DNA from: Planctomycetaceae bacterium
GTDB taxonomy: Bacteria > Planctomycetota > Phycisphaerae > Phycisphaerales > SM1A02
DNA length: 64,000 nt
NCBI GenBank assembly: GCA_947490615.1
Contig: CANLHK010000001.1
Location: 186,001 to 250,000 of the forward strand
Direction: 5' to 3'
Below, in pieces: positions 1 to 64,000 of the stretch (position 1 is its first letter; the number at the start of each line of letters is the position of its first letter). The position numbers and the translations under genes are program-made. The notes beneath the pieces are model-generated. The model was not told the DNA's origin, did not search any database, and was given only the letters and a program-made list of their open reading frames with translations.

Positions 1-376
1 GCAGAAGCATGAGCACAAAGCGGAAGCGGACGCGGTGCGGACGCTCGTCAGAGCCAAGCCGTTCGAAGAGGTCGAGGAGCGTCTGCTCATCGGCAAAGCC
101 GCGGCGCTTCTCATCGGGAGCTGCGACCTGCGTGCGCCAGTAGGCGACGATCGAGCATGGCCCTTGTGCGGTGGCGATTGGTCCGTGACTCGCGGCGGAA
201 GCTTGTGCGTCCCAACCCTCCTGCGAGAAATCGAGGCGGCCGAGTGGTGCCGATGGGTCATCGTTGCGCTCAACAAGCGCGACGATGCACACCGCACCTG
301 GCGCAAGTGGCTTGCCCGTCGAGGCGCACAGTCCCGTCTGTCGGCCGATGTCCCAAGTGGTCGAGATCCTGCTCAT
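1..376 (-). CDS. Conserved planctomycete-type small protein, 3' end outside window
   Basis: Reading the minus strand from the ATG at 374-376 gives an open frame of 125 codons that runs off the left edge. It begins MSRISTTWDIGRQTGLCAST and contains a Cys-Ala-x-Thr-Gly segment, a SIVAYWRTQV stretch, then LLDLFERLGSDE followed by VRFRFVLMLL. This layout recalls small conserved proteins of Planctomycetes of unknown function whose C-terminal region reads FERL...RYVLALLLMRK; I make that comparison from memory. The plus-strand frame over the same bases has no protein-like pattern. The start is supported by a TATCAT hexamer at 386-391 (minus), nine bases before the ATG. It is divergent from cdaA. No function can be assigned. 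Confidence 0.7.
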   Translation of the reverse strand, partial: MSRISTTWDIGRQTGLCASTGKPLAPGAVCIVALVERNDDPSAPLGRLDFSQEGWDAQASAASHGPIATAQGPCSIVAYWRTQVAAPDEKRRGFADEQTLLDLFERLGSDERPHRVRFRFVLMLL

Positions 377-384
377 GGAGAGGC

Positions 385-410
385 GATGATACGGCCAGAT
401 GCGTATCATC
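385..410. promoter_or_regulatory. Interlocked divergent -10 elements in a 9-bp inverted repeat
   Basis: GATGATACG at 385-393 and CGTATCATC at 402-410 are perfect inverted arms with an 8-bp spacer. Each arm holds TATCAT: on the plus strand at 404-409, 11 bases before the cdaA ATG (421), and on the minus strand at 386-391, nine bases before the ATG of the divergent gene (376). CGTATCATCGCC also precedes ispH at the same kind of distance. Most likely these are two -10 elements that cannot be occupied together. The repeat may also serve as an operator. Confidence 0.6.
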
Positions 411-420
411 GCGCCCGCTG

Positions 421-1245
421 ATGGGATCCATTTCCGACGTCTTCAAGGTGGATGGTCCGCTCGAGATCTTGCTCGAGTTCGGCGTGATTTGGCTGGGCGT
501 CTACGGGATGTTCCGCTTCCTGCGCGGCACGCGCGGCGCGGGAGTTGTGAAAGGGTTTTTCCTCGTGGCCGTCGCCTTGGCGTTGGTCATTCGAATCTTC
601 GGCGACGCGACGGACGGATTTGGACGGCTGCGCTTTCTCTTTGATCGCGCCTTCAACCTGATGGCGATCTTGCTCGTGGTTGTCTTCCAACCTGAGCTGC
701 GTGCGGCCATGGGTCGGCTTGGGCGCGCGCAGTTCTTCGCAGCGCGGCGCGCGAAGGTGTCGGGCCTCGCGGAAGAGATCGCCGATGCAGCGGACTTTCT
801 CTCGCGCAATCGTTTCGGCGCCCTCATCGTCATCGAGCGACAAATCGGAATCGGTGATCTCGGTGGCGGCACCGAGCTCGATGCGAAAGTCTCAGCCACG
901 CTTCTTGAGAGCGTGTTTTGGCCGAATTCACCGCTGCACGATCTTGCCGTGGTGATCCGCCACGGACGCGTGCTTGGTGCGGGCGTGCAATTGCCGCTCG
1001 CCGAAGAAGGCTCGATTCCGAGCTCGCTTGGCTCTCGCCATCGCGCCGCCGTCGGAGTCACTCTGGACAACGACTGTCTTGCCGTCGTCGTGAGTGAAGA
1101 GAACGGCGGCATTCGCATCGCCGAGTCGGGCAAGCTTTCGGAGCCCATCCCAAGCAAGTCACTGCGAGAAGAGTTGCTGCGGCGACTCTCGGCGCAGCAG
1201 CCTGGCTTCGTCTTTGATCGTCGCGGCGAAGGGACTCCCGCATGA
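421..1245 (+). CDS. cdaA: Diadenylate cyclase CdaA (membrane-anchored c-di-AMP synthase)
   Basis: 274 residues. Three hydrophobic segments lie at about 13-34, 43-60 and 78-93, followed by a DAC domain, the usual CdaA plan. The enzyme makes c-di-AMP from two ATP at the inner face of the membrane. The nucleotide-binding signature GSRHRAA is intact (RHR at 206-208). The DGA motif, normally PLHDGAVII, reads PLHDLAVVI (D174, L175, A176), so the catalytic Asp is kept but the glycine is replaced. I chose the ATG at 421 because the protein then starts like family members and a TATCAT box sits 11 bases upstream. The frame stays open further upstream, but that part has no CdaA character. It overlaps the next gene by 4 bp, so the two are probably co-translated. 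Confidence 0.9.
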   Translation: MGSISDVFKVDGPLEILLEFGVIWLGVYGMFRFLRGTRGAGVVKGFFLVAVALALVIRIFGDATDGFGRLRFLFDRAFNLMAILLVVVFQPELRAAMGRLGRAQFFAARRAKVSGLAEEIADAADFLSRNRFGALIVIERQIGIGDLGGGTELDAKVSATLLESVFWPNSPLHDLAVVIRHGRVLGAGVQLPLAEEGSIPSSLGSRHRAAVGVTLDNDCLAVVVSEENGGIRIAESGKLSEPIPSKSLREELLRRLSAQQPGFVFDRRGEGTPA

Positions 1246-2360
1246 GCACGCACGACCACACTGAGCGCGGGTCGCCTGCGGAACACCATCCGCGGCATCA
1301 CCATCGCCACCAACACAAGACGCATGGTGCGCATCATCGGCAGGAGTCGTGGCGCGAGAGGCTCCTCGGGTACGCAACCGTCACCGCGACCGCAGCGTTG
1401 ATCTGGGTCTGGGCCTCGGGACAGACCCGACAGTCCATCGATGTGAGTTTCGCGGTGCACTTCGTCCCAGGGTCGAGCGCGAACCAGTTCGTCGGTCCCG
1501 ACCAGCCCCTCGAAGTGCGGGTCGAATTCAGTGGATCGAAGTCCGCGGTCGATCGCGCGGTGGACGCGTTGAACGGACGCACCATCGACATCCCCGTGGG
1601 AACTTGCGGAGTTCCGAACGAGAGCGGCGGTCACGATGTGGTACTGCGGGATGTCATCGCGCGCCTTCCGCTGATTTCGGAAACAGGCGCGTCGGTGCGC
1701 ACCGTGCAGCCTGCTTCGGCAGCCATCGCTATCGAAGCCGCCGTGCGTCGTGAGGCCGCTGTCACTGCGCACTTTGGCAACGCTCGCACAGCGGGTGAAA
1801 CGGTGATCGACCCAAAGTCGGTTGAGGTCTCCATCCCCGCTGCGCTGGCAGAAAAACTCCCGAGCGCACTCGTGGTGGAAGCAACCTTGACCGCCGAAGT
1901 TCTCGCGCGGCTCGAGCCAGGGCGCCGTCACCAACTCGACGCGCCGCTGGCACTGCCAGCCGAGCTCGCTGCAACCATCGGCCGTGCTCGAATCGAGCCA
2001 GCGCGAGCGCGCGTGGTGTTCACCCTCGAAAGCCGCGAACGGACCCTCCATCTCAAACAAGTCGCGGTGCAGATCGCAGCTGCCACGGGCGAGTTGTCGG
2101 GACGGACGGTGACCCTGGCGCGCGACGATGAGTTCCTGCGCGATGTCGTCCTCGCGGGTCCCGAAGATTCGCTGCGCGCCATTGAGCGCGGAGAAGCCAA
2201 GGTGCTGGCCATCGTGCACCTCGCGCGCGAAGACTTCGCGCGACGCGCCGATCGCAAAGAAATCACTCTGTGGATGCTGCCACCAGGCGTGCGAGTCGTG
2301 AGCGTCCATGGCGCTTCGGACACAGCGCCGTCGGTCGGCGTGTCCATTTCCAACAACTGA
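1242..2360 (+). CDS. cdaR: YbbR-domain protein, CdaA regulator (CdaR-like)
   Basis: 372 residues. A short cytoplasmic head is followed by one transmembrane segment (about 45-60, ATVTATAALIWVWAS) and a long extracytoplasmic part with YbbR-type repeats such as PLEVRVEFSGSKSAVDRA and the later KSVEVSIPAAL and RARVVF strands. In Firmicutes the equivalent protein is encoded beside cdaA and binds and modulates the cyclase; the same role is inferred here from the ATGA overlap with cdaA. The head is unusual: residues 4-32 hold 12 histidines, including HHPRHHHRHQHK, which could bind metal. The usual glmM neighbour is not present. Confidence 0.8.
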   Translation: MSTHDHTERGSPAEHHPRHHHRHQHKTHGAHHRQESWRERLLGYATVTATAALIWVWASGQTRQSIDVSFAVHFVPGSSANQFVGPDQPLEVRVEFSGSKSAVDRAVDALNGRTIDIPVGTCGVPNESGGHDVVLRDVIARLPLISETGASVRTVQPASAAIAIEAAVRREAAVTAHFGNARTAGETVIDPKSVEVSIPAALAEKLPSALVVEATLTAEVLARLEPGRRHQLDAPLALPAELAATIGRARIEPARARVVFTLESRERTLHLKQVAVQIAAATGELSGRTVTLARDDEFLRDVVLAGPEDSLRAIERGEAKVLAIVHLAREDFARRADRKEITLWMLPPGVRVVSVHGASDTAPSVGVSISNN

Positions 2361-2385
2361 GTGTGTCACGGGCCGAGTGTTCGGC

Positions 2386-3714
2386 TTAGCTCGATTGCAG
2401 CCGCACCGCGTGGTAGGCCTTCTTGCCGCGACGAATGAGAATCACGCCGCCAGGGAGCGCGTGTTCAGCACGCACCGTGCACTCAAGCGTGACCTTCTCA
2501 CCGTTGATGCTCACCGCGCCGTTCTGCACGAACTCGCGCGCCTCGCGCTTACTCGCAGCACACGACGTCCCAGTGATGAAGTCGACAATGGAGATTCCTT
2601 GCGACAGCGCCGTGGTCGCGACGCTGCTTGAGGGAAGATCCGCGGCGATCTCAGCGATCTGCGCGGCGTCGAGGCTCTTCACCAAGCCAGAGAACAACGC
2701 TTCGCTCGTCGCCTGTGCGCGCGCGAGTTCGGTCGCGCCGTGGGTCATGCGGGTCATCTCCGCGGCGAGGGTCTTCTGCGCCTCGCGCTTCCCTGGCTCG
2801 GTCGCGAGCGCGTGCGCAAGCGCCTCAATCGCGTCCGATTCAAGGAAGGTGAACCAGCGCAGGAACTTCACCGCGTCGGCATCCGAGGTGTTGAGCCAGT
2901 ACTGCAAGAAGCGATACGGACTGGTGCGATCGGCCGTCAGCCAAATCGCGCCCTTCTCGGTCTTGCCGATCTTCTGACCATCGCTCGTGGTCACCAGCGG
3001 GCAGGTCGCGCCGAAACTCTCATGTTGCTCGAGGCGGCGAATGAGATCAATACCCGAGACGATGTTTCCGAACTGGTCGCTTCCGCCGAGTTGAATGGTG
3101 CAACCGTCGGCGCGGTGGAGATGCAGGAAGTCATACGCCTGCAGAATCATGTAGCTGAACTCGGTGTAGCTGATCCCCTGCTCGCGACCCTCAAGCCGCG
3201 AGGCCACTGAGTCGCGGGCGATCATCTGGTTCACTGAGAAGTGCTTGCCGATGTCGCGGAGCATGTCGAGATACGACATCGACTCAAGCCAGTCGATGTT
3301 GTTGCGGATGACCGCGGCGCGTGGACCGCTGAAGTCGAGGAAGCGATCGAAGATCCGCTGCTGGCTGCGCGCGTTGTGCTCCGCGAGTTCCCGCGTGAGG
3401 AGTTGGCGTTCCGCGCTCTTGCCGCTCGGATCGCCGATGAGGCCTGTGCCTCCGCCCGAAACCACGATGGGCTTGTGACCAGCGCGCTGGAGATGCGCGA
3501 GCAACTTGATACCCATGAAGTTGCCGATGGTCAGACTGTCGGAGGTTGGATCGAAGCCTGCGTATCCCACTCGCACACCCGACGCGAGATGCGCAGCGAG
3601 GTCGGGCGAAGTGGTTTGGTGCAACATCCCGCGCCAGGAGAGTTCGTCCAACAACGCGGTGGTCGCCGTGCCATGCGCCAAGTGAGGTGCCATGCTGTTC
3701 AACGGTGTGCTCAT
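2386..3714 (-). CDS. tyrS: Tyrosyl-tRNA synthetase
   Basis: Up to 442 residues, cytoplasmic. It charges tRNA-Tyr. The class I signature HIGH appears as DPTSDSLTIGNFMG, the KMSKS-type loop as TSDGQKIGKTEKG, and tyrosine- and tRNA-binding segments such as SYMILQAYDFLHL and QLGGSDQFGNI are clear. The C-terminal 60 residues look like an S4 RNA-binding domain (AREFVQNGAVSINGEKV). The ATG at 3714 leaves 13 bp to the upstream transaldolase stop, so the two are probably one operon. An internal ATG at 3693 is the alternative start. Confidence 0.95.
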   Translation of the reverse strand: MSTPLNSMAPHLAHGTATTALLDELSWRGMLHQTTSPDLAAHLASGVRVGYAGFDPTSDSLTIGNFMGIKLLAHLQRAGHKPIVVSGGGTGLIGDPSGKSAERQLLTRELAEHNARSQQRIFDRFLDFSGPRAAVIRNNIDWLESMSYLDMLRDIGKHFSVNQMIARDSVASRLEGREQGISYTEFSYMILQAYDFLHLHRADGCTIQLGGSDQFGNIVSGIDLIRRLEQHESFGATCPLVTTSDGQKIGKTEKGAIWLTADRTSPYRFLQYWLNTSDADAVKFLRWFTFLESDAIEALAHALATEPGKREAQKTLAAEMTRMTHGATELARAQATSEALFSGLVKSLDAAQIAEIAADLPSSSVATTALSQGISIVDFITGTSCAASKREAREFVQNGAVSINGEKVTLECTVRAEHALPGGVILIRRGKKAYHAVRLQSS

Positions 3715-3727
3715 GATCGGTAGTCAC

Positions 3728-4849
3728 TCAGCGCGCTGCGGCCAGCGCATCGCGCTTGGAACCGATCTTGGCCAACAGATCCATCCAACTCTTGTTGAAG
3801 GAGTCGCGACCCTCAAGTTGCAGCGTCGCTGCGATGGCCGCAAGGTCGACGCCCGACTTGGTGACCGCTGCAAGCACCGCTTCAGCAGCGACCCCGTCGG
3901 TCGGCATCGGGCGTTGCGGATTGCCCTTGTCAAAGAGGGCGAGAAGCGTCTCTTCTGGAATGGTGTCGACGGTGTTGGGCGCGCCAAGCACATCGACATA
4001 CAAGCACGGCGAGAGCGCAGGGTCTTTCGTGCCCGTCGATGCCCAGAGCACACGCTGGTGCTTGGCTCCGCGGGCGATGAGCGCAGTCCAACGCGGCGAC
4101 GAGTTGAAGTCGATCGCAGCCTTGAGAATGCGACCAGCCATCGCGATGCCGACGGTGTTTTGCAGTTCGGACGGCAACGCCTTGGCGGTTGCGCGATCCC
4201 ACCGCGAGAGGAAGACGCTTGCGACCGAGCTCACGAACGGGTCCTTGCCCGCGGCGGCGCGTCGCTCGACTCCGCGCGTGTAGGCCTCAGCCGCGGCGAG
4301 GTAGTGCTCGCGCGAGAAGAGCAGCGTGATGTTGATGGGAATGCCGCGGAAGATCAGCTCTTCGATCGCGGGGCAACCCTCGGGCGTACCAGGGACTTTG
4401 ATGTAGAGATTCGTTCGTCCAGCGCGGCGATGAAGCTCGACCGCCTGCGCGACAGTGCCCGCTGTGTCGTTGGCGAGCAACGGCGAGACCTCAAGCGAGA
4501 CCCAACCGTCGATCTTCTTGGTGCGTGCGTGGATCTCGATAAAGAGGTCCGCCGCGCGCTGCAGGTCGGTGATGGCACACGCGAAAAAAATCTCTTCGAT
4601 GGCGTTGGGCTTGTCGGCAAACTTTGGAGCGAGTGCCGCAATCTGCGCGTCGTAGGTCGTGCCTGAGCCGATCGCCTTCTCAAAGATCGTGGGATTTGAG
4701 GTCAGTCCCGTCACCGACAGCTCACGGATGTATCGCAACAGCGTGCCCGAGTCGAGCAGCGTGCGGGTGATGTTGTCGAGCCACAACGACTGGCCAAGAG
4801 CGGCGAGGCGGGCAGTGGGACGCGCGGGATCGATCGCGGAAGTGGACAC
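3728..4849 (-). CDS. tal: Transaldolase
   Basis: 373 residues from a GTG at 4849, the length of the longer bacterial transaldolase subfamily (about 360-380). It moves a dihydroxyacetone unit in the non-oxidative pentose phosphate pathway. LWLDNITRTLL near the start, TGLTSNPTIFEKAI, and NLYIKVPGTPEG with the Schiff-base Lys are all visible. The open frame extends 50 codons further upstream, but a GAGG sequence about 8 bases before the GTG and the family start favour the shorter form. TAGTGT at 4932-4937 is a candidate -10. tyrS follows 13 bp downstream, and pgi, another sugar-phosphate enzyme, is divergent. Confidence 0.93.
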   Translation of the reverse strand: MSTSAIDPARPTARLAALGQSLWLDNITRTLLDSGTLLRYIRELSVTGLTSNPTIFEKAIGSGTTYDAQIAALAPKFADKPNAIEEIFFACAITDLQRAADLFIEIHARTKKIDGWVSLEVSPLLANDTAGTVAQAVELHRRAGRTNLYIKVPGTPEGCPAIEELIFRGIPINITLLFSREHYLAAAEAYTRGVERRAAAGKDPFVSSVASVFLSRWDRATAKALPSELQNTVGIAMAGRILKAAIDFNSSPRWTALIARGAKHQRVLWASTGTKDPALSPCLYVDVLGAPNTVDTIPEETLLALFDKGNPQRPMPTDGVAAEAVLAAVTKSGVDLAAIAATLQLEGRDSFNKSWMDLLAKIGSKRDALAAAR

Positions 4850-4931
4850 GGGATTCCTCGAAAGGGTGCACTGAAGCGCGCCGCGGGCGTCGTCCATTGA
4901 CGCCCCGAAGCCACGCAGAGCATGCATCGGC

Positions 4932-4937
4932 ACACTA
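4932..4937 (-). promoter_or_regulatory. Candidate -10 of tal-tyrS
   Basis: TAGTGT on the minus strand, preceded by TGC to give an extended -10 form. It lies 82 bases before the GTG of tal. The same hexamer is the candidate -10 of recA. No clear -35 is seen. Confidence 0.35.
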
Positions 4938-5040
4938 GCACAGCGCTTCGAGCCAAGGCGGCCCAACTCAGGCATGTTCCCATCTCGCGCACCGCGCAAA
5001 CCTGCCGATGTAGCGGCACCGACTTCCCTGAGAACCGACT

Positions 5041-6786
5041 ATGCCCGCTACCAAGCCCCAGCGCAAACCGCTCCCAACGTCGAAATCCACCCGCACGGTG
5101 GCACCAACAGCTACCCCCGCGCAGCCGACGATTCCTGCCTGGCACGCAGCTCCTGACACGACCAAGGCGTGGAAGCGTTTGATGACCCTCGCCAAAACGC
5201 AGCGTTCGATGGACCTGCGCAAGGCATTCGCGGGCGATCGCGGACGCGCCAAGGCGCTCTCGGCCGACGCCTTGGGGATCCACCTCGACTACTCGAAGAA
5301 CTTGATCGATCGCAGCACGCTTGATGCGCTCCTGGCACTCGCCGAGGAGTGCGGCGTGCGCAAACACACCAAAGCGATGTTCGCTGGTGAGGCGATCAAT
5401 CTCACCGAGAACCGCGCGGTGCTGCACATCGCGTTGCGTGCGCCCAAGGGAAGCTCGATCAAAGTCGACGGCGCGAATGTCGTACCTGGTGTGCACGAGG
5501 TGCTCACGCGCATGGCGCGTTTCACCGACGCCGTGCGCAGCGGCGCGTGGCGTGGACACACCGGCAAACGCATCAAGACCATCATCAACATCGGTATCGG
5601 CGGCTCCGACCTCGGTCCCGTCATGGCCTACGAAGCGTTGAAGGACTTCAGTGAACGCTCGATCGAGTGCCGCTATGTCTCGAACATCGACGGCGAAGAT
5701 TTCTACGAGAAGACACGCGACGCGAATCCCGAGGAAACGCTGTTCATCGTGAGCTCGAAGACTTTCACCACGATGGAGACCATGACCAACGCGCAGACCG
5801 CGCGAGCGTGGAGTCTGGCTCGGCTGAAGGATGAGTCGGCGGTCGCGAAGCACTTTGTGGCTGTCTCGACCAACGCGACCGAGGTCGCCAAGTTTGGAAT
5901 CGACACCGCGAACATGTTTGGTTTCTGGGATTGGGTTGGCGGTCGCTACTCGATGGATTCCGCGATCGGGCTCTCAACCATGCTGGCCATCGGCTCCGAG
6001 GGCTTCGCTGAACTCCTCGGCGGATTCCACGACATGGATGAGCACTTCCGCACCGCGCCGCCACGCAAGAACCTCCCCTACTTGCTGGCGTTGATCGGCG
6101 TGTGGAACCGCGACTTCCTCGGCTGTGAGACGGTCGCCGTGCTCCCCTACTGCCAGTATCTCCATCGGCTCAGCGCGTACTTGCAGCAACTCGACATGGA
6201 GTCCAACGGCAAGCGCGTCCAACTCGACGGCACGCCGTGCCGTTGGCAGACGAGCCCCGTGATCTGGGGTGAGCCAGGCACCAACGGTCAGCATGCCTTC
6301 TATCAGATGATCCACCAAGGGACCTCGCCTGTCCCCTGCGACTTCATCGCGTTCGCGCAGCCGCTGCATGGCGTTGGTTCGAAGTCAACGGGTGAGCACC
6401 ACGACATTCTCATCGCCAACATGTTGGCGCAAGGCGAAGCGCTTGCGTTTGGAAAGACCGCTGCCGAAGTGCGCGCCGAAGGGACTGCAGCGTGGCTGGT
6501 CCCGCATCGAACCTTCCCGGGGAACCGTCCCACGAACACACTGCTGTGCGAGAAGCTCTCGCCGCGCATGCTTGGCCGCATCATCGCGCTCTACGAGCAC
6601 AAGGTCTTCGTGCAAGGCTCGATTTGGCGTGTGAACAGCTTTGACCAGTGGGGAGTCGAACTCGGCAAGGTGCTCGCCAAGCGCATCATTCCCGAGCTCA
6701 CTGGCCCTCGCGGAAAGTCGGCCGCGAAGCACGATGGATCGACCGAGAGTCTCATCGCGCGGTACCGCGGTTTGCGTGGACGGTAA
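5041..6786 (+). CDS. pgi: Glucose-6-phosphate isomerase
   Basis: 581 residues. It interconverts glucose-6-phosphate and fructose-6-phosphate. Signature stretches are [62 protein letters not shown] and [11 protein letters not shown], typical of the long (E. coli-like) enzyme. The first 32 or so residues are rich in Pro, Thr and Lys and precede the family start near AWKRL, so the true start could be downstream, although no better-placed ATG is obvious. It is divergent from the tal-tyrS pair with a 190-bp gap and sits 12 bp before the cysteine desulfurase. Confidence 0.95.
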
Positions 6787-6789
6787 GAT
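6784..6789 (+). promoter_or_regulatory. Candidate -10 TAAGAT
   Basis: TAAGAT overlaps the pgi stop codon and ends nine bases before the GTG start of the cysteine desulfurase, matching the TAnnnT spacing seen elsewhere in the window. It suggests the gene has its own nearly leaderless promoter. Confidence 0.45.
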
Positions 6790-6798
6790 CGCAGCTTC

Positions 6799-8028
6799 GT
6801 GATCGAACGCATTCATCTTGATGCCAATGCCACCACGCGACCTGCGCCTGAGGTTGCCGAAGCGGTCGTACGCGCGCTGCGAGAGTCGTGGGGGAACCCT
6901 TCGAGCGTGCATCGCGCTGGGGGCGAAGCCAAACGCCAGATCGAACTCGCGCGGGAGAGCGTCGCCCAACTGATGGGCTGCCAGGAACGCGAATTGGTCT
7001 GGACTTCGGGTGGGACCGAGAGCACGAATCTCGCCATCAGAGGCACGCTCGAGTTCTTCGCAGCGACGGAGGCAACGCGCCGCGTTCTTGTGACGACGCG
7101 CTTTGAACACGCCGCGGTTCGTGAGCTCGCGCAGCGTCTGGCAAAGCACGGAACCGAAGTGGTGTGGCTCCCGAGCCACGCCGATCTTCCTGGCTCACCC
7201 GACCTCGATGCCCTTGCCACGCTGCTGGCCGCGCGCGGCGACGAGATCGCCTTGGTGAGCCTGATGTGGGCGAACAACGAGACGGGCGTCCTCACCGACA
7301 TCCGTCGCGCTGGAGCGCTCTGTCGTGAGCATGGCGTGCGCTTTCACTCGGACGCCACCCAGTTTGTTGGCAAGCTGCCCACCGACTTCGCAGCGATGCA
7401 AGTTGACCTCGCGAGTTGTTCCGCGCACAAACTGCACGGGCCCAAAGGTGTCGGGGCGCTCTATGTGCGGAGGACCGTGCATCTCGCGCCGCAGCAAATC
7501 GGTGGTCCACAGGAGAACGAGCGCCGCGGTGGAACCGAGAATGTCCCAGCCATCGCAGGGTTTGGCGTGGCGGCGCGGCTTGCCAAGGCGTGGCTCGCGA
7601 CAGACGGGCGCGGGCGCTCTCAGGGTGTACGCGATGCGTTTGAGCACGCTGTCGTGCGCGGCACGGGTGGCGTGGTGAACGGAATCCAGACGAACTCTGC
7701 GAGTAGTGCAGACGCGAGCGCGGGAACAGAGTCGCACCGCTTGTGGAACACCACCAACATCGGATTTCAACGGCTCGAGGCCGAGGCGATCCTTCTGCAA
7801 CTCTCCGAGCGCGGTGTGTTCGCCTCAGCGGGCGCGGCGTGCTCCTCGGGATCGCTCGATCCTTCACCCGTCCTTCTTGCCATGGGTGTTGCGCCCGAAG
7901 TCGCACACGGATCGATCCGATTCAGTCTTGATCGTGAGACGACGGACGCCGAGGGACAACGCGCCGCTGCGATCGTGGTCGACACGATCACGCGGCTTCG
8001 CGCCTCGACCGCTGCAGCGGTTCGGTAG
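6799..8028 (+). CDS. Cysteine desulfurase (NifS/IscS family)
   Basis: 409 residues from a GTG. A PLP enzyme that takes sulfur from cysteine for Fe-S clusters or tRNA thiolation. The family opening HLDANATTRPAPEV, the PLP-phosphate loop WTSGGTESTNLA, ANNETGVLTDI, the Lys in SCSAHKLHGPKG and the catalytic Cys in SAGAACSSGS are all present. GGPQENERRGGTENV is also typical. No scaffold gene (iscU or nifU) or thiolase follows, so the sulfur acceptor cannot be read from context. An insert of about 25 residues rich in Ser/Ala lies before LWNTTNIGF. Confidence 0.92.
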   Translation: MIERIHLDANATTRPAPEVAEAVVRALRESWGNPSSVHRAGGEAKRQIELARESVAQLMGCQERELVWTSGGTESTNLAIRGTLEFFAATEATRRVLVTTRFEHAAVRELAQRLAKHGTEVVWLPSHADLPGSPDLDALATLLAARGDEIALVSLMWANNETGVLTDIRRAGALCREHGVRFHSDATQFVGKLPTDFAAMQVDLASCSAHKLHGPKGVGALYVRRTVHLAPQQIGGPQENERRGGTENVPAIAGFGVAARLAKAWLATDGRGRSQGVRDAFEHAVVRGTGGVVNGIQTNSASSADASAGTESHRLWNTTNIGFQRLEAEAILLQLSERGVFASAGAACSSGSLDPSPVLLAMGVAPEVAHGSIRFSLDRETTDAEGQRAAAIVVDTITRLRASTAAAVR

Positions 8029-8096
8029 ATCTCTCACGGTGCGACCGCGCGTCATGAATGGGTAGCGGGAAGAAGAGCACCCAAGCTCCACGCGCC

Positions 8097-8132
8097 AAAA
8101 ACGACGCGGGCCCGGCCAGCGCCGAGCCCGCG
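8097..8132 (-). terminator. Intrinsic terminator after tRNA-Leu
   Basis: On the minus strand CGCGGGC (8126-8132) pairs with GCCCGCG (8105-8111) across a GC-rich loop. The stem is followed by TCG and five T residues (8097-8101). It lies directly downstream of the tRNA-Leu 3' end. Confidence 0.7.
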
Positions 8133-8134
8133 AA

Positions 8135-8218
8135 TGCGGTCGAGAGGACTTGAACCTCCACGGGTTTAACCCCACTAGTACCTGAAACTAGCGCGTCTGC
8201 CGATTCCGCCACGACCGC
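8135..8218 (-). tRNA. tRNA-Leu, anticodon CAG
   Basis: 84 nt on the minus strand. The acceptor stem GCGGTCG (5') pairs with CGACCGC (3'), discriminator A at 8135. The D-arm region contains TGGCGGAATCGGCAGACGC, typical of leucine tRNAs, and the anticodon stem CTAGT/ACTAG frames the loop TTCAGGT with anticodon CAG. A long variable arm (GGGGTTAAACCC) and the T-arm GGTTCAAGTCC follow. CCA is not encoded. Confidence 0.95.
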
Positions 8219-8712
8219 GTGGGACGCGGAGTGTACGACCGCGCGGGGCTTGCTTCAAGGTGTGCTCTCAGCGCGCGTTCAGACGTGCGATCGGCCCATC
8301 CTGACTGCGCAGCAACTCGATCGCGCGACTCCGCGACTGTGCTGCACATCCCTAACTCCACAGCGGTTCTGCCGCGATTCTGTCGCGTTTTTGTCGCGCG
8401 GACCGTGGCAACGAATACCTCGACCACGCCGCAGCCACGAAAAACGCAGCCAGGGCGCGAGGAGCCTCGTCGCCCTGTCTGCGCTACGCGAATGGATCTT
8501 GTCGCTTGGACCCTGACCACGCTGGGCTGGAGACCCAGGGATCAGTTCCAACTGGTTGCGACTTCGCCTTGGCACCGCGATGAGCCCGTCAGACCGCCGC
8601 TGTTGCATCGCTCCGCTCCGACACGGCGCGACGCAACATTGGTGCGATCGATTCAGCTCATCAACGGCGCTGTGTTCGGTCGAGTAGGCCGCGCCAGAAA
8701 TTCTGCGTCGAC
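8219..8712. other. Intergenic region without a recognised gene
   Basis: Nearly 500 bp between the 5' end of tRNA-Leu and the 3' end of recA. An open plus-strand frame crosses it and continues antisense into recA but has no protein-like composition. The region should hold the tRNA promoter. A short degenerate repeat of TTCTGYCGCG type occurs near 8360-8395. Nothing else was seen. Confidence 0.5.
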
Positions 8713-10104
8713 TCACTCATCATCATCGTCGGCACCCGCACCAGCCTCGGCACCCTTCGGCGCGCTGCCCTTGCCGCGATTTGCTGCTTCGTTGGCGGCA
8801 GCACGCTTGTCGAGGACCCGCTGGCGAATCTCAGCGAACATCGCGGGGTTCTCTCGAAGGAAACCCTTGGCGTTCTCGCGGCCCTGACCGATGCGCGTGG
8901 TCTTGTAGTTGAACCACGAGCCCGACTTCTCGATGATGTTGTCCTCGACGGCGAGGTCGACGAGGTCACCCGTCGTCGAGATGCCTTCGTTGAACATGAT
9001 GTCGAACTCTGCCTCGCGGAACGGTGGCGCGATCTTGTTCTTCACGACCTTGGCGCGGACGCGGTTGCCGATGTTGCGATCGCCATCCTTGATCGCACCA
9101 ATGCGGCGGATGTCGATGCGCACCGAGGAGTAGAACTTCAGCGCCTTGCCGCCGGTGGTCGTTTCGGGCGAGCCGAACATCACACCGATCTTCTCACGGA
9201 GCTGGTTGATGAAGATCACGATGCACTCGCTCTTGGCGATGGCACCCGTCAGCTTCCGCAGCGCTTGGGACATGAGGCGAGCCTGCAGACCCATCTGCGA
9301 CTCGCCCATTTCGCCTTCGATTTCGGCCTTGGGGATGAGCGCGGCCACAGAGTCGATCACGATGATGTCAACGGCGTTGGAACGCACGAGCATCTCGCAG
9401 ATCTCCAGTGCCTGTTCGCCTGTGTCGGGCTGCGAAACCAACATCTCGTCGAGGTTGACGCCGATGCGCTTGGCCCACGAGGGATCCAACGCGTGCTCGG
9501 CGTCGATGAAGGCAGCGACGCCTCCAGTCTTCTGCGCGTTGGCGACCACGGTCAAGGCCAGCGTTGTCTTACCTGAAGACTCTGGTCCGAAGATTTCGAT
9601 GACGCGGCCGCGCGGGAGTCCGCGTCCACCGAGGGCGAGATCGAGACTCAGCGCGCCGGTTGGGATGGCGGGAATCGGCGTGAGCGACTCGCCATCGAGC
9701 CTCATGATCGAACCCTTGCCGTAGGCCTTCTCAATCGCGCCCATGGCGCGTTCGATGGCGGCGAGTTTGCCCTTGCGCTCCTCGACGGCCTTCGCGGCAT
9801 CGACCTTTGCTTGGCCAGTCAACGGCGCGACGCGCGGCTTCTCTTCGATCGTTGCAGCGGCCGCGGTTGGAGCCTGTCGCATCGTCGGTGCGATGGACGC
9901 CGCTCCAGGACCAGCGGCGGAAGCAGAAGGACGGGTGGGGGTCGAGTTGCTGGTCGAGTTGCTAGTCGAGGTGGCCATCGCGGAAGTTCCTGTTGGAGTC
10001 GGAGTGCTTGGGCGTGCGGTCGGCTGCAGGGGTTGCGATGCCGAGGTCGTGCGGTCCGAGCTGGTGGGAGTCTGGCTTTGAGTCGGGGTGGTGCTTGCGA
10101 TCAT
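8713..10104 (-). CDS. recA: Recombinase RecA with long N-terminal extension
   Basis: 463 residues against about 350 for typical RecA. It forms the ATP-dependent filament for homologous recombination and SOS induction. The RecA core begins at about residue 109 ([18 protein letters not shown]). Walker A is GPESSGKT (173-180), and [18 protein letters not shown] and the L2 region [22 protein letters not shown] follow. The acidic tail DDDDE closes it. The first 108 residues are rich in Thr, Ser, Pro and Ala. AAGGAAAAGAG just before the ATG at 10104 supports this start, but an ATG at 9978 with AGGAA upstream is also possible. The tail of the gene is followed by a long gene-free stretch. Confidence 0.95.
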
Positions 10105-10190
10105 CTCTTTTCCTTGCTGTGGAGCGTGGGTCGAACCTGCTTTTTTGTGCGGGTTCTGGCTGTTTGAAGCCCGTTTTCTCTTTTCGCGTC

Positions 10191-10234
10191 CCGAACAGAA
10201 GCCGTCTTCTTGTTCGGTAGATGTTCGGACACTA
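10191..10234 (-). promoter_or_regulatory. recA promoter with LexA-like operator
   Basis: The direct repeat GTTC-N7-GTTC lies at 10212-10226, with bases GGTAGAT between the halves. This matches the LexA operator form described for alphaproteobacteria. Just upstream on the minus strand TAGTGT at 10229-10234 is a plausible -10, which places the operator at the transcription start. CCGAACA (10191-10197) and TGTTCGG (10211-10217) also form inverted arms. SOS control is an inference. Confidence 0.5.
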
Positions 10235-10342
10235 CCACATCGGTTCGACCGTGGGGGGCGACCCTACTTTTTCCCGAACATTTTTTGGCGACCACGAAAT
10301 CTCACCACCGTGGAAGAAGCGAACCACTCGTCGTCAGGCCAC

Positions 10343-11314
10343 TCAGTAGTTCGGTGTCGGCGCGCGGAACTGGCGCATGTCAATCGACTTGAAGTAGGCG
10401 ATCGTGCGCTCGAGGCCTTCGCGGAGTTGGATCTTCGGCTCCCAACCGAGACGCGCGCGCGCAAGGGTGATGTCGGGCTTGCGTTGCAGCGGATCGTCCG
10501 CGGGCAGCGGTTTGGCCAGAATGATGCGCGACGAACTACCCGACAACTTCACGGTGAGTTCCGCGAGCTCGCGGATGGTGAACTCGGTGGGGTTTCCGAT
10601 GTTCACAGGACCAGGCAAATCGTCGGGCGCGTTCATCAGGGCGAGGAAGCCGTCGAGCAAATCGTCGACATAACAGAAGGAGCGCGTCTGCGTTCCCTCT
10701 CCGTAGATCGTGATCGGCTCACCAGCGAGCGCCTGGCGGATGAAGTTGCTCACCACGCGCCCGTCATAAGGATGCATGCGCGGACCGTAGGTGTTGAAGA
10801 TGCGCACCACGCGAATGTTGACCTTGTTCTGTCGGTGGTAATCGAAGAACAGCGTTTCCGCGGCGCGTTTGCCTTCGTCATAACAGGCGCGCGGACCGAT
10901 GGGATTTACGCTGCCGCGATAGCTCTCGGGTTGCGGATGCACATCGGGATCGCCGTAGACCTCACTCGTCGAGGCGTGAAAAATCTTGGCGCGGACGCGC
11001 TTGGCTAAGCCAAGCATGTTCATCGCGCCGAGCACGCTCGTCTTCATCGTCTTAATCGGATTGAACTGGTAATGGCCAGGCGCTGCGGGGCAAGCGAGGT
11101 TGTAGATCTCGTCGACCTCGAGCATGATCGGCTCGGTCACATCGTGGCGGATGAACTCGAAGTTCTTGCAATCGAGGAGGTGCGCGATGTTCGACTTCTG
11201 GCTCGTGAAGAGGTTGTCGAGACAGATGACATCGTGGCCCGAAGCAACGAGTCGATCGCAGAGTTGAGAACCGAGGAAACCGGCGCCGCCGGTGACGAGG
11301 ATGCGCTTCACCAT
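10343..11314 (-). CDS. UDP-glucuronate decarboxylase (NAD-dependent epimerase family)
   Basis: 323 residues. An extended SDR enzyme of the UXS type that converts UDP-glucuronate to UDP-xylose for cell-surface glycans. It opens [20 protein letters not shown] with the Rossmann GxxGxx[39 protein letters not shown] with the YxxxK pair, and [17 protein letters not shown] are close to bacterial and eukaryotic UXS. The start at 11314 fits both the family start and a TACCAT box at 11323-11328; an upstream GTG at 11356 would add 14 residues. It is divergent from anmK. No other sugar-nucleotide gene is adjacent. Confidence 0.88.
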
Positions 11315-11322
11315 TGCGGCTG

Positions 11323-11328
11323 ATGGTA
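11323..11328 (-). promoter_or_regulatory. Candidate -10 TACCAT of the UDP-glucuronate decarboxylase gene
   Basis: TACCAT on the minus strand ends eight bases before the ATG at 11314, in line with the other TAnnnT sites. It decides between the two possible starts of the gene. It also overlaps the first in-frame ATG of anmK on the other strand. Confidence 0.45.
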
Positions 11329-12543
11329 CGGGAAACCGCGGTTGCGGAGTCGCCACGGGAGAGCGACGATGAAGCGATGGAGTCCTCCGACCATCCCGAC
11401 ATCCGAGCTCGCAGCGAGACGCCGCGCTTCGTGGTCGGAACGATGACGGGCACGAGCATCGATGGTGAGCTCGATGCTGCGCTGGTCAAGATCGAGGGGA
11501 CTGGACTGCGGATGCGTGTGACGGTCGTCGCGACACACTCGTTGCCGCTTGGCGCGATCGCGAATGATCTTCGCGCCATCGCTGCGCAAACTCCACTTCC
11601 TGCGCAGGAATTCGCGCGGATCAGTCGCGCGTTTGGCGAGCTGCACGCGTTGGCGATCGATGAGCTCTGTTCCGATGCGGGCGTGCAACCCGACCTCGCG
11701 GTGCTGCACGGCCAAACGGTGTTTCATGCGCCCCCGCTCACCTGGCAACTGCTGGATCCTTGGCCTGTCGCGGTTCGACTTTCTTGTCGCGTGCGCTACG
11801 ACCTGCGCAGTGCCAATGTCGCCAGCGGCGGACAGGGTGCGCCGATCACTCCCTTGGCGGATTTCCTGCTCTTTGCGCGCGATGATCAACCGACCATCGT
11901 GGTGAATCTCGGCGGGTTCGTGAACGCCACGCTGCTTCCACGGCGCGCGGCTGGAACGAGTGCGATCCGCGGATTCGATCTCTGCGCGTGCAATCATTTG
12001 CTCGACACCGTCGCGCGCGCGCGGCTTGGAAGACCCTTCGATATGGATGGTGCTGCTGCTGCACGCGGTGTGTGCGACGAGGCGCTGGCGCAGCGATTGG
12101 CGATGGCCATCGCGCCGCGCGTCGAGATGGGTTCAACCCGCCGTTCGCTGGGAACGGGTGACGAAGCTGCGCGACTCGTGGCGTGGACGCTGAACCTCTC
12201 CGAGTCGGACGCTTGCCGCACGATCGTCGAAGGGATCGCGCTGGCGATCGCCGCTGCGCTGCGCGATGAGCCTTCTGGTCCGATCATCATCGCGGGCGGT
12301 TCTGCGAGAAATCAAGCGTTGCTCGTGGCGCTCGCTGCGCGTTCTGGGCGCGTTGTTCAGACCAGTCTTGACGCGGCGGGCATCGCTGTGGGCATGCGGG
12401 AGGCAGTGGAGATGGCGATTCTCGGCGCTCTCGCGGACGATGGCGTGTCCTATTGCCTTGAAGCGGTGACGGGGTGCGCCTCCTTGGTTCCAGATTCGGC
12501 AGTGATCGAAGCCCCGCGGCATCCACGAACTGCGCAGGTCTGA
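11323..12543 (+). CDS. anmK: 1,6-anhydro-N-acetylmuramic acid kinase
   Basis: About 406 residues. It opens and phosphorylates anhydroMurNAc during peptidoglycan recycling. The signature [18 protein letters not shown] (family: GLMSGTSLDGIDAALV), [39 protein letters not shown] and the late [13 protein letters not shown] are recognisable ASKHA-fold motifs. The family start is near residue 38, so about 35 extra N-terminal residues are present or the real start is an internal ATG near 11377. It is divergent from the sugar-nucleotide gene. Confidence 0.9.
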
Positions 12544-12562
12544 ACCGACTCTTCATCGTTCC

Positions 12563-12593
12563 TTGACAGGCGGACGCGGGCACGCGTTAGCCT
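12563..12593 (+). promoter_or_regulatory. Predicted promoter of phoB (leaderless)
   Basis: TTGACA at 12563-12568 and TAGCCT at 12588-12593 are separated by 19 bp. The ATG of the response regulator begins at 12600, where a transcript start would be expected. This is the best -35/-10 pair in the window and argues for a leaderless mRNA and for the ATG rather than the in-frame GTG at 12594. Confidence 0.55.
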
Positions 12594-12599
12594 GTGCAC

Positions 12600-13322
12600 A
12601 TGTCGATTGCGAAAGCCCAAGTGCTCATCGTTGAGGACGAGCCAGAGATCGCGGAGCTCATCGAGTTTCACGCCGAACGCGCGGGATTGCGCGCCCGAAA
12701 AGTTCACAGCGGACGGATCGCCCTTGAGGTCATCAAGCGCGAGAAGCCCGATCTCATCGTGCTCGATCTGATGTTGCCTGACCTCGACGGGCTCGAAGTC
12801 TGTCGACGGCTCAAGCAGTCTGAAGAGACCCGCAACATTCCGATTGTCATGGTCACAGCCAAGGGCGAAGAGGCGGACATCGTGGCGGGCATCGAGCTTG
12901 GTGCCGATGACTATGTCACGAAACCGTTCAGTCCGCGTGTGCTCATGGCGCGATTGCGCAATGTGCTTCGCCGCGGCTCAGTGGTCGAGGAACCCGCAGC
13001 CAACGCCGATCGACTCGTCCTCCTTGATGGCAAGCTCATCATCGACCTCGATCGTCACGAAGTGCTCTGCGACAAGGTGAAGATCGATCTCACGCTCACC
13101 GAGTTTGGCATCCTCCATGTCCTCGCCGCGCGACCAGGATTTGTCCGCACCCGCGACCAGATCATCGGCTCCGTACACGGCAAGAACACGGTGTTGTCGA
13201 GCCGAACCGTTGATGTCCATGTCACGGCGCTTCGCCGTAAACTCGGCGCGCTTTCCGAGTGTGTTGAAACGGTGCGCGGCGTGGGCTACCGCTTCTCTGA
13301 GGGCGCGATCGAAGAAGATTGA
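12600..13322 (+). CDS. phoB: Phosphate regulon response regulator PhoB-like
   Basis: 240 residues. A receiver domain (VLIVEDEPEIAEL, phospho-acceptor D56 in LIVLDLMLPDLDG, conserved Lys in DDYVTKPF) is followed by an OmpR/PhoB winged helix (LTLTEFGILHVLAARPGFVRTRDQI, then RTVDVHVTALRRKLG and VRGVGYRF). It probably activates the pst genes under phosphate starvation. phoR follows 31 bp downstream, then pstSCAB-phoU, which fixes the assignment better than sequence alone. Confidence 0.9.
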   Translation: MSIAKAQVLIVEDEPEIAELIEFHAERAGLRARKVHSGRIALEVIKREKPDLIVLDLMLPDLDGLEVCRRLKQSEETRNIPIVMVTAKGEEADIVAGIELGADDYVTKPFSPRVLMARLRNVLRRGSVVEEPAANADRLVLLDGKLIIDLDRHEVLCDKVKIDLTLTEFGILHVLAARPGFVRTRDQIIGSVHGKNTVLSSRTVDVHVTALRRKLGALSECVETVRGVGYRFSEGAIEED

Positions 13323-13353
13323 GTGAGCGACTGAGCCACGCGCGCGGCGGCGA

Positions 13354-14709
13354 ATGAGCATGACCGAACTCCCACAGACACTCTTGGAATCGACCGACGC
13401 GACTTCGGCCGCGGGATGGATCGTCGCAGCACTGCTGGCAGCGGCATGGATCGTCACCGCGGTGATTCGCCGACGCAGCCGTCAACGACTTGAGCGACTG
13501 CTCTCTGACAGCGCCTCGCCCCTGCAGGACAGCGAAGAGTTCCCGCTGCTGCACACGCTGGCCCGCGCGAGTCTGACTCGAATCCGCTCCGAGCAGCAGG
13601 ACAAAGCGCGGGTGCAGGAGCGCCTCGCCGAGATTGAGCGCATCCTGCGCGCCACGCCCATTGCCGTCTTCGCGCTCGACCACCTGCAACGCGTCCTGAC
13701 CGCCAATCCAGCGGCGGAACAGCTGCTTCGTCTCTCGGAGTCCACCTCCCGTGGTCGCCTTCTGCAGGAACTCGTTCGTGAACCTGAACTGAACCGCGCG
13801 ATTGGCAGAGCGCTCGCTAACCAAGGTCGCTTCGATGGCGAGCTCCATCTCGACCTCGAAACTCCGATCGAGGTGCAAGTCCGCTGCGAGCCACTCCACA
13901 CGCGCGCGGAGCTTCCTGGCATTGTCGTGAGCCTCGTCGATGTCACGCGCATGCGTCGACTCGAGTCGATGCGCAGCGAGTTTGCAGCCAATGTCTCCCA
14001 TGAGCTGCGCACACCGATCACGAACATCAAGGGATACGCCGAGACACTCCTGCAAGTGGGCGTGGACGATCCCGAGCGGAGGCGCAAGTTTCTGGAAATC
14101 GTCCATCGCAACGCGGTGCGACTCTCAGGCATCGTCGAAGACATCCTCACGCTTGCGTTCCTCGAAGAGCCTGAAGCTCGTCAGTCCCTCGCGCGAAGTC
14201 CGATTCCTGCAGCCGAAATCGTGCAGCAGGTCATCGAAGATCTCGATTCCGCCGCGGCCGCGAAGGAGATCAAGGTCGTCCGCACAGACGGCGACGGCGC
14301 GATCGTCTTGGCCAATCGCGCACTCGCTGAGCAGGCTTTGGCGAACCTCGTTTCCAACGCGATTCGCTATTCGGCAGAAGCTTCCGAAGTCGCCATCGAG
14401 ATCGTTCGCGAAGGCGAGTTCATCCGCATCGCGGTGCAGGATCACGGGCCTGGCATCGCCGCCAAACACCTGCCGCGGATCTTCGAGCGCTTCTATCGCG
14501 TTGATAAGGCGCGCGCACGAACGCACGGCGGAACCGGCCTCGGACTCGCCATCGTGAAGCACATCGCCGCAATCCACGGCGGGCAAGTCGAAGTGACGAG
14601 CCAGATCTCCGAGGGAAGCCGATTCAGTCTGCTTCTCCCGGCAGCGCGTGCTCCTTTGAGTGTGACGGCGGGCCATCGAGCCCCTGCCGCCAACGAACGG
14701 CTCGGCTGA
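13354..14709 (+). CDS. phoR: Phosphate regulon sensor histidine kinase PhoR-like
   Basis: 451 residues. One transmembrane segment (about 20-38), no large periplasmic domain, a PAS-like region (about 95-200), HisKA with H216 in FAANVSHELRTPITNIKGYAETLL, and an ATPase domain with NLVSNAIRYS, DHGPGIA and HGGTGLGLAIVKHI. This architecture matches PhoR, which senses transport state through PstSCAB-PhoU rather than binding phosphate itself. It is co-directional with phoB (gap 31 bp) and with pstS (gap 154 bp). Confidence 0.88.
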   Translation: MSMTELPQTLLESTDATSAAGWIVAALLAAAWIVTAVIRRRSRQRLERLLSDSASPLQDSEEFPLLHTLARASLTRIRSEQQDKARVQERLAEIERILRATPIAVFALDHLQRVLTANPAAEQLLRLSESTSRGRLLQELVREPELNRAIGRALANQGRFDGELHLDLETPIEVQVRCEPLHTRAELPGIVVSLVDVTRMRRLESMRSEFAANVSHELRTPITNIKGYAETLLQVGVDDPERRRKFLEIVHRNAVRLSGIVEDILTLAFLEEPEARQSLARSPIPAAEIVQQVIEDLDSAAAAKEIKVVRTDGDGAIVLANRALAEQALANLVSNAIRYSAEASEVAIEIVREGEFIRIAVQDHGPGIAAKHLPRIFERFYRVDKARARTHGGTGLGLAIVKHIAAIHGGQVEVTSQISEGSRFSLLLPAARAPLSVTAGHRAPAANERLG

Positions 14710-14863
14710 ATTTCCCGTCGAAACGCGTTCTGAACCCAATCTTGACACACCGCGCCGACAATCCCGGCCTCACAGTCAGCAGCGTTCACGAGACATCGCC
14801 AGCCACACCTCGCGCAAGCCCGAGGCTCCGCTTCACTCCACTGCGCCTCGCCTGAGATTCACG

Positions 14864-15910
14864 ATGACCACCATGACCACCGCCACGCTCAAACTCGCGT
14901 CGATTGCCCTCCTCACCACCGCGTCGGTCTTTCTAAGCACGACGACTCCTGCGTGCGCGCGCACGAATGACGAGCAGTCAGAGAAGAGCACGCCGCCAGC
15001 GGCGATCAAAGGCGCGATCAAAGTCGACGGATCATCGACGGTCTACCCCATCACCGAAGCGATCGCGGAAGAGTTCAACAAGGTGGCGAGCAAGGTCCGC
15101 GTGACCGTGGGTATCTCGGGAACGGGCGGCGGATTCAAGCGATTCTGCGCGGGCGAGATCGACCTCTGCGATGCCTCACGACCCATCAAGAAGTCCGAGC
15201 ATGATGCCGCCGTCAAGGCGAGCGTCGAGTACATCGAACTGCCCGTCGCCTATGACGGACTCACCCTCGTCGTGAACCCGACGAACACCTGGTGCAGCGC
15301 GCTCACCGTCGAGCAAGTCAAGAAGATCTACTCGGCATCAGGAGGTGTGAAGAACTGGAGCGATCTCAATCCCGCGTGGCCAGCCAAGGCGATCAAGGTC
15401 TACTCGCCAGGCACCGACTCGGGCACCTTTGACTACTTCAAGGAAACCACCGTCGGGAAGGATGGCGCGATTCGCAGCGATATGAGCGTATCCGAGGACG
15501 ACAATGTTCTCGTGCGCGGCGTCGCTGGTGATGAGGCTGCGATTGGTTTCTTCGGCTGCGCCTACTACTTCGAGAACAAGGACAAGGTGAAGGCTCTCGC
15601 CATCGATGGTGGCCAGGGGCCGATCACCGTGAGCGTCGAGTCGATTGAGAACGGCACCTATGCGCCGTTCAGCCGCCCGCTCTTCATCTATGTGAACAAG
15701 AAGAGCGCTGAGCGCGCGGAGATCCAGGCGTTCATCAAGTTCTATCTCGCCGAGGCAGCCGATCTCGTTGGTGAGGTCGGGTATGTGAAGCTCCCTGACG
15801 CGATCTACGCGAAGGTCTCCAAGAACTGGGAAGCCCGCCGCGTCGGCACGCAATTCACCAAGCCCACCGGCGAGACCGTGGCTGGACCGTTGGCCAAGGT
15901 CTACGAGTAA
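14864..15910 (+). CDS. pstS: Phosphate ABC transporter substrate-binding protein PstS
   Basis: 348 residues. An N-terminal signal (about 1-33, ending TPACARTN) is followed by the family opening IKVDGSSTVYPITEAIAEEF and GISGTGGGFKRFCAGEIDLCDASRPIK, phosphate-binding residues of the PstS/SphX class; SPGTDSGTFDYF forms another ligand loop. It captures phosphate outside the inner membrane for PstCAB. The Cys at the end of the signal is not in a perfect lipobox. A strong terminator follows, so pstS is probably made in excess over the permease. Confidence 0.93.
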   Translation: MTTMTTATLKLASIALLTTASVFLSTTTPACARTNDEQSEKSTPPAAIKGAIKVDGSSTVYPITEAIAEEFNKVASKVRVTVGISGTGGGFKRFCAGEIDLCDASRPIKKSEHDAAVKASVEYIELPVAYDGLTLVVNPTNTWCSALTVEQVKKIYSASGGVKNWSDLNPAWPAKAIKVYSPGTDSGTFDYFKETTVGKDGAIRSDMSVSEDDNVLVRGVAGDEAAIGFFGCAYYFENKDKVKALAIDGGQGPITVSVESIENGTYAPFSRPLFIYVNKKSAERAEIQAFIKFYLAEAADLVGEVGYVKLPDAIYAKVSKNWEARRVGTQFTKPTGETVAGPLAKVYE

Positions 15911-15951
15911 GCCTTCGCCGCGAGTCCTGCATCGTGCATCATTGAAACACG

Positions 15952-15986
15952 CACCGCGGCGGCCACCACCGCCGCGGTGTTTTTTT
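15952..15986 (+). terminator. Intrinsic terminator after pstS
   Basis: CACCGCGGCGG (15952-15962) pairs perfectly with CCGCCGCGGTG (15969-15979) around a 6-base loop and is followed by seven T residues. It lies between pstS and pstC and should uncouple, at least partly, their transcription. Confidence 0.85.
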
Positions 15987-16063
15987 GAGGGGCTGCCTCT
16001 CGTCCCTCGCGAGGCCTTTGCACGAAGCCCACACGCTCCAAGCCATCGTGTGGTGCGGGCGGG

Positions 16064-16069
16064 TAGATT
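16064..16069 (+). promoter_or_regulatory. Candidate internal pst promoter (-10 TAGATT)
   Basis: TAGATT lies downstream of the pstS terminator and 99 bases before the pstC GTG. The identical hexamer precedes the sensor gene at 23872. No -35 match is visible. Confidence 0.35.
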
Positions 16070-16168
16070 GCGCAGGCTCGAGGGCGAGCTCCCTTCGTCC
16101 GTGCCCGACCTCACCCTGTTCTCGTCTCAACCCCGATCTTCCTGCAGCAGAGTATTGAAGAGCGATTC

Positions 16169-17128
16169 GTGACCACTCTGCCTTCCACGCTCCACACTCC
16201 GCGCGATCCCGCGAGCCTCGGCCGCGCAAAGTCGACGGCTGTGCGTGTCCTGCGCGAACGCGTCATCGTGGGAAGCCTCGCCATCGCGGCGTGCTTCTCG
16301 ATCCTCGTCACAGGGACGATCATCGTGGTCCTCGCGCGGGAGACCTGGGGCTTCTTCCAGTTTCCTGATGTCTCCTTGGGCGAGTTTTTCGGCGGCACCG
16401 AGTGGAATCCGCTCCTCGGTGCGGAGAAGCACTTCGGGATCTGGCCACTGGTCGGGGGCACGCTGCTCATCACCGCCATCGCCGCGTCCTTTGCGCTGCC
16501 CATTGGCGTGGTGACCGCGGTTTACCTGAGTGAGTACGCCTCGCCGCGCGTGCGCGCAACACTCAAGCCTGCGCTCGAAGTGCTCGCGGGCGTGCCGACG
16601 GTCGTCTACGGGTTTTTCGCACTCACCATCATCACGCCGTTGCTGCAGAAGACCAACGACGGCTTTGGCAACTACAACGCCATGAGCGCGGGCATCGCGA
16701 CGGGCATCATGATCTTGCCCATCGTCTGCTCGCTCTCAGAAGATTCGCTGCGCGCGGTCCCGCGCAGTCTGCGGGATGGCGCGCTGGCGCTGGGCGGGAC
16801 CAAGTTCGATGTGTCGGTGAAGGTCGTGGTTCCTGCGGCACTTTCGGGCATCGTCGCGGCGTTCTTACTCGCGATCACCCGCGCCATCGGTGAGACCATG
16901 ATCGTCGCGCTCGCCGCAGGCGGCATCGCGCAGATCACTGCCGATCCACGCGCCGAAGTGCAAACCATGACCGCCTACATGGTGCAGATCTTCCTCGGCG
17001 ACGCTCCTGCCGATGGCGTGGAGTACAAGTCAAGTTACGCCGTCGCCGCCATGCTCTTTGTCATGACCTTCGCGCTCACGATGCTCGGGCAGTTTGTCCT
17101 CCGTCGCTTCCGCGAGGAGTACGACTGA
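16169..17128 (+). CDS. pstC: Phosphate ABC transporter permease PstC
   Basis: 319 residues from a GTG, with six predicted membrane segments. The region PTVVYGFFALTIITPLL and the EAA-type loop RAVPRSLRDGALALGGTKFDVSVKVVVPAALSGI identify a Pst permease, and AITRAIGETMIVALAAGG is conserved in PstC. It forms the channel with PstA. Its stop overlaps the pstA ATG by one base (TGATG), which indicates coupled translation. Confidence 0.92.
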   Translation: MTTLPSTLHTPRDPASLGRAKSTAVRVLRERVIVGSLAIAACFSILVTGTIIVVLARETWGFFQFPDVSLGEFFGGTEWNPLLGAEKHFGIWPLVGGTLLITAIAASFALPIGVVTAVYLSEYASPRVRATLKPALEVLAGVPTVVYGFFALTIITPLLQKTNDGFGNYNAMSAGIATGIMILPIVCSLSEDSLRAVPRSLRDGALALGGTKFDVSVKVVVPAALSGIVAAFLLAITRAIGETMIVALAAGGIAQITADPRAEVQTMTAYMVQIFLGDAPADGVEYKSSYAVAAMLFVMTFALTMLGQFVLRRFREEYD

Positions 17129-18063
17129 TGGCCACGGACCGCTCGACCGCCTCACGACTGCTGACCAACCGTGCGTTTCTCACGGTCTGCCTCTTCACCA
17201 CGAGCCTCGCCATGCTGGTGCTCGCGGGCCTGCTCATCTCGATCTTCTGGCAAGGCTTCGGCACGCTGAGCTGGAAGTTCATCACCAACTTCGCGTCGCG
17301 CAAGCCTGCGGAAGCGGGAATCCTCGCTCCGCTTCTTGGCTCGGTGTGGGTCTGCGCGATCTGCGGACTCGTGGCGTTGCCGCTTGGAGTCGGCACCGCG
17401 ATCTTTCTCGAGGAGTTTGCCAAGCGCAGTCGCTTCACGCGCATCGTGCAGACGAACATCATGAATCTCGCGGGCGTGCCGTCGATCGTCTACGGCATCC
17501 TTGGCCTCACCGCGTTCGCGCGATTGTTCGGCGCGTTTGGAAACAACACCGAGGACGCCCTCGTGTTCGGCGACGAGGAGAGCCTCCTGTTCTTCCGCCT
17601 TCCGTTTGGTTCGAGTGTGCTTGCAGGTGGACTCACCCTCATGCTGGTGATCCTTCCCGTCGTCATCATCTCGACGCAGGAAGCGCTTCGTGCGGTGCCG
17701 AGCTCGCTGCGCGCTGGTGCGTTCGCGCTTGGCGCCACGCGATGGCAGACGGTGTGGGGCATCACGCTTCCCGCTGCCATTCCTGGAATCATGACGGGCG
17801 CGATTCTCTCGATGAGCCGCGCTATCGGCGAGAGCGCACCGATTCTCGTGCTCGGCGGGCTGCTTCTCGTGTTCAACACGCCGAAGAACCTCATGAGCGA
17901 CTTCGCGATTCTGCCGCTCCAAATCTATAACTGGGCAGGTCGACCGCAAGAAGCCTTCCATGCACTGGCCGCGAGTGCGATCATCGTGCAGTTGGTAGTC
18001 CTTCTCCTCTTCAATGGTCTTGCCGTTCTGATTCGGCAACGACTGCAGAAGCCTCTGCAGTAA
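17128..18063 (+). CDS. pstA: Phosphate ABC transporter permease PstA
   Basis: 311 residues, six membrane segments. [19 protein letters not shown] and the loop [24 protein letters not shown] followed by [13 protein letters not shown]-like residues ([16 protein letters not shown]) are PstA hallmarks. It starts one base inside the end of pstC and is followed after 22 bp by pstB. Confidence 0.92.
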
Positions 18064-18085
18064 TCTTCGCGACGCGAGCCTTTCC

Positions 18086-18961
18086 ATGCCGACCGAGTCG
18101 ACTACACCAGAGAATTCCAGCGCAACCGCCGCGTCGACGGCACAGCACGGACACCATGTCGTGATTCCACTGGCCCAACCAGCATCCGCCCCGACCAGTG
18201 AACCCACAGGGCGTGCGATCACGGTCCGCGAGTTCTCCAGTTGGTATGGCTCGTTTCAGGCACTCAAGAGCCTCGACCTCACCATCCCCGCGCAGCAAGT
18301 GACGGCGTTCATCGGTCCATCGGGTTGCGGGAAGAGCACCTTCCTGCGCTGGATCAATCGCATGAATGACACGATTCCTTCAGCGCGTGCGGAAGGAACG
18401 CTGGAGCTTCATGGGCAGGACTTGCTCGCGAAGTCGGTCGATGTCGTCGATCTGCGCCGTCGCGTGGGCATGGTCTTTCAGAAGCCCAATCCGTTTCCCA
18501 AGTCGATCTACGACAATGTGGCGTTCGGCCCGCGCCTCCACCGCGTGTACACCCGCGGAGAACTCGACGAGCTCGTCGAGCAGAGCCTCCGCTCGGCGTC
18601 GATTTGGAACGAGGTCAAGGATCGCCTTCACGCGTCGGCATTGAGCCTCTCGGGTGGCCAACAGCAGCGACTCTGCATCGCGCGCGCCATTGCCGTTGGT
18701 CCCGAAGTGCTCTTGATGGATGAGCCTTGCTCGGCGCTCGATCCAAAGTCCTCGCTCGCCATCGAAGAGCTCATCGAGAAGCTTGCCGACCGCTACACCA
18801 TTGTGATCGTCACCCACAACATGCAGCAGGGCGCACGCGTGAGCGACCAGACCGCGTTCTTCTTTGAGGGACGACTCATCGAAGCAGGAAGTACAGAGAC
18901 GATCTTTACCACGCCGAAGAACAAGCAGACCGAAGACTATGTCACTGGCCGTTTCGGCTAA
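18086..18961 (+). CDS. pstB: Phosphate ABC transporter ATP-binding protein PstB
   Basis: 291 residues. Walker A is GPSGCGKST, the signature [14 protein letters not shown], and Walker [32 protein letters not shown] and [26 protein letters not shown] are specific to PstB. A tail of about 45 residues precedes the family start ([17 protein letters not shown]) and is longer than usual. It energises PstCA and is part of the PhoR signalling complex. Confidence 0.95.
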
Positions 18962-19007
18962 ACGCCGAGCGGTCGCTTCGGCTCCGTGCCGATCGAGTGG
19001 GAACCAC

Positions 19008-19664
19008 ATGCCTGTCAATCTCCAGTCCCGCGTCATCGATCTTCGCCGCAACCTTCTCGCGTTGGGCGCGGTGGTCGAGCAGCGGGTGCTCTCGGTCATC
19101 GAAATCATCCGCGACGGCGATGTCGAACTCGCCCGCAAGGTCCGCGCAGGCGATGCTGAGATCGATCAGATGCAACTCGACATTGAGAACGAGTGCATGC
19201 GCCTGCTCGCCCTTGGAAATCCCGTGGCGGGCGACCTGCGCCTCGTCCTGACCGCAATGCGCGTGAGCAACGAACTCGAACGCATTGCCGACATGGCCAA
19301 GGGCATCTCCAAGCGCGTGATTCGGCTCGTCGAAGCTGGCCACTACCGCTATCCGCCCGCGCTTGTGCAAATGGCCGAGGCAGCGCTCACGATGCTGCGC
19401 GACGCGCTCGTGGCCTTTAGCAACGAGGACATTCGGCTCTGCCTCGAGATCCGCCGAGCCGACGCCTATGTCGACGCGCTCAACCGCGAAATCGTCGCCT
19501 GGGCGCGGGCCTGGATCGAGGAAGATGTCGAGAAGTCAGGTGCCGCGATCGAACTCCTCGCCGTTGCCCAGCGCGTGGAGCGTCTGGCCGACATCGTGAC
19601 CGCCATTGCCGAAGACACCGTGTTCTTGGTCGAAGGCCGTCTGGTCCGCCACGGACTGGAGTGA
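19008..19664 (+). CDS. phoU: Phosphate signalling protein PhoU
   Basis: 218 residues, all helical, with two PhoU repeats (about 1-110 and 115-215) containing the typical LERIADMAKGIS and VERLADIVTAIAEDTVFL metal-binding motifs. It links PstB to PhoR and damps the response when phosphate is sufficient. The ATG at 19008 fits the family start (MPVNLQSRVIDLRRNLLALG); the upstream open extension overlaps pstB. Last gene of the phosphate cluster. Confidence 0.93.
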   Translation: MPVNLQSRVIDLRRNLLALGAVVEQRVLSVIEIIRDGDVELARKVRAGDAEIDQMQLDIENECMRLLALGNPVAGDLRLVLTAMRVSNELERIADMAKGISKRVIRLVEAGHYRYPPALVQMAEAALTMLRDALVAFSNEDIRLCLEIRRADAYVDALNREIVAWARAWIEEDVEKSGAAIELLAVAQRVERLADIVTAIAEDTVFLVEGRLVRHGLE

Positions 19665-19770
19665 ACGCGGGAGCTTTGGCCCGCCGCGCGCCTCTTCGCT
19701 TTGGTGGATCTGCGCAGGCCGTGGCGTCGTGAATCCGCTCGTCATTTCTGGAACCGACCCAAACAGCGCG

Positions 19771-19776
19771 TAAACT
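19771..19776 (+). promoter_or_regulatory. Candidate -10 TAAACT
   Basis: TAAACT ends 14 bases before the ATG at 19791. It separates the small downstream membrane-protein gene from the phosphate cluster. Confidence 0.4.
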
Positions 19777-19790
19777 CGCAGCGACGCTCC

Positions 19791-20255
19791 ATGCAGCCGC
19801 GTGCGACCACTCGCCTCAGAATTGAACGCTCCGCGCCTCGACCCATCGATGCTCGCGCCGAGCGTCTGTTTCGTTCGGCCGTCGCCCACGAGATGCTCCT
19901 CGCGCGTGAGAGTGCGCGCGAACCTGCGTTCGATCCCACTGATGCGCGCTGGAAACTCGCCATCGCAGCGCAGCGCGCCTTAGAGGGCGCTGTCCTGGCC
20001 TACGACGAGCGACGCAGACTGCTCGACTTGGCAACACGAATCGGTATCCGCCCGTTCGATGCCAATCTGATTCTCGCCATCGTGCAAGATCGCGCGCGGC
20101 GCGGCGAAACGCTGGAATCTGCGGCGCCCACGCTGGCGATCATTCCATCGCCCGCTCACTCGTCACCCGCGAATCACACTTGGATCTGGGTCACTGGAAT
20201 CACCGTCGCGATGGTGGCGGATGGTGTGCTCATCGCGTGGATCATCTTCGGCTGA
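19791..20255 (+). CDS. Hypothetical protein with C-terminal membrane anchor
   Basis: 154 residues. The Arg-rich soluble part (about 1-125) contains a helical stretch RLLDLATRIGIRPFDANLILAIVQDRARR; residues 131-153 form one hydrophobic segment (WIWVTGITVAMVADGVLIAWIIF) ending almost at the C-terminus, so it is probably tail-anchored. I do not recognise the family. The open frame runs 30 codons upstream, but the ATG at 19791 is preceded by a TAnnnT box. It is convergent with rnc. Confidence 0.6.
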   Translation: MQPRATTRLRIERSAPRPIDARAERLFRSAVAHEMLLARESAREPAFDPTDARWKLAIAAQRALEGAVLAYDERRRLLDLATRIGIRPFDANLILAIVQDRARRGETLESAAPTLAIIPSPAHSSPANHTWIWVTGITVAMVADGVLIAWIIFG

Positions 20256-20282
20256 GCGCGCGCCACTCGGTCGTGAAACCAG

Positions 20283-21011
20283 TTACGCCGCAAGAACCAG
20301 CCGAACCTCGCCGCCCTCGCCGCGCTCCGCGAATCCAAGTTCGACGAGCGCTTCGAGTGCCGCTTCCTGTTCGGCGATCTTTTTACTCAGACCCCACGAC
20401 GCCTTGAAGCGACGCTCGCCGACCTCGACGCAGACCTCAAAGGCCTTCGCATGATCGGGGCCGCGCTCATTGAGCACGAGGTAACTCGGCGTGCCGAGAT
20501 CCTTGCGCTGCAGCGACTGTTGCAGCACGCTCTTGAAGTTCTGCTGGTGACCGAGACGGGTCGACTCCTCGATCCGCTCATTGAGACAGCGAAGGATGAA
20601 GACGCGCGCGGGTTCGATGCCGCCGTCGAGGTAGATGGCTCCCACCACGGCTTCAAGAAGCGCAGCAAGAAGCGACTGCGGCAATCCCTCGCGCTCACCC
20701 ATGCCTTTGCCGAGTTGGACAGCGTCAGCGAGACCGAGCTCGAGCGCGATCTCGGCGCAGATGCGACGACTCACGGCGTTGGACTTGATCTTGGTGAGCT
20801 CGCCCTCGAGTTCGGTTGGGAAGCGGCGATAGAGGTGCTCGCAGACGATTGTGCCGAGGATGGCGTCGCCGAGGAACTCCAATCGCTCGTTACTCGCGAC
20901 GCGAGTCGTCGCGATGGAGGCATGGATGAGCGCCTGGGCGAGCAGGCTGGAGTCGACGAACCGATAACCGATTCGGTCTTCAATGATGTGGAGTGCGACC
21001 GCTTCGCTCAT
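20283..21011 (-). CDS. rnc: Ribonuclease III
   Basis: 242 residues. It cleaves double-stranded RNA in rRNA and mRNA processing. The signature NERLEFLGDAILG, the second metal-binding Glu in LLEAVVGAIYLDGG and a C-terminal dsRNA-binding domain (FKSVLQQSLQRKDLGTPSY, then FEVCVEVGERRF and SKKIAEQEAALEALVELG) are complete. AAAGGCG lies 12 bases before the ATG. Convergent with the small membrane protein; rpmH is divergent about 220 bp away. Confidence 0.95.
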   Translation of the reverse strand: MSEAVALHIIEDRIGYRFVDSSLLAQALIHASIATTRVASNERLEFLGDAILGTIVCEHLYRRFPTELEGELTKIKSNAVSRRICAEIALELGLADAVQLGKGMGEREGLPQSLLAALLEAVVGAIYLDGGIEPARVFILRCLNERIEESTRLGHQQNFKSVLQQSLQRKDLGTPSYLVLNERGPDHAKAFEVCVEVGERRFKASWGLSKKIAEQEAALEALVELGFAERGEGGEVRLVLAA

Positions 21012-21202
21012 GCAACAAGATCGCCTTTCGGCAATCCCCTGGCATCGAAGCGGGTGCTCCAGGCGCCGCGAACGCCGCGGAGGCTGGAGGACGAGCGTCG
21101 ATGGACGAAATCTACCTTGCTATCGACGCGCGGACGGCCGCCCTGCGCGATTCCCCTGAATTCGATGAGTTCGGTCGCCTTGCGGACCGCCCGCATGCTT
21201 GG

Positions 21203-21208
21203 TAGGCT
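21203..21208 (+). promoter_or_regulatory. Candidate -10 TAGGCT of rpmH
   Basis: TAGGCT ends 24 bases before the rpmH ATG. The same hexamer precedes aroK. Unlike the leaderless cases, the rpmH start has a GAGGT four bases upstream. Confidence 0.4.
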
Positions 21209-21232
21209 TCGCGACTCGCTCTCGAGGTCATC

Positions 21233-21367
21233 ATGCATTACCCGCACAAGCTCAGCCGCATCAAGAAAATCCGCAAATCTGGCTTCCGCAAGCGCATGTC
21301 GTCGCGCGCGGGTCGCAAGATCATCAACTCAAAGCGTCGTCTCGGACGAACGCTCAAGCTTCGCTGA
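21233..21367 (+). CDS. rpmH: 50S ribosomal protein bL34
   Basis: 44 residues: MHYPHKLSRIKKIRKSGFRK, then RMSSRAGRKIINSKRRLGRT and the end LKLR. The length, the extreme Lys/Arg content and the SGFRKRM...GRKIINSKRRLGR core are bL34. A GAGGT four bases before the ATG may act as ribosome-binding site. rnpA, the usual follower, is not present in the next 220 bp, and dnaA is not nearby, so the canonical origin context is absent here. Confidence 0.92.
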   Translation: MHYPHKLSRIKKIRKSGFRKRMSSRAGRKIINSKRRLGRTLKLR

Positions 21368-21479
21368 GCCAACCACGCTCAGGCCGCGGTTCATCCCGCG
21401 TCTGACGGCTGTGGCGACCCTCAGCAATCTTGAGAGGTCTGCGCGAAGCCCCGATCAGCGACTTCAATCCACATGAACC

Positions 21480-21512
21480 CACGCGCCGCCCTTGTGCGGC
21501 GCGTGTTTGTTG
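21480..21512 (+). terminator. Candidate terminator between rpmH and aroK
   Basis: CACGCGCCGC (21480-21489) and GCGGCGCGTG (21496-21505) form a perfect 10-bp stem with a 6-base loop, followed by TTTGTTGG. The T tract is interrupted, so termination strength is uncertain. Confidence 0.55.
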
Positions 21513-21577
21513 GCGTCCGCGACGCACCGCCGATCGACCTGAACCAAGCACTGGCCGCCCCTTCACGGAGCGGTCGA

Positions 21578-21583
21578 TAGGCT
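21578..21583 (+). promoter_or_regulatory. Candidate -10 TAGGCT of aroK (leaderless)
   Basis: TAGGCT ends six bases before the aroK ATG at 21590, so transcription would begin at or next to the start codon. Confidence 0.5.
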
Positions 21584-21589
21584 CTCCCT

Positions 21590-22177
21590 ATGCCATCGCC
21601 GACGCTCGGCCGACAACATCTCGTGCTTCTTGGGCTGCGCGCCTCGGGCAAGTCCACGATCGGTGCGCAGGTGGCAGCCCGCCTCGGGGTCCCGTTCGTC
21701 GACCTTGATGTCCGCACGGCTGCGCGACTCCATGGCGCGACGGTCAAAGAGGCATTCGTGAGCGCGGGTGAACCCGCATTTCGCGCTGCTGAGGCGGCGG
21801 AACTCCTTCGCGCCCTCGATGAGCCACCGCAGGTCATCGCCCTCGGCGGTGGAACGCCGACCGCGCCTGGTGCTGCCGCATCGCTTCGTCAGGCGCAAAG
21901 CGACGGCCGCGCGTTTCTGGTGTTTCTCGATCCACCGCTCTCGGTTCTCGCGGATCGTTTAGGGCTCGACGCAGGAGACCGCCCGAGCCTGACTGGGGCT
22001 GGCGTCGTGGCTGAGATTGAAGAGGTCGCGCGAACGCGCCGTCCGCTTTACGCGGCGCTGGCGGACTTGCGCTTCTTGGAGCCCTTGCCCACCGAAGCGT
22101 TGGTTTCGATCATCACTTCGCAGGTCGGCTCGGACGCGGATTCCGCTGGAGCCGGCCCCGACGCGTTGGCACCTTGA
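21590..22177 (+). CDS. aroK: Shikimate kinase
   Basis: 195 residues. It phosphorylates shikimate with ATP in aromatic amino-acid synthesis. The P-loop is GLRASGKST, the shikimate-binding Asp is in VDLDVRTA, GEPAFRAAEAAEL matches the family GExxFRxxE, and ALGGGT and the lid DRPSLTG follow. About 25 C-terminal residues (SDADSAGAGPDALAP end) extend past the usual end and lie antisense to the tail of the PilZ gene. No other aro gene is adjacent. Confidence 0.9.
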   Translation: MPSPTLGRQHLVLLGLRASGKSTIGAQVAARLGVPFVDLDVRTAARLHGATVKEAFVSAGEPAFRAAEAAELLRALDEPPQVIALGGGTPTAPGAAASLRQAQSDGRAFLVFLDPPLSVLADRLGLDAGDRPSLTGAGVVAEIEEVARTRRPLYAALADLRFLEPLPTEALVSIITSQVGSDADSAGAGPDALAP

Positions 22178-22656
22178 GCGTTGCTCAGGCTCGTCGACTG
22201 CTCGGTTTCGAGCACTCGCGGTGCTGGCGCACGACGCAACCACTTCTGTCCGAGGTAACGCTCGAGCGTTTCGCGCGCGCCGATGGCGAAGGTTTCAAAC
22301 TCAACCACCATGCGACGAGGGCCTGGATCGTCCTCTGCGTCAAAGACGCGCACGATGGGGCCTTCTGCACGAATCGGCGTGAGGCAACCAGGCAACGAGA
22401 CTTCGACCGAAACCCGAGATCCGTTCTCGAACGGCTCGTCGAGTTCGAAGCGCATGCCTCCGAGCGAAACCTCGTAGACATGACCCTCGGCGGGCGTCGC
22501 TGCTGGAGCGCTCGGCGACGCTGAGGCGCTGGCACCCTTGCGACGAGTTCGGGTCGAAGCCACGGGAGTGACCGCCACGGCCGAGTACATCGGGTCCACG
22601 GTGAAGCGGTCGTATTCGCGTCGGTCCTGTTGCTGCTGCATGGCGGTAGGCATCAT
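22048..22656 (-). CDS. PilZ-domain protein
   Basis: About 202 residues from the ATG at 22656 (a second ATG is at 22641). The c-di-GMP-binding RxxxR appears as RREYDRF, followed after a low-complexity Ala/Ser/Thr insert by YEVSLGGMRFELDEPF (family D/NxSxxG). The strands VEVSLPGCLTPIRAEG and MVVEFETF complete a PilZ barrel. The usual Asp before SxxG is Glu-Val here, so c-di-GMP binding is likely but not certain. The last 45 residues are Ser/Ala/Lys-rich and overlap aroK by 130 bp in convergent orientation. Role unknown; PilZ proteins tune motility, polysaccharide export or transcription. Confidence 0.75.
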   Translation of the reverse strand: MMPTAMQQQQDRREYDRFTVDPMYSAVAVTPVASTRTRRKGASASASPSAPAATPAEGHVYEVSLGGMRFELDEPFENGSRVSVEVSLPGCLTPIRAEGPIVRVFDAEDDPGPRRMVVEFETFAIGARETLERYLGQKWLRRAPAPRVLETEQSTSLSNAQGANASGPAPAESASEPTCEVMIETNASVGKGSKKRKSASAA

Positions 22657-22750
22657 CGGCTTGAGGAGGCAAGATTCGTTGACGGAGAATTCCTGTGAGG
22701 TCCGTTTCGCTCGCGTCGACGGGCGCGAAGGCAGCAAACCCCGCGCTTGC

Positions 22751-22756
22751 TATCTT
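22751..22756 (+). promoter_or_regulatory. Candidate -10 TATCTT of ilvC (leaderless)
   Basis: TATCTT ends six bases before the ATG at 22763. It selects this ATG over the long upstream open frame, which would be antisense to the PilZ gene. Confidence 0.5.
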
Positions 22757-22762
22757 CGCGAT

Positions 22763-23836
22763 ATGTCGGAGCACTCCAACCCGCGCGAGCACTCGACAAA
22801 CACCCCAAACGCGGCGAAGTCTTCCGCGTTCGCCGCGGTGCCGATCCCCAGCGCCCCGCTCGGCGGCTCCATCGAACCTCTGCTCGGGAAGACCATCGCG
22901 GTGCTCGGCTACGGCAACCAAGGCCGTGCGCAGGCACTGAACCTGCGCGACTCTGGATTGCGGGTGATCGTCGGCGGACGCGCAGGCTCGAAACGCCTTG
23001 AAGCCGCGACGGACGAGGGGTTTGAGGCGATGGAGCTCTCCTGCGCTGCAGCCAAGGCCGACCTCGCCATCGTCGCGCTCCCCGACCAAAGTCAGCCTGC
23101 GGCGTGGGGGCGGTGGATCGAGTCTGCGCTGCCTCACGGCGCCGTCGTTGGCTTCGTGCACGGCTTTGCGATCCGCTTTGGATTCATCGAGCCGCGCGCG
23201 GATCTCGGCGTGGTTCTCGTCGCTCCCAAGGGTCCTGGCGCGACGGTGCGCGGGCGATACGAAGAGGGGCTCGGCATCCCCGCGTTGGTGGCGGTTCACC
23301 GCGAGAATGAGGCACAGACCGCACGCTCCACGGCGCTGGCTTGGGGTGCTGGCATCGGTTGCGCCCGAAGCGGACTCATCGAGACGACCTTTGCGGGTGA
23401 GGCCGAGAGCGACCTCTTTGGTGAGCAGGCGGTCCTCTGCGGCGGGTTACTCGCGTTGGTGCAGGAGAGCTTCGACCTCCTTGTCGAAGCGGGCTATCCC
23501 GCCGAGGTCGCCTACATCGAATGCTGCCATGAGGTCAAGCAAGTGGCCGATCTTCTCTACGCACGAGGCCCCGACGGCATGCGGCGCGCCATCTCCGATA
23601 CCGCCGAATTCGGCGCGTTTGTAGCGGGCGAAGCGCTTATGGATGAGCATCTGCGCGCCAAACTCCGCGCGCTGCTGAGCGATGTGCGCAGCGGAGCGTT
23701 CGCAAAGCGCTTCATGCAAGACCACGACGCGGGGCACGAGCAGTTCAGCCGTTGGCGGCGCGAAGCCAGCGCGCATCCGATTGAGGCGGCCAGCGCGCGC
23801 GTTCGCGCCATGATGCCTTGGCTACGCGATGCCTAG
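22763..23836 (+). CDS. ilvC: Ketol-acid reductoisomerase
   Basis: 357 residues, class I length plus about 35 extra N-terminal residues. It converts acetolactate or acetohydroxybutyrate to the dihydroxy acids of Val/Leu/Ile synthesis. The Rossmann loop is VLGYGNQGRAQALNLRDSG, then HGFAIRFG, APKGPGATVRGRYEEGLG and the Mg-binding residues in DLFGEQAVLCGGL and AYIECCHEVKQ. The segment before the acidic cluster reads ETTFAGEAESD rather than the more usual F.EETE. It stands alone, without ilvB, ilvH or ilvD beside it. Confidence 0.92.
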   Translation: MSEHSNPREHSTNTPNAAKSSAFAAVPIPSAPLGGSIEPLLGKTIAVLGYGNQGRAQALNLRDSGLRVIVGGRAGSKRLEAATDEGFEAMELSCAAAKADLAIVALPDQSQPAAWGRWIESALPHGAVVGFVHGFAIRFGFIEPRADLGVVLVAPKGPGATVRGRYEEGLGIPALVAVHRENEAQTARSTALAWGAGIGCARSGLIETTFAGEAESDLFGEQAVLCGGLLALVQESFDLLVEAGYPAEVAYIECCHEVKQVADLLYARGPDGMRRAISDTAEFGAFVAGEALMDEHLRAKLRALLSDVRSGAFAKRFMQDHDAGHEQFSRWRREASAHPIEAASARVRAMMPWLRDA

Positions 23837-23858
23837 CACCGAAGTCCAACGATTCAAG

Positions 23859-23864
23859 TAGATT
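23859..23864 (+). promoter_or_regulatory. Candidate -10 TAGATT of the sensor operon
   Basis: TAGATT ends seven bases before the GTG at 23872, matching the other leaderless promoters. It supports the GTG over the TTG-type start 54 bases upstream. Confidence 0.45.
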
Positions 23865-23871
23865 GATTGGC

Positions 23872-25899
23872 GTGGAGATTCACCCATCACCACCCTTGCC
23901 GCAGCCGCGCTTGGCGGAATGCGCCACGCTTGCGCTCGTTCTCGCCGTGATCCCTTGGGTCGGTCGAGTTTTTGGTGCAACCGATCCAGCGTTGATCGCC
24001 GTCGACCCCGTCGTGGGTGTCGCCGTCGGCTGGGTGCTTGCGCGCGGCGTGCGCGCGTGGCGAGGCGTGTTGGTTGGCGCGGTGATTGCTGGAAGTTCGT
24101 CGCGGTTCCTCGACGGTCCTTCCATCGCCACCACCGGTGATTGGGCGGATGTGCTCGTGCACGGCGTCGCGGTCGGATGTGCCGCACTCGCGACCGCGCT
24201 CACCGCGCACTGGACGGCGCAACGGTTGATTCGGTGGCCCAACGCACTGCTCAAGTTGCGCGAAATCGGACTGCTGCTCGGCGTCGTCTTTCCCTTGGCC
24301 GCGTTGGTTGGAGTTGGCGTGCTCTGGCCGTTCTTCTCTTGGATGCCCGACGAACTCGGACGCGAATTGACTGTTCGCCTTGGCGCAGCATTCATCGGAT
24401 CACTGACTGGGTGCATCGCCTTCGCCCCTTTGTTGCTGGTCTTGGTCGGCCGTCCACGCGAACTCTGGGCGCGGAGTCAGGCCACGGCCGTGGTCCTCGC
24501 TGTGGTGTACCTCTTTATCTCGTGGGCATCGACCGCGATCGCGCGAAGCCACCGAACCCAAAGCCGCCTGGAGTTTCAATCGCAGTTCGCAGCACTTCGA
24601 ACCGAGATGGAGGGTCGTCTCGCGCAACGCATTGGCTTTGCGACCGCCATCTCGGGCTTGTATGCGGCGAGCATCGAAGTCGAACGCGACGAGTTCGCGA
24701 GCTTCGTCGGCGCCCTGCTTCTGCAGTCGCCTGAACTGCAAGGTGCTTCGTGGGAACCTCGCGTAATGGCGGCGCAGCGTAGCGCCTTCGAGACCGCAGC
24801 GCGCGCACAACCTGGTGGCAGCGCGTTCCAGATTTACCAGCGAACCAATCTCGGCAAGCCGATTCCAGTGACGGAACGCGAGGACTACTACCCGATCACC
24901 TTCATGCATCCGCTCGAAGGAAATCAGGCAGCCATCGGCTTTGATCTCGGGAGCGAGCCGACGCGCCGCGCAGCGATCGAACAGGCGCGCAGTACTGGCA
25001 AGACCGTTTGCACCTCGCCCATTCGACTCGTCCAAGATCAGGACAGCCTCGGTCTACTTCTGATTGTGCCGCTGCACTCGACGCAGACGCAGGAGCACAT
25101 CGGCTGCGCCTCGATCGTGATCAACGCCAATCGGATCTTTGCGAGTGTCGAGGATGAGTGTGCGCGCTCAGGCATCCACCTCACGCTCAGCGATACCACG
25201 ACGCCTGATGCGCAATCACTCCTGCTCGCGACGCGTGGTGGGGCCCCAATACTCTCAGGCGCGAGCGCCCGGCTGCATGCCGAGGCCGAATTTGAATTCG
25301 CAGGAAGACAGTGGCGACTCGACGCGAGACCAACGTTGGCACACTCCTCGATGCATCAATCCTGGACCGCGATCGCCAGCGCGTCCGCACCGCTCGCGCT
25401 CATCGTGCTCATCGCCACGATTCACCTCTTCAGTTCTGGAAACGCGCAGCGGGTCGGACTCCTCGTGCGCAGCGAAAATGAGGCATTGCGTGCGCAAGCC
25501 GACCGACTGCGCCGACTCGTCGACGCCGCGCCCGTTGCTCTCCTGGCTCTTGGTCCAACGGGAAAAATCGTCCTCGCGAATCCCGAGGCCACGAAACTCT
25601 TTGGCCAGCGACTCGATCAGCTCCTCGGGCAAACGCTCGACATCCTGACCAAGCGCGACGCTCCCACCGACGCGCCCGCGAAGACCTCCGCGACCACCAT
25701 GAGTCTTCAACAGGCGGTCGCTTCGCACGCGCACGATCCTGGTTTTCACGCCCTCGTCGAGTGTGTCACAGGCAGTGGACTGCCGCTGCGCGTGCACGTT
25801 CGGCACTCGTTGGCTGCAGCGGTGGCCGGAGAGTTTGATCTTCGCATTCTCGCGTTTGTTGAGGACGCTGCACACGGAGCGCGGGGACTCCACACATGA
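23872..25899 (+). CDS. Membrane sensor: MASE1-like, CHASE and PAS domains, no kinase
   Basis: 675 residues. The N-terminal third is hydrophobic (about eight segments up to residue 240) and resembles MASE1-type sensory domains. A CHASE domain follows (about 245-500), with LAQRIGFATAISGLYAAS, FVGALLLQSPELQGASWEPRV and DYYPITFMHPLEGNQAAIGFDL, the pattern of extracytoplasmic ligand-binding CHASE. One more membrane segment (about 505-525), a coiled stretch and a PAS domain (about 545-660, RLVDAAPVALLALGPTGKIVLANPEA) end the protein. No HisKA, GGDEF or other output domain is present. Its stop overlaps the start of the hybrid kinase by 4 bp, so the kinase is probably its output partner. Confidence 0.8.
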   Translation: MEIHPSPPLPQPRLAECATLALVLAVIPWVGRVFGATDPALIAVDPVVGVAVGWVLARGVRAWRGVLVGAVIAGSSSRFLDGPSIATTGDWADVLVHGVAVGCAALATALTAHWTAQRLIRWPNALLKLREIGLLLGVVFPLAALVGVGVLWPFFSWMPDELGRELTVRLGAAFIGSLTGCIAFAPLLLVLVGRPRELWARSQATAVVLAVVYLFISWASTAIARSHRTQSRLEFQSQFAALRTEMEGRLAQRIGFATAISGLYAASIEVERDEFASFVGALLLQSPELQGASWEPRVMAAQRSAFETAARAQPGGSAFQIYQRTNLGKPIPVTEREDYYPITFMHPLEGNQAAIGFDLGSEPTRRAAIEQARSTGKTVCTSPIRLVQDQDSLGLLLIVPLHSTQTQEHIGCASIVINANRIFASVEDECARSGIHLTLSDTTTPDAQSLLLATRGGAPILSGASARLHAEAEFEFAGRQWRLDARPTLAHSSMHQSWTAIASASAPLALIVLIATIHLFSSGNAQRVGLLVRSENEALRAQADRLRRLVDAAPVALLALGPTGKIVLANPEATKLFGQRLDQLLGQTLDILTKRDAPTDAPAKTSATTMSLQQAVASHAHDPGFHALVECVTGSGLPLRVHVRHSLAAAVAGEFDLRILAFVEDAAHGARGLHT

Positions 25900-28205
25900 T
25901 CGCGCCGTCCACCACAGCAACGCCGACGGCGCAGGGAAGCGGCAGCTCGAAGGCGCTTCTGCTCGTGCTATTGGCGGTCCTCGTCGCAGCGGCGTGGCCG
26001 CGGATGCAGAGCGCCCGTGCCGATGAGGTGGACGCAACGAGCTCCGACACTCCGCGGCACATTGGTCTCGCCGAAGCGCATCCCTACATGCGGGAAGTCG
26101 CCGCACATTGGCGCGAACATCTCCATGAATCGCTCGCACCCATCCTTGCGCTGCGTGATGCCATTGCCAACGATCCAGCACTACACCTGAGCATGGCCAG
26201 TGGCAATCGGGCGGACATCACCGATGCGGTGCGGCTCCATTCCATCGCGGCCCTGGATGCAAACATCCTGGTGTTCGATGCAGTGGGAGCTCCGCTTTCA
26301 CTCGTGCGAATCGATCGAAATGGGCAAACCCATCCTGAACCGCTCGACCGCACGGCGCGAGGATTGGAAGAGTGCCGCGGTGCTCCGATCGCGGGAATCC
26401 TCGGCCGCGAAGGAAAGCCCGCACTCACCGTGTTCAAAGCTTGCGATGAGGAGCGCACCGAGTTTGCCCACACGCATGTCTTGGTTGGCTTCGCGCCGAT
26501 GTCGAAGCCAAACGGCGGCCTGCTTGGGTTTGTCGCCGTCGTGACGGGCCTCGCACCTGTGCAAGCGACACTCGCCGCGGCGCATCCGCAGATCGCCGTG
26601 GGCTATCACCTTTCGCTCTTACTCGCGGATGGCACCATCGTCGACGATGCGAGTGACGAATACCGTTCGACCGCCGCGCCAAGTTGGTTGCGCCCAACCG
26701 TCGGAACCACCGAAGCACTCGCCGCGGCCGCCTACCACGCGAGCGAAGGTCTCTACTTTGCCAATGGCGATCTCGAAGCGTTGGTGCTTCCGCTGCCTGA
26801 GCTGCGCGTACCGATTGGTGAGCAACCCGCACTCCTACTTTGCGCCGACCCCACGGTGCTGCGCTTGCGCGGCGTGGCCTCCACGAGTGGCGGACCTCTC
26901 TCGAGCGGCGTCATCGCGTTGATGGTCGTGCTCTCTGCGACAGTGGGAATCGGAGTCTGGATCCTCGCGCGGCGATCGCTCAAAGAAACTGCCCTCGCAG
27001 CCCGCGCAGCCGTCGAAGAATCGAATCTCGAGCGTCATCGCCTGATCTCTGGTGTCAGTCACGACATCCGCGGTCCGTTGGGAGCGATCGTTGGATACAC
27101 CGAACTCCTCCGCAGCGACGCGCACTACCGCTCCGATGAAACGCTGCGTCAGCAGGCGTTTGACGCGATCACCCGAAGCTGCGCGTTCATCGTGCGACTC
27201 ACCGATCACCTGCTTGATCTGCGCAGCGCGGCGATGGGCAAGCTCACGGTGGAGTCGCGCATGACCGATGTGCTGGCGATCTGCCGCGAGTGTGTGGCGA
27301 CCTACCAGCTCGAAGCTGCGGACAAAGGCTTCGCTATCGCGTTCGTCCATACCGACATCGCGCAGCTGGAGATCCTCAGCGATCCAACGCGCCTTCGGCA
27401 AATCGTGCAGAACCTCGTGGGCAATGCGGTGCGCTACACCGATCGCGGCGCAGTCGTCGTGTCGCTGTCGATTCCCGCGGCGGCTCCCGATCTTCTCGAG
27501 ATCACCGTCACCGACACGGGCATCGGCATCCCGCAGCGCGCACTCGACAACATCTTTCTGCCGTTCTTTCGCGTGCAGGCTGAGCAAGGCGAGGAACGCG
27601 CGGGCAAGGGGCTGGGGCTTGCGGTGGTCAAGACCATCGTCGATGCACTTGGTGGAACCATCGCCGTCAGCAGCGTGCAGGGACAAGGCTCATGCTTCAC
27701 CTTGCGCCTGCCTGCCAAGCGCTGGATACGACCCGATGCCTCGGCGCCACTGCGGGCACTCAAGGTGGCCGGCGAGCTCGCCGATGCCGCGCCCTCGCAT
27801 CTGCTCGAAGGTCTCAACATCGCCTTCGCCGACGATTACGAAGATGCCCGCGCGATTACGGGGCGCCTTCTGCGCAGCGCGGGCGCGACGGTGAGCGTCT
27901 TCGCGTCGGGCGCCGATCTTCTCCAAGCGATTCAGTGCGGCCTGGAGACCGACTGCGTGCTCCTCGACCTCCAGATGCCCGGCATGACGGGGCACGAGAC
28001 GGCCGTCGCGCTGCGCAAGACCGGCTGCACCGCGCCGATGATCGCGCTCTCGGCCATTTCCGATGAGGCGACGCGTGCGCGCAGCGCCGTTGTTGGATTC
28101 GCCTTTCACCTCTCCAAGCCTGGCGATCCCATCGAACTCCAAACGCGCATCGCAGAAGCGGTCGGACGCAAACCGATGATGGCGCCAACCAACGCGCGCC
28201 GATAG
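25896..28205 (+). CDS. Hybrid sensor histidine kinase with C-terminal receiver
   Basis: 769 residues. A membrane segment at about 20-35, an extracytoplasmic region (about 45-330, cache-like in plan but not firmly recognised), a second membrane segment (about 338-358), HisKA with H389 (LISGVSHDIRGPLGAIVGYTELL), an ATPase domain (NLVGNAVRYTDRG, DTGIGIP, GKGLGLAVVKTIV) and a receiver (about 638-755) with phospho-acceptor D691 in VLLDLQMPGM. It lacks its own PAS domain, while the overlapping upstream gene has PAS but no kinase. No separate DNA-binding regulator follows; uppP is 6 bp downstream. Confidence 0.88.
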   Translation: MIAPSTTATPTAQGSGSSKALLLVLLAVLVAAAWPRMQSARADEVDATSSDTPRHIGLAEAHPYMREVAAHWREHLHESLAPILALRDAIANDPALHLSMASGNRADITDAVRLHSIAALDANILVFDAVGAPLSLVRIDRNGQTHPEPLDRTARGLEECRGAPIAGILGREGKPALTVFKACDEERTEFAHTHVLVGFAPMSKPNGGLLGFVAVVTGLAPVQATLAAAHPQIAVGYHLSLLLADGTIVDDASDEYRSTAAPSWLRPTVGTTEALAAAAYHASEGLYFANGDLEALVLPLPELRVPIGEQPALLLCADPTVLRLRGVASTSGGPLSSGVIALMVVLSATVGIGVWILARRSLKETALAARAAVEESNLERHRLISGVSHDIRGPLGAIVGYTELLRSDAHYRSDETLRQQAFDAITRSCAFIVRLTDHLLDLRSAAMGKLTVESRMTDVLAICRECVATYQLEAADKGFAIAFVHTDIAQLEILSDPTRLRQIVQNLVGNAVRYTDRGAVVVSLSIPAAAPDLLEITVTDTGIGIPQRALDNIFLPFFRVQAEQGEERAGKGLGLAVVKTIVDALGGTIAVSSVQGQGSCFTLRLPAKRWIRPDASAPLRALKVAGELADAAPSHLLEGLNIAFADDYEDARAITGRLLRSAGATVSVFASGADLLQAIQCGLETDCVLLDLQMPGMTGHETAVALRKTGCTAPMIALSAISDEATRARSAVVGFAFHLSKPGDPIELQTRIAEAVGRKPMMAPTNARR

Positions 28206-28211
28206 AGCCGC

Positions 28212-29072
28212 GTGACCATTCTGCAGGCCATCATCCTCGGACTCGTTGAGGGCATCACCGAGTACCTCCCCGTCAGTTCGACGGGACACCTCATCCTGAC
28301 GGCGTGGCTGCTGGGACTCTCGGAGGATCCGCTCCAGAAGAGCGCGGTCGACTCCTTCAACATCATCATCCAAGGCGGCGCGATCCTCGCGGTCGTTGGC
28401 CTCTATCGCACCCGCGTGATGGCGATGATCGCTGGCGTCTTTGGCCGCGATCGCGCAGGACGCACGCTGTTCCTCAAGCTCATCGTGGCCTTTCTGCCCG
28501 CGGCCGTGCTCGGTGTCTTACTTGATGACTGGATTGAAGAGCGGCTCTTTCGCCCGATTCCCGTCCTTGTGGCACTCGGCGGCGGCGGCGTTCTCATTCT
28601 CATCCTCGCTCCGTGGATTCGCACGCTCGTGGTGCGTGAGAAGACGGAGAGAGACGACTTCTCCATGCTCTCGTTCAGTCACGCGCTGGCCATCGGCTGC
28701 ATGCAGGTGCTCGCGATGTGGCCAGGCACGAGTCGCTCGATGGTCACCATCGTGGGCGGCATGCTGTTTGGACTCTCGCCACGGCGCGCGGCGGAGTTCA
28801 GCTTCTTACTCGGTCTTCCCACACTCGGCGGTGCCTGCGTCTACAAGTTGTTCAAGGCAGCGCGCCACGATCCGAACGCGTTCATCGATGCGCTCGGTGG
28901 AATCACGCCACTTCTGGTGGGACTTCTTGTGGCGACGATCGCGGCCGCCATCAGCGTGAAGTGGTTGGTGCGCTACCTCAGTCGCGGCGGTGTCGCGGTG
29001 TTTGGTTGGTGGCGCGTCGTGATCGCCTTGGCGATGGGCACTGCGATTCTCAGCGGGCGCCTCACGCTCTGA
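28212..29072 (+). CDS. uppP: Undecaprenyl-diphosphatase (BacA/UppP)
   Basis: 286 residues from a GTG. An integral membrane enzyme that recycles undecaprenyl diphosphate, the lipid carrier of peptidoglycan. The family motifs GLVEGITEYLPVSSTGHL (catalytic Glu and Ser region) and WPGTSRSMVTIVGGMLFGLSP (PGxSRS) are exact. It begins 6 bp after the hybrid kinase, so it may share the transcript. Its TGA abuts the TGA of the convergent CYTH gene, forming TGATCA. Confidence 0.95.
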   Translation: MTILQAIILGLVEGITEYLPVSSTGHLILTAWLLGLSEDPLQKSAVDSFNIIIQGGAILAVVGLYRTRVMAMIAGVFGRDRAGRTLFLKLIVAFLPAAVLGVLLDDWIEERLFRPIPVLVALGGGGVLILILAPWIRTLVVREKTERDDFSMLSFSHALAIGCMQVLAMWPGTSRSMVTIVGGMLFGLSPRRAAEFSFLLGLPTLGGACVYKLFKAARHDPNAFIDALGGITPLLVGLLVATIAAAISVKWLVRYLSRGGVAVFGWWRVVIALAMGTAILSGRLTL

Positions 29073-29579
29073 TCAGAGGTCGGCGTACGAACCGCTCACG
29101 GGCTCACCAAGCGCGGGACGAAACTGATCGATGAGCGTCTGAACCTTGAGGCGCGTTTCGGCTGGATCATCACTGATCCCCACGATGCCTTCGAGCTCGA
29201 AGTAGTTCCCAAGTCCCGCGACGGCATCGAGGTGAATGCGCACATTTTCGGCGCGCCACAGCTCGCGGCGCTTCACGATGACGCGGGTGCTCTTGCGATC
29301 AAGACCAGGAAAGCGCACCTCGACCTGTGCGTCGTCGAGACGAGTCCACCGTGACGCGCGCGCGTTGGTGCGATCAGGTCGGTCGTACCAGAGCCATTCG
29401 TCCCGCACGGCACCCGACTCTTCGTTGCGCTCGACGCGGCGCTTCAATCGGCCTTCGGGCACTGCGACATACTCATCGGTTTGCAGCAGGGCCGCGATGC
29501 GCTTGGCGCACACCGCATGACAGATCGCTTTGGCGAGTTCAAGGTTGCGCAGCTCCGCTTTGAACTCGATGTTTTTCAC
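29073..29579 (-). CDS. CYTH-domain protein (class IV adenylate cyclase / triphosphatase-like)
   Basis: 168 residues. The CYTH tunnel signature appears as NIEFKAEL at the N-terminus (family ExExK: E5, K7, E9), then GRLKRRVE, VEVRFPGLDRKSTRVIVKRRELW, VRIHLDAVAGLGNYFELEG, and an acidic C-terminal region. VAGLGNYFELEG is typical of class IV (CyaB-like) members. These hydrolyse triphosphates such as thiamine or inorganic triphosphate, or cyclise ATP; the substrate cannot be read. Four-bp overlap with the upstream gene and co-directional with ligA. Confidence 0.82.
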   Translation of the reverse strand: MKNIEFKAELRNLELAKAICHAVCAKRIAALLQTDEYVAVPEGRLKRRVERNEESGAVRDEWLWYDRPDRTNARASRWTRLDDAQVEVRFPGLDRKSTRVIVKRRELWRAENVRIHLDAVAGLGNYFELEGIVGISDDPAETRLKVQTLIDQFRPALGEPVSGSYADL

Positions 29580-30130
29580 GAGCCGTCGCCTGCGCGCAAC
29601 ACCGCATCGCGTGAAGCAGCGGACTGCTGTGCAGTCTGCAAGGTGAGACCACCCGCTAGCCGTGCCAGTTGACGCTCGGCCTCCAACCGATCAGCGACTT
29701 CAAGCATCATGGTTGGGCAAAGTGAGTCGGTGTCGATCCGATAGATGCGCCACGAGGTCCCGCCGCCATCAGGCCGACCCGCGAGCCAAACCTCAGCACC
29801 TGTCGCGGCACCCTGAACGGTGACGAGCCCGATCGCCTCGCGCAGCAAATCTTGGGTTGGGCAAGGCTGCGCGGCTCCACCTGCGACCCGCACTTCAACT
29901 TGAAAGTGCGAGGGATCGGAAGCTGACTTCGAGCGCGATTGCACGATCTGTCGCAGCGTGACCTCGATCTGCTTCGTTTCAGGACTTCCCGCCTTCGCCA
30001 CCGCAATGTCAATCACCCCAGGGCGGGCGAGAAGGTTGCCACCAAGGAACCACACCAAGAGCGCAGCGAGCGCGAGAAACGCGGCAAGGCGATAGGAGAG
30101 ATTGCGAAAGCCGAGGAGGACCTGGGACAC
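29576..30130 (-). CDS. Hypothetical membrane-anchored protein
   Basis: 184 residues. One hydrophobic segment at about 14-32 (LAAFLALAALLVWFLGG) with a soluble, probably extracytoplasmic, remainder. It contains two cysteines in PCPTQD and DSLCPT and a helical C-terminus (RLEAERQLARLAGGLTLQT). I do not recognise the family. It lies between ligA (12 bp upstream) and the CYTH gene (4-bp overlap), so the three look like one operon, but no functional link is evident. Confidence 0.65.
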   Translation of the reverse strand: MSQVLLGFRNLSYRLAAFLALAALLVWFLGGNLLARPGVIDIAVAKAGSPETKQIEVTLRQIVQSRSKSASDPSHFQVEVRVAGGAAQPCPTQDLLREAIGLVTVQGAATGAEVWLAGRPDGGGTSWRIYRIDTDSLCPTMMLEVADRLEAERQLARLAGGLTLQTAQQSAASRDAVLRAGDGS

Positions 30131-30142
30131 GGGTCGAAGAGT

Positions 30143-32719
<2,577 letters not shown>

Positions 32720-32723
<4 letters not shown>

Positions 32724-33550
32724 CTGGAGCGGCAGCGCTCGACGAGCGCAAGCGCCGCGCGAATGTCCGGCACGCGTTGATCCCCCGCTTCACGCTCGAC
32801 CGCAAGACGCAACGACGCAGGAACCGCTGCGAGCGCCGCAAAGAACGCGCTCCAATCGACCGCACCAGTTCCAACGCAGACTTCGCTGCCCCATGTTCCT
32901 GCTGTGACGGTCGGAAGCGCGTCCTTGATGTGCACCTGCAGGATGCGCGGCGCGAGGCTTGCCACCGCGCGCACTGGATCACCCATGCCGTAGAGAATCA
33001 TGTTCGCGGGATCGAAGTTCACTCCGATGGAATCTTCACCAAGCGCGTCGAGCGCCTGAGCGAGCGTATCGGCTGATTCCTGACCAGTTTCCAACGCGAT
33101 GCGCGCGCCTTCGTTGGCGAAGAGATCACCAACTTCCCGAAGTCGATCGAAGAGCTTTGCCCTCGTGGCGGACGCTTCGTGAGGAATAAACCCCGCGTGA
33201 AAGGTCACGAGCCCGATGCGATGACTTCCCGCGATTCGTGCGACCTCCGCTGCGCGCGCGCGGGTCGCGCTCCACGACGCATCAGGCACCACACCACCTG
33301 TGGCGCGAATCGTCTCGAGTGTGCTGTAGTCCTCACCGACGGTTTCCAGCATGCCACTGGCCACTTCGATCCCCGCCTGCCCGAGCGCGTCAAACACACC
33401 AGACCATCGCTGCGGGGACTCGACGATTGGAGTCAGTGCCAATTGCACCGCATTGGCTCCCGTGGCCTTCACCCGCGTTACGAGCTCTGCGGGATCGGAC
33501 GCTTGAAGGCTCCACGAACAGACGGCGCTTGGCGCAGCAGAGATCGGCAT
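32720..33550 (-). CDS. Sugar phosphate isomerase/epimerase-like TIM-barrel protein
   Basis: 276 residues. The xylose isomerase-like (AP endonuclease 2) barrel is shown by the spaced metal-site residues: Glu in RIALETGQES, Asp in IGVNFDPANMIL, His in ILQVHIKDAL and the late Glu in LAVEREAG. Substrate and reaction cannot be read; such proteins act on inositol, tagatose, ribulose or oligosaccharide derivatives and are abundant in Planctomycetes. TAGAGT at 33557-33562 ends six bases before the ATG. A second, only distantly similar barrel lies at 45963. Confidence 0.82.
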
Positions 33551-33556
33551 CGCTGC

Positions 33557-33562
33557 ACTCTA
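33557..33562 (-). promoter_or_regulatory. Candidate -10 TAGAGT (leaderless)
   Basis: TAGAGT on the minus strand ends six bases before the ATG at 33550. Confidence 0.45.
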
Positions 33563-33689
33563 CCGACGCTGCGCGCAGGCGACTTCACGCGCCACTCCCG
33601 CTGAATCGCTCAATTCAACGGGCCAACGCGGGCGTGGCGGCGATTACCATGCGCGCCCCCCCGCGCCCTGTTGTTCCTCGCGTTCCATC

Positions 33690-34394
33690 GTGGACACCAC
33701 CGACCTCAACTCCGCATCCGACGCCTCGCGCGGCACGGCGCCCCGTGTTGAAGCGCGGATCGAACCACCAGCGTCCACGCCGCGCGCCAGCGCGAGGCCG
33801 CCGACGCGCTTTGAACGCCTCGAAGCGTGGCTGAGTCGGCTCTCGATCAAGAACAACTTCTGGCACAGCATCTTCTCTCTCGTCTGGCTCCCCTACGCCT
33901 TCCGCTCGGGGATTCGCATGAGCGGGTTGCGCAAGCTCTCGACCGAGCGCTTCACGGCGATCCTGCCCTTTCGTCGCTTCAATCGCAACTTCTACGACGC
34001 GATGGCGGGCGCTGCGCTCTTGGGAAATTCCGAAGTCGCCGCGGGGATGTTCCTCTTCTCACTGTGCGGCGGTGACTACATGGTCGTCTGCAAGGAGATG
34101 CGTTACCGCTTTCTCCGTCCTTGCCTTGGTCCCGCGGTCTATCGCGTCGTGAAGAGCGAAGATGTCGAAGAGCGGCTGGCCAAAGGTGGCGAGTTCAATG
34201 TTGAGCTCGACATGGAGATCTACCAGCAGGCGCTGGTGCACAAGCGCGAGGAACTTCTCGTGGGTCGCTGCCAGATCACTTTCCACTGCACGCCCAAGAC
34301 GATGGTGCGTCAACGCGCCGATCGTCGTCGCGCCCGTCATGAGAAGAACGCGGCGCTCAACGACTCCTCGCGCACCGAACCACCGTCGCGTTGA
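33690..34394 (+). CDS. DUF4442-type hotdog-fold protein
   Basis: 234 residues from a GTG. After about 40 disordered residues rich in Pro, Ala and Arg comes a hotdog-like core: NFWHSIFSLVWLPYAFRSGI, LSTERFTAILPFRRFNRNFYD, AMAGAALLGNSEVAAGMFLF and EMRYRFLRPC. This matches the DUF4442 pattern of thioesterase-like proteins, from memory. The C-terminus is Arg-rich. A TACCAT box at 33645-33650 would give a 30-40 base leader. Its TGA overlaps the ATG of the next gene (TGATG). Substrate unknown. Confidence 0.7.
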   Translation: MDTTDLNSASDASRGTAPRVEARIEPPASTPRASARPPTRFERLEAWLSRLSIKNNFWHSIFSLVWLPYAFRSGIRMSGLRKLSTERFTAILPFRRFNRNFYDAMAGAALLGNSEVAAGMFLFSLCGGDYMVVCKEMRYRFLRPCLGPAVYRVVKSEDVEERLAKGGEFNVELDMEIYQQALVHKREELLVGRCQITFHCTPKTMVRQRADRRRARHEKNAALNDSSRTEPPSR

Positions 34395-35482
34395 TGGCTC
34401 TGTCCAGTCGCACCATCTTCTCTGGATTCGCGCTCGCCACGAGTTGGACTTGGTGCATCGGAATGTTCGCACCAATCCTCATGGGCCAACTCTTCGGTTG
34501 GCCGGGGATCCTGGTCTTTGCGCTGCCCAACATCATCGGATGCGCGTGCTTTGGGTATCTCCGCACGGCCGAGCGATCGCGGCAAGAGACGCGCGATCAC
34601 GCGTGGGTGATGGGCGTCTTCTCCGCCGCCACCGTCGCCTACCAAGTGTTCTTCGCGGGTTGGCAATGGGGACCGATTGTCGCCGAGCAATTCGAGGCGT
34701 CGTCAAATCAAGGGACCGCATTGGTCACAGGAGCGCTCTTCACTGCAAGTGTTCTTCTTGCGGCGTTACCGCGACATCTGCTCTGGCCCTTGGCCGCGTT
34801 GGCGTTTCCACTGAGTCTGCTGACCTTCGCGTTTCTTCCGTGGGGCTCGATGCACGCCATCAGCGCGCGCGGCGCGTGGACGATGGGCGATCTCGCGTTG
34901 GTTGCGCCAACGATCGTCTTCGGTTTCTTGCTCTCGCCCAACCTCGACCTGACCTTCCATCGCGCGCGACAGGAGTGTCACGCGGGAGAACGGCCGCGCA
35001 ACTTCGCAGTCTTCGGAGTCGCGTTTGCGGCGATGCTGCTGCTGACGACTTGTTACCTCGCAGCAAGTCCTGGTGGACTCAACAACCCCGCGGTGCGTGC
35101 GCACATGGCCATCCAATTGGTGATGACCTGCGCGCTCCATCTCTCGGAGTTGCGCTTCCTCCGCCTTCCTGTCGCGCCAAGGATGCTGCTCGGCGTCGGA
35201 GCGGGAATCCTCGGCCTCATCGTGGCGCTCGTTGAACCAGGACGCGATTCCTACCTGCGATTCCTCGGTCTGTATGGACTGTTGTTCCCCGCCTACGCAG
35301 CGCTGGCGTTGCGCGCCAAAGGTCGGCCGACGGTTCGAGCGGCGTTGGCGGTTGGCGTCGCGGTGATTGCGGTGACGCCAATCTTGGATCACGCGTTTCT
35401 CGATCGACCCACGATGCTCGCGCCGCTCGCGGTCGTGTTCCCGCTTGTGGCCATCGTGTTGTTCACGCGTCGCGGCCGCTGA
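34394..35482 (+). CDS. Polytopic membrane protein of unknown function
   Basis: 362 residues with about ten predicted membrane segments and a basic C-terminus (TRRGR). The N-terminal part ATSWTWCIGMFAPILMGQLF and LPNIIGCACFGYLRT is faintly reminiscent of LeuT-fold transporters, but the later segments do not confirm this. A conserved-looking cytoplasmic loop holds FLLSPNLDLTFHRARQECH. Translationally coupled to the DUF4442 protein. No transport substrate can be proposed. Confidence 0.65.
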   Translation: MALSSRTIFSGFALATSWTWCIGMFAPILMGQLFGWPGILVFALPNIIGCACFGYLRTAERSRQETRDHAWVMGVFSAATVAYQVFFAGWQWGPIVAEQFEASSNQGTALVTGALFTASVLLAALPRHLLWPLAALAFPLSLLTFAFLPWGSMHAISARGAWTMGDLALVAPTIVFGFLLSPNLDLTFHRARQECHAGERPRNFAVFGVAFAAMLLLTTCYLAASPGGLNNPAVRAHMAIQLVMTCALHLSELRFLRLPVAPRMLLGVGAGILGLIVALVEPGRDSYLRFLGLYGLLFPAYAALALRAKGRPTVRAALAVGVAVIAVTPILDHAFLDRPTMLAPLAVVFPLVAIVLFTRRGR

Positions 35483-35529
35483 ATTCGCAACTTTCTCAGC
35501 ACGCCGCATCGGGCAAGCGCACGCGGCCC

Positions 35530-35535
35530 TACGCT
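35530..35535 (+). promoter_or_regulatory. Candidate -10 TACGCT
   Basis: TACGCT ends 19 bases before the ATG of the DUF1800 gene. The same hexamer precedes the gene at 50809. Confidence 0.35.
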
Positions 35536-35554
35536 GCCCTTTCGGGTTTCTGCG

Positions 35555-37039
35555 ATGGGCAATGTCTTCCAACCGCTTCCCTCGAAAGACTTCGACTACG
35601 CCGCTGCGCAGCACCTGCTGAATCGCGCGGGGTTTGGTGGCACTCCTTCTCAGGTCCGCGCCTTGGTCGAACTCGGCCTCGACGCCGCGGTCGATTACCT
35701 CGTGAACTTCGAAGGTGAACGGGTCTCCAACGAAGGCGTCGAGTTCAAGAGCGACATCCTGCGCGCGCAGACTCCTGAAGAGCAAGAGACGCTCCGACGC
35801 GCCCGCATTGCCAAGGACACCGAGACCATTGCCCGCCTTGAGCGCGAGCGACAGCAACGACAGAACGAAGATCGCGCGCAAATCGCCGCGATGAAGCGCT
35901 GGTGGCTCGCGCGGATGATCGAATCGGGCCGTCCGCTGCAGGAGAAGCTCACACTCTTCTGGCACGGGCACTTTGCTACCGGCTACCGCACCATCGAGAA
36001 CAGTTGGCACATGCTGATGCAGAACGGCATGCTGCGCTCGCGCTGCGCGGGCAACTTTGCCGAACTCGCGCGCGGGATCGTGAGTGATCCCGCGATGCTC
36101 AAGTACCTCGACAACGACGAGAACCGCAAGGCGAGCCCCAACGAGAATCTCTCCCGCGAGTTGCTCGAGCTCTTCACGCTTGGTGAAGGCAACGGCTACA
36201 GCGAGCGCGACATCAAAGAAGGCGCCCGCGCTCTGACGGGACGCACCTTCCGGGGCAACGAGTACTTCTTTGACAAGAATCAGCACGACGGCGGTGGCAA
36301 GCAAATCCTACGGCGCAGCGGCAATCTCACGGGAGACGACTTCATCTCGATCATCCTCGAGCAGCCCGCCTGCTCGCGCTTCATCGCCCTGAAGCTCTAC
36401 CGCTTCTTTGTGAACGACGCGCCTGGACTCACCCGCGATGGCGCCGACATGATCGAGCGACTCGCCAAAGCGCTTCGCGATGCGCGGTATGAACTGCGAC
36501 CTGCGTTGCGCGCGCTCTTTCGTTCGCAGGGTTTTTACGCAAGAGAGAATCGCCTTTCGATCGTCAAGAGCCCTACCCAACTCATGGTGCAGACGGTGCG
36601 CGGACTCGGCACGCCAGCACGAAGCGTCGATCGGCTTGTCGAGGCAGGCGACCTCATGGGTCAGGAACTCTTCCAACCGCCAAGTGTGAAAGGCTGGCCA
36701 GGCGGCCGCTCGTGGATCAACACCGCGACCATGTTCACGCGACAGAATGTGGCGATCTTCCTGCTCACGGGTCGGACCAACCGAGGTCCCGCGTCAGGGA
36801 CCGCCGAACCCTACGACGCCATGCATCTTGTCGAACATCTGCGAGACGCTTCGGGCGCGCTCGATTCGCGCGAGTGTGTGCGCAGCCTCGCGGTGGTGGC
36901 GCTCGGCGGTGATCCAGGACACGAACGCCTGCGGGAACTCGAGGACTATCTTGCCTCGGTCGGCGGCACCATCAACAACGAACGCGTGCAGGCCTTGCTC
37001 TGCCTCATCACGGCGATGCCCGAGTATCAACTCTGTTAG
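35555..37039 (+). CDS. DUF1800 family protein
   Basis: 494 residues. The family pattern is clear: AAQHLLNRAGFGGTPSQVRALVELGLDAAVDYLV near the start, MKRWWLARMIESGRPLQEKLTLFWHGHFAT, NPNENLSRELLELFTLGEG-type residues (SPNENLSRELLELFTLGEGN), and SVKGWPGGRSWINTATM near the end. An 18-residue stretch of Gln/Arg/Glu-rich coil lies at about 90-110. DUF1800 and DUF1501 genes occur as pairs in Planctomycetes and many Proteobacteria and are thought to form an exported complex; the role is not established. No export signal is seen on this partner. Confidence 0.9.
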   Translation: MGNVFQPLPSKDFDYAAAQHLLNRAGFGGTPSQVRALVELGLDAAVDYLVNFEGERVSNEGVEFKSDILRAQTPEEQETLRRARIAKDTETIARLERERQQRQNEDRAQIAAMKRWWLARMIESGRPLQEKLTLFWHGHFATGYRTIENSWHMLMQNGMLRSRCAGNFAELARGIVSDPAMLKYLDNDENRKASPNENLSRELLELFTLGEGNGYSERDIKEGARALTGRTFRGNEYFFDKNQHDGGGKQILRRSGNLTGDDFISIILEQPACSRFIALKLYRFFVNDAPGLTRDGADMIERLAKALRDARYELRPALRALFRSQGFYARENRLSIVKSPTQLMVQTVRGLGTPARSVDRLVEAGDLMGQELFQPPSVKGWPGGRSWINTATMFTRQNVAIFLLTGRTNRGPASGTAEPYDAMHLVEHLRDASGALDSRECVRSLAVVALGGDPGHERLRELEDYLASVGGTINNERVQALLCLITAMPEYQLC

Positions 37040-37060
37040 GACGCACGAGTAGGACGAACC

Positions 37061-38380
37061 ATGCAGAACAGCGCCTTCACCAGACGAGTCCTTCTCCAAC
37101 GCGGCTGCACACTCGCGTCACTCACGGCGACGGTGCCGTGGTTCATCGAGAAGAGTGCACTCGGGATGCTCGGCGACCCCGCGCTCTCGTCACAACCAGG
37201 CGTGGCGGACGATCGCATCCTGGTGGTGATTCAACTCGGCGGCGGCAACGACGGACTCAATACCGTCGTGCCGTTTGGTGACGACGAGTACTACCGCGCG
37301 CGACCAACGATTGGAATCCGCGCGCCTGGCGCCGCAGCGAAAGATGCGCTTCCCGCGGCGCTCGCGCTCGATGGCGTGCGCGGCGTTGGACTGCATCCCG
37401 CGCTCGCTCCACTCAAGGAGCTCTACGACGAGGGCATCGTGTCCGTCGTGCAAGGCGTGGGCTATCCCAATCCCAATCGCTCGCACTTCACTTCGATGGA
37501 CATCTGGCAGACGGGCCGCCTTGATGCGAAAGGCTCAGGTTGGATCGGTCGCTACTTCGACAACCAATGCAATGGCACGCCGAAGCCTGAAGCCGCCGTC
37601 GCCATCGGACGCAACGCACCGCTTGCTCTTGAAGGTGACATTCAGAAGCCGATCGCCTTCGAGAGCGCGTCGCTCTTCCGCTGGAACGGGCAGGATCTCC
37701 ATGCATCGCTCAAGGAGCCCTACGACCGCTTGAATCGCGCGGGCGCTCTCACCGATCCGACGCGCGCTGCAACCACGCCCAATCAAGACGAAACGCAGAC
37801 GCAGTTCCTCATGCGCACCGCACTCGATGCGCAAGTGTCGAGCGATCGCATTCGTGCGGCCGTCGCCAAGCCAACCTTGGTGACCTATCCCGGCAACGCG
37901 CTTGCGCAGCAACTCAAGATCATCGCCGCGATGATCCGCGATGGCATGCCTACGCGCGTCTACTACGCGTCGATGGGCGGCTTCGACACCCACGGCGGTC
38001 AAACGGGGACGCACAACAACCTGATGCGCCAATTCAGTGAAGCGCTTCTCGCGTTCCAGCGCGACCTGAAAGAACAACGCAACGACGGACGCGTTGCCTC
38101 GATGGTCTTCAGCGAGTTTGGTCGGCGCGTGAAGCAGAACGCCTCGGGTGGCACCGACCACGGCACGGCCGCGCCGATGTTCCTCATCGGCAACAGTGTG
38201 AAGCCTGGGGTGTTTGGACGACATCCGTCGCTTGTCGATCTTGACCAAGGCGACCTCAAGCACACCATCGACTTCCGCAGCGTCTATGCCTCGGTCTTGG
38301 AGGATTGGTTGCAGACGCCCTCGTCGAAGATTCTCCGAGGGAACTTCGAGAATCCCCACCTGTTTGTGACGAAGGCCTGA
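37061..38380 (+). CDS. DUF1501 family protein with twin-arginine leader
   Basis: 439 residues. The start MQNSAFTRRVLLQRGCTLAS resembles a Tat signal, as usual for this family. ILVVIQLGGGNDGLNTVVPF, SHFTSMDIWQTG, MGGFDTHGGQ and MVFSEFGRRVKQNASGGTDH with GTAAPMFLIG are the metal-site and family motifs of the sulfatase/alkaline-phosphatase-like fold. Gap of 21 bp from the DUF1800 gene: the two form one transcription unit, and the Tat leader may carry the partner out. Confidence 0.92.
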   Translation: MQNSAFTRRVLLQRGCTLASLTATVPWFIEKSALGMLGDPALSSQPGVADDRILVVIQLGGGNDGLNTVVPFGDDEYYRARPTIGIRAPGAAAKDALPAALALDGVRGVGLHPALAPLKELYDEGIVSVVQGVGYPNPNRSHFTSMDIWQTGRLDAKGSGWIGRYFDNQCNGTPKPEAAVAIGRNAPLALEGDIQKPIAFESASLFRWNGQDLHASLKEPYDRLNRAGALTDPTRAATTPNQDETQTQFLMRTALDAQVSSDRIRAAVAKPTLVTYPGNALAQQLKIIAAMIRDGMPTRVYYASMGGFDTHGGQTGTHNNLMRQFSEALLAFQRDLKEQRNDGRVASMVFSEFGRRVKQNASGGTDHGTAAPMFLIGNSVKPGVFGRHPSLVDLDQGDLKHTIDFRSVYASVLEDWLQTPSSKILRGNFENPHLFVTKA

Positions 38381-38385
38381 AGCGA

Positions 38386-38391
38386 TAGGAT
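38386..38391 (+). promoter_or_regulatory. Candidate -10 TAGGAT (leaderless)
   Basis: TAGGAT ends six bases before the ATG at 38398, so the HMA-domain gene appears to have its own promoter directly after the DUF1501 stop. Confidence 0.5.
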
Positions 38392-38397
38392 CCATCC

Positions 38398-38754
38398 ATG
38401 CGTTCTGCTCCCGCCAACACGATGCTGTCCAGACTCAACACACCCCGAGTGCTCCGAGCCGCTCGGTTTGCGATCATCGTGGCACTCGCGGTGGCATCGG
38501 TGCACGCACTGCAGACCTGCGGCGGCTCATCCGACAGCGCCAACTTCACCGAACCCGTTTCCTACACGCTTCCCGTCAAGGGCATGCACTGCGACGGCTG
38601 TGAAACCACGATCTGCGAGAAGGTTGGCAAGATCGCCGGAGTGAAGGCGTGCAAGGCAAGCCACACCGCCGAGGTCGTCGAGGTCATCGCGCCGATCGAG
38701 CAGAAAGACGCGATCGCCGCTGCGATCAAGAAGCTTGGCTACAAGCTCGAATAG
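38398..38754 (+). CDS. Exported heavy-metal-associated (HMA) domain protein
   Basis: 118 residues. A membrane or signal segment (about 20-40, FAIIVALAVASVHAL) is followed by TCGGSS, which resembles a lipobox only weakly. The HMA domain (about 55-118) has the metal motif GMHCDGCETTICEK (CxxC) and KKLGYKLE at the end. It probably binds copper or a similar soft metal outside the cytoplasm, as donor or buffer. No P-type ATPase or metal regulator is adjacent, so the partner is unknown. Confidence 0.82.
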   Translation: MRSAPANTMLSRLNTPRVLRAARFAIIVALAVASVHALQTCGGSSDSANFTEPVSYTLPVKGMHCDGCETTICEKVGKIAGVKACKASHTAEVVEVIAPIEQKDAIAAAIKKLGYKLE

Positions 38755-38780
38755 TGCCGCAAAGGCGTCAGCTGAAAAGC

Positions 38781-38819
38781 TCGTGTCAGAAGTTCGTGTC
38801 AGAAGTTCGTGTCAGAACT
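38781..38819. repeat. Three tandem 13-mers TCGTGTCAGAA[G/C]T
   Basis: Units at 38781-38793, 38794-38806 and 38807-38819; the last differs by one base. They fill the gap between two convergent genes, and the third unit supplies the stop codon and the last codons of the nrnA-like gene. The core matches the pair of 12-mers at 32281-32304. Confidence 0.85.
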
Positions 38820-39879
38820 TCATGGCGCGAACGCGCGCGACCACTTCGCTCAGGGACGCCTTCTGCTTGGCGCCCGCCGCGTGGATGTGTCCGCCACCAC
38901 CGAGTCGCGCTGCGACCTCGTTCACATCGATGTAGGTACCCGAGTCGTCCGCAGGCTTCGAGCGGAAACTCAACTTCACCACACCTGCCTGCGCGTCCTC
39001 AACGATAAGCACCGACGCTCGCACCGCCGCGATCTCCATGGGGATGTTCACGATGCCTGCGGTTTCTTCGGGCATGGCGCCCGTTTCACCGAAGTCGCTC
39101 GCGCGCAACTGCATCAGCGCGACGCGTCCTGAGTCCAACATCTCAAGACTCGAAAGTGCGCAAGCCTGCAGTTCCACGCGCGCCGCGCGGCTCGATTGCT
39201 CGATCTGCTGGTACATCGCGTCCTTGTCCACGCCCGCCTCAAGCAGTCGCGCCGCGAGCGCAAACTCCTCGGCACGGGCGTTGGGGAAACGAAACCAACC
39301 CGTGTCGGTCGCGAGCCCCATGTAGAGCGCTTCGGCGATGGAGCAGCGTCCTCGCTCGTCGGCACCCGAGCGCACATCGACACCCATGGCATCGATCAGA
39401 CGGATGAGAAGCGCGGTGCAACTTCCACAACCCACATCGACCACGCGCCGCGCGGCGACCGCATCGCCGCGAGCGTGATGATCGAGTCCGATGACGCGCT
39501 CGGTGCGCGCGCGCAGCCACGGCGCGAGCGCCTCAAGTTGCGGCCACGCGCCCGTGTCGACGACGACGACGAGGTCGAATTCGCCTTCAGGCAGCGTCAC
39601 CGCGCGTGGATCGACATGGCGCACCAGCGTGGTGCCTTCGAACGAACGCAGATTGCCCTCGCAAGGATCGACCACCCAACCGCGCGCATCGACGCCGATG
39701 GCTGCGCACGCGCGAACCACCGCGAGCACCGAGCCAAGCGCGTCACCGTCGGGCTTTTGGTGCGTGGTCACGAGCACTCGCCGTGCGAGGCGCAGTTCCT
39801 CGGCGATCTCAGCGATCGAGGTGTTGGTTTCGTAGGCGGCGATAGGGCTCGTGGCGAAGCTGGTGCTGGGAGTAGTCAT
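38812..39879 (-). CDS. DHH-family phosphoesterase, NrnA-like
   Basis: 355 residues. Two domains: DHH with TTHQKPDGDALGSVLAV, LVVVVDTGAW and VIGLDHHARG, and C-terminal DHHA1 with the nucleotide-binding GGGGHIHAAGA. NrnA-type enzymes degrade short oligoribonucleotides and pAp; related members cleave c-di-AMP or its product pApA. The second possibility is of interest because cdaA is in the window, but there is no sequence basis to choose. It is 39 bp downstream of ribF on the same strand. Confidence 0.85.
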   Translation of the reverse strand: MTTPSTSFATSPIAAYETNTSIAEIAEELRLARRVLVTTHQKPDGDALGSVLAVVRACAAIGVDARGWVVDPCEGNLRSFEGTTLVRHVDPRAVTLPEGEFDLVVVVDTGAWPQLEALAPWLRARTERVIGLDHHARGDAVAARRVVDVGCGSCTALLIRLIDAMGVDVRSGADERGRCSIAEALYMGLATDTGWFRFPNARAEEFALAARLLEAGVDKDAMYQQIEQSSRAARVELQACALSSLEMLDSGRVALMQLRASDFGETGAMPEETAGIVNIPMEIAAVRASVLIVEDAQAGVVKLSFRSKPADDSGTYIDVNEVAARLGGGGHIHAAGAKQKASLSEVVARVRAMKF

Positions 39880-39918
39880 CGTGAGCGCGGGACGCGCGCA
39901 GTGTGCGGAACTCGCGTG

Positions 39919-40830
39919 TTATACCGCGTCTGCCTCAAGGACCATCGCGCGGTCGCGCTCCATCCGTGCTAAGAGTTCATCGACCGACGCAAACCGCTCC
40001 TGCGCTCGAATCCATTGGTGAAAGCGCAGCCAGAGCTCAAAGCCGTACCAGTCCAACGGCAGCGTCAGCGGCCGACCGTCGCTCCGAAGCAAAGTCGCCT
40101 CGCAGGTTCGCGCGTTCTGGCCAAAGGTTGGCTTGGTGCCGACCGAGATCGCCGCCACCGCCGTCGTGCCGTTGGGGAGCGTCGCACTTCCCGCATACAC
40201 GCCATCGGCAGGAAGAATGCGCCCCGCGGCGTTGAGGTTCATGGTGGGCCAACCGATGGTGCGGCCGCGTTGGTCGCCGCGCACGGTCGGGCAGCGCAGT
40301 TCATAGGCGCGCCCAAAAACCCGCGCGGCATCGGCGACACGGCCTTGCTCAAGGAAACCGCGCGCGACGGAACTCCGCGCCTCGACCCGCGTGCCATCGG
40401 TGATCTCGACCGTCAGTTCCTCAGCCTCCTGCACGACGAATCCATGCACGAGCCCAAGTTCCCGAAGCGTCGCCATGGAGCCCGCCCGCGCTGCGCCAAA
40501 TCGGAAATCGCTTCCCTCGACGATCGCGTCCATCTGCAACTGCCCATGCAATCCCGCCATGAACTCCTGCGGGCTCCGTCCGAGAAGCCCCGCCGTTGGC
40601 TCGAGCTCGATGAGCTCATCGATGCCACAGAGTTCACGGAGCAATTGGCTGCGTTCAGGGCTCGGCGTCAGGCGCCCCATGACGCGTTCGGGTCGAAGTA
40701 CCGCCGCGGGAAGCGGTTCAAAGGTGACCGCGACGACCCTCCCCCGCTGCGACAACGCCCGCGCGAGGCGGAAGAGGTGCTGGTGTCCGAGGTGGACACC
40801 GTCGAAATTGCCTATCACCGCGACCTTCAC
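39919..40830 (-). CDS. ribF: Bifunctional riboflavin kinase / FAD synthetase RibF
   Basis: 303 residues from a GTG at 40830. It makes FMN and FAD. VAVIGNFDGVHLGHQHLF is the FAD-synthetase nucleotidyltransferase signature. The kinase half has TIGWPTMNLN, DGVYAGSATL and ATLLRSDGRPLTL. GGAGAGG about nine bases before the GTG supports this start; the upstream open frame has no RibF character. Probably co-transcribed with the DHH gene. Confidence 0.92.
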   Translation of the reverse strand: MKVAVIGNFDGVHLGHQHLFRLARALSQRGRVVAVTFEPLPAAVLRPERVMGRLTPSPERSQLLRELCGIDELIELEPTAGLLGRSPQEFMAGLHGQLQMDAIVEGSDFRFGAARAGSMATLRELGLVHGFVVQEAEELTVEITDGTRVEARSSVARGFLEQGRVADAARVFGRAYELRCPTVRGDQRGRTIGWPTMNLNAAGRILPADGVYAGSATLPNGTTAVAAISVGTKPTFGQNARTCEATLLRSDGRPLTLPLDWYGFELWLRFHQWIRAQERFASVDELLARMERDRAMVLEADAV

Positions 40831-40917
40831 GCCGAGAGCCTCTCCATGCCTTCGAACCCCACTGCTGACGGCTGGAACTTGGCTCTCCGCGCCGCGCGGT
40901 AGGTCCGTCAGGGGATG

Positions 40918-40923
40918 TATCCT
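40918..40923 (+). promoter_or_regulatory. Candidate -10 TATCCT
   Basis: TATCCT lies 29 bases before the ATG of the glutamate dehydrogenase gene. A GGAAGA sequence in the short leader may act as ribosome-binding site. Confidence 0.35.
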
Positions 40924-40952
40924 CCCCCTCCCGCCTTCGGAAGATACACGAA

Positions 40953-43889
<2,937 letters not shown>

Positions 43890-44002
43890 GTGGAGACGAC
43901 CGTCGCACTCGCGCGAAGCACGCCGGGAAACACGAGCGTGGCGGAGCGCGCGCAGGGATCTGAGCAAGAGCAATAGATTTTGCGCGCGAAGCACGCGGTT
44001 CT

Positions 44003-44503
44003 CTACACCTTGCCCCAGCCTGGCAGTCGGATCGCTTGCTTGCACCATGCTGCAAGCTGCTTCTCGTCGAGTGTGTCGTCCTCGTAAAGATCGAGGTAGC
44101 GCGTGTTGGCGTCCTTCGACATTCCAGGCGGAGCGGGCTGCAGCGATGCTCCTTGGAAGAACGCGATCTTGATGTACTTGGTGAAGCAGTGCACGCCGAG
44201 AAACCAACCGCGTCCTTCGCGGCCATAGAACGGCGAGTTCCACTTGACGGCCTTGCGCACATCAGGAACGGCGCGCTCGATGATCGCGTCGAGTCGCTTT
44301 CCTGCAGCGCTCTTCCATCCAGGCATCGCCGCGATGTAGGCCCGCACGGGTTCGTCCCCCTCAGCCTTGGCGATCTGCGGATTCCCGCCGGTGAGCAGCA
44401 CGGGCTTGCGCGGCGACGCGGGTTTCTTGGCGGCCTTCTTGGCAGGTTTCGCGACGGGCTTGTTTCGTGCGCGCGCGGCGGCGCTTGGTTTCTTTGTCGC
44501 CAT
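44003..44503 (-). CDS. DUF1801 (YdhG-like) protein
   Basis: 166 residues. The first 35 are a Lys/Ala/Pro-rich tail (VAKPAKKAAKKPASP) resembling histone H1-like tails. The DUF1801 core follows: VRAYIAAMPGWKSAAGKRLDAI, AVKWNSPFYGREGRGWF and KYIKIAFFQGASL. The fold is known in iron-chaperone-like and phage-related proteins, but function is unclear. AAAGGA lies about 12 bases before the ATG. The helical membrane-protein gene ends 25 bp upstream on the same strand. Confidence 0.82.
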   Translation of the reverse strand: MATKKPSAAARARNKPVAKPAKKAAKKPASPRKPVLLTGGNPQIAKAEGDEPVRAYIAAMPGWKSAAGKRLDAIIERAVPDVRKAVKWNSPFYGREGRGWFLGVHCFTKYIKIAFFQGASLQPAPPGMSKDANTRYLDLYEDDTLDEKQLAAWCKQAIRLPGWGKV

Positions 44504-44528
44504 GATTCATGGTCCTTTCCGCTTTGAG

Positions 44529-45926
44529 TCAGCGTCCTGACTTTGCCCGCAGGCTCTCCTGCAGTGCTTCTCGCAAGGCCGCAAACTCTCTCGCGAGTGG
44601 ACTCTCGACTCCGAGGATTCGCGCGTCGTCGATGAGTTGCTTCTGCTCAAGAAGATCGGATGCTGACTTGGTGGAACCAAGCGCGTCCATCGCTCGAGCG
44701 AGCATCGTGGCGCATTCGAGTCGCTCGCGGAAACGGGACTGGTCGCGCTCGAAGGCCTTGAGGACTGCAGGAAGCGTCTCGTACACCGCGAGGTAGCGCT
44801 TGGCGCGCAGCTGTGTGCGAGCCAATCGAACTTGCTCAAGCAACCATTCGGTGGCGTTGCTCTTGTCGAGACCCATGACGCGAAGCATGGTCAGCCTTGT
44901 TTCGCGCAGGCGCAACGCCACGACGATCGCCTGTGGCCACTCGCGTTCGCTGAGACGCTCAAGGTTGGAGGCGCGCGCCTCAAGAAGGTCGACCGCCTGC
45001 TGGTTTCGCGCGAGTTCAAAGAGGACCTCGGCCAAGACCAACTCCACCGCCGCGACCTCCATCGGTGTGCCATCTTTGAGCACCTCAAGATCCGCGGTGG
45101 CTAGGAGCGCGGAAGCTTCGGTGAGCCGCCCCGCACGACGGTCGATTTCCGCGAGGAGGAGCAGCGTGAGGGCAAGCCGTCGTCCGCCTGCCAATGCGCG
45201 CGCCTCTCGCGCCTGTGCGGCAAACTTGGCTGCGTCAGCGAGCAACGCGTCGGCAACCTTGGGTTCGACAAACGGCAGCTTCCTCGCCGACCACATGAGT
45301 TGCGCCACAGCATGGAGCGCATCACCAAGCGTTGCGCTCGTCGGTTCGAGTCCCGCGCGCGCGCGCAGCGCGAGATCCGCCGCGAAGGTCAGATCGCGAT
45401 AGAGCTCAGCAGGATTGACCGCCGACGGTTCGCGCGCCAACGCCTCGGCCACCGCCAGTGCGACGGCGAGGTACTTCGCCTCAGGCAACGACGCGTTGAG
45501 TTCCTCGAGCGCGTTGCCGCGCAACACTTCACGAGCGAGCGTCGTGGCTGAACCGCCGAGTTCGGCCTCGGAACTGCGCAAAAAGCTGGAGATGAGAGCG
45601 TCGGCCGCCTTCTCCTGTCGGACGCGCGCTTCGTCCGCCTCTTTCGCTGCGGTCACCGAGCGCGCGAGATCGGACTCCACGGCGCTGAGCTTGCGCGCGG
45701 CGGTGGCCGCGTCACTCGTGCGCGCTGAGGATTCCGCAGCAAGCGTGGCCTGCGTCGTGCGCAGGGCATCGCGTTCGCCTTCAAGTTGCGTCCACAGCCA
45801 CGCACTCGCCGCCACTCCACCAGCGGCCACCATCGCGAATGCGATCGCAACCATCGAATGCGGCGTCCGCGTCGAAGGTGGAAGTTCGACCTCACCGAGC
45901 AATGCGCGGCGTTCCTCAATACTCAT
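44529..45926 (-). CDS. Membrane-anchored helical-repeat (TPR-like) protein
   Basis: 465 residues. One membrane segment (about 24-46), a coiled coil (about 50-105) and then a long all-helical region with TPR-like pairs (for example LALTLLLLAEIDRRAGRLTEASALLATA and VLFELARNQQAVDLLEARA). The plan resembles the C-terminal half of planctomycete Ser/Thr kinases that end in TPR repeats, but no kinase domain is present. It probably scaffolds protein contacts outside or at the membrane. Partner unknown. The TIM-barrel gene ends 36 bp upstream. Confidence 0.65.
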   Translation of the reverse strand: MSIEERRALLGEVELPPSTRTPHSMVAIAFAMVAAGGVAASAWLWTQLEGERDALRTTQATLAAESSARTSDAATAARKLSAVESDLARSVTAAKEADEARVRQEKAADALISSFLRSSEAELGGSATTLAREVLRGNALEELNASLPEAKYLAVALAVAEALAREPSAVNPAELYRDLTFAADLALRARAGLEPTSATLGDALHAVAQLMWSARKLPFVEPKVADALLADAAKFAAQAREARALAGGRRLALTLLLLAEIDRRAGRLTEASALLATADLEVLKDGTPMEVAAVELVLAEVLFELARNQQAVDLLEARASNLERLSEREWPQAIVVALRLRETRLTMLRVMGLDKSNATEWLLEQVRLARTQLRAKRYLAVYETLPAVLKAFERDQSRFRERLECATMLARAMDALGSTKSASDLLEQKQLIDDARILGVESPLAREFAALREALQESLRAKSGR

Positions 45927-45962
45927 CGTTCTCAGCTTTCTGTGCTGCTCGCTCTGAACGGC

Positions 45963-46955
45963 TCAGCACCACCAGGGCTTGCCCGCGCTCTCCACGATGA
46001 TCGCTTCGGACAAGAACGCTGCGGCGCGCTCGAGTCCTTCTTCGATACTCATGAGCGCATCTTCATGCTCGATCGAGAGCACATGGTCGTAGCCTTGACG
46101 GCGCAACATCGAGATGAACGGCTTCCAGAATTCGTGGCCGTGACCGTAGCCGCAGGTGCGGAAGTTCCACGACCGACGATTGAGATCGCTGTACGGCCGC
46201 GCATCGTTGTAGCCGTTGATGCGCCCTTGATGGAGATGAAGCTCGGTGTCCTTGGCGTGGCAATAGAAGAGCAGGCCAGCTTCGCCGAGCACGCGCGCGC
46301 TCTCGATTGGGTCAATCCCCTGCCAGAAGAAGTGCGAGGGATCAAGGTTGGCGCCGAGCAGCGGCTTTCCCTTGAGTCCAGAGGCCTTCATGGAGCTTTC
46401 GCTCAGGCGGATGAGCGTGTCGGGGTTGTAGACACAGAAGCCAGGATGCGCTTCCCACGCGACTTTCACGCCGTGCTGCGCGCACAAGCGGGCTTGCGTC
46501 GACCAGTAGGGAATGAGCACATTCTTCCACTGGTACTCGAGGATCGCGCCATACTCAGGCGGCCAGGCGCAGGTGACCCAGTTGGGCATCTTGTCGGCCT
46601 TCGAACCGCCCGGGCAACCTGAGAAGGTGATGACAATGTCGGTGCCGAGGAGCGGCGCGAGCTTGACGGCGTTCACGAAGTCGCGGTGATCCGCGGTGGC
46701 CTGCTTCTTGTCCGGGGTGACGGGGTTGCCGTGGACCGCGAGACCCGAGAGCGCGAGATCGTGCTCCTTGAGGATCCCCTTGATGCGGTCCTGCTCCTTC
46801 TTCGAGGCCAAGATCTTGGCTGGATCGAAAAACGGCTTGCCTGGGTAACCACCGACGGGGAGCTCGATCGCGTCGAGGCGGATCTCCGAGCAGTACGCGG
46901 CGACATCCTCGAGTTTGCGGCCAGCAAAGAGTGCAGACATCACGCCAAGCTTCAT
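45963..46955 (-). CDS. Sugar phosphate isomerase/epimerase (xylose isomerase-like)
   Basis: 330 residues from the ATG at 46955, which has GAGGG five bases upstream. The barrel motifs are GVMSALFAGRKLEDVAAYC, VAWEAHPGFCVYN, LGANLDPSHFFWQGIDP and LSIEHEDALMS, with Glu, Asp, His and Glu suited to a divalent metal. LFYCHAKDTELH is typical of a large Planctomycetes/Verrucomicrobia subgroup (IolE/IolI-like). The exact substrate is unknown. TAGTTT at 46993-46998 is a possible -10. Heads a possible operon with the two genes downstream. Confidence 0.85.
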   Translation of the reverse strand: MKLGVMSALFAGRKLEDVAAYCSEIRLDAIELPVGGYPGKPFFDPAKILASKKEQDRIKGILKEHDLALSGLAVHGNPVTPDKKQATADHRDFVNAVKLAPLLGTDIVITFSGCPGGSKADKMPNWVTCAWPPEYGAILEYQWKNVLIPYWSTQARLCAQHGVKVAWEAHPGFCVYNPDTLIRLSESSMKASGLKGKPLLGANLDPSHFFWQGIDPIESARVLGEAGLLFYCHAKDTELHLHQGRINGYNDARPYSDLNRRSWNFRTCGYGHGHEFWKPFISMLRRQGYDHVLSIEHEDALMSIEEGLERAAAFLSEAIIVESAGKPWWC

Positions 46956-47075
46956 GAGACCCTCGTTTCGTTGGTGGTGTGCAGAGGGCCGAAAACTACC
47001 ACCGAACGCCACGGTGCGCGTGGGTTTCCTTTCCGAAGTTCGAACCGACGCGCGTTCAGGAAGCGCGCGCGATCG

Positions 47076-47081
47076 TACGAT
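47076..47081 (+). promoter_or_regulatory. Candidate -10 TACGAT deciding the start at 47089
   Basis: TACGAT overlaps the first in-frame ATG (47080) and ends seven bases before the second (47089). The promoter pattern therefore favours 47089, which also gives a cleaner signal sequence. Confidence 0.5.
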
Positions 47082-47088
47082 GAGGGCG

Positions 47089-48624
47089 ATGATCCTCGTC
47101 ACGCTCGCATTGATCCTGCTCTCTAGAGAGCCGCCCGTTGCTGCGCCTGCTGCTGCACCCGCGGGCGCCCCGGTCGCGCCGCAGGCTGAGCCTGTCGCGC
47201 CGCAGGCTGAGCCTGTCGCGCCGGCGCCCGCGACACCAGCTGTGGTGCCTCAAGCTGAGCCCCCCACCTCTCTGCCCATCGACCCCGAGGGGATTCCCAA
47301 CGAGCAAACGCTCCCACGCGAGATCCCTCGCCGTGCCTACATCGTGATCGATCGCGTTTCGGTGGCAGCGGGCATGGTGGAGAGCGACGACGACGCCATC
47401 ATCGTCCTTCGCGACGACAAGAGCCGCGTCAAGAGCTTTGCCAAGAACCGCGTGCTGAGCATTACCTATCTGCTCGAAGGTCCGTCTGGACGGCGCGTGC
47501 GCGTCATCTTCAACGACGGACGCGTCCTCATCGGCGCGCTCATCGACGATGGCTATGAGCATGTCGAAGTTGAGATCGCTGGGATCAAGATCAAGTACCC
47601 GCGCGAAGCCGTCGCTGGGGTCAAGCCCTATCCGACCGACCGCGAGCTCTACGAACGGTTCCGTACCACGCTCGAGCCCGACCAGTATCAGAAGCGCTAC
47701 ACCCTCGCGCTCTGGCTCTACAACAAGAAGATGTATGTCGAGTCCAAGACCGAACTCGAGAGCCTTCTTGACGCGACGAACCACTACGACGCCAAGCGAC
47801 TCCTCGCCGAAGTGACAGCGCAAATCGCCTTGATGGAGGGCGGAACGCCTGACGGTGTCGCGCGTCCACTGGTCGGTGGCGGCGGCAACACCGCGCGCAC
47901 GACTCAGCCAGGAACCAGCGGTGTGCTCGCGAGCCCGCTGCTTACCGAGGCCGAAGTCAATCTCATCCGCGTCTACGAGATCGACACCGCGAATCCTCCG
48001 CGCCTGCAGATTCCCCGCAGTCTGATCGCTTCGATGTTTGAGAAGTATTCCGACAGTGAGCTCCTTCCTGCCAAGAGCGCAGAGAAAGACGCGTACTTCA
48101 GCAAAGAGCCCATCGAGATCGTCAAGACGCTCTTCGCGTTGAAGGCCCGCGAGCTCTATAGCGAGATCAAGGTGCTCGGCGAACCTGAGTCGCTCAATCT
48201 CTTTCGGCTGCGCGTGCACAACGCGTGGCTCATCGGCAACTGCGCCACGAGTAAGTGCCACGGCGGCGCCGATGCGGGACGGTTCTTCCTCCACAATCGT
48301 GATTGGAAGAGCGATGCGGTTCGCGCGACCAACATGCTGATCCTGCTGCGCTCACGCATCGACACACTGCCGCTCGTCGATTCCGAGAAGCCCACCGACA
48401 GTCTGATCTTCCAATACGCGCTTCCCAAGACCGAAGCGCGACGGCCGCACCCCGATGTGCGCGGTTGGTCCCCCGTGCTCACCACAGGTCGTCGCGGCCT
48501 GCAAGAGGACTTTGTCGACTGGGTTCGCTCGATGCGCCTCCCCCGTGGCGAGTACCCAATCGACTACACGCCACCGGCTTTGAAGTCGCCTGATCGGCCC
48601 GATGCAAGCGGCGAAGACCGCTGA
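47089..48624 (+). CDS. Planctomycete-type exported protein with CX4CH haem-like site
   Basis: 511 residues. A short signal or anchor (ILVTLALILL) is followed by Ala/Pro/Glu repeats (twice QAEPVAP). Residues about 85-170 hold two beta-rich repeats (SVAAGMVESDDDAIIVL and VRVIFNDGRVLIGAL), then a helical part, and near 385 the site NCATSKCHGGADAGRFFL: C-x4-C-H rather than the usual CxxCH. The rest (LIFQYALPKTEARRPHPDV) resembles planctomycete cytochrome-like PSCyt modules. It may bind haem c outside the cytoplasm. Function unknown. Confidence 0.7.
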   Translation: MILVTLALILLSREPPVAAPAAAPAGAPVAPQAEPVAPQAEPVAPAPATPAVVPQAEPPTSLPIDPEGIPNEQTLPREIPRRAYIVIDRVSVAAGMVESDDDAIIVLRDDKSRVKSFAKNRVLSITYLLEGPSGRRVRVIFNDGRVLIGALIDDGYEHVEVEIAGIKIKYPREAVAGVKPYPTDRELYERFRTTLEPDQYQKRYTLALWLYNKKMYVESKTELESLLDATNHYDAKRLLAEVTAQIALMEGGTPDGVARPLVGGGGNTARTTQPGTSGVLASPLLTEAEVNLIRVYEIDTANPPRLQIPRSLIASMFEKYSDSELLPAKSAEKDAYFSKEPIEIVKTLFALKARELYSEIKVLGEPESLNLFRLRVHNAWLIGNCATSKCHGGADAGRFFLHNRDWKSDAVRATNMLILLRSRIDTLPLVDSEKPTDSLIFQYALPKTEARRPHPDVRGWSPVLTTGRRGLQEDFVDWVRSMRLPRGEYPIDYTPPALKSPDRPDASGEDR

Positions 48625-48665
48625 CTCGGGGGACGCGAGATCTCCCCAATTGGGAACGGGTTCGT

Positions 48666-48671
48666 TACACT
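48666..48671 (+). promoter_or_regulatory. Candidate -10 TACACT
   Basis: TACACT lies 66 bases before the ATG of the lipoprotein gene, a longer leader than at most sites in the window. Confidence 0.3.
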
Positions 48672-48737
48672 GCTTGGCCTTCGCAGCACCCGCGCGAAGG
48701 ACTGGTTTTTCCGCTCGTCAAACTCAGGATCGCTTCC

Positions 48738-50744
48738 ATGGCGTCACGCATTTCTTTCGTCCCCTCCTGCTCGGCCGCAACTCGCACCGCCTCGCGCCAC
48801 GCCGCTCGTCGCGCCTCTCTCGTGGCGCTGTGTCTCGCCACGGCACTCGGCAGCGGCTGCAACGATCCTGAGTTGGAGAAGCAGGCAGCCTTCGAACGGC
48901 AGTTCAACGCCGTCGCGGCCGACTACGCCAAGACGCTCGGCGACCGTCCCGACCTTCTTTCCGCGAACCCCACCGACGAGTCGATCGCTGCCCTGCGCGC
49001 CGTCGCTGACCGCGCCAAGGGTCTGAGCGGCGGCTCCGCTGGACAGCAAGCCGCAGCGCGCACGCTCGCGGCGAGCGTCTATCGCACCAGTGCCTCCATC
49101 GAACTCGCCCGTGCTGCGTGGATTGAGTCGGGCCAGGAAATCGTCCGCGACCTCGCGATGAGCGCGTCAGGTCTCGCCGCCGACCTCGAGTCCGTCGCGT
49201 CCGCTGCGGAAGCGCTTGATCTCTCGGACTCGCGCAGCAAGATTGATGGCCAGAAGAGTGATGGCGACAAGGCGATGCGCGCGCTCCAAGAGGCCGTGCG
49301 TCAGCTCGAGGGCCCCGCCAACAAGCTCGCCGACGATGTGTCCAAGGGCACCGCGCGACTCTCCAACCTCGGACAAGAAGTCGCTGTGCTTCTCCGCAAG
49401 GCGCGTGAATCGAGCCCTGCGGCAGGCCTCGCGCTCGTGGAAGAAGCCGCGGCAATCAAGGCCGAAGCACGCACGCTCACCCGCAAAGTTGCCGAAGGTT
49501 CGACCGCCGGCGAAATGATGATGGCGGAGTCCCGCCTCGTCAACGCAGCGTTGCGCGCCGCGCAGGGTCTGCAGTCCTCTGCAGGCGAAGCCCTCGAACT
49601 CCTCAACGGTTTCGAAGCCGACATCGACGGACAAGCCGCCAAGAGCCGCGAGATGGCCGCTGGCTTGCGCCGCGCCTCAGAGAACCTCATGAAGTCGGTC
49701 GCCGACGAGCGCGCGGGCGCCCTCAAGGCAGCCTACGACGCAGCAGCAACCGATCTCGAGTCTGCCAGCGCCGACGCCTCAAGCGACGCGCTGCGCAACA
49801 CGCTCGTGTGCGAAGACCTTCGCCTGCGCGTGACCCAGCTCACGGGCATCGGTTCACAGGGCCGCATGCTCCTCAGCGCTGGTGGACCATCCGCTGCTGG
49901 ACTCGCAGAGGTTCGCACCACCGCCGACGCAGCGATCGCCACACTCAAAGAGAAGGCCAACGCAGCAGCCGAGCAGTACGCCAACGCTGGTGAGGATCCT
50001 GCGACGGCGGGACTCAAGAGCTACGCCGACGGCGTGAAGAAGATGGCCGACAACCTCACCGCGGACAAGTTGCTTGCACCGCCGGCGTTCGTCGAAGTCA
50101 AGGCCGCGGCCAACTCAGGCCGCAGCGGAAGCGGCGGTGGCGGCGGTAGTGGCGCGGGCGCTGCTGCGGACGGCATCACCGATCTCAACGCCTTCATTGC
50201 GCAACTTCGCAGCGCCAAGGATCCCAGCGAAAGTTCGAAGCTCGTCATCACAGCGATGGACGACTCCACCCCCACGGGTAAGGCGATGCAGTCGATGGCG
50301 TCGAGCATGCTCGATGCGATGAAGCCACTCTTTACGGCGATGACGGAGAAGTTCGGCGCCGAAGCAGCGGCGAAACTCGCGGGTGATGGTGGCGGCGGCG
50401 GTGGAGGACTGGGCGGCCTCGGTTCGCTGGCCACGATCACCGAAAAGTCCAACGACGGCAGCACCGCGATCTTCTCCGTCCAAGGCGGCAACGACCTGAC
50501 CTTCGTCAAGACGCCGAAGGGCTGGAAGCTCGACATGCTCGCGGGGATGGACGACGCCCAGGCCGACCAAATCGCGCAGATGGCCCCGATGATGGGCATG
50601 ATCATCGCCCCGATGAAGAAGATGGCGGAAACGATCGCTGCCAAGATTCGCGCGGGCGAGTACGCGTCGGCTGAAGAGGTTCAAGCCGCCATGCAGCAAG
50701 AACTCATGAAGTCGCTCGGTGGTGGCGGCTTCGGCGGCGGCTAA
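48738..50744 (+). CDS. Large Ala-rich lipoprotein with Gly-rich tail
   Basis: 668 residues. A twin-basic N-terminus and hydrophobic core end in the lipobox LGSGC at about 44-48, so it is probably a lipoprotein. The next 400 residues are Ala/Leu/Glu-rich helices with coiled-coil character. Poly-Gly linkers (SGGGGGSGAG near 460 and GGGGGGLGG near 555) separate domains; a small beta unit STAIFSVQGGNDLTFVKTPKGWKLD, like a SnoaL/NTF2-type end strand, follows, and the protein ends GGGGFGGG. No family recognised. Confidence 0.65.
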   Translation: MASRISFVPSCSAATRTASRHAARRASLVALCLATALGSGCNDPELEKQAAFERQFNAVAADYAKTLGDRPDLLSANPTDESIAALRAVADRAKGLSGGSAGQQAAARTLAASVYRTSASIELARAAWIESGQEIVRDLAMSASGLAADLESVASAAEALDLSDSRSKIDGQKSDGDKAMRALQEAVRQLEGPANKLADDVSKGTARLSNLGQEVAVLLRKARESSPAAGLALVEEAAAIKAEARTLTRKVAEGSTAGEMMMAESRLVNAALRAAQGLQSSAGEALELLNGFEADIDGQAAKSREMAAGLRRASENLMKSVADERAGALKAAYDAAATDLESASADASSDALRNTLVCEDLRLRVTQLTGIGSQGRMLLSAGGPSAAGLAEVRTTADAAIATLKEKANAAAEQYANAGEDPATAGLKSYADGVKKMADNLTADKLLAPPAFVEVKAAANSGRSGSGGGGGSGAGAAADGITDLNAFIAQLRSAKDPSESSKLVITAMDDSTPTGKAMQSMASSMLDAMKPLFTAMTEKFGAEAAAKLAGDGGGGGGGLGGLGSLATITEKSNDGSTAIFSVQGGNDLTFVKTPKGWKLDMLAGMDDAQADQIAQMAPMMGMIIAPMKKMAETIAAKIRAGEYASAEEVQAAMQQELMKSLGGGGFGGG

Positions 50745-50796
50745 GCCCCGCCTCACGGCCTGATCCCTGCGGCACTCATCGCGTGGCGCAAGCCGA

Positions 50797-50802
50797 TACG
50801 CT
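50797..50802 (+). promoter_or_regulatory. Candidate -10 TACGCT (leaderless)
   Basis: TACGCT ends six bases before the ATG at 50809 and would drive the small membrane gene and queG. Confidence 0.5.
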
Positions 50803-50808
50803 TGCGCC

Positions 50809-51234
50809 ATGACGCTTCCCCCGCTCCCTCCTGACGCGAAGCCGCTTCACCCAAAGGCGCCGCGTGGAGTGATTGCGGAGAATGGAACCATGAAAGCTTG
50901 GCTCATCGTGGGAAGGATGAGAGCGGTCATGCTCGCGTTCTCCTGCCTCTTAGCGATGTTCGCGCCGCTCCTGCTGAAGCCTGTCTTTGCGACCATCGCG
51001 AGTAACTTCGATCAGAAGCTTGAAGGCTTTGCGCAGTTCTACTTCGCGTACCCGTGGGTCGGCATCCTCTTGGGGATCCCCGCCCTCGCGGCGTGTGTTC
51101 CCTTGGTTCGCGGCACCAAGCAAGCGCTGCTCTGGACGACGGTCGCCACGCTGCTCGCGTTGTTGCCCGTTGGGTTTCTGTTCGCTGCGTTCTATGCCGT
51201 CGTCAGTCCGATGTACTCCGCGACGGATCTATGA
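50809..51234 (+). CDS. Small membrane protein of unknown function
   Basis: 141 residues with three hydrophobic segments (about 42-62, 83-100 and 110-135), an N-terminal Pro-rich tail, and WVGILLGIPALAACVPLVRG in the middle. Family not recognised. Its TGA overlaps the queG ATG (ATGA), so the two genes are translationally coupled, though no functional relation is evident. Confidence 0.65.
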   Translation: MTLPPLPPDAKPLHPKAPRGVIAENGTMKAWLIVGRMRAVMLAFSCLLAMFAPLLLKPVFATIASNFDQKLEGFAQFYFAYPWVGILLGIPALAACVPLVRGTKQALLWTTVATLLALLPVGFLFAAFYAVVSPMYSATDL

Positions 51235-52331
51235 GCGCGGCACTCGACCGGGTTGCACTTCGGGACGCGGTGCAGCGTGAGGCACAGCGACTTGGATTTG
51301 CGCTTGTCGGAGTGGCGCGCGCAGAGGCGAGTGCGCGGCGCGCCGAACTCGAGCAGTGGATTCACGACGGCAAGCATGGCGAGATGCAGTGGATCGCTGA
51401 TCGCGTTACCGAGGCGGCCGATGTGCGCACGCTTCTTCGTGGTGCGCGCAGCGTGATCTGTGTCGCGGACCGCTACCACACCGGCGCTGCCGATCGCGTC
51501 GAAGTTGGGCGCGGGCGGATCGCTCGCTACGCGCGGACCAAGGATTACCACGACATCATTCGCGATCGACTGCGCAGGCTCGGGCGGTTTGTCCGCGAGC
51601 ACGCGCCTTCATCAGAGACGCGCTTGACGGGCGACATCCATCCGATTCTCGAACGCGAACAAGCTGCGCGCGCGCTCTTGGGCGCCATCGGCAAACACAC
51701 GCTTCTGATTCGCCCTGGCCTTGGCAGCTACTTCTTGCTCGGCGAGATCATCACCGACGCCGACATCGCCGCGAGTGATGAAGCGCCGCCATCCGACGCC
51801 ACGCACGCAGACTCCACGGATCCCTGCGGGCAATGCACCCGCTGCCTCGACGCCTGTCCCACCAAAGCCATCACGCCATGGTCGGTCGACGCCACGCGCT
51901 GCACGGCGTATCTCACGATTGAACATCGAAGCGCCATCGCGCCCGAGTTCTTCGGCTCCACAGGCGATTGGTGGTTTGGCTGCGACATCTGCCAGGAAGT
52001 CTGCCCGCACACGCAAGCAACACGCGCGTCGCGTCGCGCAGGAACCAACGAGCAACTCGCACCGCGACTTGACTCGATCGATCTCCTCGAAGTGCTCGGT
52101 TGGAGCGAGGCCGACCGCGCGCGACTCGTGGTCTCAAGCGCGCTCAAGCGCGCGACCTTACCGATGATGAAACGCAACGCGCTTCTCGCGCTGGCCTCGA
52201 TGGTGCGTCACGACCCCGCTCTTGCACCAAGCGTGCTCGCGCGCGCGGCCGAGATCGAACGCGACGAACAGGAAGATCCCATGGTTCGCGATGCGGCGTG
52301 TCAGTTGCGAGGCTGCTCTGCGATCGACTGA
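51231..52331 (+). CDS. queG: Epoxyqueuosine reductase QueG
   Basis: 366 residues. A cobalamin and Fe-S enzyme that reduces epoxyqueuosine to queuosine in tRNA. LGFALVGVARAEAS opens the cobalamin-binding part; RYARTKDYHDIIRDRL and EREQAARALLGAIGKHTLL are family stretches. Two cluster motifs follow: CGQCTRCLDACPTKAI and CDICQEVCPHT. The usual VDTGP before the ERD/ER region reads GDIHP, keeping the catalytic-type Asp. C-terminal HEAT-like helices are short. No other queuosine gene is adjacent. The 3' end overlaps the convergent giant gene by 31 bp. Confidence 0.92.
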   Translation: MSAALDRVALRDAVQREAQRLGFALVGVARAEASARRAELEQWIHDGKHGEMQWIADRVTEAADVRTLLRGARSVICVADRYHTGAADRVEVGRGRIARYARTKDYHDIIRDRLRRLGRFVREHAPSSETRLTGDIHPILEREQAARALLGAIGKHTLLIRPGLGSYFLLGEIITDADIAASDEAPPSDATHADSTDPCGQCTRCLDACPTKAITPWSVDATRCTAYLTIEHRSAIAPEFFGSTGDWWFGCDICQEVCPHTQATRASRRAGTNEQLAPRLDSIDLLEVLGWSEADRARLVVSSALKRATLPMMKRNALLALASMVRHDPALAPSVLARAAEIERDEQEDPMVRDAACQLRGCSAID

Positions 52332-55300
52332 GCAGCTTCTGCGGATACCGCGTTGCCGCCCGACTGCAAGTAGGCCTGCACATCGCGCACATCGATCCAG
52401 CCGTCGCCATTGAGGTCGGCACCAGCAAGGTGACCAAGGCCGCGTCGACGCAGTTCTTTGAGGCTCACACGGGTGCAGACGGCGCCACCATCGGCGCCCA
52501 CGACGCAGGACTCACCCTCACGGAAGAATCCGAGGCAGATGAAGCTGCAGTCACCGCTGTTGACGCGAATGTCGCCGTTGAAGTTCGAGCGACCATCAGG
52601 TGAGCGATCGGGCGAATCAAACGTGCTCACATCGCCGACATAGATGCTGAAATCAAAGACATCGATCGCGTTGTTGTCGTCGGAGTCGCCTTGGATCAGC
52701 GCGTACGAGACCGAGTATCGACCGCGCCCAACGGGAAGCGGAGTTTCGTAGTCGGACAGCGTGTGCAGAATGCCCTTGGCCGAGATGCAATCCTGCGCAA
52801 CGCGCGGCGGGATGCGCACGCCTTCGAGGACCGCACGCGACGGCGAGGTGCCGACCGAAGGTGGGAAAGTCGCTTCGACGAGCTGTTCCCACGGTGATCC
52901 TTCTCCTGTGCCGCTGAGCCGCAACTGGCGCCTCGTGTTCGAAAGGATCGAGCCACCAAGCGTCGCGGTGATGTCGACGAGTTGGTAATCGCCCACGAGA
53001 ACCTGGCGCGCGATCGTCGTGACATTGCCGCTGGCGTCGGTCGCGGTCCACTGGAGGTTCGTCACGCCAATCGGGAAGATCGAGTCGCTCGGCCACGCGT
53101 GTTGCGCGGTCTGCTGACCTGGATAGAAGACATCGAGCACAACATCCACGGTTCCCGTGCAAAGATCTTCGGCGGTCACGATCGCCGGCGCGGCCATGAG
53201 TGCGCCGTCACCAACGCCGATGTCGACGGGCATCTCAGAGCCTTGCCCAGGGATGCCTGTGATGACGGGCGCGATGGTGTCAAGGTCGAGATTGTCGAGG
53301 TCGACGGCAACGGGCATGAGGCCCGAACCGTTGGAAGTCGCGAGCGCCGTGCGGAAGTTGCCGAGCGGCTTGAAGCCGATCAACGACGCACGACCACAGG
53401 CCAGCGGCTGCTTCACAAGGAAGACAAGGTCAAGGATTTCGGTGTCGTCGCTGAACGCAGCGCCGCCTTCACCAGCAAGTCCTGCGGCGTACCGAAGCGT
53501 GCCTGCAGCGTTGTCGCACTGCTCTGCGATCGGTAGGAAGCCAGGGCGCAACTGCTCAACGCGAACAAAGTGCAGCCAGTCAGTATCGAAGTACATCGCC
53601 AGCTGAATGCCGACGAACGCTTGGCCAGGCGCAACCGCCGAAGAGCTGCGCACGCGAACGACATATTCCTCACCAACCGTCAGCGGAGCAACTGGTGCAA
53701 GCGTGACCGCGACGAGGCCTTCGGCGCAATCGGGAGTGCCGTCGCCATCAAGGTCGGTTTCGGGCGAGCCGCAACCGCAATAGCCAGGGGTGAGCTTGAG
53801 CGGATCGTTGGGGCAGATGTCGCCCGTTTGCGCGACGCCGCACGCGAGCGCGGCGCCGCCACCAAACCCGTCGGCATCGACATCCGCGTAGAGCCGCGCT
53901 GCGTCGTCGCAGTCGACAGCGCTTTCAACGCAAGCATCCGCGAAGAAGCCGTCTTCGTCGCCATCCACGAGATCGCAGTAGGGATTCGATCCGCCATTGG
54001 CCTGCGCGATCGCTTCGAGCGCGGCGTAGACCGCTGCGATCTGTCCCGCGTTCATTCCCGAAGTGTTGAACTGCAACTCGACACCCGTGGAAGCGAGTGC
54101 CGAAGCAAGTTCGGTGATCTCTGCCGCGCTCAGTTGAGCATCGACACGGACGACTCCGCGCACGACGACTGTGCCTGAACCTGAAAGGCCCGCGGACAAC
54201 TTCGCGCTGTCCATGCCTGTGGCGATGATCGTGGCGATGCTCTCGTCGGACTTTGACACCAACGCCGCGATCTGCGCAGCAGTGAAGCCCGCATCAACCG
54301 TGAGGTTCTGCACCGAGGAGACGCACGCGATGCTCGCGGCAACTTCCGCCAATTGCGCCGACGACATGTTGTCCGCGTCAATCGCGATGATCGCACCACC
54401 GATGAAGCCGCTACCAATCTGCGCCTTCACGAGGATGGTGTGGATCTGGTGCACTTCGACGAGCCGCGTGATGGTGAACGCACCACCAATGCCGTTCGGA
54501 GCGATGCCCGTGGGATGATCTCCAATGGTGCACAGTTGCTGCTGCGACATCAGCGTGCCGTCGATCGTGGCATCGGTCGAGGTCGCGAGGAAGGCGTTGA
54601 TCGCGTCCGCGCTGAGCAGACGATCGATGTCGACCTTGCCCGCGGTGCAGGGATACGCGTCATTCAGGTCAAGGCGCGCATCGTCGTCATCGTCGAGATC
54701 GCAGGCATTTCCTAGCGAGTCCGTGTCGCAGTTGGCCTGATCGGCGTTGGCAACGAGTGCACAGTTGTCGACGCAATCGGTGATGCCGTCCTGGTCGTTG
54801 TCGAAGACGCCTGTGTTGGCGCAACCGCCACAGATGTTGCGCGGGCAACCGTCGGCGCAATCAACGCCAGCGACCGTTGGGCAGAGATCGGCTTCGATCG
54901 CCACGCCGTCGCCGTCGGCATCGCTGCCTTGGCTGGGCTGACCGACGCTGAGGTAGCGGAACTCAACGGAGTAGAGATTGCTGCAGTAGCAGTCGGTCTG
55001 TGAACCAGTTTGCGCAGAGAAGTTCACCACGCCGTCGGCGAGGATCGCGTTGAACTCACTGGCCGTCAGCACCAGATCAGCGCTCGAGCGCCAACCACAG
55101 AGCACCGAACCAGGATCGTGGATGTCGGGCAACACATACCCTTCCACTTCAACACGCACGAACTCCGTGTCTGCGTCACCAACATTGGCGTCGGCGTGCG
55201 CGGTGATGCGCACCGAACCTTGCGCCGAGGGCAGCTGCAGCGTCGAGACCGCACCTGCGACCGTCGCGCCGTAGCAGGCGAGGTCGCCGCGCGGCGTCCA

Positions 55301-56365
55301 GATGTCGCGCTCCTGCGCGTCGCACACTTCGGTTGGACAGCCTGAGCAACCCGCGCTGCCCGCGAGGCTCGGGCAGCGATCAAGCGCGTTGGACACGCCG
55401 TCGCCATCGTCGTCCTCGCACGCATCAAGCGTGCCGTCGTTGTCAAGATCAGCGCCAGCGCCGACGATGAGTTCGCAGGAATCGAGCCGACCGTTGCCGT
55501 CGCAATCTGCCGCTCCAAGCGCGATTTCACAGGAGTCGAGCGTGCCGTTGCTGTCGCAGTCGCGCTCCGATGGCGCGCGCAGCGACTGCGCTACAGCCTT
55601 GGCGACTCCCGACCAAGCGAGAAATTCTGCAGACTCATCAGGACAGCTGAAGTCGTGGGCGATGAAGCCCACCGCGCCAGCGCCAACTGCTCGCACAGCG
55701 GCCGCGGCGGCGAATGAACTTCCGTAGATGACTTCGCCAGCAGCCCAACCGCCGAGAGGAAAGGTCCCGTCGACAACGGAGAGGGTCGGTGCCGTCGCAG
55801 CAAACTCAGGCGCCACCGAGATGGCGCGGGCAAACGACGATCCACTCGAACCAACCAGCGGCAAAGACTCGCTTCCTGAGATGAGTGCGTTGAGAAGTCG
55901 CGCGTCACTGTCGCCACCATCGCCAAAGACGAGAACGCGTCCACCCGCCTGAATCGCCTGACGCACCAACAGGAGATCAGCGCCGAGATGATCGACAACC
56001 GCACCGATTTCTTGTTCAGGGATGACCAGCGTGGAGCCCGAACCAAGCAGCGCGACGATCGACGCAGCGTCGAGTGAAGAGAGCTCGGTCACCGCACCAG
56101 CGCCACCAAGACTGTCGAGGAGCGCGCGGATGTTGCCGGGCTCGCATCCACACATCGCCTTGGCACAGGAATCGACCACACGCGGATCCATACACAGCGC
56201 GAACTTCTGAGCAGCCGCAAGCTCGGACGCGTCGGGCACTCCGTTGCCGTTGCAGTCTCCGCCCGATTGGGCGAAGGACGCGGAGGACGCGGCGGCGAGA
56301 CCTGCAGCGAGAACGATCGCACGGATCGTGTTGCGGGCGCGATGTTGTGGTGTGCAATCGGACAT
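52301..56365 (-). CDS. Giant secreted protein with calcium repeats, cohesin-like and dockerin-like domains
   Basis: 1354 residues from the ATG at 56365 (GAGGAACC upstream). A signal peptide (about 10-32, IVLAAGLAAASSASFAQ) precedes many Asp/Asn loops of the thrombospondin-3/EF-hand kind (GDCNGNGVPD, DCDGNGRLDSCE, DNDQDGITDCVDNC), Cys-rich blocks, and helical repeats (SSAQLAEVAASI, TAAQIAALVSKS, SAAEITELASAL). A cohesin-like sandwich lies near 960-1090 (TVGEEYVVRVRSSS...FDTDWLHFVRV), a HYR-like unit near 1100-1175 (WTATDASGNVTT), and dockerin-like repeats near 1225-1340 (GDSDDNNAIDVFDFSIYVG, GADLNGDGWIDVRDVQAYL). Probably a cell-surface or extracellular adhesion or scaffold protein. Confidence 0.82.
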   Translation of the reverse strand: MSDCTPQHRARNTIRAIVLAAGLAAASSASFAQSGGDCNGNGVPDASELAAAQKFALCMDPRVVDSCAKAMCGCEPGNIRALLDSLGGAGAVTELSSLDAASIVALLGSGSTLVIPEQEIGAVVDHLGADLLLVRQAIQAGGRVLVFGDGGDSDARLLNALISGSESLPLVGSSGSSFARAISVAPEFAATAPTLSVVDGTFPLGGWAAGEVIYGSSFAAAAAVRAVGAGAVGFIAHDFSCPDESAEFLAWSGVAKAVAQSLRAPSERDCDSNGTLDSCEIALGAADCDGNGRLDSCELIVGAGADLDNDGTLDACEDDDGDGVSNALDRCPSLAGSAGCSGCPTEVCDAQERDIWTPRGDLACYGATVAGAVSTLQLPSAQGSVRITAHADANVGDADTEFVRVEVEGYVLPDIHDPGSVLCGWRSSADLVLTASEFNAILADGVVNFSAQTGSQTDCYCSNLYSVEFRYLSVGQPSQGSDADGDGVAIEADLCPTVAGVDCADGCPRNICGGCANTGVFDNDQDGITDCVDNCALVANADQANCDTDSLGNACDLDDDDDARLDLNDAYPCTAGKVDIDRLLSADAINAFLATSTDATIDGTLMSQQQLCTIGDHPTGIAPNGIGGAFTITRLVEVHQIHTILVKAQIGSGFIGGAIIAIDADNMSSAQLAEVAASIACVSSVQNLTVDAGFTAAQIAALVSKSDESIATIIATGMDSAKLSAGLSGSGTVVVRGVVRVDAQLSAAEITELASALASTGVELQFNTSGMNAGQIAAVYAALEAIAQANGGSNPYCDLVDGDEDGFFADACVESAVDCDDAARLYADVDADGFGGGAALACGVAQTGDICPNDPLKLTPGYCGCGSPETDLDGDGTPDCAEGLVAVTLAPVAPLTVGEEYVVRVRSSSAVAPGQAFVGIQLAMYFDTDWLHFVRVEQLRPGFLPIAEQCDNAAGTLRYAAGLAGEGGAAFSDDTEILDLVFLVKQPLACGRASLIGFKPLGNFRTALATSNGSGLMPVAVDLDNLDLDTIAPVITGIPGQGSEMPVDIGVGDGALMAAPAIVTAEDLCTGTVDVVLDVFYPGQQTAQHAWPSDSIFPIGVTNLQWTATDASGNVTTIARQVLVGDYQLVDITATLGGSILSNTRRQLRLSGTGEGSPWEQLVEATFPPSVGTSPSRAVLEGVRIPPRVAQDCISAKGILHTLSDYETPLPVGRGRYSVSYALIQGDSDDNNAIDVFDFSIYVGDVSTFDSPDRSPDGRSNFNGDIRVNSGDCSFICLGFFREGESCVVGADGGAVCTRVSLKELRRRGLGHLAGADLNGDGWIDVRDVQAYLQSGGNAVSAEAAQSIAEQPRN

Positions 56366-56833
56366 AACGGGTTCCTCTGGGCTCGCGCCGTTGGCTCTGC
56401 GAAGAGACAGAGTGACGGTGCGGGCGACGCGCTGAACGACCTTTGGCGGGACTGACCTCGGGCACGATGCGAGACGAATGACCAACCGCCACGCACGCTT
56501 GCGGCGTGCGTTGACTTCTCCTGCGGCCGCCATCCGATGCCGTGCTCCCGTGCGCTCATCCGAGCGAACACACGAGCGCGAGGTCGATCGTGCGGTCACG
56601 CGCGAATCCGCGGCGGAGTCCAAAGGGGTCGAGGACTCAGTCGCTTCAATCGTGCGTGGCTGCAACAGCCGACAGATTCCCTGCTGGCATGCCAGCGAGG
56701 TTCACCGCGCTAACTCTCTATCATGAATGTGGTTACGCAAGTCTGACCTTGTGGATTCTGCGACTCTTGCGGGCGAGTTCGATAATCGGAACCTCTCGAA
56801 GCGGGGTATCGGAATCCCCGCTGGACCCTCCAC
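56366..56833. other. Intergenic region with two palindromes
   Basis: About 470 bp upstream of the giant gene and downstream of hpnE. No convincing ORF. ACGCACGC (56491-56498) and GCGTGCGT (56504-56511) form a perfect hairpin in the probable leader of the giant gene. GCTGGCATGCCAGC (56683-56696) is a perfect 14-bp palindrome. AGCGGGG/CCCCGCT (56800-56806 and 56816-56822), just after the hpnE stop, is a stem-loop without a T tract. Confidence 0.6.
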
Positions 56834-58276
56834 CTAGTTTGAGAGAAGCCGAGCCCATCGAACCAAAGTCGCGGGGGGCAGGTCTGCTGCGACTCCGCTC
56901 GTGGAGTTGGTACACGCGGTCGCCGCGGCAAACCCCGACCGCGCCGCCCCCTCCATCGTCGATGGCCACCCCGTGTCGGTCCACTCACCGCCGAGGAAGA
57001 GGTTCTCGACACCACCGCGAAGATCCCCCGCCTCCGTTCGCGCCCGAGGTCGGATCGATTCGATGCCAGGAACGCCTGCGAAGGTGGCGTGTCGTTCAAG
57101 GATCGGACGCGACCACAGCAAGTCCTCGTTGCGACACTCGGGAATCGCCCATCGAAGATCGGCAAGCACGCGCTCGGTGATCGCAGACTCGCTCAAGCCG
57201 ATCCACGCCTCCGCACTCGACACCACCGCACTCACGCGTTGCACGCATCCATCATTGGTCGGCGCATCGTGGGAGAAGAGCCAATGCGTCAACCGCGTGG
57301 GAAGCGCGAGGTTGGGCGTGGTCATCACTCTGCGCCGAAACGCGAGGTGCACTCCAAGGATCGGGGAGAACAAGAAGCGCTCGAGGTTGGCAAGTCGCTT
57401 GTCCTTCGCACGCAGCGTGTCCGAACACAGCCGCGCCAGACGATCGGGCGGCAACGCGGTGATGACCGCCTGGACGGGAATCACGCCGTCATCGCACACA
57501 ACTCCTGTGATGCGCGCGCCATCAAACGCCAGCGCTTTCGCAGTCGTGCCAAAGCGAACCTCGCCACCCGCCTGCGTGATGATCGACTCGGTGGCGCCAT
57601 ACAACTGCGAGAGCGGCACGCGCGACACTCCCAATGCTCCCGCAAACGGATGCGCGAGCAGACCTTCATCGACCACCTTCAATGCGTGCGTTGCCTCGCA
57701 ACGCGCACACGAAAGATTGCACGCCGAGAGGACGATCGGATCCCAGAAGCACTCGACAGCCCGCGCGGATTGCCGATGCTGCGAAAGGAACTCGCCAAAT
57801 GGACGCCCCTGCCAGGCAACGCGGCCCTTGGGTCCGAGCCGCAAGATCGCCAGCAACGCGCGAGAAATCGACCACTTCTCACCAAGGCGGAGCAATCGCA
57901 TCCGCGCGAAGCTCGGGAGCGCGTGCAGAGGGGCAGGAATCCATGGAGTGATCGAGAGTGCGTCAAACGCGCCCGCGCCGCGCGCAAACCAGAGCGTGTT
58001 CTGCCAGTCCAATTGGTCAAGCACTCCGAGTCGGTCGTAGAGCTCAAGGATGTTGGTGCAGCAACCAAGCACCACATGTTGTCCAACATCCAACTCGAGG
58101 CCGCTGCGCACATCGTCGAAACTGCCAGCGCGTCCGCCGAGTCGTCCGCTCGACTCAAGAAGGATCACGCGCCAGCCGCTTTCCGCAGCACGCACAGCCG
58201 CGGCGATCCCTGCAACCCCACCGCCAATGACCGCCACGGTGCGCACCACCCGATCGCTCGCGGCGCCGCTGCTCAT
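56834..58276 (-). CDS. hpnE: Hydroxysqualene dehydroxylase HpnE
   Basis: 480 residues. FAD amine-oxidoreductase/phytoene-desaturase fold: TVAVIGGGVAGIAAAVRAAESG, LLESSGRLGGRAGSF and the C-terminal FAD motif NLFLGGEWTDTGWPSTMEGAARSGF. Position directly after hpnC and hpnD identifies it as the third enzyme of the HpnCDE route, which reduces hydroxysqualene to squalene. The ATG at 58276 overlaps the hpnD stop by 4 bp; an extra upstream 15 codons would lie inside hpnD. No squalene-hopene cyclase follows in the window. Confidence 0.9.
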   Translation of the reverse strand: MSSGAASDRVVRTVAVIGGGVAGIAAAVRAAESGWRVILLESSGRLGGRAGSFDDVRSGLELDVGQHVVLGCCTNILELYDRLGVLDQLDWQNTLWFARGAGAFDALSITPWIPAPLHALPSFARMRLLRLGEKWSISRALLAILRLGPKGRVAWQGRPFGEFLSQHRQSARAVECFWDPIVLSACNLSCARCEATHALKVVDEGLLAHPFAGALGVSRVPLSQLYGATESIITQAGGEVRFGTTAKALAFDGARITGVVCDDGVIPVQAVITALPPDRLARLCSDTLRAKDKRLANLERFLFSPILGVHLAFRRRVMTTPNLALPTRLTHWLFSHDAPTNDGCVQRVSAVVSSAEAWIGLSESAITERVLADLRWAIPECRNEDLLWSRPILERHATFAGVPGIESIRPRARTEAGDLRGGVENLFLGGEWTDTGWPSTMEGAARSGFAAATACTNSTSGVAADLPPATLVRWARLLSN

Positions 58277-59166
58277 GAAGAGACTCCAAGCAAACCGAAT
58301 CGCGCGCGCAACGCGATCCACGACTTCTGCATCGGAGTGAGACGCGCGCGCCGCACCATTGCAGCGCGGGGATCACGGGCAATTGCGCGCAGGATGCCAC
58401 GGTAGATCGCCGTCAACGCGCGGATCGTCGGGACCGCATCGGAAGAGACCATCGCGTCAAGCACAGCGCTCTGGGCAAACAGCCGTTCGGCGCGCGAGCA
58501 CTGCAAATGCATGAAACGCGCGCAGAGCGCGTCGTCCTTCCACGCGAGCAACTCCTCGATGGTCAGTCCATGCGATGCGAACTCCTGCTTCGGCAGATAG
58601 ACACGACCGCGCGCGAAGTCCTCGCGCAGATCCCGCAGGATGTTGGTGAGTTGAAAGGCAACACCGCGCACCGACGAGGCCTCCCGTGCCAACACGCCGT
58701 CCGCGCCCTCGCGCAGGCCCCAGACATCAAGACAGAGCCGCCCCACCGACGACGCGACGCACTCGCAGTAGTGCTCGGTCTGCGCGAAGGACTCCATCTG
58801 AACCTGCGCGAGGTCCATGCGTTGCCCCTCGAGCGCGGCAAAAAAGTCGGTCGCCTGCAGCGGATAGCGATGGCTCGTGTCCACGAGCGCTTCCATCACC
58901 GCATCCTCACGCGCGTCGCCCGTTGGCACCCACACGCCATTGAGCGCAGCACGCGTGCGTGCTTCCAACGCGTCAAGCCGTGCAGCGCGCAGGGCGCAAG
59001 GCAGGTCCGCAGCGTCCGCGACATCATCGGCAACGCGCATCCACGCATAGATCGCGTACAGCGCGCTGCGCTTGGGCTCAGGCAGAAGTCGTAGGCCGTA
59101 ATGGAAGTTCCGCGCCTCGACGCGGGTGATCTCGGCGCACGCCACGAGCGCGCCGCGCGCGGTCAT
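58273..59166 (-). CDS. hpnD: Presqualene diphosphate synthase HpnD
   Basis: 297 residues, all helical prenyl-synthase fold of the squalene/phytoene type. The first Asp-rich motif is MRVADDVAD and the second LTNILRDLREDFARGRVYLP. NFHYGLRLLPEPKRSALYAIYAW is the family opening. In the HpnCDE route this enzyme condenses two farnesyl diphosphates to presqualene diphosphate. Overlaps hpnC and hpnE by 4 bp each. The HpnC/HpnD split is based on order and motif similarity; phytoene synthase is the alternative reading for either gene if taken alone. Confidence 0.87.
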   Translation of the reverse strand: MTARGALVACAEITRVEARNFHYGLRLLPEPKRSALYAIYAWMRVADDVADAADLPCALRAARLDALEARTRAALNGVWVPTGDAREDAVMEALVDTSHRYPLQATDFFAALEGQRMDLAQVQMESFAQTEHYCECVASSVGRLCLDVWGLREGADGVLAREASSVRGVAFQLTNILRDLREDFARGRVYLPKQEFASHGLTIEELLAWKDDALCARFMHLQCSRAERLFAQSAVLDAMVSSDAVPTIRALTAIYRGILRAIARDPRAAMVRRARLTPMQKSWIALRARFGLLGVSS

Positions 59167-60260
59167 GCGACGGACTCTTCCGATGCAACGCGCATGGCAC
59201 TCACGCGTGGAAACGACTGCGCTTCTGGATCGGGCTCGGGATCAACGATCCAAGCGCTTGGTAGTGGCAGCGTCGGCGCGGAGATCCCCAACCACCGCAT
59301 CGACATCGCGCGCAACACCATCGCTGCTTTCCGTGGCGGACTGAGCACGGGACGCTCGAGGATGCTTTCGCAGTTCCAACGCTCGATGGTGCGCAAGGTG
59401 CCGCGACCGCCCGCGGCAAAGAGCCACAAGAGTGGACGCGCCTCGATGGAAGCACTCGCGACCAACGGCTCGGCTTGCTCGTAGAGATCCCAAGTTCGCG
59501 CCACCAGTCGTCGCACCAGGCGGCGCGAGTCGGTGAAGAAAGTTCGGTCGGCGGAGTATCCGCGCGCGATCGTCTCAGCAAGCCGCGACTCAAACGCGTC
59601 GATCGCGTGCATGTCCGAAGGCACATAGATGCGTTCGCGCAACTCCCAATCGCGGCGGATGTCCTGCCAGTGGTTCGTGAGTTGCAACGCCGTACAGAGC
59701 GCATCGCTCGCGGCCGCTTGCGCGGCTCCACCCTTCTCACCGAGCACAGCCAACACCATGCGCCCAACTGGATTGGCGCTGAGCGCGCAGTAACCGAGGA
59801 GTTCATCCCAGGTCGCATAGCGTCGCTTTACTTGATCGAGCTCAAAGGCTCGCAGGAGATCGCGAAATGGCTCAGGCGTGAGCGCGCAGCGCGTGAACGA
59901 CTCACGCAGCGCGATAAACACAGGATGCCGCGCTTCACCAGCGATCATCGCTTCAAGTTCGCCGCGCCACCACGCCAAGAGATCGCTGCCATTGCGGCTC
60001 GGCGTGAGTTCTCCGCTCGTTAGGTTGGGCGTGCGCTGCATCTCGTCCGCGAGATCATCGGCCCAACGACAGAATCCATAGATCGCTGCGAAATCGGCGC
60101 GACAGCGCTCGGGGACCAACGGGCTGAGGACCGCGAAGTTTTCGCGATGCGCTTTGGCGAGAAGGAAGCAGTACTCCCGCGCCTCGTCCGCACTCACCAC
60201 CACCGACTGCGTTGGTCCGTATCGCGCGAGATCCTTCGAGATGATGCTGGGCGCAGACAT
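59163..60260 (-). CDS. hpnC: Hydroxysqualene synthase HpnC
   Basis: 365 residues, longer than HpnD by an extended C-terminus (after about 300: PLPSAWIVDPEPDPEAQ). Squalene/phytoene-synthase fold with YGFCRWADDLADE (first Asp motif) and LTNHWQDIRRDWELRERIYVP (second). It converts presqualene diphosphate to hydroxysqualene. First gene of a tightly overlapping hpnC-hpnD-hpnE operon; TACCTT ends ten bases before its ATG. Divergent from ispH, which supplies its isoprenoid precursors. Confidence 0.87.
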   Translation of the reverse strand: MSAPSIISKDLARYGPTQSVVVSADEAREYCFLLAKAHRENFAVLSPLVPERCRADFAAIYGFCRWADDLADEMQRTPNLTSGELTPSRNGSDLLAWWRGELEAMIAGEARHPVFIALRESFTRCALTPEPFRDLLRAFELDQVKRRYATWDELLGYCALSANPVGRMVLAVLGEKGGAAQAAASDALCTALQLTNHWQDIRRDWELRERIYVPSDMHAIDAFESRLAETIARGYSADRTFFTDSRRLVRRLVARTWDLYEQAEPLVASASIEARPLLWLFAAGGRGTLRTIERWNCESILERPVLSPPRKAAMVLRAMSMRWLGISAPTLPLPSAWIVDPEPDPEAQSFPRVSAMRVASEESVA

Positions 60261-60270
60261 GGGTTGCGGA

Positions 60271-60316
60271 AAGGTACCGCGACCTTCGCGCGAAGGGGGA
60301 TGCGTGGCCGTATCAT
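60271..60316. promoter_or_regulatory. Divergent hpnC/ispH promoters flanking a 14-bp palindrome
   Basis: Minus-strand TACCTT (60271-60276) ends ten bases before hpnC; plus-strand TATCAT (60311-60316) ends nine bases before ispH. Between them CCTTCGCGCGAAGG (60283-60296) is a perfect palindrome lying where the -35 regions of both promoters would fall. This is a plausible shared operator. Confidence 0.5.
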
Positions 60317-60325
60317 CGCCGACTC

Positions 60326-61423
60326 GTGAAGATCCTTCTGGCCAATCCCCGCGGCTTCTGCGCAGGCGTCTATATGGCGATCGATGTCGTCGATCAGCTG
60401 CTGGATATCTGCGGGAGCGAGCCCATCTTCGTGTTCCACGAGATCGTGCACAATCGTCATGTCGTGCAGCGCTTTCGCGATCGCGGCGTGCAGTTTGTCG
60501 AGCGCGTGGAGGATGTCCCTGACGGCGCGATCCTCGTCTTCTCCGCGCATGGCATTAGCCCCGCTGTGCGAGAAGCCGCGCGCGCCAAGCGACTGGTGGC
60601 GATCGACGCAACTTGCCCACTGGTGACCAAGGTCCACACCGAAGCGCGGCGTTACGCGCAACGAGGTTGGCAGATTCTCCTCGTCGGTCACCGCAATCAC
60701 CAAGAGGTGGTCGGCACACAGGGTGAAGCGCCTGACGCCATTCAGATCGTGGAACGGCCTCAAGATATCGCGGGCCTCACGATTGTCGATCCCAACAAAC
60801 TCGTCTATCTCACGCAGACCACGCTCTCGCTCGACGATGCGGCGGTGGTGATTGGCGCGCTCAAGCAGGCCTTTCCAGCGATTCACGAGCCACCGACAAG
60901 TGACATCTGCTACGCGACCACCAATCGGCAGACCGCGGTGCGTGCCATCGCACCCGAAGCGGACTTCGTGCTCGTCGTGGGCAGCGTGAACAGCTCAAAC
61001 TCGGTGCGACTCACCGAGATCGCCACGAACGACGGCACACCGTCGCGCCTGATCGACGACGCCGATGAACTCCAAGACGCGTGGTTTGAAGGCGTGAACA
61101 GCGTGCTGGTGACTTCGGGCGCGAGCGTGCCCGAAGATCTAGTGCACGCGGTCATCGCTGCGCTGATCGATCGCTACGGCGGTGAGGTCGAGCAACGCGA
61201 TGTCTTTGACGAGCGCGTGGAGTTTGGACTCCCTGGAACGCTGCGCGAACTCATGCGCGCACGCGGACTCGACCCCGACACGCGCCGCATCCGCATTGAC
61301 CGTGAGGCCGACACCACCGCGTGGCTCGCGCGCAAACACATCCCCAATCGCACGGTGCAAGTGACGGTGCGCATGACAGGTCACGGCACAGGCCGTGCGA
61401 CCGACGGAAGAACTTCTCCATGA
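60326..61423 (+). CDS. ispH: 4-hydroxy-3-methylbut-2-enyl diphosphate reductase IspH
   Basis: 365 residues from a GTG. Last step of the MEP pathway, giving IPP and DMAPP. The three cluster cysteines are in ANPRGFCAGVYMAID (C12), DATCPLVTKVH and DICYATTNRQ. HEIVHNRHVV, FSAHGISPAVRE and the serine pair SVNSSNSVRL with TSGASVPEDLV complete the family pattern. Length is somewhat above the usual 310-340 because of a C-terminal tail after about 320. It overlaps rlmN by 4 bp. Confidence 0.95.
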   Translation: MKILLANPRGFCAGVYMAIDVVDQLLDICGSEPIFVFHEIVHNRHVVQRFRDRGVQFVERVEDVPDGAILVFSAHGISPAVREAARAKRLVAIDATCPLVTKVHTEARRYAQRGWQILLVGHRNHQEVVGTQGEAPDAIQIVERPQDIAGLTIVDPNKLVYLTQTTLSLDDAAVVIGALKQAFPAIHEPPTSDICYATTNRQTAVRAIAPEADFVLVVGSVNSSNSVRLTEIATNDGTPSRLIDDADELQDAWFEGVNSVLVTSGASVPEDLVHAVIAALIDRYGGEVEQRDVFDERVEFGLPGTLRELMRARGLDPDTRRIRIDREADTTAWLARKHIPNRTVQVTVRMTGHGTGRATDGRTSP

Positions 61424-62571
61424 CCGATGCAGCTCCCGCCCGCGAGTCGCTCTTCGAGCACGACCTCGCCTCGTTGACCGTCGCCTGTGAAGCGATCGGC
61501 CTCCCCCGCCGCACGGGTGGGCAGATCATGAAGTGGGTGTACGAGAAGGGTGTCGTCGACTTCGCGTTGATGTCGGATCTTGGAAAGGAACCGCGCACAC
61601 GACTGCAGGAACGCTTCTCCACGCTGCAAGGCACGGTGATTCGACATCAAGTCGCCAGCGATGCGACGCAGAAACTCCTGATCGAATGGGGAGAGCCCGC
61701 GGCGAAGCCCGCCGACAGCGCGTTGCGACTCACCGAGACGCACAGTGATAAGCAAACCGAAACCGTGCTCATCCCCACCGACGATCGGCAAACCGCCTGC
61801 GTCTCAAGCCAGATCGGTTGCCCCGTCGGTTGCAAGTTCTGCGCGTCAGGAATCGGCGGACTCGACGGCAATCTGTCCGCAGGACGAATCGTCGAACAAG
61901 TCTGGCGCTTAGGTCAACTGCCTGGAGTTGGTCGCGTCTCCAATGTCGTGTTCATGGGCATGGGCGAACCGCTGGCGAACTTCGAACAGGTCACGCAGGC
62001 GATTCGCACCATCAACGCGCCATGGGGACTCGGGATCGGTGCGCGCAAGATCACCGTGTCAACCGTGGGACTTCCCGCGGCGATCCGCAAGCTCTGCACG
62101 CTTGAGATTCCCGTGACGCTCGCGCTTTCGTTGCACGCTCCCTTTGATGAGTTGCGACGCAGCATCATTCCGTGGGCGGAATACTCCACCATCGAAGAGT
62201 TGCTCGATGCCTGTCAGGAGTGGTTCGTCAAGACCGGCCGCGAGATCACCCTCGAGTACATCTTGCTTGGCGGCGTGAACGATCGCTTCGAACACGCGGA
62301 AGAGCTCGCCCGACTTGCGCGAAGCATGCGCGCCAATGTGAACCTCATTCGCTACAACGAGGTCAAGGGCTTGCCCTTCCTGCGCCCGACCAACGAAGAT
62401 GTGCGGCTCTTTCAGGAGACGCTGCGCGAGCGCGGCGCAAACAGCCATATCCGCGCCAGTCGTGGGCGCGACATTGCTGCGGCCTGCGGGCAACTTCGTC
62501 ATGAAGCGCAGCATGAGACGCAGCAAGGCAGCGCGCCCGCGCGCTCAGAGTCCCTCGACTCCCGCGCGTAG
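61420..62571 (+). CDS. rlmN: 23S rRNA/tRNA adenine C2-methyltransferase RlmN
   Basis: 383 residues. Radical-SAM enzyme methylating A2503 of 23S rRNA and A37 of some tRNAs. The cluster motif is QIGCPVGCKFCASG (CxxxCxxC); VFMGMGEPLANFE, TVSTVGLPAAIRKL and LALSLHAPFDELRRSIIPW follow, and the resolving Cys region reads RGRDIAAACGQL. The ATG at 61420 fits the family start and overlaps the ispH stop. Its last 27 bases overlap the convergent gene. Confidence 0.95.
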   Translation: MTDAAPARESLFEHDLASLTVACEAIGLPRRTGGQIMKWVYEKGVVDFALMSDLGKEPRTRLQERFSTLQGTVIRHQVASDATQKLLIEWGEPAAKPADSALRLTETHSDKQTETVLIPTDDRQTACVSSQIGCPVGCKFCASGIGGLDGNLSAGRIVEQVWRLGQLPGVGRVSNVVFMGMGEPLANFEQVTQAIRTINAPWGLGIGARKITVSTVGLPAAIRKLCTLEIPVTLALSLHAPFDELRRSIIPWAEYSTIEELLDACQEWFVKTGREITLEYILLGGVNDRFEHAEELARLARSMRANVNLIRYNEVKGLPFLRPTNEDVRLFQETLRERGANSHIRASRGRDIAAACGQLRHEAQHETQQGSAPARSESLDSRA

Positions 62572-64000
62572 TTCGGCAGCCGTGAGCGACCGCAGCCCGC
62601 CGTCACCCGCAAGCATCGCAAAGCGACGCATGCACATCGCCCAGTGCGCGGGATCACTCTCGAATCCTTGCGACGCGCGTTCAACGAGAGAGCTGGCGTA
62701 GGCGCGGATTTCTTGCGCGCGAACCTCTCCGCGCAGCGACCACGGCACCAACGGACGGACAAGGCGCACGACTTCCGCGGGCCAATCGCTGGAACGGAAG
62801 TCGAAGCGGAATCGCGTGGCTCCCGCGAGAAACTCGAACCGACTCAGAAACCGTCGCTTGAGCGTGTCGCCGTGCGAACTTCGAACGCCGAGGCGTTCCC
62901 GCACGCGACGGCGCTGCTCCAAGCTCGTCGACATCGAGAGCACATAGAGAATGTCGCGCACCAACAGCGCATCGGCGAGCGGCTCGCTGGCGCACAGGGC
63001 GAGACTTCCGCTCGGATCGGCGCGCAACAGTGCCGCCACTTGCCGCTCATACACACGCATCATGCGGGTTCCGCCCCACACAATCGCGCGATGCAGTGCC
63101 GTGACGACCGCACGGGTGGCGCGGTCGTTGGTCTCACTCTCACCATGCCGCGCAAACGCCGCGATCATTCCTGACGCGCTCAGCGCGAAGCGTTGCGCGC
63201 GACGCCGACCACCAAAGCGCTCGCGCACGAGTTCGAGGGCGAGTCGACGCACCAATCGCTCGTGCGATTCACCTTCTTCCACCATGCGCCGCGTCACGCC
63301 TCCACTGGCCAAGCGACGCCCAAAATGAAACGCCTCGACCGTGCGTCCAGTACCGAGCGACTCGGCACGACGCACCGCACCCTCGATGGCGTCGAGCGAG
63401 ACTGGGATGAGCCCCCGCTGAAAGGCCAGCCCGAGCAAGGCCACATCGACGAGTCGCTCCGAAAGCAGATTCGTTCGGCACAGCGCAGCAAAGTCATCGG
63501 TCACCGAGTGCGTCGTCTGCGCCGCGCGATCGATGGCACTCTGCAAGAGCGCGCACGCAGCGAGATCGGCGTCATTGAACTGGTCTTCAAGCGGACCTGT
63601 GTTCGCCACAATCGCCGTGCGTCCGCGGGAAGCCACGCGCAACGCTGGATCTGGACCAAGGGCGCGCAGCGTCTCAACCGCATCCACGCCGATCACGAGA
63701 TCCGCCTCGCCATAGGGAATCGCGCCCGTGCGCGGCGCGCGCGGTTCGGCACCGCGCAAACGCACGAAGAGCAATTGCGACCACGCGCGTCGGCCGCGTC
63801 CACAGGGTTCATCACTCGTACGACTCTCAACGCGATAGCCCATCGCCCGACCAGCGTCCGCGAGAATGCGCGCGACGACTCCAGGCGCTGCTGTGCGGAA
63901 ACCCGCCAGATGGACGCGGTAAACGCCTTGCTCGCCATGCAGAGGCCTTGGTGGCGCGAGCCCCATCGGCGCGCGAGAGTACGCCGTGATCGGCGGCTTG
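62545..64000 (-). CDS. C-terminal part of an indolepyruvate oxidoreductase-like protein, 5' end outside window
   Basis: At least 485 codons, open to the right edge, so the first in-frame Met (63966) need not be the start. The segment YRVHLAGFRTAAPGVVARIL, then GYRVESRT, SQLLFVRLR and IPYGEADLVIGVDAVETLRAL follows the gamma-type (pyruvate/ketoisovalerate oxidoreductase) domain, but the GxGGQG loop is GFRTAA and QRGG is replaced. The C-terminal 200 residues (MMRVYERQVAALLRA, ATRFRFDFRSSDWPAEVV) resemble the tail of fused indolepyruvate ferredoxin oxidoreductases. Assignment is tentative; the TPP and ferredoxin domains would lie outside the window. Confidence 0.55.
   Translation of the reverse strand, partial: KPPITAYSRAPMGLAPPRPLHGEQGVYRVHLAGFRTAAPGVVARILADAGRAMGYRVESRTSDEPCGRGRRAWSQLLFVRLRGAEPRAPRTGAIPYGEADLVIGVDAVETLRALGPDPALRVASRGRTAIVANTGPLEDQFNDADLAACALLQSAIDRAAQTTHSVTDDFAALCRTNLLSERLVDVALLGLAFQRGLIPVSLDAIEGAVRRAESLGTGRTVEAFHFGRRLASGGVTRRMVEEGESHERLVRRLALELVRERFGGRRRAQRFALSASGMIAAFARHGESETNDRATRAVVTALHRAIVWGGTRMMRVYERQVAALLRADPSGSLALCASEPLADALLVRDILYVLSMSTSLEQRRRVRERLGVRSSHGDTLKRRFLSRFEFLAGATRFRFDFRSSDWPAEVVRLVRPLVPWSLRGEVRAQEIRAYASSLVERASQGFESDPAHWAMCMRRFAMLAGDGGLRSLTAAELRAGVEGL

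Follow-up and report, generated by a model that had tools for sequence, protein, structure and literature searches.

The window, by which we mean the whole 64,000 nt stretch of DNA analysed here, carries recA on its minus strand, preceded by a leader that holds four copies of the heptamer CCGAACA, in one orientation or the other (TGTTCGG), within 90 bp. In window coordinates, the features are:

8713-10104, minus strand: recA, an ORF of 463 aa (Pfam PF00154, 446.8 bits; NCBIfam TIGR02012, 544.3 bits)
10191-10197, minus strand: putative operator half-site 3, TGTTCGG, inverted, 13 bases after half-site 2, with which it can pair
10211-10217, minus strand: putative operator half-site 2, CCGAACA, 11 bp after half-site 1, with TCTA between
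10222-10228, minus strand: putative operator half-site 1, CCGAACA, directly downstream of the candidate -10
10229-10237, minus strand: candidate extended -10 of the recA leader, TGG-TAGTGT (hexamer TAGTGT at 10234-10229)
10274-10280, minus strand: upstream half-site TGTTCGG (CCGAACA on the plus strand), followed by a conserved GAAAAAGTAGGG-like stretch

Read on the minus strand, half-sites 1 and 2 together form GAAC-N7-GAAC. An initial annotation of the window had described an exact GTTC-N7-GTTC repeat lying immediately downstream of a candidate -10, TAGTGT, and it was right on both counts: the repeat occupies 10212-10226, and half-site 1 (10228-10222) abuts TAGTGT (10234-10229). The further copies were said to be able to pair, as indeed the second CCGAACA can with the TGTTCGG that follows it. 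The 11 bp direct repeat likely covers the recA transcription start, just after the -10, when that start is placed from the candidate -10 only. A simple consensus promoter scan returned no sigma-70 promoter in the leader. The spacings between successive half-sites are 52, 11 and 20 bp, all close to whole helical turns, so the four half-sites would sit on one face of the DNA.

Before its conserved core, which begins at about residue 113, RecA carries an extra N-terminal stretch of approximately 112 residues (window 9769-10104, minus strand) rich in Thr, Ser, Ala and Pro. Long open frames surround recA in many relatives too. A recA of this planctomycete kind is also found in record JASGCF010000090.1, which is titled Limnohabitans sp. 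MAG13, a label that looks wrong.

Occurrence of the repeat in the genome and the genus

The bare GTTC-N7-GTTC pattern was found five times in the window, against a mean of 2.45 in 100 shuffles, 11 of which reach five, and 114 times genome-wide, against 159 for the reversed pattern. As it is enriched in neither the window nor the genome, it was discarded as a genome-wide predictor. The bare pattern is at chance level and uninformative by itself; the specific unit is the heptamer CCGAACA. Across the window the heptamer is not enriched (11 vs 10.41), and four of the 11 copies are those in the recA leader.

When CCGAACA-N4-CCGAACA, a pattern itself derived from the recA leader of the window, was used to search the 3.26 Mb assembly, a single exact copy was returned, at recA. 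With up to one mismatch the genome holds four sites. Besides the one at recA, these are a lexA site some 740 nt upstream from the core of that gene, a radA site no more than 40 nt from the start of the gene, and a site about 100 nt ahead of the conserved start of a uvrD/pcrA helicase. The radA gene exceeds the cut-off of TIGR00416 (484.6 bits). The helicase matches UvrD-helicase at 266.6 bits, and its best NCBIfam model is pcrA, though under the cut-off on a cut ORF. With up to three mismatches, the pair is in only small excess over the control (262 vs 213), so only the strong sites are informative. The inverted pattern TGTTYGG-N4-14-CCGAACA had no match in the genome.

In the 16 genomes of the genus, the one-mismatch search gave 52 sites, compared with 21 when the pattern was reversed, and 39 of the 52 were assigned to the same four DNA-repair or SOS loci: 13 to recA, 18 to lexA (one of them, in G011, from its promoter signature at a contig end), five to radA and three to uvrD. 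The other 13 were treated as background; they are fewer than the 21 controls, and 12 lie inside a mechanically called ORF of at least 110 aa.

The repeat is fully conserved at recA. All 13 genus genomes with a usable recA have the 11 bp direct repeat in the leader, and each has CGAACA at the position of half-site 1, an upstream TGTTCGG exactly 52 bp from half-site 1 (start-to-start), an inverted TGTTCGG exactly 13 bases after half-site 2, and TGTGGTA at the candidate -10. The absence of the motif from the recA leaders of relatives had been named as grounds for abandoning an SOS reading, and it is present in all 13 leaders examined in the genus. The promoter stretches CCGATGTGGTA and AAAAAGTAGG between the half-sites are conserved in the genus as well, and the fixed spacing thus partly reflects conservation of the whole promoter.

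Upstream of lexA, the 11 bp repeat was found in 12 of 14 genus genomes when the halves were required to be CGAAC or CAAAC with at least one CGAAC, and in nine both halves are CGAAC. The exceptions are G009, where only 605 nt of upstream sequence is available, and G004, where the first half is degenerate. The distance from these sites to the lexA core downstream is approximately 600-1190 nt, and in most cases another conserved ORF lies between. Every genus genome examined for radA has the repeat (12/12), five with CGAAC in both halves and seven with CAAAC in one half, G009 among the latter having it in the opposite orientation. Ten of these 12 radA genes were located without the motif, by a RecA-like match, and those of G004 and G001 via the motif search only; one G001 locus, which lacks the RadA zinc finger, was excluded from the tally. 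At uvrD, the strict repeat is present in 6/13 (7/13 by a pattern count; the match in G014 was left out as it is not in the equivalent place). The radA tally covers 12 of the 16 genus genomes and the uvrD tally 13.

A search upstream of lexA, imuA/B, dnaE2 and uvrA had been proposed; for lexA, uvrA and imuB-like loci its outcome was divided. The repeat was found at lexA, as described above, but not in the 500 nt before the conserved start of uvrA (0/13 genus genomes), nor in the four scanned of six weak imuB-like (Y-family) loci. It is likewise missing from the 500 nt before the conserved start of dinB (0/13), with the proviso for both dinB and uvrA that sites would be missed if transcription starts further upstream than 500 nt. 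Scattered single heptamers are present in the dinB and uvrA stretches, and the uvrA leader of G004 has TGTTCGG-N9-CCGAACA, an inverted arrangement. On the stretches scanned, dinB, uvrA and the weak imuB-like loci were not accepted as targets, and the regulon seen is therefore small.

The ORF between the operator cluster and lexA was examined in the genome of the window (G000, contig C2, L111:1014-1703 approximately), where it is on the lexA strand and encodes PLVxLGPGGDYTxRY near its start. An ORF of this kind precedes lexA in 24/30 genomes and overlaps roughly the first 200-250 nt of the lexA core, in a different reading frame that is the same in all 24. In its conserved block the third codon positions are the most variable (0.52 vs 0.30 and 0.23). 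The copy in the genome of the window has no Pfam match. This ORF is a candidate for an SOS-induced partner of lexA.

Half-site and geometry across the order

CCGAACA was counted over at most 600 nt ahead of the recA core and at most 1400 nt ahead of the lexA core, with expectations from 40 shuffles each. For recA, 58 of 61 genomes had a match and 55 were used, after removal of G007 (a weak RadA-like match) and of G012 and G026 (contig-edge fragments); for lexA, all 58 genomes with a match were used. Observed and expected counts were:

Genus of the window: recA 43 vs 1.8; lexA 24 vs 3.7
Other genera of the family: recA 32 vs 1.6; lexA 27 vs 4.0
Family f2: recA 9 vs 0.4; lexA 17 vs 1.6
Family f3: recA 0 vs 0.1; lexA 1 vs 0.1
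Family f4: recA 4 vs 0.5; lexA 1 vs 0.8
Family f5: recA 10 vs 0.7; lexA 5 vs 1.6
Family f6: recA 2 vs 0.2; lexA 6 vs 1.7

The half-site is thus widespread in the order, with f4 as the exception at lexA, where 5/6 genomes have no CCGAACA in the upstream sequence counted.

The geometry is another matter. At recA and lexA, sister genera retain the half-site but mostly in other arrangements. The lexA genes of several have TGTTCGG, a -10-like TAACGT and then CCGAACA (GTTCG-N12-CGAAC in 5/20), and the recA leaders of G020 and G032 have the palindrome CGAAC-N4-GTTCG. In f5, 4/6 recA leaders have CCGAACA before a -10-like hexamer and CCGAACA or CCAAACA after it. Within the family but outside the genus, the exact 11 bp repeat was found at recA in 1/19 (G031) and at lexA in 2/20 (G017 and G021); in other families it was found at recA in 2/6 of f5 and at lexA in 2/6 of f4 and 1/5 of f6. 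A relaxed direct repeat with a CCGAAT-type first half is present at recA in G019 and G022. As the exact repeat is uncommon outside the genus, it is not the general operator of the order.

The literature searched yielded no LexA motif for Planctomycetota, but subscription papers were mostly outside that search and an earlier report is possible. PMC3108266 says only that planctomycete LexA fails to recognise the E. coli motif. GTTC-N7-GTTC is given as the LexA motif of Alphaproteobacteria in PMC3323433 and PMC8565304, and as that of Caulobacter in PMC12700426. The window's genus resembles Alphaproteobacteria in having a GTTC/GAAC direct repeat with an 11 bp period at recA and lexA, together with a long LexA hinge. 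However, its half-site is CCGAACA, it belongs to another phylum, no repeat was found at dinB or uvrA in the stretches scanned, and its sister genera mostly have other geometries. Among named genomes, ten of the 12 best-matching RecA proteins carry a Phycisphaerae, Phycisphaera(les) or Planctomycetota label. The operator form had been likened to that of Alphaproteobacteria, and while the likeness holds for the geometry, it does not extend to descent: with RecA matches from Planctomycetota, the match is one of geometry.

GAAC-N4-GTTC is given as the LexA motif of Gram-positives in PMC3323433. The CGAAC half-site is that of the Gram-positive box, G020 and G032 have the palindrome at recA, and by eye the recognition-helix region of LexA looks similar to that of Gram-positives. 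In contrast to that box, the repeats in the window's genus are direct, and the palindrome is absent from its 13 recA leaders. The Verrucomicrobia LexA motif is reportedly TGTTC-N4-GAACA. Its outward-facing TGTTC and GAACA halves are seen at lexA in several sister genera, but there the gap from GTTCG to CGAAC is 12 (5/20) and includes the -10-like TAACGT.

LexA and its hinge

The genome of the window has a single match to the LexA family. The protein has the LexA DNA-binding and S24 domains (Pfam) and scores 144.7 bits against the NCBIfam model, above its cut-off. Its AAG, GMSM and TLK stretches, which we take to hold the cleavage site, serine and lysine, align with solved LexA repressors. The gene is intact and encodes a canonical LexA with a predicted cleavable S24 domain. 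The recognition region, SKVTVFEH, is nearly constant in 30 LexAs from families f1 and f4, with one or two changes in some, which fits the constancy of the half-site.

The hinge is 30-49 residues long in 14/14 genus members and 30 in G031, whose recA has the same direct repeat and N13 inverted copy as the genus. It is 17-22 in 11 other family members, 17 in three f4 members and 16-21 in four named Planctomycetota, and overall 16-22 in 18/19 relatives measured, G031 being the other; G029 and G081 are left out of the tally. In reference LexAs (four from each group), hinges are 39-49 residues in Alphaproteobacteria, 13-19 in Gammaproteobacteria, 15-21 in Firmicutes and 27-38 in Actinobacteria. In the LexA tree, G031 falls in an unresolved group with the 14 genus members (97/91). 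In the RecA tree, from which G031 is absent, 12 genus members form one group (100/99). The long hinge and the direct repeat may thus have arisen once here, a single event that is no proof of cause.

A long hinge was not accepted as a proven sufficient cause of the direct repeat. The 27-38 residue hinges of Actinobacteria speak against a simple hinge rule, as do G017 and G021, which have short hinges and the direct repeat at lexA; the scattered direct repeats in f5 genomes and the relaxed ones at recA in G019 and G022 may point the same way. According to PMC8607333, the LexA of M. tuberculosis carries an extra 18 residues in its hinge and yet uses palindromic SOS boxes.

A probable SOS operator and the alternatives

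We read the repeat at recA as a probable LexA operator, since related genomes also have it near lexA, radA and uvrD. That recurrence supports the initial proposal of an SOS operator, and on present sequence evidence the recA array is very probably the SOS operator of recA, bound by LexA. The best reading is that a Gram-positive-like half-site is combined with an alphaproteobacterial-like geometry, with LexA as the predicted ligand. By eye, the first half-site at lexA in the genus overlaps the -10 region, and the radA site lies approximately where a -35 would be; the positions at recA, lexA and radA suit a repressor. In undamaged cells, LexA dimers would occupy the CCGAACA half-sites, above all the 11 bp direct repeat over the likely start, and would keep RNA polymerase off the recA promoter or unable to start. 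The flanking half-sites would probably contribute cooperativity or DNA looping over the promoter. On DNA damage, RecA filaments would bring about LexA cleavage, which would lift repression of recA, radA, uvrD and the lexA transcript. Several observations count against an SOS operator: dinB and uvrA lack the repeat in the 500 nt scanned, the lexA sites are distant, uvrD has the strict repeat in only 6/13, it is uncommon outside the genus, f4 mostly lacks CCGAACA upstream of lexA, and the fixed spacing at recA is in part that of a promoter conserved as a whole. A second regulator may also share the half-site.

Another DNA-damage regulator, such as a WYL-domain activator, might bind the sites instead, with lexA as just one of its targets; PafBC and DriD are examples of such activators. 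The spacing and orientation of the half-sites vary between genera, which would be unusual for one dimeric repressor, and the missing dinB and uvrA sites could be read the same way. Nevertheless, at recA and lexA the sites overlap the -10 or the likely start, where repressors act, and lexA is itself among the targets. CGAAC is moreover the half-site of the Gram-positive LexA motif as given in PMC3323433, and it forms a palindrome at recA in G020 and G032. We consider a different regulator unlikely.

A lower probability still attaches to an RNA hairpin built from the inverted copies of the recA leader, an attenuator or stability element of which the direct repeat would be a by-product. CCGAACA-N13-TGTTCGG is present in 13/13 genus leaders, and of the positions flanking the inverted copies inward, the first pairs in 11/13 (not in the window; G-C in nine genomes and A-T in two), the second in 13/13 and the third in 8/13. 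This pairing leaves room for a hairpin. However, one recA half-site is upstream of the -10 and another is at the likely start, and the radA and uvrD leaders viewed have the direct repeat without an inverted copy. The predicted fold of the recA leader is only modestly better than those of shuffles (z = -1.73; 9/200 at least as good), both terminator-like matches sit on the other strand, and the leader had no Rfam match up to E = 1. That the array is a chance product of a gapped four-base pattern common in a GC-rich genome can be given next to no weight, as the unenriched bare pattern and the slight excess at three mismatches are outweighed by identical spacing in all 13 leaders and by the 39/52 strong sites at four loci, and conservation already contradicts it.

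Returning to the LexA reading, operators of this repressor vary in shape between phyla, which raises the question of how it moves from palindromic to direct-repeat sites. In the present family the half-site is constant while geometry and hinge length vary between genera, which makes the switch testable. A bolder scenario, which we put forward tentatively and would not yet bet on, is that within one planctomycete family the CGAAC half-site was kept and the operator was rebuilt from an inverted or palindromic form to an 11 bp direct repeat, alongside lengthening of the hinge (30-49 vs 16-22 residues) and independently of Alphaproteobacteria, with four half-sites at about whole helical turns holding the recA promoter in a repression complex. 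The predicted SOS regulon of this lineage comprises recA, lexA, radA and uvrD.

Elsewhere, a promoter-like TTGGCA followed by TACACT runs into ACTAACAAAACCCGAACA near a contig end (G000:C1:315-332, L176). In G009 (C185:5002-5019, L250), CCGAACAAATACCGAGCA is followed by ATTCGGTATCCT upstream of an ORF, a possible further target.
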